A DNA stretch of 64,000 nucleotides, taken from contig LNEW01000186.1 of assembly GCA_001464375.1 (NCBI GenBank), positions 1-64,000 on the forward strand, given 5' to 3'. The notes beneath the pieces are model-generated. The model saw nothing but the letters and a program-made list of their open reading frames with translations, was not told where the DNA came from and did not search any database. Shown piece by piece: positions 1 through 64,000 of this stretch (the first letter of the stretch is position 1; each line of letters starts with the position of its first letter). Source of the stretch: Rhodospirillales bacterium Ga0074136. Its GTDB lineage: Bacteria; Pseudomonadota; Alphaproteobacteria; Acetobacterales; Acetobacteraceae. The position numbers were made by a program, and so were the translations under genes.

Positions 1-933
1 GCTGCGCTGCAGCCGGCTGTCATTGTCGTCCGCCACCATGACCACGATCGTCCGCCCACCATGCCGCGCGACGGCGATCCCCTCCCAGTTCTCGGCAGGC
101 AGCGGGTCGCCGTCCAGGCGCAGGATGGTCTCGCCGGCCAGCACGCCGCCCTGCGCCACGCCGCGCAGCGCCGCCGCGGACACCAGCGCGACCCGTGCGG
201 CGAAGCCGGTCAGCCAGGTGAAGCGGCGTTCCAGCACCAGCGTGCCGCCATCCGGCAGGCCCGCGACATCGGTCGGCACGAAGCCGGGATCGGGCTGCCA
301 CGCCACGGGCATCCAGCGCCCGGGCCGGCCGATCCAGGCCTGGCGCAGCGCGGGCGCGCCCGGCGGGCGGAGTTGCTCGGTCAGCGCAAAGAGCCGGCCA
401 TCGGCCAGCAGCGTCAGCCCTTCCAACCCGCCATTGATCGGCGCGCGGTCGAGCCCCGGTGGCGCGTCCGCATAGGCGCCGGGGCCATCGAGCCGGCGAT
501 AGGCGCGCATGCGGTGCCAGCGTTCGTAACCGACCAGCCAGGTGCCGTCGGGCAGGCGGGTGATGGATTCGGCATCGGCCGCGCGCCCGCGCGGCAGCGG
601 GCGGCCGGCACCGTCGCGCAGCGGGCCGGAGGCGATGGGGACAAGTCGGTGGGCGATGCCCTCGCGCAGATCGATGCGCGCCTGCGCCCAGCGGCCGCGG
701 TCGTCGACCATGGTCGCGACCAGCTCGTCGTCGAGGTAGATGCCAGAGAGGTTGGCCGCGCCGAGGCGCGCGGCGTCGATCTCGAAGCCGCCGAGGCTCC
801 GCAGTGGGCCGTCGAGCGGAATGGGCGGAAGGGCCGCCCCAGCGCCGCCCTGCGGAAGCGTTGGCGTGGTGAAGATGCAGCCCGCCGTGAGCATGCCGGC
901 GCCGAGCACCGCCCGGCGTCGAAGCGTTGTCAC
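1..933 (-). CDS. Esterase-like/phytase-like domain lipoprotein (3' end beyond window)
   Basis: The frame opens with a short signal sequence (RRRAVLGAGMLTAGC) that has a twin-arginine-like start and a lipobox ending in Cys, so the product is probably an exported lipoprotein. The rest matches the esterase-like activity of phytase family, a beta-propeller-like fold, with stretches such as AESITRLPDGTWLVGYERW and INGGLEGLTLLADGRLFALT. The C-terminus lies beyond base 1. The GTG start at 933 forms a 4-base GTGA overlap with the stop of the gene upstream, which suggests coupled translation. A TTG at 939 is better spaced from a GGAGG and is an alternative start. The substrate is not known; family members are often annotated as phytase-like without proof. 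Confidence 0.75.
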   Translation of the reverse strand, partial: MTTLRRRAVLGAGMLTAGCIFTTPTLPQGGAGAALPPIPLDGPLRSLGGFEIDAARLGAANLSGIYLDDELVATMVDDRGRWAQARIDLREGIAHRLVPIASGPLRDGAGRPLPRGRAADAESITRLPDGTWLVGYERWHRMRAYRRLDGPGAYADAPPGLDRAPINGGLEGLTLLADGRLFALTEQLRPPGAPALRQAWIGRPGRWMPVAWQPDPGFVPTDVAGLPDGGTLVLERRFTWLTGFAARVALVSAAALRGVAQGGVLAGETILRLDGDPLPAENWEGIAVARHGGRTIVVMVADDNDSRLQRS

Positions 934-1343
934 AAGCAAGCCGGCGCCTCCGCGAAGCGCAGGAACACGCCAGTTGCGATGATCGCCACGGGGTAGGCGA
1001 CCAACCACTTTGCCCGCCGCGAATAAAACGCAGGCGGCCCGCCGCCTTCGTGACCGGCGCCGAGGCGTACGTCGAGAGGAAAGCGCTCGAAGCCGAGCCA
1101 GTACCGCGTCCAGCTCAGTACATCGACCGCCAGCGGGCTCAGAAACATGCCCAGTACCAGGGCCGGCAGCCAAGAATCGCGGACCGCGCAGAGCAACCCC
1201 GAGAGCGACGCCTCCGGCACGCGGAGGAGGATCAGGGCGGCGAAGGTCAGCAGGAATGCCAATGCGCCTGCACGGTGTCGCACGCGCAGCCGCCGACGCG
1301 TCTCGACACTCCAGCGCACCGAGGTGTCGGCGCGGTTTTGCAC
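930..1343 (-). CDS. Small membrane protein, unknown function
   Basis: The predicted protein has 137 residues with two to three hydrophobic segments (around ALAFLLTFAALILL, WLPALVLGMFLSPLAVDVLS and AKWLVAYPVAIIATGVF), so it is an integral membrane protein. I do not recognise the family. The GTG start at 1343 lies three bases after the ancestral stop of the cobT frame, and the stop overlaps the start of the phytase-like gene, so the three genes look like one transcription unit. No clear ribosome binding site precedes the start, so a later GTG is possible. Confidence 0.6.
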   Translation of the reverse strand: MQNRADTSVRWSVETRRRLRVRHRAGALAFLLTFAALILLRVPEASLSGLLCAVRDSWLPALVLGMFLSPLAVDVLSWTRYWLGFERFPLDVRLGAGHEGGGPPAFYSRRAKWLVAYPVAIIATGVFLRFAEAPACL

Positions 1344-1345
1344 CC

Positions 1346-1468
1346 CTAGACGAGCACCGGCCCGCGTTCCGCCGCCGCGCGCTGCCACGCCTCGGCCGCG
1401 TCCTCGTCGAACAGTTCGGCCAGCTTCTTCATCATCGTGCCGCCGAGTTCCTCGGCATCCACGATTAA
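1346..1468 (-). other. Displaced 3' end of the cobT frame
   Basis: Read on the minus strand, this stretch encodes [19 protein letters not shown], then DEDAAEAWQRAAAERGPVLV and a TAG stop at 1346. These are the last residues expected of a CobT protein, but they lie in a different frame from the body of cobT. Only the few codons that normally join DVTRY to IVDAEE are missing. The good preservation of the tail argues for a recent lesion or a sequencing/assembly artefact rather than old decay. Confidence 0.8.
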
Positions 1469-3204
1469 TACCGCGTCACGTCGTGCCCAATGCCGATGGC
1501 GATCAGTTCGACCTGGTTGCGGCCCTCGATCTCGTGGATGACCTTCCGCAGGTGGCGTTCCAGGTAGTTGCCCGGGTTGACCGACAGCGTGCTGTCATCG
1601 ACCGGGGCGCCGTCGCTGATCACCATCAGGATGCGCCGGTGCTCGGGGCGCGGCAGCAGGCGCTTGTAGGCCCATTCCAGCGCCTCGCCGTCGATGTTCT
1701 CCTTGAGCAGCCCCTCGCGCAGCATCAGCCCGAGGTTCTTGCGCGCACGGCGCCACGGCGCATCCGCGGCCTTGTAGACCACGTGGCGCAGGTCGTTCAG
1801 GCGCCCCGGATTGCGCGGCTTGCCCTCCTGCACCCAGCGTTCGCGCGACTGCCCGCCCTTCCAGGCGCGGGTGGTGAAGCCCAGGATCTCGGTCTTCACC
1901 GCGCAGCGTTCCAGCGTGCGTGCGAGGATGTCGCAGCACATCGCCGCCACCGTGATCGGCCGCCCGCGCATCGAGCCCGAATTGTCGATCAGCAGGGAGA
2001 CGACGGTGTCGCGGAAATCGGTGTCGCGTTCGCGCTTGTAGGACAGCGCGTGCATCGGGTTGGTCACCACGCGGGTCAGCCGCGCGGCATCCAGCATCCC
2101 TTCCTCGAGGTCGAATTCCCAGGCGCGCTGCTGCTGCGCGAGCAGCCGCCGCTGCAGGCGGTTCGCCAGCTTCGACACCACGCCCTGCAGATGCGACAGC
2201 TGCTGGTCGAGCTGCTGGCGCAGCCGGTTCAGTTCATCCGGGTCGCACAGATCGTCGGCGGATACCGTCTCGTCGAATTGCGACGTGAAGGCGTGGTAGC
2301 GGGTGCTGTCGTCGACCTGCGGGACCTCGCGGCGCTGCTGCGGGCCGCCGGGCTTGTCGTCGCCATCCGCCGCGGCGCCATCCTCCTCGGTCTCCTCGCC
2401 TTCCTCGTCGGAGGCCTCGCCCTGCATCTGCTCGGGCTGGGCGCCGAGCATCTGGTCCTCCTGCTCGGAGGAGGACTGGCCCTCGCCGGACTGGTCCTGC
2501 TGGGGGGTGCTCTCGCCGCCCTCCTCGCCTTCCTCGTCCTGCTGTTCGGATTCCGCCTCGACCTCGGCTTCGGCCAGGTCGAGCGCGGTCAGCAGCCGGC
2601 GCGCGGCCTTGGCATAGGCGGCCTGGTCCTCGGCGTTGCTGGCCATCTCGGCCAGCGCCTCGTCGGCCTTCTCGCCGAGCGTGTCGCGCCACAAATCGAG
2701 CACGCGATGCGCGATCTCCGGCGCGGGGTGGCCGGTCAGGCGTTCGCGCGCCAGCATCCCCAGCGCCGCGGGCAGCGGCAGCTGGTCCTTGCGCGTCATG
2801 CGGTCGTAGCCCTCGGCCTCGCATTCCTCGGACAGCTTCGCGCGCAAATTGGCGGCGACGCCCTCCATGAACTTGGAGCCGACGGTCTCGACGCGGACCT
2901 GCTCCAGCGCGTCGAAGACCTCGCGCGCCTCGCGCCGGCCGGGGATGCGCGATGCGTGCAGGGATTCGTCATGGTGGCGCAGGCGCAGCGCGGCGGCATC
3001 GGCCGCCCCGCGCAGCTTCGCCATCTCGGCCGGCGGCAGCGCGCGGGTGGGCAGCGGCAGGCGCACGCGCTTGCCCGCGACACCCGACGGGCCGGGCTGG
3101 AAGGCTACCTGCACGTCGGGATCGGCATGCGCGATGGCGCGCAGCGCACCGGCGGTGGCGCGCTTGAATTCTTCCTGCCGGGTGAGGTCCTGCTTGCCGG
3201 ACAT
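1465..3204 (-). CDS. cobT: Cobaltochelatase subunit CobT, C-terminus out of frame
   Basis: CobT works with CobS (AAA+ ATPase) and CobN to insert cobalt into hydrogenobyrinate a,c-diamide in aerobic cobalamin synthesis. The 579-residue product has the family layout: an N-terminal domain starting near [20 protein letters not shown], a very acidic Glu/Asp/Gln-rich linker around residues 210-290, and a C-terminal von Willebrand A domain with the metal-binding motif DNSGSMRG near residue 408. A GGAGG sits nine bases before the ATG. The frame ends abruptly after HDVTRY. The expected last 40 or so residues ([19 protein letters not shown] and onward) follow immediately in another frame down to 1346. 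This implies a 16-base deletion or a sequence error, and it removes the end of the VWA domain. Confidence 0.92.
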
Positions 3205-3233
3205 AAAGTTTGGCCTCCGCTGCGCTTCGGCGG

Positions 3234-3454
3234 GGCCGGCCTGATTCAGACTTCGCTCCTCGCGCCTGCGGCGCTGCGGGGCTCCGTCATCAGGACGGCT
3301 GCTTGTGGTTGGCCGGCCTGATTCAGACTTCGCTCCTCGCGCCTGTGGCGCTGCGGGGCTCCGTCATCAGGACGGCTGCTTGTGGTTGGCCGGCCTGATT
3401 CAGACTTCGCTCCTCGCGCCTGTGGCGCTTCGGGGCTTCGTCATCAGGACGGCC
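3234..3454. repeat. Three tandem 77-bp repeats between cobS and cobT
   Basis: The unit starts GGCCGGCCTGATTCAGACTT and recurs with an exact 77-base period at 3234, 3311 and 3388. The first two copies differ by one base (CTGCGGCG against CTGTGGCG); the third differs at a few more positions and loses similarity after CATCAGGACGGC. The block fills most of the 304-base gap between cobS and cobT, so it would lie in the leader of cobT if the two genes are co-transcribed. One plus-strand frame is open through the copies, but nothing suggests that it is translated. Confidence 0.93.
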
Positions 3455-3508
3455 GACTGCGTTACTGCGTGGTGGGGGGCGGGTTGTCCGCCCCCGGCAG
3501 GCGCGCGC

Positions 3509-4513
3509 TCACCCCGCCTTCTTCATCAGCCCCGTCGACACTTCCTCGTTGAAGCAGCGCTGGTAGTATTCCGCCACCGTCGCGCGCTCCGCCTCGTCGC
3601 ACTTGTTGAGGAAGGTCAGCCGGAAGGCGAAGCCCACATCGCCGAAGATGCGCGCATTCTCCGCCCAGGTGATGACGGTGCGCGGCGACATCACCGTGGA
3701 GATGTCGCCCGCGATGAAGCCGGCGCGCGTCAGGTCCGCCAGCGCGACCATCGCCTCCACCTGCTTCTTCGCCTTCGGGTCGCCCTCGGTGCCCATCTTC
3801 GCGAGCACGATCTCGGTCTCCAGCTTGTGCGGCAGGTAGTTCAGCGTCGCCACGATCGACCAGCGGTCCATCTGGCCCTGATTGATCTGCTGCGTGCCGT
3901 GATACAGGCCGGTGGTGTCGCCCAGGCCGACCGTGTTGGCGGTCGAGAACAGGCGGAAATACGGGTTGGGCCGGATCACCTTGTTCTGGTCGAGCAGCGT
4001 CAGCTTGCCCTCGACCTCCAGCACGCGCTGGATCACGAACATCACGTCCGGGCGGCCGGCATCGTATTCGTCGAAAACCAGTGCGCAGGGGTGCTGGAGC
4101 GCCCAGGGCAGGATGCCTTCGCGGAATTCCGTGACCTGCTTGCCGTCCTTCAGGACGATGGCGTCCTTGCCGATCAGGTCGATACGCGAGATGTGGCTGT
4201 CGAGGTTGACGCGGATGCAGGGCCAGTTGAGCCGCGCTGCCACCTGCTCGATGTGGGTCGACTTCCCGGTGCCGTGATAGCCCTGGATCATCACGCGCCG
4301 GTTGTAGGCGAAGCCCGCCACGATCGCGAGCGTGGTTTCCTTGTCGAAGCGATAGGTGTGGTCGATTTCCGGCACATGTTCCGTGCGGATCGAATACCCC
4401 GGCACCTCGAGGTCGATGTCGAGGCCGAAGGCCTCGCGCGCCTTCACCTTGATGTCCGGCGCGTCGATCGCCGAGGTCGGGCGAATTTCGGAGATTTGGG
4501 CGACCTTGTTCAT
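3509..4513 (-). CDS. cobS: Cobaltochelatase subunit CobS (AAA+ ATPase)
   Basis: CobS is the MoxR-type AAA+ ATPase that, with CobT, drives cobalt insertion by CobN in aerobic vitamin B12 synthesis. The 334-residue product has the usual length. It contains the Walker A motif GYHGTGKST (residues 78-86) and the Walker B region [10 protein letters not shown] (around 144-153), followed by the sensor region with [11 protein letters not shown]. The start [13 protein letters not shown] is typical of alphaproteobacterial CobS. It lies upstream of cobT on the same strand, separated by the 77-bp repeats. cobN is not in this window. Confidence 0.96.
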
Positions 4514-4569
4514 CTGCAGTCCGGTTCCGTCACTGTCGGGGGCATATTAGGGGTGCGCGGGCGATCCGG

Positions 4570-5181
4570 CTACCCGGCGGGCGCGCCGGCGGCTTCGGTG
4601 GTGGCCCGCGCCCGCGCCGGCACGCGGCGCTTGAGCAGGCTGTAGGCCCGGTTGATGTCCTTCAGCCGGTCCTCCGCCACCCGATCCCCGCCGGTGGCAT
4701 CGGGGTGGTAGCGCTTCGCGAGGTCCTTGTAGCGCGTGCGCAGTTCCACCTGGTCGAGCGGCCAGGCGAGTTCCATCAGGTCGAGCGCTGCGCGCAGCTC
4801 GGGCGGCACTTCCACCGCCTCGCGCGCGCGGCGCCGCGCGGTGGGGGCCTGTTCATTCAGCACGCCCAACGGGTCGCGCAGGATCTCGGGGTCGAAGCGC
4901 CCGGCACCACCCAGGCGCCCGAGCGGCCAGGTCGGCCGCTGCCAGGCGGTATCGTCGCGCAGATGCGCCTCGATCTCGCTGGGCGCCATGCCTTTGTAGT
5001 AGTCCCACGCCTTGTTGTAGTCGCGCACATGCGGCAGGCAGAACCACAGGAAATGGCGCAGGGAGCGGTCGCGCGGCGCGCGGAACAGGCCGGGTTCCGA
5101 GCAGCCGGGATGCTCGCAGGCATGACGCGGCGCGCCGGCGTCCTCGGGATCCAGCTCGAGCTTCCTGCCACCCTTTCGCAT
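4570..5181 (-). CDS. J-domain (DnaJ-like) protein next to cobS
   Basis: The 203-residue product has a cysteine-containing N-terminal part (HACEHPGCSEPGLFRAP, then FCLPHVRDYNKAWDYY) and a C-terminal J-domain with the HPD motif in DLAKRYHPDATGG, which stimulates Hsp70 ATPase activity. Because the J-domain is at the C-terminus and zinc-finger repeats are lacking, this is a class C co-chaperone, not DnaJ itself. It lies between divergent bolA and cobS, a common order in related alphaproteobacteria. The ATG at 5181 precedes MRKGGRKLELDPED; an in-frame ATG at 5223 would give a longer, less typical N-terminus. The client is unknown. Confidence 0.85.
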   Translation of the reverse strand: MRKGGRKLELDPEDAGAPRHACEHPGCSEPGLFRAPRDRSLRHFLWFCLPHVRDYNKAWDYYKGMAPSEIEAHLRDDTAWQRPTWPLGRLGGAGRFDPEILRDPLGVLNEQAPTARRRAREAVEVPPELRAALDLMELAWPLDQVELRTRYKDLAKRYHPDATGGDRVAEDRLKDINRAYSLLKRRVPARARATTEAAGAPAG

Positions 5182-5265
5182 CACAGCGTTATGGGAGGCG
5201 TGCGCGCATCCCGCAAGCCGCATGACACCCCTTGGCAGCGCGCGGCGAAGGACCGAAAAGCACGC

Positions 5266-5550
5266 ATGGACCACAGCCGCGCCGCGCGCATCGACGCCAT
5301 CCTGCAGGCCGCCTTCGCGCCGGCCGACATCACCGTGCAGGACGACAGCGCCAGCCATGCCGGCCATGCCGGCGCGCGCCCCGGAGGGCAGACGCACTAC
5401 AGCGTGACCATCGTCGCGGCCGCCTTCGCCGGGCAATCCCGCGTGGCGCGGTCGCGCGCCGTGCACGATCTGCTGGCGGCGGAATTCGCCACCGGCCTGC
5501 ATGCCCTGGCACTGCGGCTGATGACGCCCGAGGAAGCGGCACGACGCTGA
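5266..5550 (+). CDS. bolA: BolA family protein
   Basis: This 94-residue protein has the BolA fold pattern: helix (RIDAILQAAFAPADITVQDD), conserved glycine-rich and HYSVTIVAAAF segments, the SRVARSRAVHDLL helix, and a final LHALALRLMTPEEA. BolA proteins pair with monothiol glutaredoxins and carry or sense [2Fe-2S] clusters. It runs divergent from the J-domain gene. Its stop overlaps the start of the following TPR gene by one base (TGATG), so the two are probably translated together. Confidence 0.9.
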   Translation: MDHSRAARIDAILQAAFAPADITVQDDSASHAGHAGARPGGQTHYSVTIVAAAFAGQSRVARSRAVHDLLAAEFATGLHALALRLMTPEEAARR

Positions 5551-7232
5551 TGCCGCCCACGGGCCGCACCGGGCGACTGCGCAAGCCCGCCACCGAGCCC
5601 CGGCACGTGATCTTCCGCGACCGTGAGATCGTGGTCGTCCACCAGCCAGGTTCGTCGGCACACAGCCTTGTGACCTTCTCCGACCTGACCTTTCGCCCGG
5701 ACGGCACCGCCTTCTGGGGGGAGGAGGTGGCGACGAAGCTCGGCCTCGACACCATCGGCATCGTCGCGAAGCGGGAGAACTGGTTCCCGCGCGCGTCCAT
5801 GGAAGCGGCGGCACCGGCCATCCGCCAGGCGCTGAAGCCGCGCGCGGTCACCTATGGCTACAGCATGGGGGCGCATGGCGCGCTCAAGCACGCCGCCCTT
5901 CTCGGCGCGACCAGCACCATCGCGGTGGCGCCACAGGCCAGCATCGCGCCCTCGGACGTGCCGTGGGACGAACGCTTCCATCGCTACCACCGCCCCGCGA
6001 TGCACCGGGACATGCAGGTCGGCCCCGCGGATTTCGCGCCATTTACCGCGGTGATCGCCGACCCCTACCACGCGCTGGATTGGCGCAACGCGGGCCTCGC
6101 CGCCGCGGCCGGCCCCATCCATCTGCTGCGCGCACCGCTGTCAGGCCACGCGGCCATCTGGCTGTTGGCCGCGACCGATACACTGGAGGCGATGCTGGCG
6201 GCCGCGCTGGCGGGCGACGCCGCGGCGATGCGCGCGGTGCTGCGGCAGCGCCGCGCGCAATCCGGCCAGTGGTTCCGCCTGATGGCGCGCGCCGCCTTCG
6301 GCCGCGGCCATGCGCGCCTGGCGGATGCGCTGTGGACGCGCGCGGGCGAGCTCGGCGTGGCGCCGGCGGTGGTGCGCTACGAACGCGCCGATGCGCTGGC
6401 CGACCGCGCGCTGCGGCTGATCGCGCTCGGTCGTCCGGCGGAGGCTGCGGAGGCCTGCCGGACCCTCGCCGCGCTGTCGCCGCGCGCGGTGCAGCGGGTC
6501 GGTCGCGCGGCGCACCTGCTGCTGGCCGCCGGTGCGGCTGCGGAGGCCGAGGCCACCTTCCGCCGTGCGATCGACCTGCGCCCGCAGACGGCGGACCTGC
6601 ATCTCGGGCTGAGCCTGTCGCTGGTGGTGCAGGGACGTGCGGAGGAAGCACTCGTCGCCGCTGCCCAAGGCCATGCCGCGGTGCCCGAGGATATCGACCT
6701 CGCATCGCATTATGGCCACCTGCTGAATGCCACCGTCCCGGCCCGCCAGCCCGAGGCCGAGGCGGTGTTCCGCGCCGTATTGGCGCAGGACCCCCGCGCC
6801 GGCCAGGCGCTGTTCGGCCTGAGCACCGTGCTGGCGGCGCGCGGCGCGGTGGCCGAGGCCGCGGTGATGGCGCACCGCGCCGCGGCGCGCCTGCCAGGCC
6901 ATGCCGATGCCCAGGAATGGCACGCGCGGATGCTGCTGCGCGCGGGCAAGGCGGCGCAGGCGGAGCGCATGTTCCGCCGCCTGCTGCACGCCGATGCGGG
7001 GCGGCCCGGCGCACATCTGGGCTGGGCCGATGCGCTGCTCACGCTCGACCGGCGGGGCGACGCGATCGCCGCCTTGCGTCGCGGGCTGGTGACCCTGCCC
7101 GGCGATGCGGCGCTGACCGCCCGGCTGCGGGAGCTGACGGCGCCTGCGATCCGTGTGCGCACCGGCATCGTGGACCGGCTGCGCGGATTGTTCATCCGGG
7201 GGCGGGGCGCGGCCCGCCCGCCGGGGGGCTGA
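5550..7232 (+). CDS. Hydrolase-like domain fused to TPR repeats
   Basis: The 560-residue protein has two parts. The first 200 or so residues resemble an alpha/beta-hydrolase-like fold, with a YGYSMGAHGALKHAALLGA segment around a possible nucleophile Ser and an early SLVTFSDLTFRPDGTAFWG strand. The remainder (from about residue 290) is a run of tetratricopeptide helices with motifs such as AAEAEATFRRAIDLRPQTAD and AEAVFRAVLAQDPRAGQALF. There is no signal peptide. The one-base overlap with bolA ties it to that unit. Similar N-terminal domains occur in proteins annotated as TPR-containing or polysaccharide-related; I cannot assign a function. Confidence 0.75.
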   Translation: MPPTGRTGRLRKPATEPRHVIFRDREIVVVHQPGSSAHSLVTFSDLTFRPDGTAFWGEEVATKLGLDTIGIVAKRENWFPRASMEAAAPAIRQALKPRAVTYGYSMGAHGALKHAALLGATSTIAVAPQASIAPSDVPWDERFHRYHRPAMHRDMQVGPADFAPFTAVIADPYHALDWRNAGLAAAAGPIHLLRAPLSGHAAIWLLAATDTLEAMLAAALAGDAAAMRAVLRQRRAQSGQWFRLMARAAFGRGHARLADALWTRAGELGVAPAVVRYERADALADRALRLIALGRPAEAAEACRTLAALSPRAVQRVGRAAHLLLAAGAAAEAEATFRRAIDLRPQTADLHLGLSLSLVVQGRAEEALVAAAQGHAAVPEDIDLASHYGHLLNATVPARQPEAEAVFRAVLAQDPRAGQALFGLSTVLAARGAVAEAAVMAHRAAARLPGHADAQEWHARMLLRAGKAAQAERMFRRLLHADAGRPGAHLGWADALLTLDRRGDAIAALRRGLVTLPGDAALTARLRELTAPAIRVRTGIVDRLRGLFIRGRGAARPPGG

Positions 7233-7241
7233 GCCCGGCGG

Positions 7242-7607
7242 TCAGTAGGTGAAGGGCAGGCGCAGCCTGGCGCCGGGGGCGGGCTGGCGCAGCAGCCGGT
7301 CCTCGCGCGCCTGAAGGCTGTTGCGGTCGGCGGCGCTGCCGAAGCGCGGCTCGGCGGGGTCGATCAGCGCAGGATCGAGCCGTGGCGTCGTGCGCGAGGC
7401 TTCGAGCCTGCGCGGACCTTCGATGTCGAGGTTGGGCACCGGCGCGGGGTCGCCCCGCCGCGTATCGACGGGCGGCGGCGGCGGAGCGGGAAGGGGCGCA
7501 CGGCGCCGCCGCGCTGCGCGGCGACCTTGCGGCGTGCCCGCCTGCTGCGCCGCCGCGGGGGCGGCGAGCAGCGCCAGCACCACACCCAGCAGCGGGCGGC
7601 GGCGCAT
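7242..7607 (-). CDS. Small secreted proline/arginine-rich protein, unknown
   Basis: The 121-residue product begins with a clear signal peptide (MRRRPLLGVVLALLAAPAAAQ) followed by a basic, proline-rich low-complexity stretch and a C-terminal part containing DPAEPRFGSAADRN. It has no recognisable domain. The start overlaps the stop of the Nudix gene by one base (TGATG), so it is co-translated with it. It is probably periplasmic. Confidence 0.65.
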   Translation of the reverse strand: MRRRPLLGVVLALLAAPAAAQQAGTPQGRRAARRRRAPLPAPPPPPVDTRRGDPAPVPNLDIEGPRRLEASRTTPRLDPALIDPAEPRFGSAADRNSLQAREDRLLRQPAPGARLRLPFTY

Positions 7608-8146
7608 CACAGGCCGCCGCCGTTCGGCAGCGGCCGCATGCCGCGCGGATCCTCGGCCGGGTTCAGCGCGACCGAACCCGGCGCGCCGTCCCGCCAGGCG
7701 TGCAACGCCCAGCGGACCGATGGGAAGGCAAGGTCGTCCCACGGGATGTCCCCCCAGGCGAAGCGACGGACTTCCAGGCTTTCCGGCCCGGCCTCGAAGC
7801 CGGGTTCGGCGAAGCGGGCGCGGAAGATCACCTGCACCTGGCCGAGCCGGGCGATCGAATAGACGGCGAGGACGCCATCGAGGGTGATGCGCGCGCGCGC
7901 TTCCTCCCAGGCTTCGCGGCGCGCGCCTTCCTCGACCGTCTCGTTCATTTCCATGTAGCCGGCGGGGATGGTCCAGAAGCCTTGGCGGGGTTCGATGGCG
8001 CGCCGGCACAACAGGACCGTGTCGTCCTCGGCCACGATGGAGCCGACGACGACCTTCGGGTTCTCATAGGCGACATGCCCGCAATCGGGGCACATCATGC
8101 GTTCGCGGTCATCGCCCTCGGGGATCCGCCGGATGAAGCGGGACAT
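7607..8146 (-). CDS. Nudix hydrolase with N-terminal Cys motif
   Basis: The 179-residue product carries a short metal-binding-type motif (MMCPDCGHVAYENPK) before the Nudix fold. The Nudix box is visible as GYMEMNETVEEGARREAWEE and retains the REAWEE core that binds Mg2+ and cleaves nucleoside diphosphate-X bonds. This architecture, a short Cys pair then Nudix, is common in alphaproteobacterial Nudix proteins annotated as NUDIX domain or NADH-pyrophosphatase-like, but the substrate cannot be set from sequence. The start at MSRFIRRIPEG was chosen over one 12 codons upstream because it fits the usual family length. Confidence 0.88.
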   Translation of the reverse strand: MSRFIRRIPEGDDRERMMCPDCGHVAYENPKVVVGSIVAEDDTVLLCRRAIEPRQGFWTIPAGYMEMNETVEEGARREAWEEARARITLDGVLAVYSIARLGQVQVIFRARFAEPGFEAGPESLEVRRFAWGDIPWDDLAFPSVRWALHAWRDGAPGSVALNPAEDPRGMRPLPNGGGL

Positions 8147-8243
8147 GTCCGAATCATGGGGCAGGTGCCCCCGTTGCCGCAAGCGGTGGTTGCGGGCGCG
8201 CGTTTACATTTTCGCGCAGTGCGGCGCGAATTTCGACCGCTGG

Positions 8244-8462
8244 TCAGACCCTGAGGTCGAGCAGCGATCCCCGCGGCAGGATCTGCAACGCCGGCAGGCT
8301 GCCCGATGGCGGCACGGCATCGAGCGTGCGTTGCTGCGCCGGGGCGTTGGCGCGTGCGGCGTCGGATGGGCGGTCGGGTCCGCGGACCGGCTGGATGCCG
8401 GCGGTGCGGGTGACCTCCTGCGTGAAGGCGGCGAGGGAGTTGAGGCTGACCATGCGCAGCAT
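8244..8462 (-). CDS. Small hypothetical protein
   Basis: This 72-residue frame begins MLRMVSLNSLAAFTQEVTRT and ends with SLPALQILPRGSLLDLRV. I do not recognise a domain, but the tail reads like a conserved coding region rather than a shadow, and no better frame covers this stretch. An ATG three codons later (8453) is an equally good start. It stands alone between the Nudix gene and pgk, with no obvious operon partner. Confidence 0.5.
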   Translation of the reverse strand: MLRMVSLNSLAAFTQEVTRTAGIQPVRGPDRPSDAARANAPAQQRTLDAVPPSGSLPALQILPRGSLLDLRV

Positions 8463-8612
8463 TGTCCAGCCAAGACGTGAAGAATGGCTGAACGCGGGGC
8501 GCCTGGTGATGGACCGAAGGGGAGACGTTCGCATCCCCGCAAAGTGTGCGGAGTGTCCGTTAACCTTCCAGCAACCAATGCGTGCAATCGCGGCGCGTCA
8601 CGCACCGCGAGA

Positions 8613-9806
<1,194 letters not shown>

Positions 9807-9836
9807 CGCGTCGAAAATCCTGGCGAGGAGAGTGGC

Positions 9837-10223
9837 ATGGTCCGGTGGATCGCGGTCTTGGTCCTGTTGCCGGTCCTAGCATCGGCGCAGGAGGCCTTCC
9901 AGTTGCCCTCGGGCAACATCCACTGCGCGGTGTTCGATCAGCGGCTGCGCTGCGACGTGCTGAACTTCACCTACCAACGCCCGCCGCGGCCGCGCAGTTG
10001 CGACCTGGACCATGGCGGGGCGGTGGGGCTGGGGCCGCGCGGTGCTGCCGCGCTGCTGTGCCACGGGGATACGGTGGCGAACCCGATGGCGCCGGTGCTG
10101 GGCTATGGGCAGGCCTGGCAGGGCAGGGGGCTGACCTGCACCGCGACGCAGCAGGCGCTGCGCTGCGTGAACGGGGAAGGGCGGGGGTTCGAGATGGCGC
10201 GGGCGCGGCTGTTGATCTTCTGA
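9837..10223 (+). CDS. Small secreted protein of LPSGNIHC type (DUF6636-like)
   Basis: The 128-residue protein starts with a signal peptide ([18 protein letters not shown]) and then reads [15 protein letters not shown], followed by several cysteines ([32 protein letters not shown]), which fits a disulfide-bonded exported protein. The LPSGNIHC opening is typical of the DUF6636 group, whose function is unknown. A GAGGAG ribosome binding site lies upstream. It is transcribed opposite to pgk and gap, splitting what is often a contiguous glycolytic operon. Confidence 0.75.
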
Positions 10224-10244
10224 ACCGCGCCCGCGGTGCGTGGA

Positions 10245-11264
10245 CTACAGCTTCCCGAACAGCGCCGTCGTGTCGCTCATGCGGTTCGAGAAGCCCCATT
10301 CATTGTCGTACCAGGACAGCACGCGCACCAGGCCGCCATCGACCACCTGGGTCTGCGTCGCGTCGAAGGTGCTGCTCATGGGGTTGTGGTTGAAGTCGAT
10401 GCTGACCAGCGGTTCCGTGTTGTAGCCCAGGATGCCCTTGAGCGGCCCGGACTCGCTCGCCGCCTTCATCGCCGCGTTCACCGCCTCCTTCGTGACACCG
10501 TCCTTGGCGGGCACGAAGTCGAGCGAGACCAGCGAGACATTCGGCGTCGGGATGCGGATCGCGGTGCCGTCCAGCTTGCCCTTGAGTTCCGGCATCACCA
10601 GGCCGACCGCCTTGGCCGCACCCGTCGACGTCGGGATGGCGCTGACCGCCGCCGCGCGCGCGCGGTGCAAATCCTTGTGCAGCGTGTCGACCGTGTTCTG
10701 GTCGCCGGTATAGGCGTGGATGGTCACCATGTAGCCGCGCACGATGCCGAAGGTGTCATGCAGCACCTTCGCGACCGGCGCGAGGCAATTGGTGGTGCAG
10801 GACGCGTTGGAGATGACCGTCATCTCCTTGGTCAGCGTCTTCTCGTTCACGCCATAGACGATGGTCGCGTCCGCATTGTCGCCGGGGGCGGAGATGACCA
10901 CCTTGCGCGCGCCCGCGGTCAGCAGCGCCGAGGCCTTCTCCTTGCTGGTGAAGATGCCGGTGCATTCCATCGCGACATCGACGCCGGCCAGCGGCAGCTT
11001 GGACGGATCACGCTCGGCGGTGATCTTGATCGGGCCCCAGGTCTTGCCGGCGTTCTTGATGGTGATGGTGTCGCCGTTCACGATCACCTCGCCCGGGAAG
11101 CGGCCATGCACGCTGTCGTAGCGGAACAGGTGGGCATTCGCCTCCACGCTGCCGAGGTCGTTGATGGTGACGAATTCCAGGTCCTGCCGTCCTGCCTCGC
11201 AGGCCGCGCGCAGCACCAGGCGGCCGATGCGCCCGAACCCGTTGATGGCAACCTTCACCGCCAT
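10245..11264 (-). CDS. gap: Glyceraldehyde-3-phosphate dehydrogenase, type I
   Basis: GAPDH oxidises glyceraldehyde 3-phosphate to 1,3-bisphosphoglycerate with NAD(P). The 339-residue product opens with the dinucleotide-binding [13 protein letters not shown] and contains the catalytic cysteine in [18 protein letters not shown] and the [13 protein letters not shown] segment near the end. It lies 25 bases downstream of tkt on the same strand, so the two are almost certainly co-transcribed. Confidence 0.98.
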
Positions 11265-11289
11265 GATGACCCGATCCTTCCCGTGATGG

Positions 11290-13329
11290 TTACGCGACGC
11301 GCTTCTTCACCGCCGCCGTGACAGCCTCGGCCGTGATGCCGAAATGCTCGTACAGATGTTCCGCCGGCGCCGAGGCGCCGAAACCCCCCATGCCGATGAA
11401 GATGCCATCGGCGCCGAGCCAGCGTTCCCAGCCGAAGCCGACCGCCGCCTCGACGCCCACGCGCAACGCACTGCCCAGCACCTGGTTGCGATAGGACGCA
11501 TCCTGCGCGGCGAAAATCTCCCAACAGGGCAGGGACACCACGGCGGTCGGGATGCCATCGGCTTCCAGCGCATCGCGCGCGGCCATCGCCAGATGCACTT
11601 CGGATCCGGTCGCGATCAGCGTCGCGGTGCGCGGGCCGGACGCCTCGGCCAGCACGTAGCCGCCGCGCGCGCAGCGGTTCTCGCCGGCATCGCTGCGCAG
11701 CGCGGGCAGGTTCTGCCGCGACAGCGCGAGCAGAGACGGACCATCGGCGCGCTTCACCGCGAGTTCCCAGCACTCGGCGGTTTCCATCGCATCGGCCGGG
11801 CGGAACACGCAGACATTCGGCATGGCGCGGAAGGATGCCAGGTGCTCGACCGGCTGGTGGGTCGGGCCGTCCTCGCCCAACCCGATGCTGTCATGCGTCA
11901 GCACATGGATGACGCGCGTGCGCATCAGCGCCGCCAGCCGCACGGCCGGCCGCAGATAGTCGCTGAACACCAGGAAGGTGCCGGAATACGGGATGATGCC
12001 GCCATGCAGCGCCATGCCGTTCATCGCCGCCGCCATGCCGAATTCGCGCACGCCCCAATGGACGAAGCGGCCGGCGAAGTTCCCCGGCGCGATCGGCGGG
12101 ATGCCCTTCACATTGGTGTTGTTGGAGCCCGTCAGGTCGGCCGAACCGCCGACCATTTCCGGCACCGACGGCACCAGCGCTTCCAGCGCGCGCTGGCTGC
12201 TCACGCGCGTGGCCAGCTTGGGCTTTTCCTCGGCGTGCCTGGCGCGCAGGGCGGCCAGCGCCTCGTGCCAGGATTCCGGCAGGCGGCCGGCGACCGCACG
12301 GTCGAATTCAGCCTGCTGCGGGTGCTTGGCCAGGCGCTTCAGCCAGGACCGCCGCGTCCCCGCGCTGCGCCGCCCGGCGGCTTCCCAGGCGGCCTTGATG
12401 TCGTCCGGCACGGTGAAGGGCGCGGCGGTCCAGCCCAGCGCCTGCTTTGCCGCGGCCGCTTCCGCGGCGCCCAGCGGCGACCCGTGCGACCCCGCCGTGC
12501 CCGCCTTGCTCGGCGCGCCCAGGCCGATGATGGTGCGACACGCGATCAGCACCGGCTTGCGGCTGCGCGTGGCCCAGGCCATGGCACTCGCCAGCGCCTC
12601 GGCATCATGCCCGTCCACGCGGCGCGTCGCCCAGCCATAGGCCTGGAAGCGCTTCAGCGTGTCGTCGGTGGTGTCGCCGTCGATCGAGATGTGGTTGTCG
12701 TCCCACAGCACGCACAGCTTCGACAGGCCGTAATGGCCCGCCAGCGACGCCGCCTCGTGGCTGACGCCCTCCTGGAGGTCGCCGTCCGAGGCGATCACCC
12801 AGGTGCGGTGGTCCACCAGCGACGTGCCGAAGCGCGCCTGCATCATCCGTTCGGCCAGCGCCATGCCGACCGCGGTGGCGAAGCCCTGGCCGAGCGGGCC
12901 CGTTGTCATCTCGATGCCCGGGTGCTCGCCGTATTCCGGGTGCCCGGCGGCCGGCGAATGCAGCTGACGGAAGCGCCGCAGCTCATCCGCGCCCATGCCG
13001 GCATGGCCGCTCAAATGCAGCAACGCATACAGCAGCATCGACCCATGCCCGGCCGACAGCACGAAGCGGTCACGGTCGGCCCAGCGCGGGTCGGCGGCGT
13101 CGTATTTCAGGAACTTCGTGAACAGCACGGTGGCGACGTCGGCCATGCCCATCGGCATGCCGGGATGGCCGGACTTCGCCGCTTCCACCGCATCGATCGC
13201 CAGGGCACGGATGGCATCCGCCAGTCGTCGCGCCTCGGTCGCCGGCCTGGCGAGGATCGTGGCCTGGGCGGCGAGGGCTGGGTTGGCGGAAGCGTCGGGC
13301 GTCGGGGCAATGCTGGCCAAGAGGGGCAC
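11290..13329 (-). CDS. tkt: Transketolase
   Basis: Transketolase moves two-carbon units between sugar phosphates using thiamine diphosphate. The 679-residue product contains the expected landmarks: [32 protein letters not shown], the thiamine-binding [17 protein letters not shown], and the second-half [20 protein letters not shown]. The GTG at 13329 (reading [15 protein letters not shown]) gives the usual length; no ATG lies in a sensible place, and the ribosome binding site is weak, so the exact start is uncertain. It heads a tkt-gap unit. Confidence 0.96.
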
Positions 13330-13355
13330 CTGGGGGCTGCGTCGGGGCGGCGAGG

Positions 13356-13634
13356 CTATAGAGGCGGGGGGGGTTTCGGGCAACCGGGCGGGTCGGATGG
13401 CGCCCATGCGCGGCGTACGCCTTCGCCGCCCTCCGGCCCGGCCGCGATGAAAACGACGCCCGCAAGCTCCAGCGCCTGGCGGATCGCGGCGGCAGTGGCG
13501 CGATGCAGGACATGGCGACCGGCCTCGAAGCCGCGCACGGTGCCGGGGCTGACCGCCGCGGCGCCCGCGAGATCCGCCTGGGTCCAGTCCAGCAAGGCGC
13601 GGGCGGCGCGGCATTGCGGCGCGCTGAGCGGCAT
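13356..13634 (-). CDS. XRE-type helix-turn-helix regulator
   Basis: The 92-residue protein contains a classic lambda-repressor-like helix-turn-helix: [20 protein letters not shown] then [12 protein letters not shown]. The C-terminal tail is proline-rich. It is a probable DNA-binding regulator located just upstream of tkt on the same strand; regulation of tkt-gap is an inference from position only. The intergenic DNA upstream (13635-13738) is unusually AT-rich for this genome and probably holds its promoter and that of the divergent antiporter. Confidence 0.8.
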
Positions 13635-13738
13635 GGGTGGGATGTAGAATGTTAGCGAAAATAATCAATATCACCGGAAATCGTTGAAACAGCGCTCGCG
13701 GTCCCCAATCTCAGCCGCTCAGCGACGAGGGGCCCCCG

Positions 13739-15406
13739 ATGCCGGATCACAGTACTCCCTTGATCGCCACCATCGTGGTTGGCCTCGGTCTCGCCTTTGC
13801 CTTCGGCCTGGCGGCGCAGCGCCTGCGGATTTCTCCACTGGTGGGCTATCTGCTGGCCGGCGTGGCGGTCGGGCCCTTCACGCCTGGCTTCGTGGCCAAT
13901 GCGGCGCTGGCCAGCGAGTTGGCCGAGATCGGCGTCATCCTGCTGATGTTCGCGGTGGGGCTGCATTTCTCCTGGCGCGACCTCGTGTCGGTTGGCGCCA
14001 TCGCGATCCCGGGCGCGATCGTGCAGATCGCGGTTGCCAGCGTGTTGGGACTTGGCCTGGCGATGCTGCTGGGCTGGGGGCTGGCGGCCGGGATGGTGTT
14101 CGGCCTGGCGCTGTCGGTCGCCTCGACCGTGGTGCTGGTGCGCGCGTTGCAGGAACGCCGCCTGATGGACACCGAACGCGGGCGCATCGCCGTCGGCTGG
14201 CTGGTGGTCGAGGATTTGGCGATGGTGCTGGCACTCGTGCTGCTGCCCGCGCTGGCGGGGGCGACCATGGCGGGCGCGGTGGCGCCGGGGAACCTGTTGG
14301 TCACGCTGGGCCTCACCTTCGGCAAGGTGGCGCTGTTCGGCGTGGTCATGCTGGTGGTTGGCCGGCGCGCCATCCCGGCCCTGCTGCATTATGTGGCGCA
14401 TACCGGGTCACGCGAGCTGTTTCGCCTCGCGGTCTACGTGATCGCGCTGGGTGTCGCCTTCGGCGCGGCCAAGCTGTTCGGCGTGTCCTTCGCGCTGGGT
14501 GCCTTCTTCGCCGGCATGGTGCTGAGCGAGAGCAAGCTGTCGCAGCGAGCGGCCGAGGAAGCCCTGCCGCTGCGCGACGCCTTCGCGGTGCTGTTCTTCG
14601 TGTCGGTCGGCATGCTGTTCGACCCCACCGTCCTGCTGCGCGACCCGCTCGGCGTGATCGCGACGGTGCTGATCATCGTGGTGGGCAAGTCGGTGGCGGC
14701 CTATGGCATCGTGCGGGCCTTCGGGCATGGGCACCGCACCGCGCTGACGATCTCGGCCTCGCTGGCGCAGATCGGCGAGTTCTCCTTCATCCTGGCCGGG
14801 CTCGGCGTCGCGCTGAACATGTTGCCGCCAGAGGGCCGCGACCTGGTGCTGGCGGGGGCGATCCTGTCGATCCTGGTCAATCCGCTGCTGTTCCTCGTGA
14901 TCGAGAAGAAGCTGCCGGCCGCGGCGCGGTCCCCGGTGCCGCCGCCCGCCAAGCCCGCGCCCGCGCCGGCGGATGCAGGGCACGAGGTGGTCGTCGGCTA
15001 TGGCCGGGTCGGCGCGCTGGTCGGCAAGCGCCTGGCCGCGGCGGGCCGCAAGGTGGTGGTGATCGAGGCCGGCGAGGACGCGGCCGCCGCGGCGCGCAGC
15101 GACGGGGCACGCGTGATCACCGGCAATGCCGCCGATCCCGAGGTGCTGGCCGAGGCCGACCTGGCCGGTGCGCGGCGCATCTTCGTGGCGATCCCGGAGG
15201 CCTTCGAGGCCGGCCAGGTGGTCCAGCAGGCGCGCGCCGCGCAGCCGGCGCTCGAGATCCTGGCGCGCGCGGATTCCGAGGATGCGGTGGAGCACCTCAC
15301 GCGCCTGGGTGCCACGCTGACGGTGATGGGCGAACGCGAGATCGCGCACCGCATGCTGGAGCGCGCGCTGGCGCGCGGCGCGCACCGGCCGGGCCCGGCG
15401 CACTGA
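13739..15406 (+). CDS. CPA2-type cation/proton antiporter with TrkA-N domain
   Basis: The 555-residue protein has about twelve membrane segments in the first 390 residues, typical of the CPA2 (KefB/YbaL-like) exchange family, with GYLLAGVAVGPFTPGF, the conserved VVEDLAMVLALV helix and FFVSVGMLFDP. A Pro/Ala-rich linker leads to a cytoplasmic Rossmann domain of TrkA-N type (VVGYGRVGALVGKRLAAAG) that binds a nucleotide and gates transport. It probably exchanges K+ or Na+ for H+. It resembles YbaL more than KefC because no glutathione-binding KefF partner is nearby. Confidence 0.93.
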   Translation: MPDHSTPLIATIVVGLGLAFAFGLAAQRLRISPLVGYLLAGVAVGPFTPGFVANAALASELAEIGVILLMFAVGLHFSWRDLVSVGAIAIPGAIVQIAVASVLGLGLAMLLGWGLAAGMVFGLALSVASTVVLVRALQERRLMDTERGRIAVGWLVVEDLAMVLALVLLPALAGATMAGAVAPGNLLVTLGLTFGKVALFGVVMLVVGRRAIPALLHYVAHTGSRELFRLAVYVIALGVAFGAAKLFGVSFALGAFFAGMVLSESKLSQRAAEEALPLRDAFAVLFFVSVGMLFDPTVLLRDPLGVIATVLIIVVGKSVAAYGIVRAFGHGHRTALTISASLAQIGEFSFILAGLGVALNMLPPEGRDLVLAGAILSILVNPLLFLVIEKKLPAAARSPVPPPAKPAPAPADAGHEVVVGYGRVGALVGKRLAAAGRKVVVIEAGEDAAAAARSDGARVITGNAADPEVLAEADLAGARRIFVAIPEAFEAGQVVQQARAAQPALEILARADSEDAVEHLTRLGATLTVMGEREIAHRMLERALARGAHRPGPAH

Positions 15407-15571
15407 AGCCTCACACTTCGTCGGATCGCGCCGGCCGGGATCCGGGAGCGTGCGGCGCGACCACGGCCAGACCGACCGCCGCGCCGGGCGCACCAGCGCA
15501 TGGCGCGAGTGCAAGCCGGCCGGATGGCCGTCGCCTGAGGGGCCAAGAACGCCAGATCGCGCGCCGGGGAT

Positions 15572-16651
15572 TCAGGGCGCGAAGACCGAAAACACGTAGG
15601 TCGCCGCGAGCACCAGGTGCACGATGCCGCACAGCAGATTCGTCCGCCCCGTCCCGTAGGTGATGATCGCCACGGCAAAGGACAGCGCAAGCAGGACCTC
15701 CTGGCCCTCCGCGATGCCGAGCGCCAGCGGCTGGTCGATCCAGAAGGACACCATCGCGACCGCCGGCACCGTCAGTCCGATGCAGGCCACCGCGCTGCCG
15801 AGTGCAAGGTTGATGCTCGATTGCAGGCGGTTCTGCGCGGCGGCGCGGATGGCCGCCGCGCTTTCGGGCATCAGCACGATGGCGGCGACGATCACGCCGA
15901 CCACCGCCCGCGGCGCGCCGGCCGCCTGCACCCCTTCCTGCAGCGCCGGCGCCAGCGCCTTCGCCAGCAACACCACGGCCACGAGGGCGACGCACATGAG
16001 CGCGAAGGACGCGAAGGCGAGCCGGCCGGAGGGCGGCTCGAGACCGCCCTCACCGGCTTCCAGGACCGGCAGGAAGTAGTCCTTGTGCCAATTGGTCTGG
16101 ATGAACAGGAAGGCGCCATAGAGCGCGATGCATACCAGCGACACGAAGATCAGCTGGATCGTCGACAGATACGGCCCCGGCGCCGAGGCAAGATGGTTCG
16201 GCGCGACCAGCACCAGCACCGCCATCGGGATCAGCACGGCCAGGAACGAATTGGCGCCGTCGACGCGGAATTCCGCGTCGCGGTTCCGCCAGGACGCCAC
16301 CACGATGCACACCCCCGCGAGCCCGTGCACCACCAGCATCACCGCCGCGTGGACGGAATCGCGCATCAGCCCCGGATTGGGGTCGCCGCCCAGCATCAGG
16401 GAGATGATCAGCCCCGCCTCGATCACCGTGACGGCGAGCGCCAGGACGAGCGTCCCGTAGGGTTCGCCCACCCGCAGCGCCACCACCTCGGCATGATGCA
16501 CCGCCGCCAGCACGCTGCCCAGCAGGACGACCACGAGGGCCAGCGCCATCAGCCCCAGCCCCGCCTTGCCGGCCGCGAGTGCCGCCGCCACCCCCAGGAC
16601 GGGCAGGATGATGGTATGGAGGGGGATGCGATCGGTGGGTGCGCCGGCCAT
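15572..16651 (-). CDS. Calcium/proton (ChaA-type) cation antiporter
   Basis: The 359-residue protein is almost wholly hydrophobic, with about eleven membrane segments. It carries the duplicated acidic motifs typical of the CaCA family: HHAEVVALRVGEPYGTLVLA in the first half and IVLMPESAAAIRAAAQNRLQ in the second. ChaA-type proteins export Ca2+, Na+ or K+ in exchange for protons at alkaline pH. The gene is monocistronic and converges with the CPA2 antiporter. Confidence 0.9.
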   Translation of the reverse strand: MAGAPTDRIPLHTIILPVLGVAAALAAGKAGLGLMALALVVVLLGSVLAAVHHAEVVALRVGEPYGTLVLALAVTVIEAGLIISLMLGGDPNPGLMRDSVHAAVMLVVHGLAGVCIVVASWRNRDAEFRVDGANSFLAVLIPMAVLVLVAPNHLASAPGPYLSTIQLIFVSLVCIALYGAFLFIQTNWHKDYFLPVLEAGEGGLEPPSGRLAFASFALMCVALVAVVLLAKALAPALQEGVQAAGAPRAVVGVIVAAIVLMPESAAAIRAAAQNRLQSSINLALGSAVACIGLTVPAVAMVSFWIDQPLALGIAEGQEVLLALSFAVAIITYGTGRTNLLCGIVHLVLAATYVFSVFAP

Positions 16652-16698
16652 GGCCCTGCCTAGAGGGGAGGGCCAGGCGCATCAACCGCGCCGGGCGG

Positions 16699-17835
16699 TC
16701 AGCCGCCGCGTTGGCCGTCCCGCCGGCGCGGGCGTTCGCGCGGCGGCGGCGCATCCTGCATCAGGCCGCGCCGCTGCATCCAGGCGTCGATGCGCCGGGC
16801 CACGTCGTCGCTGTTGGTGTCCATCATGATCATGTGGCTGTTGCCGCGCACGCCCTCGGTGGGCATGTCGATGGTGTCCGCGATACCGCCGGCGTCGCGG
16901 ATCTGGCCCTGCCAGCGATCGATGTTGCGACGGACATTCTGCCAGAACGGCGTGGCATCCAGGTGGTCGCCCCAGACCACCAGATGCGGGATGCCGCGCA
17001 CGCGCGCCGCGTCGGCGCTTGCGGGCGGCGCGCCGGAGGGTTCGACCGCGATCACCGCGCGCACCTTGTCGGGCGCGTTGAGCGCTGCGTTGAAGCCGAA
17101 ATTGCCGCCCTGGCTGTGCACCAGCATCACGCAGGGGCAGATGCGCTGCACCAGCGCGTCATAGGCCGCCTGGATCTGCCGGTCGGTGGTGGGCCAGCGC
17201 GGCACGCCCTGCATCATGAACTGGTTCCACGCCGCCACCGGGAAGCGCGTGTCGGGGAAGGCGCGGCGCTGGGCGGGATCGATGTTCCAGCCATCCTGCA
17301 TGCCGATGCGGAACAGGCCCCAGCCCTCGCCCATGGTGCGAAACACCGGCTCGCCGGCGAAGATCTCGGGCGATCGCGCCCAGCCGGCACGGCCGCGTTC
17401 CATGGCATCGGTCACCACCACGTCGTGGCCGGCGCGCAGGAAGAACATCTGCCAGCCGGGGCGGCCATCGGGCGTGGTCTCGTACGTCACGCCGGTCAGC
17501 CCGCCGCCATGCGCGAGGATGAGGGGGTAGCGCGACCGCGGATTCTGCAGGCGCACCACCTGCGCGTACATCTGTTCGACCTGGAACTGGCCGTTGGGGA
17601 TGATGCGGATGGGCGGGGCGCCGGGGCTGAACACGATCTCGCGCTCCGGCAGGCCCGAGAGTTCCGCGATGCGCCCGCCCACATGGAAGGAGGAGATGTC
17701 GCGGATGCGCAGCGGCGGCCCGTCGCCGCGCGGCGCACGCCCTTCCGCGGGTCGGCCGGGGCCTGGCGCGGGCTGGGCCATGGCGTCGGGCGCCAGCATC
17801 AGCGCGCCGACCAGCAGTATCGCGATCCGGATCAT
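16699..17835 (-). CDS. Secreted alpha/beta-hydrolase (esterase-like)
   Basis: The 378-residue product begins with a signal peptide (MIRIAILLVGALMLAPDAMA). Its hydrolase core is marked by ILAHGGGLTGVTYET (oxyanion region), the nucleophile elbow VMLVHSQGGNFGFNAAL and a late HMIMMDTNSDD that probably contributes the catalytic His. A GGAGGAAG ribosome binding site precedes the ATG. It is probably a periplasmic esterase or lipase-like enzyme; the substrate is unknown and no functional partner lies beside it. Confidence 0.85.
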   Translation of the reverse strand: MIRIAILLVGALMLAPDAMAQPAPGPGRPAEGRAPRGDGPPLRIRDISSFHVGGRIAELSGLPEREIVFSPGAPPIRIIPNGQFQVEQMYAQVVRLQNPRSRYPLILAHGGGLTGVTYETTPDGRPGWQMFFLRAGHDVVVTDAMERGRAGWARSPEIFAGEPVFRTMGEGWGLFRIGMQDGWNIDPAQRRAFPDTRFPVAAWNQFMMQGVPRWPTTDRQIQAAYDALVQRICPCVMLVHSQGGNFGFNAALNAPDKVRAVIAVEPSGAPPASADAARVRGIPHLVVWGDHLDATPFWQNVRRNIDRWQGQIRDAGGIADTIDMPTEGVRGNSHMIMMDTNSDDVARRIDAWMQRRGLMQDAPPPRERPRRRDGQRGG

Positions 17836-18023
17836 CGGGGCTTCCTCCTGCCGCGGCCGGGTCTTGTGGTGCTGCCGTGCCCGCCGTGCCGACGCAGCCT
17901 CCGCGCATGGCAGGGCCCGCGCAAGGCCCGCACCCGGTGAAGACCGTGATCCGCCCCATCAGGGAAATCCGGTGACCTTCGCGTGCGGGACACTATCCTG
18001 GCGGCGATTCCCACGGAGCCGCC

Positions 18024-19184
18024 ATGTCACCCTTCGTCCCCGGCACGTCGCTGCGCATCGAGGGCCGCGCCGGCGGTCCGCTCGCCGGGCTTACCTTTGC
18101 CGCCAAGGACCTGTTCGACGTCGCCGGCCATGTCACCGGTGGCGGCAATCCCGACTGGGCGCGGCAGAATCCCGTGCCGACGCGCCATGCCTGGGCGGTG
18201 CAGGCGTTGCTCGATGCCGGCTGCACGCTGGTCGGCAAGACCATCACCGACGAGGTTTCCCTCGGCATCCTCGGCGAGAACGCCTTCGAGGGCACGCCGG
18301 AGAATCCCGCGGCGCCGGGATACGTGCCTGGCGGCTCGTCCTCCGGGTCTGCCAGCGCGGTGGCGGCGGGGATCTGCGACACGGCGCTCGGCACCGATAC
18401 CGGCGGCAGCGTGCGCGTGCCGGCATCCTTCTGCGGCCTGTACGGCCTCCGCCCGACGCATGGGCGGCTCGACCTGGCGGGGATGCTGCCGCAGGCCCCG
18501 ACCTCCGACACCACGGGCTGGTTCGCGCGCGATGCGGCGACCTTCGCGCGCGTGTCGTCCGTGCTGCTGTCCGAGGCCATCGCGCCCGCGCTGCCGGTCC
18601 GTCTGGTCGTCGCGACCGATGCCTTCGGCTTCGCCGACCCGGCCACGGCTGCCGCGCTTCAGCCGATGCTCGACCGCCTGAAGCGCATCATCCCCGATTG
18701 GCGCGAGGACCTGATGGCTCCCGCCGGCCTGACCACCTGGTCGCGCGCCCAGCGCACCCTGCAGCCGGTCGAGGCCTGGGAGACCTTCCGCCCCTGGGTC
18801 GAGCGCGACAATCCGCGCTTCGCCTTCAACGTGGCGCGCGGCCTGGTGCTGGGCGCCGCAATGCCCGAGGCCGAGCGCGGCTGGGCCGCGCTGGTGCGGC
18901 GGGAAGCCCGCGGGCGGCTGGCGCACCTGTTGCCGCCGGGTAGCGTGCTGGCCATCCCGACCACGCCCTTCCCGGCGCCACGCACGGGCATGCCGCTGCC
19001 GGAACTGGAAGGCATCCGCGCCGCGATCAACGTGTTGTGCGCCCATGGCGGGCTGGCGGGTCATCCGCAGATCAGCATTCCCGGCGTGCTGTGCGATGGC
19101 CGCCCGGTGGGTCTTTCGCTATTGGCCGCGCGCGGTGCCGATGCGCTGCTGGTTGCCACCGCCCTTGCCCTGGAGACTGCCTGA
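18024..19184 (+). CDS. Amidase-signature hydrolase
   Basis: The 386-residue product belongs to the amidase signature family. The Ser-cisSer-Lys triad is visible: Lys in LTFAAKDLFDVAG near residue 32 and the serines in VPGGSSSGSASAVAAG near residues 107-111, followed by DTGGSVRVPASFCGLYG. It is shorter than most AtzE or GatA proteins (450-480 residues). Its stop overlaps the start of the HpxZ-like gene by one base, so the two products probably act together. In known pairs the small DUF3225 protein accompanies an amidase acting on ureide-type substrates. Confidence 0.92.
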   Translation: MSPFVPGTSLRIEGRAGGPLAGLTFAAKDLFDVAGHVTGGGNPDWARQNPVPTRHAWAVQALLDAGCTLVGKTITDEVSLGILGENAFEGTPENPAAPGYVPGGSSSGSASAVAAGICDTALGTDTGGSVRVPASFCGLYGLRPTHGRLDLAGMLPQAPTSDTTGWFARDAATFARVSSVLLSEAIAPALPVRLVVATDAFGFADPATAAALQPMLDRLKRIIPDWREDLMAPAGLTTWSRAQRTLQPVEAWETFRPWVERDNPRFAFNVARGLVLGAAMPEAERGWAALVRREARGRLAHLLPPGSVLAIPTTPFPAPRTGMPLPELEGIRAAINVLCAHGGLAGHPQISIPGVLCDGRPVGLSLLAARGADALLVATALALETA

Positions 19185-19579
19185 TGGACGTGAACATCCC
19201 CGAGATCGTGGAGGAGGTCCGCGTGCTGTTCGAACGCTACGAACAGGCGCTGATCGACAAGGATGTGGAGGTGCTGGACGCCACCTTCTGGAATTCGCCG
19301 CTGACCATCCGTTCCGCCATCCACGAGAACGGCTTTGGCTTCGACGAGATCCATGCGCATCGCGTCCGGCGCCCGCCGGGGCCGGGGATCAAGCTGGCGC
19401 GCCGGCGCCTGGTCATCACCACGCTGGGGCGCGACATCGCCACCGTGCACCTGGAATTCGACATGCGTGGCCGCGACATGCCCGCGCGGCAGAGCCAGAC
19501 CTGGGTGCGCCTGCCGGATGTCGGCTGGAAGGTGGTCCTGGCGCATGTGTCAGTGACCGAGAGCAGCCCCGCCTATTGA
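19184..19579 (+). CDS. AtzH/HpxZ-like DUF3225 protein
   Basis: The 131-residue protein reads IPEIVEEVRVLFERYEQALI at its start and contains TFWNSPLTIRSAIHENGFGF, both characteristic of the DUF3225 family that includes HpxZ (oxalurate breakdown in Klebsiella) and AtzH (cyanuric acid breakdown). The fold is NTF2-like. It is translationally coupled to the preceding amidase (TGATG). An enzymatic or accessory role next to an amidase is established for relatives; the substrate here is not known. Confidence 0.88.
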   Translation: MDVNIPEIVEEVRVLFERYEQALIDKDVEVLDATFWNSPLTIRSAIHENGFGFDEIHAHRVRRPPGPGIKLARRRLVITTLGRDIATVHLEFDMRGRDMPARQSQTWVRLPDVGWKVVLAHVSVTESSPAY

Positions 19580-19588
19580 CCGCGGTCC

Positions 19589-19637
19589 AGGGGGCCGTAG
19601 CCCCCTCTGGTGGGGGGCGAGGGGGCAAGGCCCCCTC
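19589..19637. repeat. Double hairpin between convergent genes
   Basis: Two perfect stem-loops stand side by side: AGGGGGC/GCCCCCT (19589-19606, loop CGTA) and GAGGGGGC/GCCCCCTC (19619-19637, loop AAG). They sit between the HpxZ-like gene and the convergent carbamoylase-type gene and could end transcription from both sides, although no T-run follows. The sequence is clearly related to the repeats at 60.75-60.96 kb, so it is a dispersed intergenic element. Confidence 0.75.
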
Positions 19638-19638
19638 G

Positions 19639-20883
19639 TCAGATCGCGCGGTTCGCCCGCGCCACCACCGCCTCGAACAGCACCTGGCACCCTGCCTCGG
19701 CTTCCTCCGGCAGGATGCTCTCGGCCTCGTTGTGCGACAGACCATCCTTGCAGGGCGTGAAGATCATCGCGGTCGGGATGCTGCGCGCCACATAGACCGC
19801 GTCATGCCCGGCGCCCGAGATGATCTCGCGCGAGGAAAACCCCAGGCGTTGCGTCGCCTGACGCACCAGGTCGACACAGGACGGGTCGAAGGGCTGCGCC
19901 GGGATGCGGAACAGTTCGGTCAGGTCCAGCCGGCAGCCGGTCTCGGCCACCAGGGCCGCCGCCTCGGCGGGGAAGCTGTCCGCCAGGCCGGTGATCTGCG
20001 CGTCGTCGGGGTGGCGGAATTCGACGCTGAAGCGCACCTCGCCCGGGACCACGTTGCGGCTGGCCTGCGGGATGGTCAGCCAGCCGACCGTGCCGCGGCC
20101 ATCCTCGCCGCGCTCGCGCATCAGGCGATCCACCAGCGAGATCACGCGGGCGGCCGCGACCAGGGCGTCCCGCCGCGTCGAGGGCGGCGTCGTGCCGGCA
20201 TGGCTGTCCTGGCCGATGATGATGGCGTCGTACCAGACCTGCGCCTGCGCGCCGGTGACGATGCCGACCTGCTTGCCCTCGCGCTCCAGGATCGGGCCCT
20301 GTTCGATGTGCAGTTCGAAATAGGCATCGGCCGGGAAGGGCTTCGCCGCGTGCGCGCCCTTGTAGCCGATGCTGTCCAGCGCTTCGGAGACCGACACGCC
20401 ATCGACGTCGCGCAGGCCATAGGTCTTGTCGAGGCTGTAGATCCCCGCCCAGGTACCCGATCCCATCAGCGAATGGCCGAAGCGCGAGCCTTCCTCATCG
20501 GTCCAGTTGATCAGTTCGATCGGCGCCTCGGTGGTGATGTTGAGGTCGTGCAGCGTGCGCATCACCTCGAGGCCTGCGATGACGCCCAGTGCGCCGTCGA
20601 ACTTGCCGCCGGTGGGCTGGCTGTCGAGGTGGCTGCCCAACAGCACCGGCAGGCGCTTCGGGTCGCGCCCCTCGCGACGGGCGAACATGTTGCCGATGGC
20701 GTCCACGCGCATCGTCAGGCCCAGCGCCTCGCACCAGGTCCTGAAGCGGTCGCGCCCGGCCTTGTCGACATCGCTGAGCGTCAGGCGCTTCACGCCGCCC
20801 TTGGGCGTGGCGCCGATCTCGGCCATGGCCATCAGGCTGTCCCACAACCGCTTGCCGTCGATGCGCTGGTTGGTGCCGCTCAT
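19639..20883 (-). CDS. Zn-dependent hydantoinase/carbamoylase-family amidohydrolase
   Basis: This 414-residue M20-type hydrolase matches the group that includes N-carbamoyl-L-amino acid hydrolase, allantoate amidohydrolase and beta-ureidopropionase. Metal-binding signatures are visible as LLGSHLDSQPTGGKFDGALG, NWTDEEGSRFGHSLMGSG, ELHIEQGPILE and, near the end, SGAGHDAVYVARSIPTAMIF. It releases ammonia and CO2 from ureide substrates. It converges on the amidase/HpxZ pair, hinting at one ureide or pyrimidine-type degradation module, but the precise substrate cannot be read from sequence. Confidence 0.92.
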   Translation of the reverse strand: MSGTNQRIDGKRLWDSLMAMAEIGATPKGGVKRLTLSDVDKAGRDRFRTWCEALGLTMRVDAIGNMFARREGRDPKRLPVLLGSHLDSQPTGGKFDGALGVIAGLEVMRTLHDLNITTEAPIELINWTDEEGSRFGHSLMGSGTWAGIYSLDKTYGLRDVDGVSVSEALDSIGYKGAHAAKPFPADAYFELHIEQGPILEREGKQVGIVTGAQAQVWYDAIIIGQDSHAGTTPPSTRRDALVAAARVISLVDRLMRERGEDGRGTVGWLTIPQASRNVVPGEVRFSVEFRHPDDAQITGLADSFPAEAAALVAETGCRLDLTELFRIPAQPFDPSCVDLVRQATQRLGFSSREIISGAGHDAVYVARSIPTAMIFTPCKDGLSHNEAESILPEEAEAGCQVLFEAVVARANRAI

Positions 20884-21366
20884 GGTCGTCGTTCCGTGAT
20901 GCCTGCGGGAAGGGGCGCGTGTACTGGACCAGCCACCCCGCAACAATCCCCAGGCAGCCGCTCGCCAGCGGTGTGGTTTGGCCCCCGGATTCAGGGTGGT
21001 CCGGCGGATTGGGCGGCCCCGGCGGCTGACGTTGCGCGGCATGCTGCCGCAGCCGATGAATACAATAGAAAAGCACTCAGGTTCAATGTTCATCCGCAAA
21101 GTTTAAAATAGTCACCGCGCTCGTATACTTGACGAATAAATCAAGTCACGCCTGCCATGGCAGGCAGTCGAATGGGGGCTGGTCCTGGAACGCTGGCCCA
21201 GGGGTATTGCGCGCCCCGCGGGATTGCTGCATTGGAGCGACGGGTCGCTGCAAGGCGGTCCGCGAATTCAGGCTGTTTCTTTCCGCTGGAGATCGCCGCG
21301 CGCCGCCGGGCGCGCATCCCCCCAACGGCCCGCGACGCCACGAATGCCGAGGAGAGCCCCCCCAAA
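20884..21366. other. Intergenic region with AT-rich patch and palindromes
   Basis: This 483-base gap separates divergent genes. No convincing protein-coding frame was found. A patch at about 21045-21145 is strikingly AT-rich against a roughly 70% GC background and contains TACAATAGAA and TTTAAAATAG, which suit promoter elements. Next to it lie an interrupted inverted repeat CTTGA-N8-TCAAG (21128-21145) and a perfect 16-base palindrome GCCTGCCATGGCAGGC (21150-21165), possible regulator sites. Confidence 0.55.
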
Positions 21367-21888
21367 ATGGCATCCCTGTGCCACGCCCCGACCTGCGCCG
21401 ACCCCGCGCGCATGGTCGACCAGCCTCGCCCCGGCCGCCGCCGCCGAGCGATCCGCGCGGCCGCCACCGGTGCCGTGCTCGGCCTGGGGCTGCTGACCAT
21501 GGGCTGCGCCCAGTCGGCCGAGGGCGATGCCCCCGCCGTCATTGCCGCCCCGGCGCCTGACCAGCATCGCGCCGTGGGTGCCGCGCAAGTCGGCGTCGCA
21601 TCCTATTACGCGCGGCACTTCACCGGCCGTCGCATGGCCAATGGCGCGCGCTTCGACCCGCAATCGAACACCATCGCCCACCGCACGCTGCCCTTCGGCA
21701 CCACGGTGCGCGTGACCAACCTGCACAACGGGCGGACGGCGACAGGCGTGGTGCTCGACCGCGGGCCCTGGACGCGCGGGCGCATCGTCGACCTCAGCCC
21801 GCGCCTGGCGCACAACCTCGATATGATCCGCAGCGGTGTCGCGCAGGTCGAGGTGGTGCCGGTCGAGGTGGCCGAGGCGCGGGACTGA
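21367..21888 (+). CDS. rlpA: RlpA-like septal lipoprotein (DPBB domain)
   Basis: The 173-residue product has a basic N-terminus, a hydrophobic segment ending in a lipobox (LGLLTMGC, Cys near residue 47) and then a double-psi beta-barrel domain: GVASYYARHFTGRRMANG, AHRTLPFGTTVRVTNLHNG, VLDRGPWTRGRIVDLSPRLA. RlpA proteins bind denuded glycan and in some species are lytic transglycosylases at the septum. There is no SPOR domain, so septal targeting is unproven. The ATG at 21367 follows a GAGGAG; longer upstream frames lack such a site. Confidence 0.88.
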   Translation: MASLCHAPTCADPARMVDQPRPGRRRRAIRAAATGAVLGLGLLTMGCAQSAEGDAPAVIAAPAPDQHRAVGAAQVGVASYYARHFTGRRMANGARFDPQSNTIAHRTLPFGTTVRVTNLHNGRTATGVVLDRGPWTRGRIVDLSPRLAHNLDMIRSGVAQVEVVPVEVAEARD

Positions 21889-21894
21889 CGCGCT

Positions 21895-23382
21895 TCAGTC
21901 GCGCCGCTTCACCGCGGCCTCGACCCTCTCCGCCAGGGTGCGGATCACCTTGACCCGTGCATGCAGCTTGTTGTCCGCCTCCACCAGCGTCCAGGGCGCG
22001 ACCGCGGTCGATGTGCGCTCGACCATCTCGCAGACGGCTTCCTCGTAGGCGTCCCATTTCGCGCGGTTGCGCCAGTCCTCGGCGGTGATCTTGTGCTGCT
22101 TGAAGGGTGTCGCTTCGCGCTCCTTGAAGCGGCGGTGCTGCTCCTCCTTGCTGATCGCCAGCCAGAACTTCGCCACCACGGCGCCATGGCCGGCCAGCTG
22201 CGCCTCGAAATCATTGATCTCGCCAAAGGCGCGGCGCCAGTCGTGCTCGCGGGCGAAGCCCTCGACGCGTTCGACCAGCACGCGCCCGTACCAGGACCGG
22301 TCGAAAACGGTCAGCCGCCCGGGCCGCGGCACGTGCCGCCAGAAGCGCCACAGGTAGGGCTGCGCGCGTTCTTCCTCGGTGGGCGCGGCAACCGGCACGA
22401 TGCGATAGGCGCGCGGGTCGAGCGCCGCGCCCAGCCGCCGCACCGCGCCACCCTTGCCGGCGGCGTCATTGCCCTCGAACACCGCGATCACGCTGATCTT
22501 CCCATAGCGCCTGTGGCGTGTGGCGCGCGCCAGCCGCCCCTGCGCCTCCGCCAGCGCTTCGTCGTAGTCCGCGCGCGACATCTCCTGGTTCAACGTCAGC
22601 GCGCGGATGATGTTGACGCGGCCGGGTGGCGGGGAGGCCGCGACGGTCGGCACCGCCGGCGGCGGCGCCTTGGTATCGAGCCGGCCGCGCAGCGCGCCCA
22701 GCAGGTGCCGGCCCGCGAACAGCGCGCGGTAGCGTTCGTCCGCCGCCGGCACCACGGTCCAGGGCGCCTCGCCGGTCGAGGTCGCGCGCAGGAAGGGTTC
22801 GCAGACCGCGATGAAGTCGTCGTAGCGCTCGAACAGCGCGCGGTCGTAGCGGGTGACCTTCCACGACGTCTCGCGGTCCTTCTCCAGCGCCGCGATGCGC
22901 TTCTTCTGCTGTGCCTTGGACAGGTGGAACCAGTACTTCACCAGCAGCACGCCCTCGGCGGCGAGCATGCGTTCGAGCCGCATGATCTCCTCCATGCGCT
23001 GGGCGAAGCCGCCGGCGCCGAGCCTGCCCAGCACGCGCTCCAGGATCGGCATGGTATGCCAGGCGCCGAAGAAGATGCCGATCCGACCCTTCGGCGGCAG
23101 CGCCTTCCAGAATCGCCACATCGGCGGGTGGGCGGCTTCTTCCTCGGTCGGCAGCGCGAAGCCGGTCACCTCGATGAAGCGCGGGTCCAGCCATTCGTTG
23201 AGCAGGTGGACCGTCTCGCTCTTGCCCGCGCCCTCGACGCCGGCGATCAGGACCAGCACCGGGAAGCGCGCCTGCGCGCCCAGGTCGCGCTGCGCCTGCA
23301 ACAGCGCGCGGCGCAGTTCGCCTTCCTCGCGCCGGTAGTCGTCCTTCGAGACCTTGTGGTCGAGTTCGGCCGCTTCGAACAT
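21895..23382 (-). CDS. pap: Polyphosphate:AMP phosphotransferase (two PPK2 domains)
   Basis: This 495-residue protein contains two tandem PPK2 domains, the arrangement of PAP, which makes ADP from AMP and polyphosphate. The first domain has the P-loop IAGVEGAGKSETVHLL and the lid region with RFWKALPPKGRIGIFFGAW. The second has VFEGNDAAGKGGAVRRLG and RFWRHVPRPGRLTVFDRSWY. The start MFEAAELDHKVSKDDY, eight codons inside the open frame, is the usual family start. The gene is monocistronic and ends six bases from the rlpA stop (convergent). Confidence 0.94.
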   Translation of the reverse strand: MFEAAELDHKVSKDDYRREEGELRRALLQAQRDLGAQARFPVLVLIAGVEGAGKSETVHLLNEWLDPRFIEVTGFALPTEEEAAHPPMWRFWKALPPKGRIGIFFGAWHTMPILERVLGRLGAGGFAQRMEEIMRLERMLAAEGVLLVKYWFHLSKAQQKKRIAALEKDRETSWKVTRYDRALFERYDDFIAVCEPFLRATSTGEAPWTVVPAADERYRALFAGRHLLGALRGRLDTKAPPPAVPTVAASPPPGRVNIIRALTLNQEMSRADYDEALAEAQGRLARATRHRRYGKISVIAVFEGNDAAGKGGAVRRLGAALDPRAYRIVPVAAPTEEERAQPYLWRFWRHVPRPGRLTVFDRSWYGRVLVERVEGFAREHDWRRAFGEINDFEAQLAGHGAVVAKFWLAISKEEQHRRFKEREATPFKQHKITAEDWRNRAKWDAYEEAVCEMVERTSTAVAPWTLVEADNKLHARVKVIRTLAERVEAAVKRRD

Positions 23383-23469
23383 CGCGCTTCCAACCCTCTG
23401 GCGCACCGCGTGCCGGGCGCGTCGTGCCGGCGATCATGCAGGCTTGCGCAGGGATGCGATAGCAGCGGT

Positions 23470-24402
23470 TCAGCCGGCGCGCGGATGCGCCTTCTTCCAG
23501 GTCGCGAGCAGCCCCGCCGCATCCACCGCCGTGTAGCGCTGCGTGGTCGACAGGCTGGCATGGCCCAGCAGGTCCTGGATGGCGCGCAGGTCCGCGCCCG
23601 CGCCCAACAGGTGCGTCGCGAAGGAATGCCGCAGCGCATGGGGCGTGGCGTGTTCCGGCAGGCCCGCCAGGCGGCGGAATTCGCGCAGCGATTTCTGCGC
23701 GACCGCGGCATCGAGCCGCCCACCGCGCGCGCCGAGGAACAGGGGGTCCCCCGGCGCGCCAGGGCCGCGATGCTTCAGATACGCCGCCATGGCCACGCGC
23801 ACCGCCGGCAGCACAGGCACCAGCCTTTCCTTGGCACCCTTGCCGACCACGCGCAGCGCCGCGTCCCGGCCGGGCAGCGGCGCGTCGACCAGGTTCAGCG
23901 CCAGCGCCTCGGCGATCCGCAGCCCGGCGCCATACAGCAGCGTGAACAGCGCGATGTCGCGCGCGGCCTGCAGCGGCGCGCGTTCGTGCCGTGCGGGGTC
24001 GTAATGCTCGCCCACATCCTGCGCGACGGCCCGCGCATCCTCCGGCGTGAGCGCCCGCGGGATGGGCGGCTTCGGCCGTGGCCCGCGCATCGCGCCCAGC
24101 GGCAGCGCCGCCATGCCGTGGCGCCGCGTGAGGAAGCGCAGGAAGCCGCGGATCGCCGCCAGGCGGCGCGCGCGTGTCGCCGCCCCATCGCCGACCGCCG
24201 CCCGTTCGGCCAGGAAGCCGCGCAGGTCGGCCGGGCGCAGTGCGCCGAGCGCCGCCATGTCCGGCTCGCCACCCAGGTGCCGCGTCAGGAAGCCGAGGAA
24301 TTCGGCGGCGTCATGCCCATAGGCTTCGAGGGTATTCGGGCTGGCGCGCCGTTCCGCGGCAAGCCAGGCGAGCCAGGCGGCGCGCGCCTGTTCGCCGGTC
24401 AT
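23470..24402 (-). CDS. xerC: Tyrosine recombinase XerC
   Basis: XerC, with XerD, resolves chromosome dimers at dif. The 310-residue product has the N-terminal SAM-like core-binding domain (WLAAERRASPNTLEAYGHD) and a catalytic domain retaining the Arg (YGAGLRIAEALAL), Lys (VVGKGAKERLVPV), HxxR (PHALRHSFATHLLGAG), His (DLLGHASLSTTQRYT) and terminal Tyr. The ATG lies one base after the DUF484 stop, so it ends an fsa-DUF484-xerC operon. The DUF484-xerC pairing is widespread in proteobacteria. Confidence 0.95.
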   Translation of the reverse strand: MTGEQARAAWLAWLAAERRASPNTLEAYGHDAAEFLGFLTRHLGGEPDMAALGALRPADLRGFLAERAAVGDGAATRARRLAAIRGFLRFLTRRHGMAALPLGAMRGPRPKPPIPRALTPEDARAVAQDVGEHYDPARHERAPLQAARDIALFTLLYGAGLRIAEALALNLVDAPLPGRDAALRVVGKGAKERLVPVLPAVRVAMAAYLKHRGPGAPGDPLFLGARGGRLDAAVAQKSLREFRRLAGLPEHATPHALRHSFATHLLGAGADLRAIQDLLGHASLSTTQRYTAVDAAGLLATWKKAHPRAG

Positions 24403-24403
24403 C

Positions 24404-25084
24404 TCAGCGCGACAGCGCGGCCGCGACGGCGCGGCCAAGGAAGGCCAGCACCGCCACGGACTGCCGCGCCGGCAGGGCGGCGGCCTCCCGCGCACCGACG
24501 GCGATCAGCATCGGCGGGCCATCGGGGAGCGGCACGCGCGCCAGCGCATCGCGCATCACCAGCGGCGCGGCTTCGGCATGCAGCAGCGCGGTCTCGGTGG
24601 GCTGGGCGCGCACCACCGCGTCGCGCCCGCGTCCGACCAGGCGCGCCACGGCGCCGGCCGGCAGCATCCGCACGCCGGCCGGCAGCGCGGGCACGGCGCG
24701 CGGAGCGGGCTCCGCCGCCAGCGAGCAGGTCTCGACACCCAGCAGCGCGGGGATTTCCTGCGTCACGGCCTCGAGCACGTCAGGGGCGCGCATCAGCGCC
24801 AGCACCGCGAGGCGGATGCGGATCGTGAGGCCGGCGCCTGCGCGCCCGGCCTCGATCGCTGCGCGGACCTCGGCTTCCATGGCGCGGGCCCGAGCTCGTT
24901 CCGCATCCAGCATCGCCGCCATGTGGTCGGCCAGGCGTTCGCCGTGCAGCCGCCGCGGCGGCACCAGGACGCGGTAGATGTCGGGGCGCTCCGCCAGGAA
25001 ATGCGGGTGGGCGCGCAGGAAGGCCTCGACCTCCTCCGCCTGGAGATCCGGCAGGACATCCTTGGCGGGGAGGGTCGTGCTCAC
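24404..25084 (-). CDS. DUF484 family protein
   Basis: The 226-residue product matches DUF484: it begins near [17 protein letters not shown], has a helical segment ([24 protein letters not shown]) and a GAF-like C-terminal half. Its biochemical role is unknown, though the gene nearly always precedes xerC. The GTG start overlaps the fsa stop as GTGA, showing coupled translation, and supports this start over longer frames upstream. Confidence 0.9.
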
Positions 25085-25737
25085 AGAATGCTTTGTCCTG
25101 TCTTCTGCCAATCGGCCAGGAAGGCCTCGAGGCCGCGGTCGGTCAGCGGGTGCTTCAGCAGCATGCGGATGACGGATGGAGGAAGCGTTGCGACATGCGC
25201 GCCCATCTTCGCCGCCTCGACCAGGTGGATCGGGTGGCGCACGGACGCCACCAGGACTTCGGTCGTGAGCGCCGGATAGTTGCGGTAGATCTGCACGATG
25301 TCCGCGATCAGCCGCATGCCGTCCGTCGCGATATCGTCCAGCCGGCCGACGAAGGGGGAGATGAAGGTGGCACCCGCCTTGGCGGCCAGCAGCGCCTGCG
25401 CCGACGAAAAGCACAGCGTCACGTTGACCATCGCGCCTTCGTTCGACAGCCGGCGGCAGGCGACCAGCCCGGCCTCGGTCAGCGGCACCTTCACCGCCAC
25501 GTTCGGCGCGATGGCCCGCAGCACCTTGCCCTCGGCGATCATGCCGGCGGCGTCGGTGGCGGTGACCTCGGCGCTGACGGGGCCAGGGGTGATGGCACAG
25601 ATCTCCGCGATCACCTCCTTGAAGTCGCGGCCGGATTTCGCGATCAGGGAGGGGTTGGTGGTGACGCCGTCAACCAGACCGGCCTCTGCGAGTGAGCGTA
25701 TGTCCGCCACCTCGGCGGTATCGACGAAGAACTTCAT
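25081..25737 (-). CDS. fsa: Fructose-6-phosphate aldolase / small transaldolase
   Basis: The 218-residue protein is of the short transaldolase type (MipB/TalC/FSA). It contains [18 protein letters not shown], the Schiff-base Lys in [12 protein letters not shown] (Lys83), and [14 protein letters not shown]. Such proteins act as fructose-6-phosphate aldolases or as true transaldolases; sequence alone does not decide. The ATG at [15 protein letters not shown] is the conserved family start. It heads the operon with DUF484 and xerC and is divergent from priA. Confidence 0.93.
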
Positions 25738-25840
25738 ATCGGGGGACCTTCCTGCGGCAATCTGGGGCGGGCGCCTGGCGCGGGCCGTGTTGCGGGTCAC
25801 AGTGTAGTCGATGGCCGGGGTGAAGAACACGCACGGGGGC

Positions 25841-28033
25841 ATGACAAGGGCGGCTGTTGCGCCGACGACACGGGTGCGCGTGCTGCTGCCCCTGCCGCTC
25901 GGCGATGCCTACGACTACCGCGTGCCCGCGGGGCTGGCGGTCGATCCTGGCAGCTTCGTGGTCGTGCCGCTGGGCGGTCGGGAGGTGGCGGGCGTCGTGT
26001 GGGACGGCGCGGCCGATGCCAGCCTGGCCGAGACGCGCCTGCGCGACATCCGCGCCGTGCTCGATGCGCCGCCCATGACCGGCACGCTGCGTCGATTCGT
26101 CGATTGGGTGGCGGCCTATACGCTCAGCCCGCCGGGCGCGGTGCTGCGCATGGCCATGAGCACGCCATCCGCGCTTGAATCGCGCGCGCCGCAGGCCGGG
26201 TGGCGCCGCGCAGCCGCCCCGCCGCCCGGCGCGCGCGTCACGCCGCCACGGGCGCGCGTGCTGGACCTGCTGGCCGATGGCACGGCGCGCGCAGGGGGCG
26301 AAATCGTACGCGATGCCGGGGTCGCCCCTGCCGTGCTGCGCGGCATGGCCGATGCCGGGCTGGTCGAACCCGCGCTGCTGCCGCGCCGGTCGCGCTTCGC
26401 GCCGCCCGACACCGACCGCGCCGGCCCGGCCCTGGGTGCGGAGCAGGACATCGCGGCGGCGGCGCTGCGCATCGCCGCCGGCCAGCGCGCTTTCGGCGTG
26501 ACGCTGCTGACCGGCGTGACCGGGTCCGGCAAGACCGAGGTGTATTTCGAGGCGATCGCGGCGTGCCTCGCGCAGGGCCGCCAGGCGCTGGTGCTGCTGC
26601 CGGAGATCGCGCTGTCCACGCAATGGCTCGACCGCTTCACCGCGCGCTTCGGCGCCGCGCCGGCGCTGTGGCACTCCGAACTGACGTCGCGCACGCGGCG
26701 CGAGACCTGGCGCGCGGTGGCCGAAGGCGAGGCCCCGGTGCTGGTCGGTGCGCGATCCGCATTGTTCCTGCCGTTTCCCGACCTTGGCTTGATCGTGGTC
26801 GACGAGGAACACGAGACCGCCTTCAAGCAGGAGGAAGGCGTGGTCTATCACGCGCGCGACATGGCGGTGGTGCGCGCGCGGCTGTGCGAGGCCGCCTGCG
26901 TGCTGGTCAGCGCCACGCCGTCGCTGGAATCGACAGTCAACGCGCAGACCGGCCGCTACGCCGCGTTGCATCTGCCCGCACGCCACGGCGGTGCGGAACT
27001 GCCGGCGGTGGAAGCGGTGGACCTGCGCCGCTCGCCGCCCGAACGCGGCCGCTTCCTGTCCCCGCCGCTGGTCGAGGCCGTCACGCAGACCCTGGCACGC
27101 GGCGAGCAGGCGATGCTGTTCCTCAACCGCCGCGGCTACGCGCCCATGACGCTGTGCCGCGCCTGCGGCCACCGCCTGCGCTGCCCGAACTGCACCGCCT
27201 GGCTGGTCGAACACCGCGCCGCGCGGCGCCTGCAATGCCACCATTGCGGCCATGTCGAGGGCATCCCCGAAGCCTGCCCGGAATGCGGCGCCGCCCATTC
27301 CACCGTGCCGATCGGCCCGGGCGTCGAGCGCGTCCTGGAGGAAGCGACGGCGCTGTGGCCCGAGGCGCGGCGACTGGTCATGGCATCCGACACCATCCCC
27401 GGCCCCGCGGCGGCGGCGGCGGCGGCGAAATCCATCCAGGACCGCGCGGTGGACCTCGTGATCGGCACGCAGATCGTCGCCAAGGGGTGGCACTTCCCGC
27501 ACCTCACGCTGGTCGGCGTGGTCGATGCCGATCTTGGCTTGGCGGGCGGGGATCTGCGCGCGGCGGAGCGCACGTTCCAGCTGTTGCACCAGGTGGCCGG
27601 GCGCGCGGGCCGTGAGGAACGCCCCGGCCGGGTGCTGCTGCAATCCTTCGCGCCCGAGCATCCGGTGATGCAGGCGCTGGTGGCGGGCGACCTCGATTCC
27701 TTCATGGCGGCGGAGGCCGAGTCTCGCCGCCCCGGCCATTGGCCGCCCTTCGGGCGCCTGGCCGCGCTGATCGTCAGTGCCGAGGACGAACGCGCCGCGG
27801 AACGCGTGGCACGCGACCTCGGCCTGGCTGCGCCGGGTGGCGATGGCGTGGCGGTGTTGGGCCCCGCGCCGGCGCCGCTGGCGATCCTGCGCGGGCGGCA
27901 CCGGCGGCGGCTGCTGCTGAAGACGCGGCGCGACATCGCGGTGCAGCCGCTGCTGGAAGCGTGGCTGGCGAAGGTCAGCGTGCCCGGCAATGTCCGCGTG
28001 CAGGTGGATGTGGACCCGGTGGGGTTCCTGTAG
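25841..28033 (+). CDS. priA: Primosomal replication restart helicase PriA
   Basis: PriA reloads the replisome at stalled forks. The 730-residue product contains the 3' DNA-binding domain at the start ([18 protein letters not shown]), helicase motifs including [18 protein letters not shown] and [19 protein letters not shown], and eight zinc-ligand cysteines in the cluster [13 protein letters not shown] ... CHHCG ... [25 protein letters not shown] and [20 protein letters not shown] follow. An ATG ten codons upstream (25811) is possible; neither start has a strong ribosome binding site. Confidence 0.96.
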
Positions 28034-28152
28034 CGGTGTCGCTGCGCTGAAGAACGGGGCCATCGGACGCGTGCCCTTGCGGCCACCCGCCGGATGCTCC
28101 GCGGCCTTCGCCGGGGGCACCATCAGCGCAGGCCGGACAGGCCGCGACGGCG

Positions 28153-28222
28153 GCGCGCTTCCAGAGTCCCGTGAAATCCGCGCGCTTCGAGCGCGCCGTG
28201 AAACCCGCGCGATTCCAGCGCG
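28153..28222. repeat. 27-bp tandem repeat upstream of dsbB
   Basis: Two adjacent 27-base units begin CCGTGAAATCCGCGCG (28169) and CCGTGAAACCCGCGCG (28196) and differ at only a few bases. A partial third unit precedes them from 28153. The block sits 60 bases before the start of the small gene ahead of dsbB. No gene is evident in the 250 bases between priA and that gene. Confidence 0.85.
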
Positions 28223-28282
28223 ACGCGTGATACGCTACCGCAAGGATCGCGCTTGCGCCGTGTCGTCCAAGGAGCCTTGCGC

Positions 28283-28486
28283 ATGATGGTCGCTGTCTTC
28301 GCCGCCCTGCTGCTGGCCCTGGTGCTCGACCGCATCGGGCGCCCCGGGCCGGCGCTCGTGGCGCTCGCGCTTGGCTTCGGGTTCTCGGTCTGGCTGTTCC
28401 TGTTTGAAATCTACAGCCCCGACTACGGCTTCCGGATGCCGTGGCTGCAGTCCTGGCGCGGTGTCGCCGCCGTGGCGCTGGGCTGA
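28283..28486 (+). CDS. Small two-helix membrane protein before dsbB
   Basis: This 67-residue protein has two hydrophobic helices (MMVAVFAALLLALVLDRIG and ALVALALGFGFSVWLFLFEI) and a short tail with YSPDYGFRMPWLQSW. A strong AAGGAG is placed eight bases before the ATG. It ends three bases before dsbB, so the two are co-expressed. Short membrane proteins precede dsbB in many alphaproteobacteria (for example the DUF5993 type), but I cannot confirm that this is the same family. Confidence 0.75.
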   Translation: MMVAVFAALLLALVLDRIGRPGPALVALALGFGFSVWLFLFEIYSPDYGFRMPWLQSWRGVAAVALG

Positions 28487-28489
28487 CCC

Positions 28490-29056
28490 ATGACAGGCAG
28501 CGCGCCCGCCCGGCTGTCCGCCACGCTCAACGACGCCTTCCTGCTGCTGATGCTGGCGACCATCGCCGGCATCCTCACCACGGCGATGGTGATGCAATAC
28601 GCCTTCGGGGAACTGCCGTGCCCGCTGTGCCTGCTGCAGCGCGCGGCGATGTTCGGCGTGTGCTTCGGCATCATCCGCCACTTCCGCGACGGCGCGTCCG
28701 ACCGCAATTACGGCATCGCGCAGGTCTTCGCGCTCCTGCTGCTGGTGATCGCAGTGCGGCAGACGCTGCTCGACATCGCCCCGCGCCCCGGCCACGCCTA
28801 TGTCGGCAGCGCGGTGCTGGGCCTGCACATGCCTGTCTGGTCGGTGCTGATCGCGGTGGCGCTGCTGCTGGCCTTCGCGGTGAAGATGACGCTGCTGGGG
28901 GGCGATGCGCCGCCGCGTGCGGCGCCGCCGCTGGTGCGGGCGGCGCGGCTGCTGGGCGCCTACGTGCTGGCGCTGGGCACGATCAACCTGGTCTCGGTGG
29001 TCGTGCAGTGCGGTCTTGGGCAATGCCACACCATGGGCTACCGGCTGCTGGATTAG
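28490..29056 (+). CDS. dsbB: Disulfide bond formation protein DsbB
   Basis: DsbB reoxidises DsbA by passing electrons to quinone. The 188-residue product has four membrane segments and the first redox pair as CPLC at residues 44-47 (LPCPLCLLQR). The second periplasmic pair is near the end, within VVQCGLGQCHTMGYRLLD, placed unusually after the last membrane span compared with E. coli DsbB, which has it in the second periplasmic loop. It follows the small membrane protein by three bases. Confidence 0.88.
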   Translation: MTGSAPARLSATLNDAFLLLMLATIAGILTTAMVMQYAFGELPCPLCLLQRAAMFGVCFGIIRHFRDGASDRNYGIAQVFALLLLVIAVRQTLLDIAPRPGHAYVGSAVLGLHMPVWSVLIAVALLLAFAVKMTLLGGDAPPRAAPPLVRAARLLGAYVLALGTINLVSVVVQCGLGQCHTMGYRLLD

Positions 29057-29073
29057 CAGCCGGCGCCCGCGCC

Positions 29074-30654
29074 TCAGCGCGCCGGGCGAACGCCCATCGC
29101 GATGGTGCGCTCATCCATCCGCGGATCATGCGTGAGCCCGCGGCGCACCGCCCAGGTGTTGATGTACTGCACCAGCTGGATCACCGGTTCTTCCTGCGCG
29201 AACAGCTCCACCGCCTCCTGCCAGATCGCCTCGCGCCGCTCGTCGTCTAGCGTGGCGGACCCGCGCGCGGCCAGCGCATCGAAAGCCGGCGAGGAGAAAC
29301 GCGCATTGTTGTTCGCCCCGGTCAGCAGCTGCCGGTTGTTGGTGGCGATGGTGTTGACCAGGAAGTTCGACCCCTCGCCGGTCGAACTGCCCCAGGCGGC
29401 CATCTGCAGGGTGTATTCGATGCGCGCGCGGCGCGGCACGAAGGCGGTCCAGGGCAGGGCGTCGATCTGGGTGCGCACGCCGATGCGCGTCCACATCTGG
29501 CCGATCGCCTGGGTCAGCCGTGCGTCATTCGGCCAGCGATCATTCGGGGTATGGACCGTCACGCGAAAGCCGTTGGGGTAGCCGGCCTCGGCCAGCAGAC
29601 GGCGCGCGCCGTCGGGGTCGTAGGCGCGCGGGCGGACGCGCGGATTGTAGCCGAAGGCCCCTTCCGGCAGCCATTGCGCGGTCGCGGTCGCGGCCCCTTC
29701 CATCACCTGGTCCACCAGCGCCTGGCGGTTGATCGCCATCGACAGCGCGCGGCGCACGCGCACATCCTTGAAGGGGTTCACAGCCAGCGGCTGGCCGGCA
29801 TTGTCGGTGACCAGCGGCGTGCCGCCGTCGCGCGTGTAGTCCGGCGCCATGTAGACGGTGCGCAGGGACGGGATCTCGGTGACCGTCACGCGGTTGTCGC
29901 GGCGCAGCCGCGCGAGGTCGGACGTCGGCACCTGCTCGATCAGGTCGAGGTCGCCCGCCAGCAGCGCCGCGGTGCGTGCCGCATCATTGTTGACGATGCG
30001 ATAGGACACCCGCGCCCAGGGTTCCGCACCACCGAAATACGCATCGTTGCGGGTCATCTCGATCCGGTCGCCGGAGCGGTACGAGACCAGCCGATAGGGC
30101 CCTGTGCCGATGGCCGCGCGGCCCGAGTTGAAATCCTCGGTCGCGGCACCCTCGGCCGCGTGGCGCGAGATGATGGAGACCGACGCGAGGTCGAGCGGCA
30201 TCAACGGATGCGGCGCGCGGGTGTGCAGGCGGAGGGTCAGCGGATCCACCACCTCGACCCGCTCGATCGCGCGCAGGAAGCCCTGGAAGCCGCCGGGGCT
30301 GTTCGCCACGTTCGGCACGCGGGAGAAGGTGAAGACCACGTCGTCGGCGGTGAACGGCCGCCCGTCATGCCAGGTGACGTTGGGCCGCAGCTTGAATTCC
30401 CACACCCTCTCCGAGACCACGCGCCAGGATTCCGCCAGCGACGGCCGCGGACGGGCGCGTCCGTCGCGTTCCACAAGCCGGTCGAAGATGTGCATGGTGA
30501 GCGCGTTGTTCGGCCCGACATTGTGGAAATGCGGGTCGATGGTGGTGACCGGCGCGGCGGAGCCGAGCGTCAGCGTCTGCGCGCCGGCGGGCGCGGCGGC
30601 GAGAAGGGCGGCGAAGCCGAGGGCAGCGGCGGCGGATCGGTTCCGGCGGGGCAT
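29074..30654 (-). CDS. ABC transporter solute-binding protein, family 5 (peptide/nickel type)
   Basis: The 526-residue product has a signal peptide (AAAALGFAALLAAAPAGAQ) and then the extracytoplasmic solute-binding fold of the DppA/OppA family: TIDPHFHNVGPNNALTMHI, FKLRPNVTWHDGRPFTADD, and VRRALSMAINRQALVDQVM. Such proteins deliver peptides, glutathione or other solutes to an ABC permease. No permease or ATPase gene is adjacent, so it is an orphan. GGAGAGAG precedes the ATG at 30654, which was preferred over a start 20 codons upstream. Confidence 0.93.
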   Translation of the reverse strand: MPRRNRSAAAALGFAALLAAAPAGAQTLTLGSAAPVTTIDPHFHNVGPNNALTMHIFDRLVERDGRARPRPSLAESWRVVSERVWEFKLRPNVTWHDGRPFTADDVVFTFSRVPNVANSPGGFQGFLRAIERVEVVDPLTLRLHTRAPHPLMPLDLASVSIISRHAAEGAATEDFNSGRAAIGTGPYRLVSYRSGDRIEMTRNDAYFGGAEPWARVSYRIVNNDAARTAALLAGDLDLIEQVPTSDLARLRRDNRVTVTEIPSLRTVYMAPDYTRDGGTPLVTDNAGQPLAVNPFKDVRVRRALSMAINRQALVDQVMEGAATATAQWLPEGAFGYNPRVRPRAYDPDGARRLLAEAGYPNGFRVTVHTPNDRWPNDARLTQAIGQMWTRIGVRTQIDALPWTAFVPRRARIEYTLQMAAWGSSTGEGSNFLVNTIATNNRQLLTGANNNARFSSPAFDALAARGSATLDDERREAIWQEAVELFAQEEPVIQLVQYINTWAVRRGLTHDPRMDERTIAMGVRPAR

Positions 30655-30746
30655 GGGGCTCTCTCCTATTCCTGGCTCCGGCATCTGCGCGCCGGGTTTC
30701 CACGATGGTGCCACGGTTGCCCGGCGGAGTCGCGCCCCCTGGCGTG

Positions 30747-32378
30747 TCAGGGCAGCGGCACCCCCGGCGCGGGCCTGGAGAGCAGGATGCCCACGAGGCC
30801 GGCTGCCGCGTCGCCCGGCAGGATCGTCACGCGCAGCGCCGCCGTCGCCTCCGGCAGATCCAGCATGAGGTCCGGCGCATGATCCATCCGGCCTTCGTGC
30901 AGCACGGCCTCATTGCCGTGCGTCACGATGAAGGGCAGGGCCGGCAGCGCGGCACCCGGCAGCGGCAGGAAGCGCAGGCGCCAGACCCCCGGCGCGACAT
31001 CGGCAAAGGCGCCGTGCGCGCGGTGTGCCGGTCCGCCCACCGCCGCCGGCTCGACCCAGATCGCGGCGAAGCCGTCGGGCGTCAGCCGCGGCATGGCGAA
31101 GGGGCGCGCATAGTCCAGGTCCTCGGGGTCGAGCACCAGCACCTCCTGCCCGGTGATGCGCTCGGCCTGGGCGGTCAGGTGCGGCAGGCGGAGCTGGCGC
31201 CCGCGCAGCGGCCGTTCCGACCAGACGATGCCGCCGTCATGGGCCTGCCTGTCCCACAGCGTCCGCAACCGGAAGGCAGGCTTGGGCGACCCCGCGAGGT
31301 GCAGCATCCAGCCGCAGCGCCAATCCCCCGGCACCCCATTGCCGGGAATGAAGTTGAATTCCGGCGGCAGGAAGCGGATCGGGTGGCCGCCGCGGCGCAC
31401 GGCGACGTTGATCAGGTTCTGCTCGATCAGGCTGCCGGCGGAGATGCCCCGGCCGAGGTCCCGCAGCAGGTGATGATGCGCCCGCGACAGCACCATCATC
31501 CCCGCATTGAAGTAGTCCGCCGGCGCGAAGGCCGGGCCGCCGAACATCGCGGTGGCTTCCGCGGTCAGCGCGGTACGGTCCGTCCGCGACCCTTCGGGGA
31601 AGACGCCGACGCTGCCGGGCGGGACCACCGCGAACAGGTCCGGGCAATGCGGGCGCAGGACGATGTCCGTGTCCAGCAGGATGAAGCGGTCATACTCGGC
31701 GGCGACCTCGGCGGCGGCAGCCTTGACCAGCGGCAAGGGCAGCGCGCCCGCGTCGCGCACCAGGCGGAGCTCGGCGCCGATCGCTTCTGCATAGGCCCTG
31801 ATTCCGTGGCCGGTGATGGCCCATTCCGCCTCGATCTGCGCCCCGACGATCACGACGATGATCGCGCGCCGGCCTTCGGCTTGGGGCAGCGGCGCGGCGA
31901 AGCGGCGCGGGCGCAGGGCGACCAGGCCGTCCTGCACCGCCAGGAGGTCGAAGGTGGTGGCCAAGCGCCCGGCCGCTTCGGCGCCCACATTCGCCAGCAG
32001 CAGCATGCCGCCGGGGTCGATCAGCGCCGGCGCCGCCGTCGCCGCCGCAAGGCCGAGCGGGCCGGTCAGCAGCACCACGCCGGCCCGCACGCCGTCATCG
32101 GCCAGCGCCCGCAGCGTGCCCGCGAGATCGGGCTGTGGCGGGCGTATCCGCAGGTGCAGAAGCGGATCCTGCGGCAGCAGCGCCAGCATGTCGCGATGCT
32201 GGATCGGACCCGGGAAGATGCCCATCGCCCCGTCACCGCGGCGCAACCGCGCGGCGCGCAGCAGGGGGCGGATCTGGATGCCGCTCCAGGCGGTGAGGAA
32301 GCGCCGTGCCGACGGCGCATGCCGCGCGGCGAGGCCGGCGATGGCCTCGGCCATCGCAGGCGGCGCGGACTCGCTCAA
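30747..32378 (-). CDS. GT-A type glycosyltransferase-like protein
   Basis: The 543-residue product has a central nucleotide-sugar transferase fold recognised by YDRFILLDTDIVLRPHCPDL (DxD metal-binding motif), then ADYFNAGMMVLSRAHHHLL, EQNLINVAV and LPPEFNFIPGN, an arrangement like GT8/GT-A enzymes. About 180 N-terminal residues resemble a sugar- or SAM-binding Rossmann region without clear motifs, and 120 C-terminal residues are unassigned. The donor and acceptor are unknown. It sits between the solute-binding protein and sdhB, and may be read with sdh because only 16 bases separate it from the sdhB stop. Confidence 0.7.
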   Translation of the reverse strand: MSESAPPAMAEAIAGLAARHAPSARRFLTAWSGIQIRPLLRAARLRRGDGAMGIFPGPIQHRDMLALLPQDPLLHLRIRPPQPDLAGTLRALADDGVRAGVVLLTGPLGLAAATAAPALIDPGGMLLLANVGAEAAGRLATTFDLLAVQDGLVALRPRRFAAPLPQAEGRRAIIVVIVGAQIEAEWAITGHGIRAYAEAIGAELRLVRDAGALPLPLVKAAAAEVAAEYDRFILLDTDIVLRPHCPDLFAVVPPGSVGVFPEGSRTDRTALTAEATAMFGGPAFAPADYFNAGMMVLSRAHHHLLRDLGRGISAGSLIEQNLINVAVRRGGHPIRFLPPEFNFIPGNGVPGDWRCGWMLHLAGSPKPAFRLRTLWDRQAHDGGIVWSERPLRGRQLRLPHLTAQAERITGQEVLVLDPEDLDYARPFAMPRLTPDGFAAIWVEPAAVGGPAHRAHGAFADVAPGVWRLRFLPLPGAALPALPFIVTHGNEAVLHEGRMDHAPDLMLDLPEATAALRVTILPGDAAAGLVGILLSRPAPGVPLP

Positions 32379-32394
32379 GGCCGCGCCGTCCGGT

Positions 32395-33177
32395 TCAGCC
32401 CTGGCGTTCGACCATCAGCTTCTTGATCTCGCCGATCGCCTGCGCCGGGTTCAGCCCCTTCGGGCAGGTGCGCGTGCAATTCATGATGGTGTGGCAGCGA
32501 TAGAGCTTGAACGGGTCTTCCAGCGCATCGAGCCGGTCGCCGGTGGCTTCATCGCGGCTGTCGGCGATCCAGCGATAGGCCTGCAGCAGCACCGCGGGGC
32601 CGAGGTAGCGGTCGCCGTTCCACCAATAGGATGGGCAGGCGGTGGAGCAGCAGAAGCACAGGATGCATTCCCACAGCCCGTCGAGCTTCGCGCGCTCCTC
32701 CTTGGACTGCAGGCGTTCGCCATCGGGCGGCGGGGGCGTGTCGGCCTTCAGCCAGGGCTCGACCGAGCGCAGCTGCGCGTAGATCTGGCTGAGGTCCGGC
32801 ACCAGGTCCTTCACCACCGGCATGTGCGGCAGCGGCGAGATGCGGACGTCGCCGGTGACTTCCTCGATCGGCTTGAGGCAGGCCAGCGTGTTCAGCCCGT
32901 CGATGTTCATCGAGCAGGAGCCGCAGATGCCCTCGCGGCAGGACCGGCGGAAGGTGAGGGTGGAATCGACCTCGTTCTTGATCTTGATGAGGGCGTCCAG
33001 GACCATCGGCCCGCACTGGTCGAGGTCGATGTCGTAGGTGTCGGTGCGCGGATTGGCGCCGCCATCGGGGTCCCAGCGATAGATCTTGAACGACCGCACG
33101 TTCTTCGCGCCGGCAGGCGCGACATGGGTGCGGCCTTCGCCGACGGTGGAGTTCTTGGGAAGCGTGAAGGTGGCCAT
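32395..33177 (-). CDS. sdhB: Succinate dehydrogenase iron-sulfur subunit
   Basis: SdhB carries electrons from the flavoprotein to quinone in complex II. The 260-residue protein contains the [2Fe-2S] ligands in [16 protein letters not shown] and the [4Fe-4S] and [3Fe-4S] ligands in [16 protein letters not shown] and [17 protein letters not shown]. It is the last gene of sdhCDAB, 74 bases after sdhA. Confidence 0.98.
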
Positions 33178-33251
33178 CTTGCTGTCCTTTGGGCCGGCCG
33201 GGCGCGCCTCCGGGGCCTTGCGGCCCCTCCGGCGCTCGGGCGGCCTGGTTC

Positions 33252-35063
33252 CTAGTACACGCGCGCCTTGGGCGGGAAGACCTGCACCTCGTTGGTCAGC
33301 GTGCGCATCTTCACGTCGCGGTAGTCGAGCTTCACCGCGTACCTGTCATCCACGCGCGCCAGCGTGTGCTTCATCCAGTTCTGGTCATCGCGGTCCGGAT
33401 GGTCCTCGTGCGAATGCGCGCCGCGGCTTTCGTGGCGGGCATCGGCGCCATGGATGGTGGTCAGCGCGTTGCCGATCAGGTTGTCGAGTTCCAGCGCCTC
33501 GACCAGGTCGGAGTTCCAGATCAGCGAGCGGTCGGCGATCTTGATGTCGCCATAGCCGGCGGCGACCTTGTCCATCTTCTCGACACCCTCGCGCAGCAGG
33601 TCCGTGGTGCGGAACACCGCGGCATGGGTCTGCATGGCGCGCTGCATGGTCAGGCGCAGGTCGGAGACCGAGGTGCCGCCCTTCGCATTGCGCACGCGGT
33701 CGAAGCGGTCGAGCGACGCCTCGCCGGCCTTGGGCGGCAGCGGCGGCTGGGAGGCGCCGGGGCGGATCGTCTCGGCGGCGCGATGCGCGGCGGCGCGGCC
33801 AAACACCACGAGGTCGAGCAGCGAATTGGTGCCGAGCCGGTTCGCGCCATGCACCGACACGCAGGCTGCCTCGCCCACCGCCATGAGGCCGGGGACCACG
33901 CGGTCCTGGTCCTTCGCGGTCGCGGCCAGCACTTCGCAGTGAATGTTCGTGGGGATGCCGCCCATGTTGTAGTGGACGGTGGGCAGCATCGGGATGGGTT
34001 CCTTCGTCACGTCCACGCCGGCGAAGATCTTCGCCGTCTCGGAGATGCCGGGAAGCCTCTCGTGCAGGATGTCGGCACCCAGGTGCTCAAGGTGCAGGTG
34101 GATGTGGTCCTTGTGGGGGCCGACGCCGCGGCCCTCGCGGATTTCCATCGACATCGCGCGGGAGACGACATCGCGCGACGCCAGGTCCTTGGCCGTCGGC
34201 GCGTAGCGCTCCATGAAGCGCTCGCCCTCGGAATTGGTCAGGTAGCCGCCTTCGCCGCGCGCGCCCTCGGTCACCAGGCAGCCGGAGCCGTAGATGCCGG
34301 TCGGGTGGAACTGCACGAACTCGTTGTCCTGCAGCGGCAGCCCGGCACGCAGCACCATCCCGCCGCCGTCGCCCGTGCAGGTATGCGCGGAGGTGCAGGA
34401 GAAATAGGCGCGCCCGTAGCCGCCCGTGGCGAGCACCACGGTCTGCGCGCGGAAACGGTGGATGCTGCCATCCTCGAGGTTCCAGGCCGTCACGCCGCGG
34501 CACACGCCCTCATCATCCATGATGAGGTCGAGGGCGAAATACTCGACGAAGAACTCGCAGTTATGCTTCAGCGACTGCTGGTACAGCGTGTGCAGGATGG
34601 CGTGGCCGGTGCGGTCGGCCGCGGCACAGGCCCGCATGGCGGGTTCCTTGCCGTAATGCGTCATGTGCCCGCCGAAGGGGCGCTGGTAGATGCGCCCATC
34701 CTCGGTGCGGGAGAACGGCACGCCGTAGTGTTCGAGTTCGATGATCGCCGGCACCGCCTCGCGGCACATGTATTCGATGGCGTCCTGGTCGCCCAGCCAG
34801 TCCGACCCCTTCACGGTGTCGTACATGTGCCAGCGCCAGTCATCCTCGCCCATGTTGCCGAGCGCGGCGCCGACGCCGCCCTGGGCGGCGACCGTGTGGC
34901 TGCGCGTGGGGAACACCTTGGTGATGCAGGCGGTCTTGAGTCCCGCCGCGCCCATGCCGAAGGTGGCGCGGAGGCCCGCGCCGCCCGCCCCCACCACCAC
35001 CACGTCGTAGGTGTGGTCCACAATGCGGTAGGCGCCGCTGGAAGGCTTGCTGATCGCGTTCAT
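33252..35063 (-). CDS. sdhA: Succinate dehydrogenase flavoprotein subunit
   Basis: SdhA oxidises succinate to fumarate with covalently bound FAD. The 603-residue product has the dinucleotide-binding [17 protein letters not shown], the FAD-attachment histidine region ([18 protein letters not shown]), the catalytic RxxR region later in the chain, and [14 protein letters not shown]. It lies between sdhD and sdhB with about 100 bases of non-coding DNA before it. Confidence 0.98.
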
Positions 35064-35163
35064 CGCACCCGTCTCATCCGTTCCGCGCGGTGGGGAAGCT
35101 GCCCTCCGGACCGCGTCATGTCCTCATGCCAAGTGGGCTCTCGCCGGCATCCTGCCAGGGGCG

Positions 35164-35556
35164 TCAGACCGCGATCCGCAGGACGGCGAGCGACGCCGCC
35201 AACCACAGCAGCGCGCAGATGCCCTTGATCGCCAGCAGCCAGCCCATCCGCGCCGTCTCGCCGCGCACGTAATCCTCGATCACCACCTGCAGGCCGGACG
35301 CGGTGTGGTGGAACGCCGCCGCCAGGAAGGCCAGCAGCAGCACGGCATTGAACGGGCGACCGATCCAGGCGGTCGCCTCGTGCCAGGTGCTGTCGGGCAT
35401 CCGTGCCAGGCCGAACACCAGCCAGATCGTCAACGGCAGCAGGGCCACCGAGGTGACGCGCTGCATCCACCAATGATGCGTGCCGCCCTTGGCCGAGCCC
35501 ATGCCGCGGGCGCGGCCGAGCGGGGAACGAAGCGTGCGGAGCGTGGGCTGGGACAT
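35164..35556 (-). CDS. sdhD: Succinate dehydrogenase membrane anchor SdhD
   Basis: This 130-residue protein has three membrane helices and the conserved haem/quinone-region sequence AAFHHTASGLQVVIEDYV. The start MSQPTLRTLRSPLGRARG, twelve codons inside the open frame, is typical and lies five bases after the sdhC stop. It anchors the SdhAB dimer with SdhC. Confidence 0.94.
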   Translation of the reverse strand: MSQPTLRTLRSPLGRARGMGSAKGGTHHWWMQRVTSVALLPLTIWLVFGLARMPDSTWHEATAWIGRPFNAVLLLAFLAAAFHHTASGLQVVIEDYVRGETARMGWLLAIKGICALLWLAASLAVLRIAV

Positions 35557-35561
35557 CGCGC

Positions 35562-36008
35562 TCAGATCCAGGTGATCAGCAGGACCAGCCACGTCAGCGC
35601 TGTCAGCGCCGCGGTACCGATCAGCACCGCACGGCCGGTCATGTAGGTGGTCGGCAGGTCATACCCGCGGCCGCTGTCCCAATACAGGTGCCGCAGCCCG
35701 GCCAGCGTGTGGTACCAGACTACCGCCGTCAGGGCCATCAGGCCGAGGATCCCGAAGAAGGACCCGAAGAACCACTGCACGCCGTTGAACGATGCCTCGC
35801 CGGCCGCCGCCGCAGTCAGCCACCACACCAGGAAAACCATGCCCACCGACCACACCACGCCGGTGATGCGATGCGTGATCGACAGCGCGCTGGTGAGCTG
35901 CAGCATGTCGTAGGCTTGCAGGTGCGGCGACAGCGGACGACGCACGAGCGTGCCGTCCGAACGGCGGCCGACCATCACGGCCTCCCGCACATCGGTGGTC
36001 TTGGACAT
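35562..36008 (-). CDS. sdhC: Succinate dehydrogenase cytochrome b556 subunit
   Basis: The 148-residue product contains RPLSPHLQAYDMLQLTSALS and SITHRITGVVWSVGMVF, the SdhC signature with the haem-ligand histidine region, and three membrane helices ending LTALTWLVLLITWI. It is the first gene of sdhCDAB and follows a plausible sigma-70 promoter. Confidence 0.95.
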   Translation of the reverse strand: MSKTTDVREAVMVGRRSDGTLVRRPLSPHLQAYDMLQLTSALSITHRITGVVWSVGMVFLVWWLTAAAAGEASFNGVQWFFGSFFGILGLMALTAVVWYHTLAGLRHLYWDSGRGYDLPTTYMTGRAVLIGTAALTALTWLVLLITWI

Positions 36009-36076
36009 GGGTCCGAACTCCAGGCGGCCGCTTGCCCCGTCCCCGTATCGGGGGCTGTCGGCCTTGATCGGGCGCC

Positions 36077-36106
36077 TTTGTATGGTGCGGCGCGGCGGAG
36101 CGTCAA
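36077..36106 (-). promoter_or_regulatory. Candidate sigma-70 promoter of sdhCDAB
   Basis: On the minus strand TTGACG (36101-36106) is followed after 17-18 bases of GC-rich spacer by ATACAA/TACAAA (36077-36083). This fits a -35/-10 pair and would start transcription near 36070, giving a leader of about 60 bases before sdhC. It is judged by eye only. Confidence 0.45.
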
Positions 36107-36182
36107 ATCGCCGCGGTCCATTGGTCGTGTCGCGGTTCGGCGGTGACCGCGGGGCCTGCGCGCGAACCGGGACGCCGGGCGG

Positions 36183-36411
36183 CTATTCGATGCGGAGGCG
36201 GACGTCGCGCTCGCCGCGCCGGCCCTGGTTGTCGGCGATGGACCGCAGGATGCGGTGCTGCCCGGCCAGGATCCAGGATCCGATCACCGGATACCGCCCG
36301 CCGAAGACCGCCAGTCCGCGTATTCCTGCCGGACCCGCTGCTGGCCGGCATGGGGGCCGTCGGTGGCGATCCCGGGGGCGGCGATGTTCGCACCCATGAT
36401 GGCCCGCGCCA
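36183..36411 (-). pseudogene. Decayed C-terminal fragment of a glutathionylspermidine-synthase-type ATP-grasp protein
   Basis: On the minus strand one frame reads GANIAAPGIATDGP, HAGQQRVRQEYAD, then a single missing base moves to a second frame that reads LAVFGGRYPVIGSWILAGQ and ends at a stop at 36183. The combined pattern (GAN...DGP...VRQEY...GGRYPVIGSW) matches, from memory, the last part of the glutathionylspermidine synthase family. The rest of the gene is absent, and the fragment lacks the normal GIRED ending. It is therefore a truncated, frameshifted remnant located upstream of sdhC. A homology search would settle the identity. Confidence 0.55.
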
Positions 36412-36498
36412 TGTCATGGATGAAAGTTGCGCCCGGGTGGCGTTGACGGCAAAGCCCTCCGCGCCCAGCGTTGTGATGCCTTTCACACGAGCGCCGCG

Positions 36499-37722
36499 AT
36501 GACCGCCCCCGCTACCCCGCTGACCGGCCAGGACGCCCGGATCATCGCGTTGATCGGGACGGGGCACTTCCTGTCGCATTTCTATGTCCTGACGCTGCCG
36601 CCGCTGTTCCTGCTGTGGCGCGATGAATTCGGGGTGTCCTTCGCCGAGCTCGGCCTCGCGATGGCGCTGATGTCGGGCACCACGGCCCTGTTGCAGACCC
36701 CGGTCGGCTTCATGGTCGACAAGCACGGCGCGCGGCCCTTCCTCGTGGGCGGCACGCTGCTGATGGCGCTGTCGATCGCCGCCATGGCCTTCGCGCCGGG
36801 CATCTGGGCGATCTGGCTGCTGGCGATCCTGTCGGGCGTGGGCAACAGCGTCATCCACCCGGCGGACTACGCGATCCTGGCCGGGTCGATCGACAAGTCG
36901 CGCATGGGCCGTGCCTTCTCGCTGCACACCTTCACCGGGAACCTCGGCTTTGCGCTGGCGCCGCCGGTGGTGGCGCTGCTGGCGGCTGCGATGGGCTGGC
37001 GCGGAGCGCTGCTGCTGGTCGGGCTGCTGGGCGTGCCGGTGGTCGCCGCCATCCTGGTGCAGTCGCGCATCCTGCGCGACCAGGTGAAGCCGGCCAAGAC
37101 CGGCGACGAGCCATCCGGGCGGCAGGTCCTGCTGTCGCGCCCGATCCTGCTGTTCTTCGGGTTCTTCATGCTGTCGTCCATGGCGGGGTCGGGCATCCAG
37201 GCCTTCGTCATCACCGTGCTGGGCAAGCTGTGGGGCACGCCGGTCGCCGTCGCGTCGATGGTGCTGACCGGCTACATGGTGGGGGCAACCGCGGGGACGC
37301 TGGTGGGCGGCTGGGTCGTGGACCGCAGCAAGCGCAACCTGATTGGCTTCGTGGTGGTGCTGACCGGTGTCGCGATCGCCATGATCCTGGCGCTCGGCCT
37401 GCTGCCCATCCCCGAACTGCTGCTGCCTGTGGTGGGGCTGATCGGCGGGTTGGCGCTGGGGTCTTCGCGCACGCCGCGCGACGTCATGCTGAAGGACGCG
37501 GCGCCGCCGGGGCAGGTGGGCAAGGTGTTCGGCTTCGTTTCGTCCGGTTTGCCGCTGGGCGGGGCAATCACGCCGGTGCCGCTCGGCTTCATCATCGACA
37601 TGGGGTATCCGCAGCTGGTGCTGCCGGTGGTGGCGGGGCTGCTGGCGCTGTCGTTGCTGTGCGCGGGGTCCGCCCAGGCCGAGGCGCGCAGCCGCCGCGC
37701 CGCGCCGGCGCCGGCCGAATGA
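36499..37722 (+). CDS. Major facilitator superfamily transporter
   Basis: The 407-residue protein has twelve membrane segments and MFS signatures such as GFMVDKHGARPFLVGGTLLM between helices 2 and 3 and VGGWVVDRSKRNLIGF in the second half. It opens GHFLSHFYVLTLPPLFLLWR, which is seen in fosmidomycin-resistance-like (Fsr) and related MFS proteins. The substrate is unknown. The ATG at 36499 was chosen because it precedes the first helix closely; the open frame extends 24 codons further upstream. It is not obviously in an operon. Confidence 0.9.
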   Translation: MTAPATPLTGQDARIIALIGTGHFLSHFYVLTLPPLFLLWRDEFGVSFAELGLAMALMSGTTALLQTPVGFMVDKHGARPFLVGGTLLMALSIAAMAFAPGIWAIWLLAILSGVGNSVIHPADYAILAGSIDKSRMGRAFSLHTFTGNLGFALAPPVVALLAAAMGWRGALLLVGLLGVPVVAAILVQSRILRDQVKPAKTGDEPSGRQVLLSRPILLFFGFFMLSSMAGSGIQAFVITVLGKLWGTPVAVASMVLTGYMVGATAGTLVGGWVVDRSKRNLIGFVVVLTGVAIAMILALGLLPIPELLLPVVGLIGGLALGSSRTPRDVMLKDAAPPGQVGKVFGFVSSGLPLGGAITPVPLGFIIDMGYPQLVLPVVAGLLALSLLCAGSAQAEARSRRAAPAPAE

Positions 37723-37804
37723 GGCCGGCAAGACGTCCCGATGGCCCGTTCGTCGGGACGGCGCGGGGTGGGCGTGGCCGCTGCGCGCAAGACCAGGACT
37801 TTTC

Positions 37805-38482
37805 ATGGCTGGCCGGCGTGCGGCGCCCCCGGCCGGCGTGACCTATTTCGACGACCTGCTGGCCGCGCTGACCTGGGCGGCGGTGGCGGTGCTGGCGGTG
37901 GCGGGCGCGCTGAGTGCGTCGCGCAAGCAGCTCGATCCGGTCGGCTTCATCCTGATCGCCTGCCTGTGCGCCTTCGGTGGCGGGACGGTGCGCGACCTGA
38001 TCCTGGGCGCGCCGGTGTTCTGGCTGGCGGTGCCGGGCATGGTGGCGCTGGCGGCGGGCCTGGCGCTGGCCGTGTTCTTCACCGCGCACCTGGTGGAACG
38101 CCGTTTCGTGGCGTTGTTGTGGGCGGATGCCGTGGGGCTCGGCCTGTTCGCCGTGCTGGGGGCGGACGCGGCGCTGCGGGCCGGCGCCAGCCCTTGGGTG
38201 GCGGTGCTCATGGGCATCATCACAGCGACCTTCGGCGGCGTGCTGCGCGACATCGTCTGCGCCGAGGTGCCGCTGATCCTGCGGCGCGAAATCTACGCTA
38301 CCGCGGCCGCGCTCGGCGCCGTGGCGTTCATCCTGCTGCACGAGGGCGGGGCCAGCCGCAGCATGGCGATCTCGGCCGGCGGGCTGCTTGCCTTCGTCGC
38401 GCGCGCGGCCGCGATCCTGACCGGCTGGTCGCTGCCGGCCTATCGCGCCCGGCCCGGGCGCGACTACCCCGACAGGCGATGA
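37805..38482 (+). CDS. Trimeric intracellular cation channel (TRIC/UPF0126) family protein
   Basis: The 225-residue protein contains two copies of the family repeat, each with a glycine-rich kink: LCAFGGGTVRDLILGAPVFW and TATFGGVLRDIVCAEVPLIL, plus about seven membrane helices. Bacterial members such as YicG form cation channels. The last bases overlap the start of the EamA gene (ATGA). Confidence 0.92.
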   Translation: MAGRRAAPPAGVTYFDDLLAALTWAAVAVLAVAGALSASRKQLDPVGFILIACLCAFGGGTVRDLILGAPVFWLAVPGMVALAAGLALAVFFTAHLVERRFVALLWADAVGLGLFAVLGADAALRAGASPWVAVLMGIITATFGGVLRDIVCAEVPLILRREIYATAAALGAVAFILLHEGGASRSMAISAGGLLAFVARAAAILTGWSLPAYRARPGRDYPDRR

Positions 38483-39339
38483 GCCAGCCGACCCTCGCCA
38501 TCCTGCTGACGCTCGCGGCGGCGTTTCTGTACACGCTCGGCTATGCGCTGGCGAAGATCCTGTCGGATACGCTCGACCCCGTGCAGATCACCTTCCTGCG
38601 CTCGGCGCTGGTGCTGGCGGGGTGGGGGCTGTGGCTCACGCGCGCGGCCGACCCCGTCGGTTCGCTGCGCCGCCTGGTCGCGCCGCCGCGCGCGATGGAC
38701 CAGCGCCTGGCGGCGGCGATGCTGATCTTCTCCACCACGCTGGCGGTCCTCGGTTATTCGCTGGTGCCGGTGACCGAGGCCTCGGCGCTCGGCTTCACCG
38801 CGCCGATCATCCTGGTGGTGCTGGGCGCGCTGGTGCTGCACGAACGCGTGTCGCCGCGGCGCTGGGTGGCGGTGGCGTTCGGCTTCGCCGGCATGCTGGT
38901 GGTGGTGCGCCCTGGTGGCGAATTGTTCACCTGGGCCGCCGCGGTGCCGGTCGCGTCCGCGCTGACCTATGCGCTGTACCAAGTGATGACGCGGCGCATC
39001 CGCGGCGTGGCGGATGAATGGGACGCGACGCTGCAGGGCGCGCTGGCCGGGGTCGTGCTGCTGGGGCCGGCCATGGCCTGGCTGTGGCGCGCACCGGGTG
39101 CGGCGGAGACGGCGCTGATCGTGCTGTACGCCGCGGTGCAGACCGCCGCGCTGCTGTGCATCGCGGGCGCGGTGCGGCGTGCCGAGGTCTCGGGCCTGGC
39201 GCCCTGGCACTACTCGCGGATCGTCTTCGCGCTGGGCCTCGATGCGCTGCTGTTCGCGCGCATGCCGGGGCCCTGGGCGATTGCCGGCTGCGCACTGATC
39301 GCGGCCGGCGGGCTGGTGCTGGCCTGGCCGCGGCGCTGA
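38479..39339 (+). CDS. EamA/DMT-family transporter
   Basis: The 286-residue protein has ten membrane helices in two five-helix EamA repeats (LRSALVLAGWGLWL; VTEASALGFTAPIILVVLGA; then LAPWHYSRIVFALGLDALLF). The DMT superfamily exports amino acids, nucleosides or other metabolites. It overlaps the TRIC gene by four bases, so the two are co-translated. Confidence 0.92.
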   Translation: MSQPTLAILLTLAAAFLYTLGYALAKILSDTLDPVQITFLRSALVLAGWGLWLTRAADPVGSLRRLVAPPRAMDQRLAAAMLIFSTTLAVLGYSLVPVTEASALGFTAPIILVVLGALVLHERVSPRRWVAVAFGFAGMLVVVRPGGELFTWAAAVPVASALTYALYQVMTRRIRGVADEWDATLQGALAGVVLLGPAMAWLWRAPGAAETALIVLYAAVQTAALLCIAGAVRRAEVSGLAPWHYSRIVFALGLDALLFARMPGPWAIAGCALIAAGGLVLAWPRR

Positions 39340-39363
39340 CTGGCAGGCGTCGGGCGACCAATC

Positions 39364-39888
39364 TCATTCTTCTGGCGTAGACGGTGAGAACGGACCGGCA
39401 TCGTTCGACTTGGCCGCGGCGTTGATGATCGTAGATACTAGATCCTGCAATTCGTTCACCAAGCGTTGGCTGCGCTCGGGAATATCGACAAGGTCCTGTT
39501 TGCTGAGCGCGCGCGGCAACCGTTTGTGGTGTGTGCCGGCATACCGCAACATCTCCAGATCAAGCCCTCCGTCGCGCCGTATCGTGGCGATGGCGTGGAC
39601 CAGCCAGTTGCGATCCCGTGCGGCACATCGCGCACGCCTGAGAATGTCAGAGCCTCGCGCCGCAAACGGAGCAAGAAGGTCAGACCCTTCGAAGGCTGCT
39701 TCAATGAACCTGATCTTCGGCTCCAGGAGGGTGGGGTAGCCGTTGCTCGGCTTGCCGAAACGGCCGTGGTAAATCGCGAGGCCGACGATGCAGTCGAGCA
39801 TCCGCTCGATCTCGGCAAAGGCGATGACGGTCCTGCCGACCGCCGCCTCGTGCAGCGCAACGTTGTCCACCGCCAGTTTTCTTGGCAT
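39364..39888 (-). CDS. Small protein with an HEPN-like Rx4H motif
   Basis: The 174-residue product is all-helical by eye and lacks a signal or membrane segment. It reads AVGRTVIAFAEIERMLDCI in the first helix and ARDRNWLVHAIATIRRDG later; RNWLVH fits the Rx4-6H signature of HEPN-domain ribonucleases. I do not recognise the exact family. Its DNA is less GC-rich and less codon-biased than its neighbours, which suggests acquisition. It sits alone between a convergent transporter gene and asd, with no nucleotidyltransferase partner, so it does not look like a classical HEPN-MNT toxin-antitoxin pair. Confidence 0.6.
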   Translation of the reverse strand: MPRKLAVDNVALHEAAVGRTVIAFAEIERMLDCIVGLAIYHGRFGKPSNGYPTLLEPKIRFIEAAFEGSDLLAPFAARGSDILRRARCAARDRNWLVHAIATIRRDGGLDLEMLRYAGTHHKRLPRALSKQDLVDIPERSQRLVNELQDLVSTIINAAAKSNDAGPFSPSTPEE

Positions 39889-39903
39889 CTGCTCGAGCCC
39901 GCG

Positions 39904-40926
39904 CTACGCCCCGAACATCCCGTTGCGCAGCGCCAGTTCCGCGATCTGCACCGCATTCAGCGCGGCGCCCTTGCGCAGGTTGTCGCCCACGCACCAGAAG
40001 GCCAGCCCGTGTGGCACCGTCGGGTCGCGCCGGATGCGCGAGACGAAGACCGAATCCTCGCCGGCGATCTCGATCGGCGTGGCGTAGCCGCCATCCTCGC
40101 GCTGGTCCATCACGGTGATGCCCGGCGCCCCGCGCAGCGCGTCGCGGGCCTGCTTCTCGGTGATCGGGCGATCGAATTCGACATGCACCGCCTCGCCATG
40201 GCCGATCATGACGGGCACGCGCACGCAGGTCGCGATCACCTGGATGTCGGGGTCGAGGATCTTGCGCGTCTCGACCGCCATCTTCCATTCCTCCTTGGTG
40301 GAGCCATCGTCCAGGAAGGCGTCGATATGCGGAATGACGTTGAAGGCGATCGGCTTGGTGAACTGCTCGGCGAGCGGCGGATCGTTGACGAAGACGCCGC
40401 GGGTCTGCGACCACAGCTCGTCCATGGCCTCCTTGCCCGCGCCCGAGACCGATTGGTAGGTCGCGACCACCACGCGCCTGACCTTCGCGATGTCGTGCAG
40501 CGGCTTCAGCGCCATCACCATCTGGATGGTCGAGCAATTCGGGTTGGCGATGATGCCGCGCTTCGGGCGCGCGGCCAGCACGCGCCCGTTCACCTCCGGC
40601 ACCACCAGCGGCACGCCCGGCTCCATGCGGAACTGCGAGGTGTTGTCGATGACCAGGCAGCCCGCCGCCGCCGCGCGCGGCGCGTGCACGGCCGACACCG
40701 CCGCACCCGGCGAGAACAGCGCCAGCGCCGTGCCGGCAAAATCGTAGCGATCCAGGTCGCGGACCTTCAGCACGGTCTTCTCGCCGAACGATATCTCGGC
40801 GCCGGCCGACCGGCCGGAGGCCAACGCCACCGCTTCGTCCACCGGGAAGCCCCGCTCGGCCAGCGTCTTTATCATCTCCCGCCCCACCGCCCCGGTGGCG
40901 CCCACGATCGCGACCTTCATGCCCAT
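39904..40926 (-). CDS. asd: Aspartate-semialdehyde dehydrogenase
   Basis: Asd makes aspartate semialdehyde for lysine, diaminopimelate, threonine and methionine. The 340-residue product has the NADP-binding AIVGATGAVGREMIKTLAER, the catalytic cysteine in IIANPNCSTIQMVMAL, and the VATYQSVSGAGKEAMDEL segment. A GGAG lies six bases before the ATG at 40926; an ATG two codons later is an alternative. It ends close to the HEPN-like gene and is divergent from pqqA. Confidence 0.96.
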   Translation of the reverse strand: MGMKVAIVGATGAVGREMIKTLAERGFPVDEAVALASGRSAGAEISFGEKTVLKVRDLDRYDFAGTALALFSPGAAVSAVHAPRAAAAGCLVIDNTSQFRMEPGVPLVVPEVNGRVLAARPKRGIIANPNCSTIQMVMALKPLHDIAKVRRVVVATYQSVSGAGKEAMDELWSQTRGVFVNDPPLAEQFTKPIAFNVIPHIDAFLDDGSTKEEWKMAVETRKILDPDIQVIATCVRVPVMIGHGEAVHVEFDRPITEKQARDALRGAPGITVMDQREDGGYATPIEIAGEDSVFVSRIRRDPTVPHGLAFWCVGDNLRKGAALNAVQIAELALRNGMFGA

Positions 40927-41084
40927 GCGCGTCTCCAGACCCCTGCGGGCGCCGCAGCCCGCGCCCGCGGTCTAGAACCTTTCCCAGCCGGGAGGAAACC
41001 GTGCCCGCCATGCTTGACCTGACGCGCCGCCAGCACGACCTTCCAACCAGGCGCGATCCTGCGTCTCCAAGGAAGGAGGACCTG

Positions 41085-41162
41085 ATGGCCTGGAAGAAGC
41101 CCCGCGTGACCGAGATGTCCGTCGCGATGGAGATCAACTGCTACGCCTGCGCCGAAGCCTGA
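41085..41162 (+). CDS. pqqA: PQQ precursor peptide PqqA
   Basis: This 25-residue peptide carries the backbone of pyrroloquinoline quinone. MAWKKPRVTEMSVAMEINCY places the crosslinked residues at Glu16 and Tyr20, the E-x3-Y spacing required by PqqE. A strong AAGGAAGGAGGA site precedes the ATG. The frame stays open upstream in phase as far as a GTG at 41001 that has its own GGGAGG, which would give a 28-residue leader, but the short form matches the family. Confidence 0.95.
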   Translation: MAWKKPRVTEMSVAMEINCYACAEA

Positions 41163-41282
41163 TCGACCGGCGGCGGCTGTCGCCCGCCGGGCGCAGCCGC
41201 CGCCGCGTCCCCGGTGCGCGGCCGGGTGGCGCCCGAACCCCGGGCCGCGCCTGACCAGCCGCAGCTTCGAGGACCCGGGACC

Positions 41283-42212
41283 TTGGCCATTCGCGCGATC
41301 GTGATCGGTGCAGCCGCAGGCGGCGGGTTTCCGCAATGGAACTCCGCGGGCCCGGGCTGCCTGCGCGCCCGTTCGGGAGACCCCGCCGCCCCGCCGCGCA
41401 GCCAGGCATCGCTTGCCGTCAGCGCCGACGGCGCACGCTGGGTGCTGCTGAACGCCTCGCCCGACCTGCGTGCCCAGATCGCCGCGACGCCCGCGCTGCA
41501 TCCCGCGCCGGGCCGCATCCGCCATTCGCCCATCGCCGCGGTCGCGCTGAGCGGCGCCGAGGTCGACACCATCGCCGGCCTGCTGACGCTGCGTGAACGC
41601 CAGGCCTTCGCGCTGTATGGCGGCGCCCCGTCGCTCGCGACACTGGACGCCAACCCGATCTTCAACGTGCTCGACCGCAGCCTGGTGCCGCGCCGCGACC
41701 TGCCGCTCGGCGAACCCGTGGCCTTGGCGGATGCGGCGGGCGACCCGCTCGGCCTGACGCTCGAGGCCTTCGCCGTGCCCGGCAAGGTGCCGCTGTTCGA
41801 GGAAGCCGGCGCCGATCCCGGCCGCGCCGATGATGGCGCCACCATCGGCCTGGCGCTGCGTGCCGGCGGGGGAGAGCTGCTGTTCATCCCCGGTTGTGCC
41901 GCCATGACACCGGCGCTCGCCGCGCGCATCGCCGGCGCCGACACCGTCCTGTTCGACGGCACGCTGTTCCGCGACGACGAGATGATCGCCGCCGGCGCCG
42001 GCCCCAAGACCGGCGCACGCATGGGCCACATGTCGATCGACGGGCCCGGCGGCACGCTGGAGGCGTTCCGTGCCATCCCGGTGCGCCGGCGCATCCTGGT
42101 GCATATCAACAACACCAACCCCGTGCTGCTGGCCGACAGTCCCGAGCGTGCGCAGGTCGCCGCCGCGGGCTGGGAGGTCGCGGAGGACGGCATGGAGATC
42201 GCCATCGCATGA
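41283..42212 (+). CDS. pqqB: PQQ biosynthesis protein PqqB
   Basis: PqqB is a metallo-beta-lactamase-fold hydroxylase in the PQQ pathway. The 309-residue product starts at TTG, read as MAIRAIVIGAAAGGGFPQWN, nine bases after a GAGGA. It contains ALSGAEVDTIAGLLTLRE, an incomplete metal-binding region, and GARMGHMSIDGPGGTLEAF. The family usually has NCNC after GGGFPQW; here it is NSAGPGC. It lies 120 bases after pqqA and its stop overlaps pqqC (ATGA). Confidence 0.95.
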   Translation: MAIRAIVIGAAAGGGFPQWNSAGPGCLRARSGDPAAPPRSQASLAVSADGARWVLLNASPDLRAQIAATPALHPAPGRIRHSPIAAVALSGAEVDTIAGLLTLRERQAFALYGGAPSLATLDANPIFNVLDRSLVPRRDLPLGEPVALADAAGDPLGLTLEAFAVPGKVPLFEEAGADPGRADDGATIGLALRAGGGELLFIPGCAAMTPALAARIAGADTVLFDGTLFRDDEMIAAGAGPKTGARMGHMSIDGPGGTLEAFRAIPVRRRILVHINNTNPVLLADSPERAQVAAAGWEVAEDGMEIAIA

Positions 42213-42934
42213 CCGACCTGATGTCCGCCCACGAGCTCGAAGCGCGCCTGAATGCGATCGGCGAGGAGCGCTACCACATCCACCACCCGTTCCACCGCCT
42301 GCTGCATGGTGGGCAGCTCGGCAAGGGGCAGGTGCAGGCCTGGGCGCTCAACCGCTACTACTACCAGGCCAGCATTCCGAAGAAGGACGCGACGGTGCTG
42401 GCGCGCCTGCCCACCGCGGAACTGCGCCGCGAATGGCGCCGCCGCCTGGTGGACCATGACGGGGACGGCACCGCGCCGGGCGGGATCGAGCGCTGGCTGG
42501 CGCTGACCGATGGCCTCGGCCTGGACCGCGACTACGTGGTCTCGCTGGACGGGCTGCTGCCGGGCACGCGCTTCGCGGTCGATGCCTACGTGGCCTTCGT
42601 GCGCGACCGGACGCTACTGGAAGCGGTGGCGTCGTCACTGACAGAGATGTTCTCGCCCAACATCATCAGCCAGCGCGTGGCCGGCATGCTGAAGAACTAT
42701 GACTTCGTGTCGGAGACCACGCTGGCGTATTTCACGCCGCGGCTGACGCAGGCGCCGGTCGATGTCGCCTTCGCGCTGGACTACGTGAAGCGGGTGCCGC
42801 GCACACGCGCGGAACAGGACCAGGTGCTGGGCGCGCTGCGCTTCAAATGCGACCTGCTCTGGGCGCAGCTCGATGCGCTGCACTTCGCCTATGTCGCGCC
42901 GGGCCTGCCGCCGCCCGGTGCCTTTCGCCCGTGA
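42209..42934 (+). CDS. pqqC: Pyrroloquinoline-quinone synthase PqqC
   Basis: PqqC carries out the last oxidation and ring closure of PQQ. The 241-residue product matches the family throughout: [20 protein letters not shown], the [18 protein letters not shown] helix, and [19 protein letters not shown]. The start overlaps the pqqB stop by four bases, and the stop overlaps pqqD (GTGA). Confidence 0.97.
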
Positions 42935-43203
42935 TCGACGCGGCCGCCATCCCACGCCTGGCCCGTGGCGTGAAGCTGCGCGAGGACACGGTGCGCGGCC
43001 GCTGGATCGTGCTCGCCCCCGAACGCATGTTCGTCCCCGACGACATCGCGCTGGAAGTGCTGCGGCTGGTCGATGGCGCGCGCAGCGTGGGGGCCATCGC
43101 GGACGAACTCGCCGCCCGCTTCGCCGCGCCGCGCGACGACATCCTGGCCGACGTGACCGAGATGCTCAGCGACCTCGCGGCCAAGGGCGTGGTGTCAGCA
43201 TGA
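42931..43203 (+). CDS. pqqD: PqqA-binding chaperone PqqD
   Basis: PqqD holds PqqA for PqqE. The 90-residue winged-helix (RRE) protein reads [39 protein letters not shown] and ends with a helical [19 protein letters not shown]. The GTG start overlaps the pqqC stop, and the stop overlaps the pqqE ATG, so the whole set is translationally coupled. Confidence 0.95.
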
Positions 43204-44300
43204 CCGCCATCGCCCCGCCGCTCGGCCTGCTGGCGGAACTGACGCATCGCTGCCCGCTGCGCTGCCCTTACTGTTCCAACCCGGTCGAGCTCACGCGCGC
43301 CGCGGCGGAACTCGACACCGCGACCTGGGCGCGGGTGTTCCAGGAAGCCGCCGCGCTCGGCGTACTGCAACTGCATCTGTCGGGCGGGGAGCCCACCGCG
43401 CGGCGGGACATCGTCGAACTGGTCGCGGCTGCGGCGCAGGCCGGGCTCTACACCAACCTGATCACCGCCGGCGTGACGCTGGATGCGCCGCGCGTCGCCG
43501 CCCTGGCCGCGGCCGGGCTCGACCACGTGCAGCTCTCGGTGCAGGACGCCGAGGCGGCGGGTGCCGAGCGCATCGGCGGCATGGCCGGCGCGCATGCGCG
43601 CAAGCTGGAAGCCGCGCGCCACGTCACCGATGCCGGCCTGCCGCTCACGCTGAATGCCGTCGTGCACCGGCAGAACCTGGATCGCCTGCCGGCGCTGGTC
43701 GACCTCGCGCTGACGCTCGGCGCGGGCCGGCTCGAAGTGGCGCATGTGCAGTACTATGGCTGGGCGCTGGCCAACCGCGCCGCGCTGCTGCCCACGCGCG
43801 CGCAGCTCGACGCCGCCACGGCCACGGTCGATGCCGCGCGCGTCGCGCTGAAAGGGCGCCTGGTGATCGACTACGTGGTGCCGGACTACCATGCGCATCG
43901 CCCCAAGGCGTGCATGGGCGGCTGGGGCAGCCGGGTCATGGCGGTCTCGCCGGCCGGTCGCGCGCTGCCCTGCCATGCCGCCGAAAGCCTGCCTGGCTTC
44001 GACTTCCCCGACGTGCGCGCCATGTCCCTGCGCGACATCTGGGAGAATTCCGAGGCCTTCGCCCGCTACCGCGGCACATCCTGGATGGCCGAACCCTGCC
44101 GGTCCTGCGACCGGCGCGAGGTCGACTGGGGCGGCTGCCGCTGCCAGGCCTTCGCGCTGACCGGCGATGCGACAGCCACCGACCCGGCCTGTGCGCTGTC
44201 GCCACACCATGCGTTGCTCGACCTCGCGGTGCAGGACGCGGCCGTGGCGGATGGCCGCTTCACCTATCGCGAATTCGCCCGCGCCGCGCCGGCCGGCTGA
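43200..44300 (+). CDS. pqqE: PqqA peptide cyclase PqqE (radical SAM, SPASM)
   Basis: PqqE forms the carbon-carbon bond between Glu and Tyr of PqqA. The 366-residue protein has the radical SAM motif CPLRCPYC (Cys18, 22 and 25), the SAM-binding [13 protein letters not shown], and a C-terminal SPASM domain with cysteines in [40 protein letters not shown]. It ends the cluster; no pqqF/pqqG protease or separate pqqH is present in the window. Confidence 0.97.
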
Positions 44301-44303
44301 ACG

Positions 44304-44338
44304 CGCCGCCGCCCCGCGCCTTCGCAGGGGCGGCGGCG
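44304..44338. terminator. GC-rich hairpin between pqqE and the chemoreceptor
   Basis: A perfect 12-base stem (CGCCGCCGCCCC paired with GGGGCGGCGGCG) encloses an 11-base loop, just after the pqqE stop and just before the stop of the convergent chemoreceptor. It could end transcription from both directions, but no T-run follows, so termination efficiency is uncertain. Confidence 0.6.
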
Positions 44339-44341
44339 GCG

Positions 44342-46663
44342 TCACGCCGCGCGGACCGCCCGCAGGAAGCCATCCGCCCGCGTGCGCAGCGTATCGGCAT
44401 CCCCGGCCAGCGCGCCGGAGGCCTCCAGCACCGCGCCCGCCGAGGTGCCGGTGGTATCGGCGGCCGAGCGGATCCCCTCGATCCGCCGCGCCACCGTATC
44501 CGTCGCCTGCGCCACCTGCGCGGCGGACCGCGCGATCTCCCGCGTGGTGGCCCCCTGCTGTTCGACCGCGGCGGCGATGGCGGTGGCGATGTCGCTGGTT
44601 CGGTCCACCGTCGTGCCGATGGCGCGGATGGCGTCCACCGCCTGGGTGGTCGCGCCCTGCATCTCCGCGATCTGGCGGCCGATCTCCTCGGTCGCCTTGG
44701 CGGTCTGGCCGGCGAGGTTCTTCACCTCGCTGGCGACCACCGCGAAACCCTTGCCGGCTTCGCCCGCGCGCGCCGCCTCGATCGTGGCATTGAGCGCCAG
44801 CAGGTTGGTCTGCCCGGCGATCTCGCCGATCAGGCGCACCACGTCGCCGATGCGCGATGCCGCTTCCGCCAGGCCGCGTACGGTGGAGTCGGTGGCCTTC
44901 GCCTCGGCCACGGCGCGGCGTGCCACATCGGCGGCCTCGGCCACGCGGCGCGTGATCTCCTCGACCGAGGCGGCCATTTCCTCGGCCGCGGCCGCCACCG
45001 CCTGGACATCCGCATTGGCCTGGGTGCCCGCCTCGCTGACCGCCATCGCCTCGCGCCCGCTTTCGGCCGCGGCCTCGGTCAGGCTGCGGGCGGATTGCTG
45101 CATCTGCGCTGCGGCGGCGGCGACCGAATTCACCACGGCGCCGATATCGGCTTCGAAGGTATCGGCCAGTTTTGCCTGTTCGGTCACGCGGTGCCAGGCG
45201 AGCATCGCGCCGGTATAACGGTTTTCGGCGTCGCGCATCGCGGTGACGTTCAGGTCGAGGGTTTCGGGCCCCATCTTCACCCGCGCCTTGTGCGGCAAGT
45301 TCGCCGGGTCAGCCAGCATGGTGCGGATGCGCCCGGGCATCTTGTGGAAGATGTCGATGCTCTGGCCGATCATCTCGTCCGCCTTGACCGGCATGTGCGC
45401 CTCCAGCGAGCGCGTCAGCTCCATCGAGAAGGCATTGGCGTAGTTGATGCGGAATTCGTCGTTCGGGTCGGCCACCAGCACGCCGATCGGCAACTGCTCG
45501 ATCATCTGGCTGCGGGTGAAGGCCTCCGCCACATTGCCGCGCAGGCCTTCGACGGCTTCCGCGATGCGGCCGATCTCGTCGCGCCGGCCGCGGTCGGGCA
45601 CGATCACGCTCGCACGCCCGGCAGCGATCTCGCCGATCGCCCCGGCCAGGCGGCGCAGCGGCGCGCCGATGCTGCGCGTCATGGCCCAGGCGGACAACAG
45701 TAGGACCAGCACGATCGCCGCCGCCGCCAGCAGCACGATGCGTTCCTGCCGCGCCACCGATGCGGTCACCGCCTGCGCCGTCGCTGCGTTGAGTTCGGTC
45801 AGGCGCGCATTGGCCGCGGTGACCGCGGCGCCGAAGCCGTCGCGCGCCGGCCTGGCGGTCTCGTCGCTGAAGCGGACCAGGGCTGCCGCCGTCTCGATGG
45901 CGGCGACGGCGCTCTCGCTCGCCTGCTCGGCGATGCGCCCGATGCGCTCCAGCTCCTCGCGCACGCGCGCGCTCGACTGGGCGGCGGAGATCGCGCCGCG
46001 CATGTGCACCCGCGCCTGGGCGGCGGCGCGGCGCGTGCGCTGCCCCTGCCGGTCGTCGCCGGTCGCGAGGTAGCGCAGCGCCGAGGCGCGCATGTCGTTC
46101 ACCCCCTGGTGGAAGGCGATGAAGCGGGTGCGGACATCCTCCTGCTGGGCGCCCGACAGGTCGAATTCGATCGACGCATTGGCACCCTCGAAGGCCTGGT
46201 CGTATTCCGAGGCGCGCTGCAGGAAGCCCTCGTCGCGCGCGGCCAGGATGGCCAGGCGCAGACGCGCCTGTTCGGCGATGACCACGGCGTAGCCGCCGGC
46301 GCGCGTCGCGACGGCCGTGAGCAGGTCCGCCGTGGCGGGATCGCCGACCTCGCCCGCGGCCCGGCGCACCGTCGCGGCGGCGGAGTCCAGCGCGGCCTGC
46401 GCGGCGGCGCGCTCCGTCTCCACCTCGGCGGCCGAATTGGCGGCGCGCAGCGCCTGGGCGTGCAGCGGGGTATCGCGCGCCGAGGCCGTGGCGGCGGCCA
46501 GCAGCGCGCCGCTTCCCGACAGGCGCGCCTGCCGCGCGATCGCCCCCTCGAGGTCCTTGCCGGTGAGATAGATCGTGCCGACGACACCGCCCAGCATCAG
46601 GATGGCCACAAGACTCGAGGCGGCGAGCTTGAGCCCGACAGACAGGTTGAGGAACGCGCGCAT
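44342..46663 (-). CDS. Methyl-accepting chemotaxis protein with PAS-like domain
   Basis: The 773-residue chemoreceptor has a membrane helix near residues 12-33, a long helical periplasmic region, a second helix near 308-328, then a HAMP domain ([20 protein letters not shown]). A PAS-like domain follows ([20 protein letters not shown]), and the C-terminal signalling domain has the conserved hairpin tip [20 protein letters not shown]. It relays ligand or redox cues to CheA. No other chemotaxis genes are adjacent. The ligand is unknown. Confidence 0.93.
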
Positions 46664-46708
46664 GGACCCCCCGCGGAAATCGACCGCGGCATCATGCGCG
46701 GGCCAGGC

Positions 46709-47371
46709 TTAAGCCGCGGTGAAGCGCGGCCCCGCGCGATCCGACCAGGCGCGCCCGATGCCCAGGAACGCCAGCACCACCACCAGCGTGGTCCCGCCAT
46801 GCCAGGCCAGCACCATCGCCGCCGCATCCAGGTGATGGAACAGCGACAGCCCGACCGAGGCGATCGCCGCCCCCGCCAGCCCGCCGAGGGCCGCCACCGG
46901 CACCGGCCGGATCGGCCCGGCATGGCGCAGCATCCACACGAGCGAGAGCGACAGCGGCACGCCCATCAGCACGATGAACCGGAAGCAGCCCCACGACGTG
47001 CCGAGCACCAGCGCCTGCGGCCCCTCGCGCGCGACATCCGCCATGCAGCCGAGCCCGAGCGAGCCGACCCAGGCGGCGGCCGTGGGCAGCGGCAGCATCG
47101 CCCAGCGCGCCGAGCGGTCGGGCAGCGAGAGTTCGAAGGCCGCGATCGCCGCCAGCACGCCGGTGCTCAGCGCGAAGACCAGCTGCGCCACCTCGTGCGG
47201 GCGCGACAGCCGGTCCATGAGGTCGTGCCGCGGCCCGGCCAGGACTACGCAGGCCGCCACCAGCAGCACGGCGAAGCCGATCCAGCCGGCGGCGCGCAGC
47301 AGCGGCGGCGCCAGGCGCTTCACGGGACGCAGGTCAGCGGCGAGCCGGCGGATCAGGTCATCGGTGTTCAT
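46709..47371 (-). CDS. NrsF-type anti-sigma factor (DUF1109)
   Basis: The 220-residue protein has six membrane segments and begins MNTDDLIRRLAADLRPVKRL, the signature of NrsF anti-sigma proteins that hold SigF-type ECF factors at the membrane. Its ATG overlaps the stop of the sigma factor gene by four bases, so it is made together with its likely partner. It ends the opgC-sigma-nrsF operon. Confidence 0.88.
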   Translation of the reverse strand: MNTDDLIRRLAADLRPVKRLAPPLLRAAGWIGFAVLLVAACVVLAGPRHDLMDRLSRPHEVAQLVFALSTGVLAAIAAFELSLPDRSARWAMLPLPTAAAWVGSLGLGCMADVAREGPQALVLGTSWGCFRFIVLMGVPLSLSLVWMLRHAGPIRPVPVAALGGLAGAAIASVGLSLFHHLDAAAMVLAWHGGTTLVVVLAFLGIGRAWSDRAGPRFTAA

Positions 47372-48009
47372 CGGTCTTCCTCCACGCCGAACTTGCGGCG
47401 CAGGGTCTTGAGGGCACGGTGGGTGGCGACCTTCAGCGCGCCGACGGACATGCCGGATCGTTGCGCCGCGTCGGCCAGCGGCAGGTCTTCGAGCTTGGCC
47501 AGGCGCAGCGCGGTGCGCTGGCTCTCGGGCAGTTCAGCCACCGCGTCACGCAGCTGGCGATTGGCGACACGGTCCTCGCCGGTCACCCCAGCGGGCGCGG
47601 CCAGCGTCTCGGCATGGTCGTCGATCGGGTTCTCGCGTCCCGCGCTGCGGCCGCGGCGGCGCAGCCGGTCGATGCAGCGGCGTTCCGCGATGGCGGCGAT
47701 CCAGGGCCGCGCCGGGCGCGACGGGTCGTAGGTGGCGAGCATGCGATGCACGGTCAGCAGCGTGTCCTGCACCGCGTCCTCGGCCTCGGCATGGTCGGCG
47801 ATGCGCCGGCGCGCGATGGCGCGCAGCAGCGGAAGGCAGTCGCGCAGCAGCCGGTCATAGGCGCGCGCATCCCCGCGCTGCGCCGCCGCCAGCCAATCAT
47901 CCCAAGCCCCATCCGCGTCCCGCGTCACCGACCACCCGCCCTGTCGCAGCCGCACTCTACGCGCCCCGGTTGCGAGCGCGAAACCTTCCAGCAGGATGGC
48001 GGCACTCAT
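47368..48009 (-). CDS. ECF (SigF-type) sigma factor
   Basis: The 213-residue protein has sigma region 2 (LLRAIARRRIADHAEAEDAV, DTLLTVHRMLATYDPSRPAR) and region 4 (LPESQRTALRLAKLEDLPLA with the HTH RSGMSVGALKVATHRALKTL). The ATG at 48009 overlaps the opgC stop, which supports this start although about 40 residues precede region 2. Paired with the NrsF gene downstream, it probably controls a small oxidative- or metal-stress regulon, as in Caulobacter SigF; that role is inferred. Confidence 0.9.
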   Translation of the reverse strand: MSAAILLEGFALATGARRVRLRQGGWSVTRDADGAWDDWLAAAQRGDARAYDRLLRDCLPLLRAIARRRIADHAEAEDAVQDTLLTVHRMLATYDPSRPARPWIAAIAERRCIDRLRRRGRSAGRENPIDDHAETLAAPAGVTGEDRVANRQLRDAVAELPESQRTALRLAKLEDLPLADAAQRSGMSVGALKVATHRALKTLRRKFGVEEDR

Positions 48010-49130
48010 CGGGCCGCCGCCGGGCACAGGCGCCGGCGCTCCACCGCCAGCGCGAAGCCGACCAGCACGGCGATGCCGGCCAGGGTCAGCGCCGGGTCGA
48101 GCCACCATACACCGGGATACAGGCGCAGCCCCGCCGTCACGATCCAGGACAGGAACAGCCCGATGCAGAAGACATCCAGGCTGTGCCGCCCGACCGCCGC
48201 CAGCGCCTGGGCCACCGCGCCGTGCATCCAGCGCGCGTCGCGCGGCACCAGCACCGCGACCAGGTAGGCGATCGCAAGGCCATGCAGCAGCGCCAGCGGG
48301 CCCAGATGCGTCTTGCCGGCCAGCGTCCAGATCGTCTCGACATCCAGGCCGCCGCCGAAGCCTTCGCCCAGGCGCTGCACGAAGCCCAGCACGATGATGA
48401 GCACGGACAGCGCGATCATCCAGCCATGACGGCGCACCGCCGCGCCCTCCAGCAGCGCCCGGCGGCCGAACCAGGCGCCCAGCATGAAGGCGAATTGCCA
48501 GGCCAGCGGATCCAGCCCGACCGGCATCCACCCCCAATACTGCCAGGCGCCCACCTGCACCCCCGCCCACAGCACGGCCGATGGCAGCAACGCCCAGGCG
48601 CCCCAGCGCGCGACCAGCCACAGCACGCCCGGCAGCGCCAGCATCGCCAGGATGAAGACCGGCAGCACGTCGATATAGTTCGGCAGGTACAGCAGCGCGG
48701 CCGCGCCCCACAGCGCCGTCAGCGGGTCGGTCGCGAGCAGTCCCCAGGACAGCCGCTCCACCTCGCCGGGCAGCGGCAGGGCCTGTTCGGCCCACAGCAC
48801 CATCACGCCGAACAGCAGGAACAGCGCCATGTGCTTGACCCACAGCCGCGCCGCGCGGCGCCAGGTGTCCTGCGCCGCCGCCGCCTCCCCGTCGCGCCGC
48901 GCCTTCAGCGTGAAGACGGACGCAAGCACGAAGCCGGACAGGAACAGGAACTGCCCCGACGAGTCCGACAGCCCCCAGACCGCATGGATGCCATAGGCGC
49001 CAAAGGCCGACCCCACCGCATGGGCACCGAAGATCGACACCTGGAGCCAGCCGCGCAGCACGTCCAGCCGCAGGTCGCGCGATGGCCGGGCGAGCGGGCG
49101 CGGCGGTGCGGCCAAATCGGTTCGGGCCAT
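48006..49130 (-). CDS. OpgC-like acyltransferase membrane protein
   Basis: The 374-residue protein has about ten membrane segments and begins RDLRLDVLRGWLQVSIFGAH, the start of the OpgC domain, which succinylates or otherwise acylates periplasmic glucans. It also shows LSGFVLASVFTLKARR and VGRHSLDVFCIGLFLSW. The start at 49130 (MARTDLAAPPRPLARPSR) was chosen over one 21 codons upstream. It overlaps the sigma factor gene by four bases. Confidence 0.87.
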   Translation of the reverse strand: MARTDLAAPPRPLARPSRDLRLDVLRGWLQVSIFGAHAVGSAFGAYGIHAVWGLSDSSGQFLFLSGFVLASVFTLKARRDGEAAAAQDTWRRAARLWVKHMALFLLFGVMVLWAEQALPLPGEVERLSWGLLATDPLTALWGAAALLYLPNYIDVLPVFILAMLALPGVLWLVARWGAWALLPSAVLWAGVQVGAWQYWGWMPVGLDPLAWQFAFMLGAWFGRRALLEGAAVRRHGWMIALSVLIIVLGFVQRLGEGFGGGLDVETIWTLAGKTHLGPLALLHGLAIAYLVAVLVPRDARWMHGAVAQALAAVGRHSLDVFCIGLFLSWIVTAGLRLYPGVWWLDPALTLAGIAVLVGFALAVERRRLCPAAAR

Positions 49131-49261
49131 GGGCAGGGGGTCTCCGGCGGGGCCGTGGAACGGCGCTAGGCCAGGGTTCGCCGGACGTCGCAAAACGGTT
49201 ACGCGAGGCCGTGCCGCGAAGGGGCTTGCCGACTCGGAGGCGGGCGGGGGAGAGATGGAGC

Positions 49262-49687
49262 GTGCTTCACCTCATCAAGCTGTCGGTCGGGCCGAAGGAT
49301 GTCGCGGCGCTGGCCGCCATCCAGTCGGAGCGCCTTCGTACCGACCCACCGCTGCGCGCCTGGACGCGCATGTTCCCCAAGCGGATCGATGAGATCGCCG
49401 ATGGCGGGTCGATCTACTGGGTGGTCGCGGGCTTCGTGCGGGTGCGCCAGCGCGTGCTGGGCCTGCGCGAGGAAGCCTGGGACGACGGCACCCCCTGCGC
49501 GGCGCTGTTGCTCGACCCCACGCTGGTGCCGGTCGAGGCGCGGCCGATGAAGGCCTTCCAGGGCTGGCGCTACCTGAAGCCCGAGGAAGCGCCGGCGGAT
49601 GTGGCGCAGGGCCGCCCGGCGGCGCGCGGGCTGGATTGCCTGCCGCCGGGGCTGCGGCGCGACCTGGCGGAACTCTGCCTGATCTGA
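49262..49687 (+). CDS. DUF1489 family protein
   Basis: The 141-residue product matches DUF1489, a short alphaproteobacterial family of unknown function: LHLIKLSVGPKDVAALAAIQ, RMFPKRIDEIADGGSIYWV, PMKAFQGWRYLKPEEAPAD and LPPGLRRDLAELCLI. It starts with GTG after a GGGGGAG; the ATG eight bases upstream is in a different frame. It is divergent from opgC and convergent with the caspase-like gene. Confidence 0.92.
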   Translation: MLHLIKLSVGPKDVAALAAIQSERLRTDPPLRAWTRMFPKRIDEIADGGSIYWVVAGFVRVRQRVLGLREEAWDDGTPCAALLLDPTLVPVEARPMKAFQGWRYLKPEEAPADVAQGRPAARGLDCLPPGLRRDLAELCLI

Positions 49688-49702
49688 ACGGCGCGGTGCC
49701 GT

Positions 49703-51028
49703 CTACTCGATGCGCGGCAGCGCGATCTGGCCCTGCGGGTTCGACGTACGGGTGCCGCCGCCGATGCGGGTGTGCACGATCTCGACCGACTCGCCGAAGA
49801 AGTCCACGCGGCGCGCCTCGAACTGGTCGCCGCGGTCATCCTGCCAGCGCAGCGTGGACCCGCTGACCGTCGCGCGGTGGCGGCTCCAGGCCGGCGGCAG
49901 GCCGTCCGAGAAGCCGCGGGGCGACCCGACGCCAGCCGCCAGCAGCACGTCGGCCACGCCGGCCGCCGCATCCACCGAGAGCACGAACAGCATGTAGTCC
50001 CGCCCGGTCCGGTTCCACCGCGCGCTGCCGCCCCAGGCGCCGAGCAGCGGATGCGCGCCGCGGCCGGTGCCCGCGGCCGCCAGGTCGGGCGGCAGCGGAA
50101 TGCCCTGCCGGTCGGCCACCTGCCGCGCGGCGGCGAAGGCCAGCACGGCGCCGGCGGGCGGCGCGACCGGCAGTGCAGCAGGCGCCGGCCCGCGTGGCGG
50201 CACCACGACCGGCGGCGCGGCAGGCGCCGGTATGGCCGCCAGGGGCGGCGGCGGCGCGGTCGGCCCGCGCCCTGGGCGCAGCACCACCTCGGTGATCAGG
50301 CTGCTGTTGTCCCAGGGCACCTGCTGCCCGCCCGTTGCTTCAACGACCGACCGGCGCACGCGCGTCATCAACTGGCGGATCTCGAGGCCAGGCGTGGCCA
50401 TGTGCTGCAGCAGCGCGGCCGCGAAGGGGCTGTTGCGCCCCGCGCCATCCTGCGCCACCGACCCCGGGCTGGTGGAGAACGCGATCAGCGTCCCGAGGTC
50501 CACCGCATCCACCTGCGCCAGCCCGCGCCCGATCGACCGGCTGCCCGACAACCCGCGCACCTGCGCCGCGAGCGGATTGTCCCGGCACGCATCCAGGATG
50601 AGCACCCGCGTCCGTGCCCCCTGCATCGCGCGGGTGACGAGCTGCAGGGAGACCAGTTCGTAGTCCACGTCCCGGGCATGAGCCAGCCGGGCATCGACCG
50701 GCAGGAGGTAGTTCTCGCCGCCGACCTGGATGCCATGGCCTGCGAAATAGAACAGCGCCAGCTCCGCCTGGTCTGCCGATTGGCCGAAGCGGCGCAGCGC
50801 GGCACCGAGTGCCTCCCGCCCCGCATCGCGCACCAGCTCGACCGAGAAGCCGGCGCTGCGCAGCGCGCCCGCCACGGCCGCCGCATCCGCGCCCGGATTG
50901 GCCAGGCGGGGAACGGCGGCATAGGTGCCATTGCCGATGACGAGCGCGACACGCTGCGCCGATGCCGGCAGCACCGTGGCAGCCAAGGTCAGCAGGAGGA
51001 TGATCAGGATGTGGCACGGCCTGCGCAT
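49703..51028 (-). CDS. Secreted caspase-family (C14) peptidase
   Basis: The 441-residue product has a signal peptide (ILIILLLTLAATVLPASAQ) and a caspase-fold domain with the catalytic His in FYFAGHGIQVGGENYLLP (His98) and Cys in LILDACRDNP (Cys148). A Pro/Ala-rich linker (about residues 275-320) leads to a C-terminal beta-rich domain with WGGSARWNRTGRDYMLFVLS. It belongs to bacterial metacaspase-like peptidases, often specific for Arg/Lys. Its target in the periplasm is unknown. Confidence 0.9.
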   Translation of the reverse strand: MRRPCHILIILLLTLAATVLPASAQRVALVIGNGTYAAVPRLANPGADAAAVAGALRSAGFSVELVRDAGREALGAALRRFGQSADQAELALFYFAGHGIQVGGENYLLPVDARLAHARDVDYELVSLQLVTRAMQGARTRVLILDACRDNPLAAQVRGLSGSRSIGRGLAQVDAVDLGTLIAFSTSPGSVAQDGAGRNSPFAAALLQHMATPGLEIRQLMTRVRRSVVEATGGQQVPWDNSSLITEVVLRPGRGPTAPPPPLAAIPAPAAPPVVVPPRGPAPAALPVAPPAGAVLAFAAARQVADRQGIPLPPDLAAAGTGRGAHPLLGAWGGSARWNRTGRDYMLFVLSVDAAAGVADVLLAAGVGSPRGFSDGLPPAWSRHRATVSGSTLRWQDDRGDQFEARRVDFFGESVEIVHTRIGGGTRTSNPQGQIALPRIE

Positions 51029-51212
51029 GGCGGTCGCCTCCCGGCACGGGATCACTGTTGGGTGATACTACCCGGTTCGCGCTCAAGTTGCCGGAAATTA
51101 AGGTGCCTGCCACCACAGGGAGAGACGTGGCCTGCCATGTTTACCGGGTCGCGGCGGCTTATTCCCGGCAGGCCGCTGCTCGACTGGCCCGGTCTTCGGA
51201 GCGGGTTCTTGG

Positions 51213-51247
51213 GGCCGGCTGGTTCACTCCAGCCGGCCCTTATTTTT
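51213..51247 (+). terminator. Intrinsic terminator oriented on the plus strand
   Basis: A perfect 10-base stem (GGCCGGCTGG paired with CCAGCCGGCC, loop TTCACT) is followed by CTTATTTTT, a textbook rho-independent terminator on the plus strand. It overlaps the minus-strand hyfI stop codon, where the hairpin lacks a T-run in the hyfI direction. No plus-strand gene ends here; the nearest, DUF1489, ends 1.5 kb upstream. Confidence 0.8.
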
Positions 51248-51773
51248 GTCCGGGTGCTGCCTCGGCTTCGATCAGCGCCAGCAGCCCCTCGAGCAGTTGC
51301 GCCGGCGAGGGCGGGCAGCCGGGGATCAGCAGGTCGACCGGCAGCACGGCGCCGACGCCGCCTTCCACCGCATAGGATCCCTTGAACACGCCGCCATCCA
51401 CGGCGCAGTCGCCGGCTGCCACCACCCAGCGCGGTTCGGGCGTGCAGTCCAGCGCGCGCTGCAGCGCCTCGGTCATGTTGCGACAGGCCGGGCCGGTCAC
51501 CAGCAGCACATCGGCATGCCTGGGCGAAGCGACGAAGCGCAGCCCGAAGCGTTCGAGGTCGTAGGCGACATTGGCCAGCGCGTTCACTTCCAGCTCGCAG
51601 CCGTTGCACGACCCGGAATCGACTTCGCGGATCGACAGGCTGCGGCCCAGCCGGACGCGCGCGCTGGCGGCCATGCGCTCGCCCAAGGCGACCACGGTGT
51701 CCTGTGGGGCGGCCGCGGCCTGGTCGGTCAGCGGGCGGCCGACCAGCGCGCGCACCAGGCGGGGCCAGAGCAT
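51240..51773 (-). CDS. hyfI: Hydrogenase-4-like small subunit (HyfI/NuoB type)
   Basis: This 177-residue protein is homologous to HyfI/HycG and complex I NuoB. Its four cysteines for the proximal [4Fe-4S] cluster are retained: SCNGCE (Cys56, Cys59), GDCAVDGGVFKG (Cys123) and IPGCPP (Cys153). GGAG lies eight bases before the ATG. It is separated by 108 bases from the hyfG stop, the only real gap in the operon, and it is the last gene. It would pass electrons to or from the modified large subunit. Confidence 0.9.
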   Translation of the reverse strand: MLWPRLVRALVGRPLTDQAAAAPQDTVVALGERMAASARVRLGRSLSIREVDSGSCNGCELEVNALANVAYDLERFGLRFVASPRHADVLLVTGPACRNMTEALQRALDCTPEPRWVVAAGDCAVDGGVFKGSYAVEGGVGAVLPVDLLIPGCPPSPAQLLEGLLALIEAEAAPGQK

Positions 51774-51881
51774 CAGGTGCACTCCAGTGGGATCTGCGTC
51801 ATCACGCTCTCTCCGGCGCGATGCATTTTTTATCACGCACCCTCCGGCGCGATCGGCACAGCGCCCCTGGCGATGGGCCGC

Positions 51882-53393
51882 TCACAGGTCCACCCCGCTG
51901 TAGGAGCAGTTGAAGGATTTGTTGCACAGCGGGAAGTCGGCCACGATGTTGCCCTCGATCGCCGCTTCCAGCAGCGGCCATTGCAGCCAGGACGGGTCGC
52001 GCAGGAAAACCGCGCGGATCAGCCCCCCATCATCCAGCCGCAGCCAGTGCAGGCATTCGCCGCGGAAGCCCTCGACCAATGCCGCGCCCTCGCCGGCGCG
52101 GGCGGGCAGGGGGGCCAGCGTCGGGCCCTCGGGCAGTGCCATCAGCAGGCGGCGCACCAGGACGATGGATCCGCGCAGTTCGGCGATGCGCACGCGCACG
52201 CGCGCATCGACATCGCCGCCCGCCTCGACCGCCATGGCGGGTGCAAGAAGGTCATAGGGCGCGTAGCCCGGGGCGATGCGCGCATCGAAGCGCCGGCCTG
52301 ATCCGCGCCCGACGAAACCGCCGGCAGCGAAGCGCCGCGCATGCCCCGGGTCGAGGAAGCCGGTGCCCACCACGCGGTCCTGCAGGCTGGCGTGGCTGTC
52401 ATAGATGCGCAGCAGGGAAGGGATGTCCTGTTCGACGGCCGCCAGGGCGGCGAGGATTGCCTCGCCCCCGCCGGGTGCAATGTCCAGCGCGACGCCGCCG
52501 GGCAACACGCGGTCCATCATCAGCCGGTGGCCGAAGGCGGCGGCGCAGGCGCGCAGCACGCCTTCGCGCAGGAAGCCGCAGCGCGCATGCGGGAAGGCGA
52601 AGGCCGCGTCGTTGCACACGAAGCCCCAGTCATTGAGATGATTGTGGATGCGCTCCAGCTCCGCCATGGCGGCGCGCAGTGCCACGGCGCGCGGCGGCGG
52701 TTCCACGCCGAGCGCGGCCTCGGCGGCGGCGGCGAAGGCCCAGCCATGCGCGACGGTGGAATCACCCGACAGCCGCGCGGCGAAGGCGGCTGCCGCGCGC
52801 ACCGTCTTGCCCAGCATCAGCGACAGCGTGCCCTTGTGCTTGTAGCCCAGCCGCGCCTCCAGCCGGACCACGCATTCGCCCTGGATGTGGAAGCGGAAAT
52901 GCCCCGGTTCGATCACCCCGGCATGGATCGGGCCGACCGGGATGACGTGGATGCCCTCGCCCTCGACCGGCAGGAACTCCGGCTGCGGTGGCTCCGCGCC
53001 GGGGCGCGGCGCGGGGTTGCCCGACATCGGGCCGGCGATGCCCCAGCGGCCATGGTCGAGCCAGGGCCGGTCGTCGACCGCACCGTGCGCGACCAGTGCC
53101 CATAGGTCGCGGATGGCGCGTTCGAAGCGGATCGCGCCGGGCCGCGCCGGCGACAGCGCGGCATAGCGCCCGCCCTCGGCCGGGGCGGAGGCGAACAGAA
53201 TCGCACCGCTCTCCTCATCGAGGAACCCGGCGTGGACGACGCCCGGTTCCGCCCACATCCCGAGCAGCGCCAGCGCCGGTTCCGCCAGCAGCGCCGCGGG
53301 CAGTTCTGCCCAGGCCTCGGCGGTCAGCACGAAGCGTTCGAAGGGCTGCGCGCCCTGCGGCGTACCGCTGCGGATCAGGGCGAGCGCGCTCAT
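51882..53393 (-). CDS. hyfG: Hydrogenase-4-like large subunit lacking NiFe cysteines
   Basis: The 503-residue protein is homologous to HyfG/HycE, with a NuoC-like N-terminal part (about 1-140) and a NuoD-like part from VGPIHAGVIEPGHFRFHIQG onward. Where true NiFe hydrogenases have RxCGxC...H, this protein has ARLSGDSTVAHGWAF (207-220), with no cysteine. At the C-terminus, where DPCxxC should be, it ends FPLCNKSFNCSYSGVDL, again without the pair. It cannot bind a normal NiFe(CN)2CO centre. No endopeptidase cleavage tail follows. It overlaps hyfF by four bases. Confidence 0.9.
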   Translation of the reverse strand: MSALALIRSGTPQGAQPFERFVLTAEAWAELPAALLAEPALALLGMWAEPGVVHAGFLDEESGAILFASAPAEGGRYAALSPARPGAIRFERAIRDLWALVAHGAVDDRPWLDHGRWGIAGPMSGNPAPRPGAEPPQPEFLPVEGEGIHVIPVGPIHAGVIEPGHFRFHIQGECVVRLEARLGYKHKGTLSLMLGKTVRAAAAFAARLSGDSTVAHGWAFAAAAEAALGVEPPPRAVALRAAMAELERIHNHLNDWGFVCNDAAFAFPHARCGFLREGVLRACAAAFGHRLMMDRVLPGGVALDIAPGGGEAILAALAAVEQDIPSLLRIYDSHASLQDRVVGTGFLDPGHARRFAAGGFVGRGSGRRFDARIAPGYAPYDLLAPAMAVEAGGDVDARVRVRIAELRGSIVLVRRLLMALPEGPTLAPLPARAGEGAALVEGFRGECLHWLRLDDGGLIRAVFLRDPSWLQWPLLEAAIEGNIVADFPLCNKSFNCSYSGVDL

Positions 53394-54826
53394 CCGATCA
53401 CCCGTGCGGCCTGCATCAGCATCGCCGCCAGCGCCGTGGGCATGGCCAGCGCCAGGATGGCGGCCAGCGCCAGGTGCAGCCAGAGCGGCGCTGCCGCCGC
53501 CGCCTCGCGCCAGCCATTGGGCGCCGCTGCGGCATCGGGCGTCGGCGGGCCGAAGCACAGCGCCTGCAGCACCGTGACCAGGGCCGCCAGCGCCACCACC
53601 ATGCCGAAGGCCAGCGGCAAGGCGAGCCAGGGCATCTCCGCCGCCGCCACGCTGAGCAGCCGGAATTCCGACGCGAACAGCAGGAAGGGCGGCAGCCCCG
53701 CGATCCCTGCGATGGCCAGCGCCAGGCCCCAGCCCAGCGCGGGATGCGTGGACACCAGCCCGCCGATATCGGCGATCTTCTGGCTGCCCTTGGCCTGCGC
53801 TGCGCGCCCCACGCCGAAGAACACCGCGCTTTTCACCAGCGAATGGCCCAGCAGGTGCAGCAGCCCCGCCAGGTTCGCCGCAGCGCCCCCCAGGCCGAAG
53901 GCGAAGGCCGCCAGGCCCATGTGCTCGATGCTGCTCCAGCCGAAGAAACGCCGCGCATCGGCCCGCCGCCACAGCGCGAAGGCAGCCAGCAACACGGACG
54001 CGAGCCCCAGCGCCAGCAGGAACGGCCCCGGCGCGAGCGCCGCCGGGTTCGCGCCCACGATCGCCTTCGCCCGCAGCACCGCCAGCATCGCCGCGTTCAG
54101 CAGCAGCCCCGACAGCACCGCCGAGATCGGCACCGGCCCTTCCGCATGCGCATCCGGCAGCCAGGAATGCAGCGGCACGAGCCCCGCCTTGGTGCCATAG
54201 CCCAGCAGCAGGAAGGCGAAGGCCAGGTTCAGCGTGGCCGGGTCGCAGCGCGCCGCGACCTGCATCAGCGCCGCCCAGGACAGCCCCGTCTCCTCGCTCA
54301 GCAGCGGCTGCGCGGCCAGGTACAGCACGATGGTGCCGAACAGCGCGAGCGCGATGCCCACGCCGCACAGGATGAAGAACTTCCACGCCGCCTCAAAGGC
54401 CGCCGGCGTGCGATGCACCGCGACCATGGACACGGTGGCGAGTGTGGCGATCTCAACCGCCACCCACATGACGCCGAGGTTGTCGGCCAGCAGGGCCAGC
54501 GTCTGCGCCCCCATGAAGATCTGGTAGGCGGCGTGGTAGGCGCGGATGCGCCAATGGTCGAAGCCCTCCTGGTCGAGCGTCGCGGCGGAAAACACCGACG
54601 TCGTCAGCCCGACGAAGGCCGAGACCAGCACGAAGGGAATGTTCAGCGCATCCGTGCGCGTCCAGCCGTGTTCGGCAAACGGCATCGTCGCCAGCGCGAC
54701 GGCCAGCGCGAAGGTGCCCGCGCTGACCACGACATTGGCCGCCGTCGCGCGCCGCAAATCCGGGATCGCCGCGAGCGCCAGCGCGCCCACCCAGGGGAAG
54801 AAGACGATGATCCACTGCAGCGGCAT
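53390..54826 (-). CDS. hyfF: Hydrogenase-4-like antiporter subunit HyfF
   Basis: The 478-residue protein is a Mrp/NuoN-type antiporter-like subunit with about thirteen helices. The conserved glutamate helix WVAVEIATLATVSMVAVHR and the lysine helix LLGYGTKAGLVPLHSWLPDA are both present, so it probably moves ions. The later Lys/His-containing LGHSLVKSAVFFGVG also fits. It starts one base before the hyfE stop ends (TGATG) and overlaps hyfG. Confidence 0.9.
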   Translation of the reverse strand: MPLQWIIVFFPWVGALALAAIPDLRRATAANVVVSAGTFALAVALATMPFAEHGWTRTDALNIPFVLVSAFVGLTTSVFSAATLDQEGFDHWRIRAYHAAYQIFMGAQTLALLADNLGVMWVAVEIATLATVSMVAVHRTPAAFEAAWKFFILCGVGIALALFGTIVLYLAAQPLLSEETGLSWAALMQVAARCDPATLNLAFAFLLLGYGTKAGLVPLHSWLPDAHAEGPVPISAVLSGLLLNAAMLAVLRAKAIVGANPAALAPGPFLLALGLASVLLAAFALWRRADARRFFGWSSIEHMGLAAFAFGLGGAAANLAGLLHLLGHSLVKSAVFFGVGRAAQAKGSQKIADIGGLVSTHPALGWGLALAIAGIAGLPPFLLFASEFRLLSVAAAEMPWLALPLAFGMVVALAALVTVLQALCFGPPTPDAAAAPNGWREAAAAAPLWLHLALAAILALAMPTALAAMLMQAARVIG

Positions 54827-55494
54827 CAGCGCCGCTCCCCGCGATGTTCCTCGAGGCTGCCGGTGTCCAGCGTGTCGAAGCGCTCCCGGATCTGGAAGGC
54901 AAACACGCCGGCCACCACCGCGATCATCAGCACCAGCGCGGCGGTCGACAGCTCCACCACCAGCGGCATGCCAGCCACGCCGATCGCCGCCAGGATCAAC
55001 CCGTTCTCCAGGCTGAGCAGCCCGATCACCTGGCTGATGGCGTTGCGCCGGGAGATCATCATCAGCATGCCCAGCAGCACGACGGACAGCGCCAGCGCCA
55101 GGTTCTCCCGCGCCAGCGCCCGCACGCCCTCGGTGGCCGGCAGCACCACCAGGATGGACAACGCGACCAGCGCCACGCCCGCCACCAGGGACGGGCCGAT
55201 GCCGAGGGCGGTCTCGACCGTGCGATGCAGATCGAGGCGCCGCACGATGCCGTGCAGCGCGAGCGGGATGAGCACGCCCTTCGCCGCCATCGCCAGCACT
55301 GCCGTGACATAGAGCGCCGGCGCGCCCTGCGCATGCGCCGCCCATGCGGCTGCCAAGGCCAGCAGCGCGCCCTGCATGGCAAAGGCGTTGATCACCGCGC
55401 CGATTCGTCGCTGGTACAGCAGCACGAAGGACAGCAGCAGCACGCCGCCGCCCAGCAGATGCGCCACATCGTAGCCGAGCTGCCCGAAGCTCAT
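54826..55494 (-). CDS. hyfE: Hydrogenase-4-like subunit HyfE
   Basis: The 222-residue membrane protein resembles HyfE, which joins NuoK- and NuoJ-like segments: AAKGVLIPLALHGIVRRLD, SRRNAISQVIGLLSLENGLI, and five to six helices. It overlaps hyfF by one base and hyfC by four. It is a structural proton-path component, without redox centres. Confidence 0.88.
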   Translation of the reverse strand: MSFGQLGYDVAHLLGGGVLLLSFVLLYQRRIGAVINAFAMQGALLALAAAWAAHAQGAPALYVTAVLAMAAKGVLIPLALHGIVRRLDLHRTVETALGIGPSLVAGVALVALSILVVLPATEGVRALARENLALALSVVLLGMLMMISRRNAISQVIGLLSLENGLILAAIGVAGMPLVVELSTAALVLMIAVVAGVFAFQIRERFDTLDTGSLEEHRGERR

Positions 55495-56450
55495 GTCAGC
55501 CCCGTCGAGACGAACAGGTAGATCGCGCCCAGCAGCCCGAGCAGCAGCGCCGCGCCGAGGAATTCCGGCACGCGGAACACGCGCATCTTGGCGATCGCGC
55601 TCTCGAAACCCGCCAGCGCCAGGGCCAGCGCGCCCATCTTCGCGACCCAGGCCGCCAGCCCCACCACCCAGACATGCGGCGCCGCGCCCGCCGGCGCCTG
55701 GCCGAAGGGCAGGAACACTGCCGACAACAGCGCCAGCCACAAGGTCAGGCGCAGCATCGCCGCGTATTCCCACAGCGCCAGGTGCCGGCCGGAGGCCTCG
55801 AGGATCATTGCCTCGTGCACCATGGTCAGTTCCAGGTGCGTCGAGGGGTTGTCCACCGGGATGCGCGCATTCTCGGCGATCGCGACCGCGACCATCGCCA
55901 CCAGCGCCAGGCCGAGGGAGACGCGCAGCCCGAGCCCGCCGTCCCGGAAGGCCGCGGCGATGGCATCGAGGTTCGTGGTGCCCGCCAGGATCGCGAGCGT
56001 CAGCGCCGCCACCACCAGCGCCGGTTCGGCCAGCGCCGCGAAGGACATCTCCCGCGCCGCACCCAGCCCGCCGAAGGGCGTGCCGACGTCCATCCCCGCC
56101 AACGCCATCGCCACGCGACCGAGCGCGAGCAGCCCCGCCACCAGGATCAGGTCCGACAGCGGCGCGAACACCATGCCGCGCGCGAAGGACGGCACCAGCG
56201 CCGCCCCCGCGACCGCTGCCCCCACCGCGATGTAGGGCGCGGCGCGCGACACGGCGGATGCGTTCTCCGCCAGCACGGGCGTCTTGCGCAGCAGCTTCAG
56301 CAGGTCGCGCGTCGGCTGCAAAGGGTCGGCGCCGCGCCGGCCCATCATGCGCGCCTTAAGCCAGCGCACCACGCCGGTCAGCAGCGGGGCGGCGGCCAGG
56401 ATCAGTGCGATGTGCAGCGCCTGTGCGATGATGCCCCAGACCAGCGCCAC
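55491..56450 (-). CDS. hyfC: Hydrogenase-4-like membrane anchor HyfC (NuoH type)
   Basis: The 319-residue protein is the NuoH/HycD-type anchor: PLQPTRDLLKLLRKTPVLAE in the first cytoplasmic loop, and ENARIPVDNPSTHLELTMVH with the conserved acidic loop that meets the NuoD-like subunit. It starts with GTG, two bases after the hyfB stop, and overlaps hyfE by four bases (ATGA). Confidence 0.9.
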   Translation of the reverse strand: MALVWGIIAQALHIALILAAAPLLTGVVRWLKARMMGRRGADPLQPTRDLLKLLRKTPVLAENASAVSRAAPYIAVGAAVAGAALVPSFARGMVFAPLSDLILVAGLLALGRVAMALAGMDVGTPFGGLGAAREMSFAALAEPALVVAALTLAILAGTTNLDAIAAAFRDGGLGLRVSLGLALVAMVAVAIAENARIPVDNPSTHLELTMVHEAMILEASGRHLALWEYAAMLRLTLWLALLSAVFLPFGQAPAGAAPHVWVVGLAAWVAKMGALALALAGFESAIAKMRVFRVPEFLGAALLLGLLGAIYLFVSTGLT

Positions 56451-56451
56451 C

Positions 56452-58503
56452 TCAGCGCCCCCCCAGAACGGCGAGAAGCGCCAGCATCAGCACGACGGCC
56501 CCGAAGGTCAGGCCCAGGCATTGGCGGATCGACAGGTCGCGCAAGCGCTCCGCCTGCGTCGCCAGCGCCTCCCGCGCGCGCGGCAGCGGGCCTTCCAGCG
56601 CCACCAGCGCCGGGTCGTGAAAGCCGGCATCGAGCCGCGCCGCGCCGGTCGCGCCGGGCGGCGGCATGGTCACTGCCTCGCGTGCCGCGAGCAGGCTGGT
56701 TCCCAGCATCCGCCGCAGCGGCTGCCCGAAGCCGGCCGCCGAGGGCTGCGACGCCGGGTCTCCGAAGGGCAGGTGCGCCGGGGCGGCGATGAAGCCGCAA
56801 TCCCAGGCCGGCCCGCGCATGACGTGGCCGGGCGCGCCGAACCGCGCGACACCCCCCGGCGCGCGCCGCCGCACGAACCACAGCGCCGCACCGACCGCCG
56901 CCGCCAGCAGCAGCGCCACCAGCACTGGCCAGTAGCGCGCGCCACCCTCTGCCGCGCCGACCGACAGCACGCCCGCGCGCGGCGCGCCGGCCCCGGCCAT
57001 GAGGCGCAGCGCCGGCTCCGCCAGGTCGAGCAGCACCCCCGGCAGCAGCCCGAAAGCCACCGTCAGCCCGGCCGGCACCAGCAGCGCCCAGCGCGCCGCC
57101 CCGCCAGCCTCCTGCGCTCCAGCAGCGCGCGGCGTGCGCGGCCGCCCGAGGAACACCAGCCCCCAGAAGCGCACCATCGCCGCCGCCGCCAGTGCCGCCG
57201 CCAGCGCGGTCAGCGCCGTGGCCGCCGCCACGCCGATCTGGAACGGCAGGTCGCCCACGCGCCAGGCCGCCAGCAGCGCCTGCAGCAGCAGCCATTCCGA
57301 CGCGAAGCCCGACAGCGGCGGCAGCGCGGCCGCAGCACCCACCCCCACCAGCGCCGCCCAGGCAGTGACCGGCATGCGGTGGATCAGCCCGCCCAGCCGG
57401 TCGATGGCGCGTGTTGCCGCCCCGTGCAGCACCTCGCCCGCCGCCAGGAACAGCAGCGTCTTGAACACCGCGTGGTTCAGCGCGTGCAGAAGCGAAGCTC
57501 CAGAAGCCAACGCCGCCAGCGCCGGCAGGTCCGCCCCGCGAAAGGCCATCGCCAGCCCGAGCCCGATCGCGATCAGCCCGACATTCTCGATGGTGGAACA
57601 CGCCAGCAGTGTCTTGGTGTCGTCCTCGAGGTTCGCGCGCAACGCGCCGATCACCGCGGACGCCGCCCCCAGCGCAATCAACGGTGCCCCGAGCCAGAAG
57701 GGCTGCGCCGGGCCCATCAGGTCGAAGACGAAGCGCGCCAGCACGTAGAGCGCGACCTTGGTCATCGCCCCGGACATCACCGCCGAGACATGGCTGGGCG
57801 CGGCCGGATGCGCGAGCGGCAACCACACATGCAGCGGCGCGATCCCGGCCTTCGACCCCGCGCCCGCGATCACCAGCGCCAGCACCGCCGCCGCGCGCCA
57901 TCCCTCCGGCGGTGCGTCGCGCAGCACCGCGAAGGCAACATCGCCCGCGCCGCCCGCCAGCACGCCCAGCGCCAGGATCAGCGACAGCCCGCCGAACCCC
58001 GCGAAACCCAGGTAGATGCGTGCCGCGCGCCGGTTCGCCGCCTGGGCATCGTCATGCGCGACCAAGGCCCAGGAGGCCAAGGACATGGCCTCGAAGCCCA
58101 GGAGCAGGGTGAAGCCGTCCGCCGCCAGGATGGTCAGCGCCATGCCGGCCAGGAACAGCGGCCATGGCACCAGCAGCCTTGGCGCGACCGGACCATGCAC
58201 CCCGCCGAAAGCGAACAGGGAGGCACAGGCCGCCGACAGCCCCACCGGCAGCAGGAACCATGCCGAAAGCGGATCGAGCGCCAGCCGCGCTAGGCCCCAG
58301 GGCGGCCCGAAGGGCAGCGTCAGGCTGGACACCCCGCCCAGCAGCCCGGCCAGCCCGCCAGCCGCCAGCAGCAGCCCCGCCAGCGCCACGCCGCCATGCA
58401 CCACCCGCGCGCCCAGCACCGACCGCGAAAGCGGCCACGCAGCGACCCCGAGCACCACCAGGGCGCCGACCAGAAGGGCGAGGGCCGTCAGCACGGCCGG
58501 CAC
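56452..58503 (-). CDS. hyfB: Hydrogenase-4-like antiporter subunit HyfB
   Basis: The 683-residue protein is a NuoL-like antiporter subunit of about sixteen helices. LLLGFEAMSLASWALVAHDD carries the conserved Glu, and GAGSKAGIAPLHVWLPLAHP carries the Lys helix typical of ion-translocating antiporters. The length matches HyfB (about 670). The GTG at 58503 follows a GGGGTGA; it is the first gene of the operon and faces the TRAP genes across 267 bases of mutual promoter DNA. Confidence 0.9.
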   Translation of the reverse strand: MPAVLTALALLVGALVVLGVAAWPLSRSVLGARVVHGGVALAGLLLAAGGLAGLLGGVSSLTLPFGPPWGLARLALDPLSAWFLLPVGLSAACASLFAFGGVHGPVAPRLLVPWPLFLAGMALTILAADGFTLLLGFEAMSLASWALVAHDDAQAANRRAARIYLGFAGFGGLSLILALGVLAGGAGDVAFAVLRDAPPEGWRAAAVLALVIAGAGSKAGIAPLHVWLPLAHPAAPSHVSAVMSGAMTKVALYVLARFVFDLMGPAQPFWLGAPLIALGAASAVIGALRANLEDDTKTLLACSTIENVGLIAIGLGLAMAFRGADLPALAALASGASLLHALNHAVFKTLLFLAAGEVLHGAATRAIDRLGGLIHRMPVTAWAALVGVGAAAALPPLSGFASEWLLLQALLAAWRVGDLPFQIGVAAATALTALAAALAAAAMVRFWGLVFLGRPRTPRAAGAQEAGGAARWALLVPAGLTVAFGLLPGVLLDLAEPALRLMAGAGAPRAGVLSVGAAEGGARYWPVLVALLLAAAVGAALWFVRRRAPGGVARFGAPGHVMRGPAWDCGFIAAPAHLPFGDPASQPSAAGFGQPLRRMLGTSLLAAREAVTMPPPGATGAARLDAGFHDPALVALEGPLPRAREALATQAERLRDLSIRQCLGLTFGAVVLMLALLAVLGGR

Positions 58504-58770
58504 GGGCAGCGAGTCACCCCGGCAGGCTACCGCGCCGCGCCGCGCCGCGGCCAGCCTGCGAGGTCGCCAGCACCGACCGTTCCGCCGGCCGTATCGCCCG
58601 GGCCGGAACGAACCCGACCTTCCCCGACGGGCGGCGACCCGATTCCCCTTCCGACCGGGGGCAAACCGCGCTAGACGCGGCGCCGCCTCATTCGGGGGCC
58701 AATCATTCGGAGGCTCGGGCGCCATGCGCCGCCACGACCGGCCGCAGCACGGCCACCAGGCCCGGTAGAG

Positions 58771-59319
58771 ATGCACGCGCTGCTCGGCTTCAGCCGCGGG
58801 GTGGATTGGGTGAACGCGCTGTTCGGCCGCGTGGCTGACTGGCTCGTGCTCTCGGCCTGCGCGATCAGCGCCGGCAACGCCGCCATGCGCTACGGCTTCT
58901 CGCTGTCGTCCAATGCGTGGCTGGAGGTGCAGTGGTACCTGTTTGCCGGCACCGTCATGCTGGGTGCGGCCTATACGCTGAAGCGCAACGGGCATGTACG
59001 CGTCGACATCGTCTATGGCTGGGTTGCGCCGCGCACCAGGCTGTGGATCGACGTGTTCGGCATCATCTTCTTCCTGATGCCGGCGATGCTGCTGCTGGCC
59101 TGGATGACCTGGCCCGTCTTCTGGGATTCCTGGATGCGCGGGGAGACCTCCGCCAATGCCGGCGGGCTGCTGCGCTGGCCGGTGAAGATCCTGATGCCGC
59201 TCGGCTTCGCCCTGGTCAGCCTGCAAGGCCTGTCGGAACTGGTGAAGCGCATCGCCGCCCTGCGCGGCATGGACCCGGCCGTCGTGCGGCTCGACGAATA
59301 CCAGCGGCCGGAACAGTGA
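58771..59319 (+). CDS. TRAP transporter small permease (DctQ type)
   Basis: The 182-residue protein has four membrane helices and the DctQ pattern SSNAWLEVQWYLFAGTVMLG and AAYTLKRNGHVRVDIVYGWV. It partners the large permease in a tripartite, sodium-driven uptake system. Its stop overlaps the large permease start by one base (TGATG). No DctP binding protein is encoded in the window. Confidence 0.92.
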   Translation: MHALLGFSRGVDWVNALFGRVADWLVLSACAISAGNAAMRYGFSLSSNAWLEVQWYLFAGTVMLGAAYTLKRNGHVRVDIVYGWVAPRTRLWIDVFGIIFFLMPAMLLLAWMTWPVFWDSWMRGETSANAGGLLRWPVKILMPLGFALVSLQGLSELVKRIAALRGMDPAVVRLDEYQRPEQ

Positions 59320-60731
59320 TGCCCTCGCTCGAGATCATGCCGGCGCTGATGTTCGGCGGCCTGGTGGTGTTCCTGCTGCTGGGCTTCCCGGTGGCCTTCA
59401 GCCTGTCCGCCGTCGGGCTGTTCTTCGGCTTCCTGTCGATCGAACTGGGCTTCTTCACCACCGCCTATCTCGGCAACCTGCCGCTGCGTGTCTTCGGCAT
59501 CCTGTCCAACGACCTGCTGCTGGCGATCCCGTTCTTCACGCTGATGGGCGCCATCCTGGAACGCTGCGGGTTGGCGGAGGATCTGCTGGAAGGTACGGGG
59601 CAGCTGTTCGGCAAGGTGCCGGGCGGGCTCGCCTATGCGGTGATCCTGGTGGGCGCTGTGCTGGGGGCCATCACCGGCACCGTCGCCGCGTCCGTCATCG
59701 CCATGGGCATGATCTCGCTGCCCATCATGATGCGCTACGGCTACGACATGCGCATCGCGACCGGCGTGATCGCGGCATCGGGCACCATCACCCAGGTGAT
59801 CCCGCCATCGCTGGTGCTGATCGTGCTGGGCGACCAGCTCGGGAAATCGGTGGGCGACATGTACGCCGGCGCGATCGGGCCGTCGGTCCTGCAGATCCTG
59901 CTGTTCCTGATGTTCATCGCCGGCGTGTCCTTCTTCGCCCCGCACAAGGTCCCACCCCTGCCGCCCGAGGCCCTGGCGCCGCGCGGCTGGCCCCTGTGGT
60001 GGCGCGTGATCAAGGGCATGGTGCCCTCGATCGTGCTGATCTTCCTGGTGCTCGGCACCATCTTCATGGGCCTCGCGACACCGACCGAAGCCGGCGCCAT
60101 GGGCGCGGTCGGCGCCGTCGGGCTCGCCATGATCAACGGCCGCTTCACCTGGAAGCTGCTGCGCGAAGCCATGGCCAACACCATGCGCATCACCGCCATG
60201 GTGATCTTCATCCTGATCGGCGCCACCGTGTTCTCGCTGGTGTTCCAGGGCGTCGACGGATCGCACTGGATCGAGGGTCTGCTGGCGCAACTGCCAGGCG
60301 GCCAGACCGGCTTCCTGATCTTCGTCAACATCTTCATCTTCTTCCTGGCCTTCTTCCTCGATTTCTTCGAGATCGCCTTCATCGTGGTGCCGCTGCTGGC
60401 CCCCGTGGCCGCCAAGCTCGACATCGACCTGGTGTGGTTCGGGGTCCTGCTGTGCATCAACATGCAGACGTCGTTCATGCACCCGCCCTTCGGCTTCGCG
60501 CTGTTCTACCTGCGCGGCATCGCGCCCAAGGAAGTGCTGTCGCGCGACATCTACTGGGGCGCCGTGCCCTGGCTGTTCCTGCAACTGCTGCTGGTCGCCA
60601 TCGTCATCTACTGGCCCGAAAGCGTGACCTACTGGCTCGACCGCGGCACCGGCGTGGACCCGGCCAGCGTGACCATCGACGCACCGCCGCCGCCACCGCA
60701 GGACGACAACGCGGTGCCGGTGTTCCGGTAG
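59319..60731 (+). CDS. TRAP transporter large permease (DctM type)
   Basis: The 470-residue protein has about twelve membrane helices and the DctM family pattern: NDLLLAIPFFTLMGAILERC, AVLGAITGTVAASVIAMG, IAASGTITQVIPPSLVLIV, and INMQTSFMHPPFGFALFYLR. It is slightly longer than most DctM proteins because of a proline-rich C-terminal tail. The substrate is unknown; mannitol/chloroaromatic-type TRAP systems look similar. Confidence 0.93.
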   Translation: MPSLEIMPALMFGGLVVFLLLGFPVAFSLSAVGLFFGFLSIELGFFTTAYLGNLPLRVFGILSNDLLLAIPFFTLMGAILERCGLAEDLLEGTGQLFGKVPGGLAYAVILVGAVLGAITGTVAASVIAMGMISLPIMMRYGYDMRIATGVIAASGTITQVIPPSLVLIVLGDQLGKSVGDMYAGAIGPSVLQILLFLMFIAGVSFFAPHKVPPLPPEALAPRGWPLWWRVIKGMVPSIVLIFLVLGTIFMGLATPTEAGAMGAVGAVGLAMINGRFTWKLLREAMANTMRITAMVIFILIGATVFSLVFQGVDGSHWIEGLLAQLPGGQTGFLIFVNIFIFFLAFFLDFFEIAFIVVPLLAPVAAKLDIDLVWFGVLLCINMQTSFMHPPFGFALFYLRGIAPKEVLSRDIYWGAVPWLFLQLLLVAIVIYWPESVTYWLDRGTGVDPASVTIDAPPPPPQDDNAVPVFR

Positions 60732-60746
60732 GGGCGGGCGTTCCCA

Positions 60747-60962
60747 GGGAGGGCTTTGCCCTCCCCGGACCCCACCCACCAAAGGCCTAAGGGCCCTTGG
60801 AACCCTCGACTTGGTCGGGGAAGGCGGGGAGGGGCATCGTCGGTGCCGCCGTCGCCGCAGTTGCGCCATGCCCCCCTCCGCCTTCCCCGATTCAAACCCG
60901 CGATCCAAGGGGCCGTTGCCCCTTGGTGAGGGAAGGTCCGGAGGGGAGGCAAAGCCCCTCTC
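60747..60962. repeat. Large nested inverted repeat between convergent genes
   Basis: Two similar 55-base elements lie in opposite orientation: one contains GGAGGGCTTTGCCCTCC (60748-60764) and AAGGGCCCTTGG, the other CCAAGGGGCCGTTGCCCC (60905-60922) and GGGGAGGCAAAGCCCC. Between them an inner 23-base inverted pair (60815-60837 and 60868-60890, starting TCGGGGAAGGCGGGG and ATGCCCCCCTCCGCC) flanks a 30-base centre. The whole stretch could fold into one long hairpin of about 215 bases. It separates dctM from the convergent aldo/keto reductase gene. Confidence 0.85.
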
Positions 60963-60977
60963 CGCGGCGCGCCCACC

Positions 60978-61802
60978 CTACAGCATCGCCAGCCCGCGTT
61001 TCCGGCTTGGCGGCGCGAAAGCGGCGTCGAGTGTTGCCAGGTCGTCAGCGGTCAGTCGCACGTCGCGTGCTGCCGCGTTCTGGCGCACGTGAACCGGGTC
61101 CGAGGCCTTGGGGATGCTGACGATGTTGGGGTCGCGCAGCGTCCAGGCGATGGCGACCTGTGCCGGCGTGATCACGTGCCGTGCCGCCACGTCGTGCAGC
61201 GCGCGGTGGCGCAGCAGCTTCCCGCCCTGGCCGACCGGCGAATACGCCATGACCGGAACGCCGCGCCGCGTGCAGAAGGGCAGCAGGTCGAATTCCGCGC
61301 CGCGGTGCTCCAGGCTGTAGAGCACCTGGTCCGCCGCGCAATCCTTCAGCGCCGGGCCGAGTTCATCGAGGTCGTCGACGTCGCAGTTCGACACGCCCCA
61401 GTGACGGATCTTTCCGGCGTGCTTCAGCGCTTCGAAGGCTTCGACGGTCTCGCTGAGCGGGTGGGACCCGCGCCAGTGCAGCAGGTACAGGTCGATGGTC
61501 TCGACGCCCATGCGTTGCAGGCTGCGTTCGCAGGCGGCGACAGCACCCTGGCGCGACGCGTTGTGCGGATAGACCTTCGAGACCAGGAACACCTCGTCGC
61601 GGCGGCCGGCGATCGCCTCGCCCACCACCTCCTCGGCGCCACCCTCGGCGTACATCTCGGCGGTGTCGACCAGCGTCATGCCGAGGTCGAGGCCCAGGCG
61701 CAGCGCATCCGCTTCCTGCGCCCTGGGTCGCGCGCCCTCGCCCATATGCCAGGTGCCCTGGCCGAGGGCCGGGATGATCGTGCCGTCGGGCAGGCTGGGC
61801 AT
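60978..61802 (-). CDS. Aldo/keto reductase
   Basis: The 274-residue NADPH-dependent reductase has the catalytic tetrad Asp46 and Tyr51 (GMTLVDTAEMYAEGG), Lys76 (EVFLVSKVYPHNAS) and His109 (DLYLLHWRGS). The cofactor-binding region reads ARHVITPAQVAIAWTLRDPN. It is of the general YeaE/DkgA-like group and the natural substrate cannot be told. A GGAGGAC ribosome binding site precedes the ATG. Confidence 0.94.
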   Translation of the reverse strand: MPSLPDGTIIPALGQGTWHMGEGARPRAQEADALRLGLDLGMTLVDTAEMYAEGGAEEVVGEAIAGRRDEVFLVSKVYPHNASRQGAVAACERSLQRMGVETIDLYLLHWRGSHPLSETVEAFEALKHAGKIRHWGVSNCDVDDLDELGPALKDCAADQVLYSLEHRGAEFDLLPFCTRRGVPVMAYSPVGQGGKLLRHRALHDVAARHVITPAQVAIAWTLRDPNIVSIPKASDPVHVRQNAAARDVRLTADDLATLDAAFAPPSRKRGLAML

Positions 61803-61833
61803 GGGCGGGTCCTCCGGAGTTTTCCCGGCCACG

Positions 61834-64000
61834 CTACTCCTGCATGACGTAGGTATAGAAGCGCACCGTGCCGTCGGGCTGCGCTTCGCGGTGCAGGCCC
61901 TGGACTTCGCTCTCGAAGCCGGGGAAGGCGTTGGCCGCGGCTTCGAAGGCGCGCAGGTAGTCGATCATGGGGCGTGCGCGGGCGGTCAGGCGTTCGCCGG
62001 GCACGATGGTCGCAATACCGGGCGGATAGACCACCCACAGCGTGGTCGCGATGCGGCCTTCGATCGCATCCAGCGGCAGGTAGTCCACCCGGTTGCGTGT
62101 GAGCGCGCGCACCGCCTCGTGCGGCGCCAGCGCGATCTCGGGCAGGTGTTCGGCGCGGAACTGCGCGCCCTGCATCGCGGACACGCCCGCCTCCCGGTAC
62201 AGCGCATGCATGCCCGCACACAGGTCGCGCAGCCGCATCCCGCCATAGCGCGCCGCGCGGCGCGCGACAAAGTCCGGGATCACCTCCTCCAGCGGGGCGT
62301 TCTGGTCGTGCAGCTTCTTGAAGGTGACCAGGTGCGACAGCAGCGTGCCGGCCTTGCTGCTCTCGACGCCGGGCGTCAGCAGGAACAGCAGGGAATTGAG
62401 ATCGTTCTTCTCGCACACGATGCGGTTCTGCCGGAGGTATTCCGCGACGACGGGGGCGGGAATGCCATGCGCGGCATAGGTGCCGGCCGCGCGGTCGAAG
62501 CCCGGCGTCAGCACCGTCAGCTTGTTCGGATCGGTCATCGCCCAGCCGGGTGCGACATGGCGGAAGCCGTGCCATGCCGCGCCCTCTCGCAGCTCCCACA
62601 GCGCCGGGTCGGTCGCCAGCGCATCGGTCGGCACTTCCTCCCATGCGATGTCGTGGCCGTCGATGCGGACGGTGTCGGGCACGAAGGGGTCGAAGAACCA
62701 TTGGCGGGCGGGGTTGCGTTCGGTCGCGGCGAGGTCGCGCGCGGTCATGCGCATCTTCTTCCGCAATTCGATGCCGAGGCGGATGGTGTCGTCCCACAGC
62801 ACCTCGCCCGACTTCCCCTTCATCATCTGCGCGCCGACATCGAGGCTGGCGAACAGCGGATAGAACGGGCTGGTCGACGCATGCAGCAGGAAGAACTCGT
62901 TGAAGCGGCGGTGCTCGACGCGCCGGCGCTGGTCGCCCAGGTGGCTGTCCTTCACATGGATCTGCGAGGCCTGGCTGAACGACGCCAGCTGCTTGTGGGT
63001 GGATTGCGTGACGATGATGCCGGGGCTGTCCGGCCCCAGGTTCTGCAGGCCCATCCCGAAGCGCCCGCGGAACAGCGGGTGGAACTTCATGAAGCCGGCC
63101 CAGGCCTCGTCGAACAGGATGTAGTCGCACAGGTGGCCGATGCGCTCGACGATCTGGTCCGCCGACAGGATGGTGCCGTCATAGGTGCATTGCTCGACCA
63201 CTGCGGCGCGGAAGGGGCGGGGCGCATCGGCGCGGGACTTGTCTGCCACCAGCGGATTGTCGCGGATGGCCTGGCGGATGGCGGCTTCGTCCAGCGCTTC
63301 CGGGCAGATCGGGCCGATCAGCCCGTGCAGGTTGCGGTCGGTTTCCAGATAGACGGGGATCGCCTGGCCGAGGAACAGCGCGCCGTGATGCGCCGCCTTG
63401 TGGTTGTTGCGGTCGAACAGCACCAGGTCGCCCTCGGCGAGCAGCGCCGAGAGCACGACCTTGTTGGATGTCGAGGTGCCGTTCAGCACGAAGTAGGTAC
63501 GCTCGGCGCCGAAGATCTCCGCGCTCGGCCGCGGCCGCCGGGCCTTCATGCGTCAGCAGGTCGCCCAGCTGCAGAACGGAATTGTCGAGGTCGTCACGGA
63601 AGATCGCCTCGCCCAGGTGTTCCACGAAAATCCGCCCGATCGGGCTGCGCCGGTAGAACACGCCGCCATTATGGCCCGGGCAGGTCCACAGCATGTTGCC
63701 CTGCTCGGCATAGTCGACCAGCGCGCCGAAGAAGGGCGTCTTCAGGCTGTCGGCATATTGCCGCAGCTTCGAGACCAGGTTCTTGGCGATGAAGTCCGGC
63801 GTCTCCTCGGCGAGAAACACGAAGCCGTCGACATCGTCCAGCACCTCGACCGGGATGTCTTCCAGCCGGTGGCGCCGCACCAGCAGGATGACCGGCACAT
63901 CGAGGCCGCGCTTGCGGGTCAGCGAGATCAGCTGTGCCGCGCGCCCCTGCAGCCCCTTCTTGCCCCAATCGACGATCAGGCAGCCGATCGCGGCATCGGT
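61834..64000 (-). pseudogene. Orn/Lys/Arg decarboxylase, frameshifted; 5' end beyond window
   Basis: This fold-type I PLP decarboxylase makes a polyamine precursor from ornithine, lysine or arginine. The larger part (from about 63540 down to 61834) contains FGAERTYFVLNGTSTSNKVV, FDEAWAGFMKFHPLFRGRFG and the PLP lysine region VTQSTHKQLASFSQAS. The N-terminal wing and start of the core lie in another frame (VILLVRRHRLEDIPVEVLDD ... LGDLLTHEGPAAAAER) and run off the window. The two frames join at about 63519-63540, where one base is missing or extra. Each half is well conserved, so the lesion is recent or an error. Arginine against lysine or ornithine preference is undecided. Confidence 0.85.

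Follow-up and report, generated by a model that had tools for sequence, protein, structure and literature searches.

What does a hydrogenase-like operon encode once the metal ligands of its large subunit are gone? The question is raised by a window of 64,000 nucleotides, positions 1-64,000 of contig LNEW01000186.1 from Rhodospirillales bacterium Ga0074136 (GCA_001464375.1), a member of the Acetobacteraceae, in which a sequence-only reading had pointed out a six-gene Hyf-like operon. The six ORFs were found at the place and in the order that it gave, on the minus strand from 58503 to 51240; all six frames are open, and their Pfam and NCBIfam families identify HyfB-, HyfC-, HyfE-, HyfF-, HyfG- and HyfI-like subunits (Table 1). 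The operon carries no NuoI/HycF ferredoxin subunit, a point on which that reading was silent, and no NADH or formate module; a NuoEFG input module and NuoI were likewise absent from the operon genes and the ten flanking ORFs. The ordinary NuoD of the source genome sits on a different contig.

Table 1. Coordinates of the operon genes and of selected motifs in the window.
Feature	Position	Strand	Details
hyfB-like antiporter subunit	56452..58503	-	683 aa; PF00361 E 4.5e-44; NCBIfam hydrogenase 4 subunit B E 9e-173, under curated cut-off
hyfB-like start codon	58503	-	GTG, likely rather than certain
hyfC-like (NuoH family) subunit	55491..56450	-	319 aa; PF00146 E 9.5e-33
TMVHE, HyfC-like residues 209-213	55812..55826	-	within stretch bearing three-residue insertion
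hyfE-like membrane subunit	54826..55494	-	222 aa; PF00420 weak, below cut-off; NCBIfam hydrogenase 4 membrane subunit, E 1.6e-19, below cut-off
hyfF-like antiporter subunit	53390..54826	-	478 aa; PF00361 E 8.8e-44; NCBIfam hydrogenase 4 subunit F, over cut-off
hyfG-like large subunit without NiFe ligands	51882..53393	-	503 aa; PF00346 and PF00374
RLSGDSTVAH, HyfG-like residues 207-216	52746..52775	-	occupies RxCGxC...H position; brings Asp211
NKSFNCSYSGVDL, HyfG-like residues 491-503 (C-terminus)	51885..51923	-	occupies DPCxxC position; brings Lys492
hyfI-like small subunit	51240..51782	-	180 aa; PF01058 E 5.7e-32; GTG start, alternative ATG at 51773 possible
SCNGC of small subunit, ligands C59 and C62	51597..51611	-	both Cys in 102/102 covering loci

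A replaced metal site among conserved subunits

Both NiFe cysteine pairs had been said to be missing from the large subunit, and alignment with E. coli HycE and HyfG bears this out. RVCGICGFAH and DPCYSC of the E. coli proteins are RLSGDSTVAH and NCSYSG in the window protein, and the four ligand columns, Cys in HycE and HyfG, hold S209, S212, S497 and G500. The protein stops at D502-L503, whereas HycE and HyfG extend about 30 residues further; in group 4 [NiFe] hydrogenases the C-terminal extension is cleaved on maturation. Motifs were counted over 168 distinct proteins, the window protein included and E. coli HycE and HyfG, caught by the same search, excluded. The first column holds Ser in 163, Cys in 2, Ala in 2 and Val in 1, the second Ser in 135, Thr in 21, Ala in 9, Met in 2 and Cys in 1, the third Ser in 159, Ala in 5, Asn in 3 and Thr in 1, and the fourth Gly in all 168. 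None of the 168 has a full Cys pair at these columns and only three have a single Cys at one of them, while Asp211 and Asp502 occur in 168/168 and Lys492 and Asn495 in 167/168 each. Judged from these alignments, a polar site that is itself conserved has taken the place of the NiFe site.

The large subunit also has positions that we take to be equivalent to the quinone-site His, Asp and Tyr of complex I. H186, aligned to the His, is present in 106/106 loci and D262 in 105/106 (loci, not distinct sequences), and the Tyr column of NuoD is Gly in the window protein. E. coli formate hydrogenlyase subunit 5 (7z0s_E) is the best solved relative by sequence (E 7.5e-49) and, for the predicted structure, also by fold, which Foldseek finds to be that of the complex I large subunit as well. 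Around the replaced site, at 136-186, 481-489 and 497-503, pLDDT falls below 50, so the model is too unsure there for Asp211-Lys492 distances to be measured from it. In a tree with HycE, HyfG and two NuoD, a check that the sequence-only reading had proposed, proteins of the window's kind form one clade (support 100/99) separate from HycE and HyfG.

The other subunits retain what had been claimed for them. In the small subunit, C59, C62, C126 and C156 are kept and invariant, three in 102/102 and the fourth in 101/101 of the loci covering them (again not distinct sequences), and one [4Fe-4S] cluster is expected in the HyfI-like subunit from these ligands. Its best solved relatives are MbhJ (6cfw_J) and formate hydrogenlyase subunit 7 (7z0s_G), and it has CxxC where complex I has a tandem CC. 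Of the charged antiporter residues, HyfF retains E125, K213 and E387, and HyfB retains E138, K218, K249 and E403; where NuoM has its TM8 Lys, the window HyfF has Asn244, and E. coli HyfF likewise has Asn. These pumping residues are kept in at least 97% of covering loci, counted in the same way, except HyfB K249 (83/99, the remainder Asn). In the HyfC-like subunit, the stretch around TMVHE bears a three-residue insertion that is not in E. coli HycD, HyfC or NuoH; M210, H212 and E213 are found in 96/96 covering loci and T209 in 94/96.

Class, relatives and distribution of the complex

The operon has the large- and small-subunit homology to group 4 hydrogenases, the lack of NiFe CxxC motifs and the Mrp/NuoL-type membrane subunits that characterize Ehr complexes. 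The four Cys ligands and the C-terminal extension that would place it among the group 4 [NiFe] hydrogenases are missing, the Hyp genes sought (HypA/HypD) were not found, and the NuoEFG and NuoI expected beside a complex I operon are absent. Of the complex I quinone-site residues, His and Asp are kept and Tyr is Gly. On sequence grounds, it is a six-subunit Ehr complex of the complex I/group 4 hydrogenase superfamily, a placement based on the motif, the subunit set and the tree with HycE, HyfG and two NuoD, with published Ehr complexes compared by their description. Neither HypA nor HypD, the two Hyp proteins searched, had a match in the source genome (93% complete), and HypD was found in 1/35 same-genus genomes and 8/32 class genomes carrying the complex. 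Given the missing ligands, the lack of a HypA match, the rarity of HypD in the genus and the separate clade, the complex is almost certainly not a hydrogenase, and the Ehr-type, non-hydrogenase assignment of the sequence-only reading stands.

Among known systems, E. coli hydrogenase 4/formate hydrogenlyase-2 (hyfA-R) shares the HyfB, HyfC, HyfE, HyfF, HyfG and HyfI homologues, with 27% identity between the large subunits, but the window operon is without HyfA, HyfD, HyfH and HyfJ as well as the NiFe ligands and the C-terminal extension. Complex I shares the large-subunit fold, a homologue of the cluster-bearing small subunit and the pumping residues; NuoA, E, F, G, I and J are lacking in the window operon. 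Chain L of the Pyrococcus membrane-bound hydrogenase (6cfw, E 4.4e-32) and of the Pyrococcus sulfane reductase (6u8y, E 1.4e-9) also matches the large subunit by sequence, but these complexes have different subunit sets that include a NuoI-like ferredoxin subunit. On a Rhodococcus plasmid the genes run in the order I-B-C-E-F-G, and Rv0082 is presumably the small subunit of the mycobacterial operon. If so, the plasmid order is the mycobacterial one as outlined in the available part of the source (PMC6901956), unlike that of the Proteobacteria examined, in which the small-subunit gene is last. The same part of that source describes the mycobacterial operon as controlled by Rv0081, a member of the DosR hypoxia regulon (PMC6901956).

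Complexes of the Ehr type (energy-converting hydrogenase related) had been called already known, and they are indeed widespread and described in several papers, with examples in mycobacteria (Rv0082-Rv0087, hyc), Sulfobacillus, Geobacter and comammox Nitrospira (PMC6728331, PMC4378227, PMC10284858, PMC7894505). In the available excerpts they have a Hyf-like subunit set as in the window and are given no known activity; loss of the CxxC motifs is stated there for Sulfobacillus and Nitrospira, and for Sulfobacillus the same motif loss was published in 2014 (PMC4378227). The complex described here is thus a further member of a kind already in print, to which our results add the invariant Asp211, the near-invariant Lys492, the HyfC insertion, the operon without NuoI/HycF, the lack of a recurrent redox neighbour in 80 loci and the case of the reduced genome G204 described below.

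The complex is present in 35/35 same-genus genomes, and at E 1e-60 the large subunit was matched in 32/385 class and 62/398 phylum genomes, the source genome being included in both counts. Since three of the four carriers searched (the source genome, G077 and G326) also have ordinary NuoD, the Ehr complex is not simply a complex I substitute. No recurrent redox partner gene was seen around the operon in 80 loci, surveyed with a crude ORF caller that leaves some false antisense ORFs. Among neighbour families in at least three loci, ten were named by Pfam (HTH_3, ABC_tran, DctM, DUF1489, response regulator, DctQ, Tex, a weak methyltransferase match, GARS and CoA-transferase) and the remaining ones were judged by eye.

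Possible electron flow and the reduced genome G204

That a redox step is coupled to ion pumping can reasonably be inferred from the kept Fe-S ligands and pumping residues. The best reading, which we hold tentatively and at somewhat short of an even chance, is a quinone-linked proton pump fed by a soluble donor. The donor would reduce the single [4Fe-4S] cluster of HyfI, from which electrons would pass to an acceptor in the cavity between HyfG and HyfI, the position of NiFe in hydrogenases and of quinone in complex I. This acceptor would be a quinone or a different small molecule that takes up two electrons, and the reaction would power translocation, presumably of protons, via HyfC, HyfE, HyfF and HyfB. 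Against this reading are the Gly in place of the quinone-site Tyr, the lack of a recurring redox partner, and an operon without a NuoI/HycF-type subunit or a NADH or formate module as an entry for electrons.

Support comes from G204, a 0.9-Mb relative that is a single draft genome, listed as 100% complete. Its hyfB, E, F, G and I frames are open, hyfC is open on either side of a contig end, and the Ehr gene is the sole PF00346 match, while nuoB, nuoC and nuoD are remnants with stops. MenA scores above the TIGR00751 cut-off, and SdhA/FrdA, SdhB/FrdB and ATP synthase alpha/beta have matches; COX1 or another oxidase and HypD were not found in this genome. E. coli baits for the FrdC/FrdD anchor subunit, and baits for aceEF, pflB, PFOR, pta-ackA and sucAB-CD, all of limited sensitivity, detected nothing. 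Retention of Ehr after complex I loss, alongside quinone genes, fits a quinone-linked pump and suggests that Ehr pumps ions for respiration. It is possible, though rather doubtful, that the complex works alone as a minimal quinone-linked proton pump, with one Fe-S cluster and an Asp/Lys/Ser/Asn site where NiFe would be, and can do the work of complex I in anaerobic fumarate respiration; a donor, Ehr, menaquinone and a fumarate reductase would then sustain G204. Together with G204, the conserved replacement residues lead to testable ideas on the electron acceptor and the minimal needs of a complex I-like pump.

An unlikely alternative is a formate- (or CO-) linked Ehr, in which a dehydrogenase encoded outside the operon would bind HyfI and the complex would hand its electrons on to quinone, as proposed for FDH-Ehr of Margulisbacteria in the available part of the source (PMC6349859); Geobacter Ehr is likewise described as more abundant with formate (PMC7894505, in part). 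Matches to TIGR01591 (formate dehydrogenase alpha) at 1e-100 were found in 29/32 class carriers against 195/353 other genomes, with only two candidates scored per genome, but some lie below the family cut-off (195/385 genomes above it, 224/385 at 1e-100), and no TIGR01591 match at 1e-100 was found in three Ehr carriers, G204, G077 (listed as 100% complete) and G326 (78% complete). CoxL-type matches show a similar association (28/32 carriers, 163/353 others) although just 15/385 genomes pass the CO-dehydrogenase cut-off, so this co-occurrence, counted without regard to kinship and probably confounded, probably reflects genome size and lifestyle. Nor did the survey of 80 loci show a formate or CO dehydrogenase gene recurring next to the operon.

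Less probable still is a reverse, low-potential mode, in which an ion gradient drives quinol electrons uphill to an acceptor such as ferredoxin. Such a mode has been put forward for other relatives of complex I (PMC3578206, available in part) and agrees with the ordinary NuoD in the source genome, G077 and G326, but the operon lacks a ferredoxin-binding subunit and G204 has no detected oxidase to sustain the gradient. Slightly behind it comes a non-redox ion transporter or antiporter for pH or Na+ homeostasis, with HyfG and HyfI in a structural or sensing role; HyfB and HyfF do belong to the Mrp/NuoL antiporter superfamily, and there is a single cluster and no donor subunit, but the invariant cluster ligands and the mostly invariant large-subunit site would be needless in a scaffold. 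Decay of a hydrogenase operon or an error in sequencing, to which the missing cysteines might point and the latter of which had been named as what could overturn the cysteine loss, is refuted to near certainty by the six open frames, the substitute motif in 168 distinct proteins, the single clade and the presence in every same-genus genome.

Two further candidates were rejected. A link to a Burkholderia low-oxygen locus, prompted by neighbouring genes, among them one for a universal stress protein, was dropped, as the available part of its literature names no such complex. An FNR/FixK box upstream of hyfB occurs with at most 2 mismatches in 15/94 stretches (9 more, on short contigs, were left out) against 11.7% of random same-locus stretches, which is no enrichment. 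Over the whole window, with none upstream of the operon, there are 17 FNR/FixK near-sites against a shuffle mean of 4.3.

The operon and its flanks

A six-gene operon with homologues of HyfB, HyfC, HyfE, HyfF, HyfG and HyfI, proposed by the sequence-only reading, is present on the minus strand at 58503-51240, and Pfam and NCBIfam assign all six genes to the hydrogenase 4/complex I superfamily. Two of them scored above an NCBIfam cut-off, hyfF with a model for hydrogenase 4 subunit F and hyfI with one for a NuoB subfamily, whereas hyfB, hyfC, hyfE and hyfG stayed below theirs. The best named matches were from Neoroseomonas nitratireducens and Roseomonas sp., of the Roseomonas group of Acetobacteraceae, and window GC content is 71%.

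Coordinates of the Ehr genes and neighbouring features in the window
Feature	Positions	Strand	Remark
hyfB	58503-56452	minus	first of six near gap-free genes
hyfC	56450-55491	minus	second
hyfE	55494-54826	minus	third
hyfF	54826-53390	minus	fourth
hyfG	53393-51882	minus	fifth
hyfI	51782-51240	minus	sixth; 99 bases after hyfG
Caspase-domain (Peptidase_C14) gene	49706-51055	minus	downstream of Ehr operon
TRAP transporter genes dctQ and dctM	58771-60728	plus	divergent from operon, opposite flank to caspase-domain gene
Orn/Lys/Arg decarboxylase	61837-63898	minus	spread across two frames

On Rhizobium plasmid pRL11 (L185:1-3831), too, the Ehr operon has a caspase-family gene in its vicinity. The first decarboxylase ORF covers profile positions 1-72 and the N-terminal domain and the following one positions 76-416 and the C-terminal domain, a split that is a frameshift or an assembly error.

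Ligands lost and residues gained at the NiFe site

Alignment with E. coli HycE and HyfG, drawn from the K-12 record, shows that their RVCGICGFAH is RLSGDSTVAH and their DPCYSC is NCSYSG in the window large subunit, which terminates at the start of their C-terminal extension; its four ligand columns are devoid of cysteines. The claimed absence of both NiFe cysteine pairs was confirmed across 168 distinct proteins, a set that counts the window protein but omits HycE and HyfG of E. coli, caught by the same search. These sequences come from the loci retrieved, some genomes matched in the genus, class and phylum searches having returned no locus. The columns contained, in order, S163 C2 A2 V1, S135 T21 A9 M2 C1, S159 A5 N3 T1 and G168; none of the 168 proteins had a cysteine pair, and three had a single cysteine at one ligand column.

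From the same alignment, the site has gained residues besides losing ligands: Asp211 occurs in 168/168 proteins, Lys492 in 167/168 and Asn495 in 167/168, where HycE and HyfG have Ile, Gly and Asp, respectively. The HyfC-like subunit has a three-residue insertion relative to E. coli HycD, HyfC and NuoH, the sole references used, and in this stretch Met210, His212 and Glu213 are found in 96/96 covering loci and Thr209 in 94/96. No description of these replacements was found in the available parts of the cited literature. The predicted HyfG structure (mean pLDDT 82, pTM 0.87) matched FHL subunit 5 best (7z0s_E, E 3e-23) and complex I NuoCD next, with pLDDT <50 at residues 136-186, 481-489 and 497-503, covering the C-terminal half of the site.

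The remaining machinery is conserved, as the sequence-only reading held for the small subunit and the antiporter subunits, in counts of loci covering each residue rather than of distinct sequences. The four [4Fe-4S] ligands of HyfI are retained without exception (102/102, 102/102, 102/102 and 101/101), and the pumping residues are nearly invariant in HyfF (E125 102/103, K213 102/104, N244 102/104, E387 102/105) and, apart from K249 (83/99, with Asn in the remaining 16), in HyfB (E138 94/94, K218 98/99, E403 103/104). HyfG H186 is found in 106/106 loci and D262 in 105/106.

The complex is almost certainly not a hydrogenase, since its NiFe cysteines are absent, HypA had no match in the window's own genome and HypD was found in 1 of 35 genus genomes. 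HypD was present in 8 of the 32 class genomes carrying the complex, where it may serve other hydrogenases. The Ehr-type assignment stands: the operon encodes a genuine complex of this kind, well conserved and typical of it. The kind itself, reportedly defined by Coppi in 2005 and Marreiros in 2013, is known but uncharacterised. In the parts of the papers available, Sulfobacillus has six syntenic genes termed Ehr-like, of unknown function, with large subunits lacking RxCGxC and DPCxxC (PMC4378227), and comammox Nitrospira an Ehr without CxxC (PMC10284858). Rv0081-Rv0087 of the tuberculosis complex were described as homologous to EHR complexes and judged no functional hydrogenase (PMC6728331), the mycobacterial operon is still termed a putative hydrogenase elsewhere (PMC6901956, PMC2799521), an FDH-Ehr has been proposed (PMC6349859) and Geobacter Ehr has been linked with formate (PMC7894505).

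Possible electron partners and a reduced genome

NuoI/HycF ferredoxin subunit, NADH module and formate dehydrogenase are all absent from the operon, which therefore encodes only one cluster. The ten flanking ORFs scanned contained no Fe-S or NADH module, and an aldo/keto reductase gene lies at greater distance. Around 80 named loci, mostly of Alphaproteobacteria (with ORFs called crudely, Pfam used to name ten families and the others judged by eye), no recurrent redox family was seen; a helix-turn-helix regulator occurred in 21 (immediately upstream of hyfB in 17), DctM in 12, mainly Roseomonas relatives, and an ABC ATPase family dispersed across 14. Matches to formate dehydrogenase were commoner in class carriers than in others (29/32 vs 195/353), as were CoxL-type matches (28/32 vs 163/353), both uncorrected for kinship and genome size.

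The complex could be a quinone-linked proton pump, at a little under even chance, and this reading is favoured by a single draft genome, G204, of the same class (~0.9 Mb with 33% GC, its completeness given as 100%), in which Ehr is retained beside a menaquinone enzyme after complex I loss, without an oxidase found. G204 and the 3.4-Mb G077 are members of one family, and the tree places the HyfG proteins of the two as sisters (100/99). Its hyfB, hyfE, hyfF, hyfG and hyfI frames are open, hyfC is open either side of a contig end, and the Ehr contigs (L206:5306-6370, L222) have 35% GC, in line with the genome. nuoB, nuoC and nuoD are remnants with stops, and the Ehr gene is the sole PF00346 match genome-wide. 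Whole-genome searches did not find COX1, HypD or, at 1e-100, TIGR01591, and E. coli baits for cydAB, ndh, nuoA, nuoEFG, nuoI and rsxABCDG found nothing in 894,073 bases (2,873 being N). MenA scored 143.9 bits (TIGR00751, cut-off 102.15), and SdhA/FrdA, SdhB/FrdB and ATP synthase alpha and beta were matched. Speaking against a simple account, baits for FrdC, FrdD, aceEF, pflB, PFOR, pta-ackA and sucAB-CD, of limited sensitivity, were empty as well, turning up neither an anchor for the reductase nor a source of electrons.

Distribution and phylogeny

The large subunit was matched in 35/35 genomes searched of the window's genus and, at E 1e-60 with the own genome included, in 32/385 of the class and 62/398 of the phylum. 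It also matched 85 plasmid records, with at least 31 from Rhizobium, 12 from Azospirillum, 6 from Cupriavidus and 6 from Burkholderia, and others besides, among the 60 listed; eight records were inspected. All six genes were matched in 91/106 loci, and the B-C-E-F-G-I order was shared by six annotated plasmid records and by 17 loci from other Proteobacteria, one of them ending before hyfI; a Rhodococcus plasmid has the I gene at the front. In a maximum-likelihood tree of 76 Ehr-type large subunits, HycE, HyfG and two NuoD, for which the program warned of long branches (L187, L191b and other records), the 76 formed a single clade (100/99) separate from HycE/HyfG (100/98).

A Variovorax plasmid (L191:1003-3215) carries a second, diverged Ehr-type set adjoining an ordinary one; by eye and annotation, the N-terminus of its small subunit resembles a 4Fe-4S ferredoxin, and the C-terminal end of its large subunit is NKSFDLSYCGNDL. 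On a Methylovirgula plasmid (L189:1-6135), an F-type ATP synthase gene set is annotated directly adjoining the Ehr operon.
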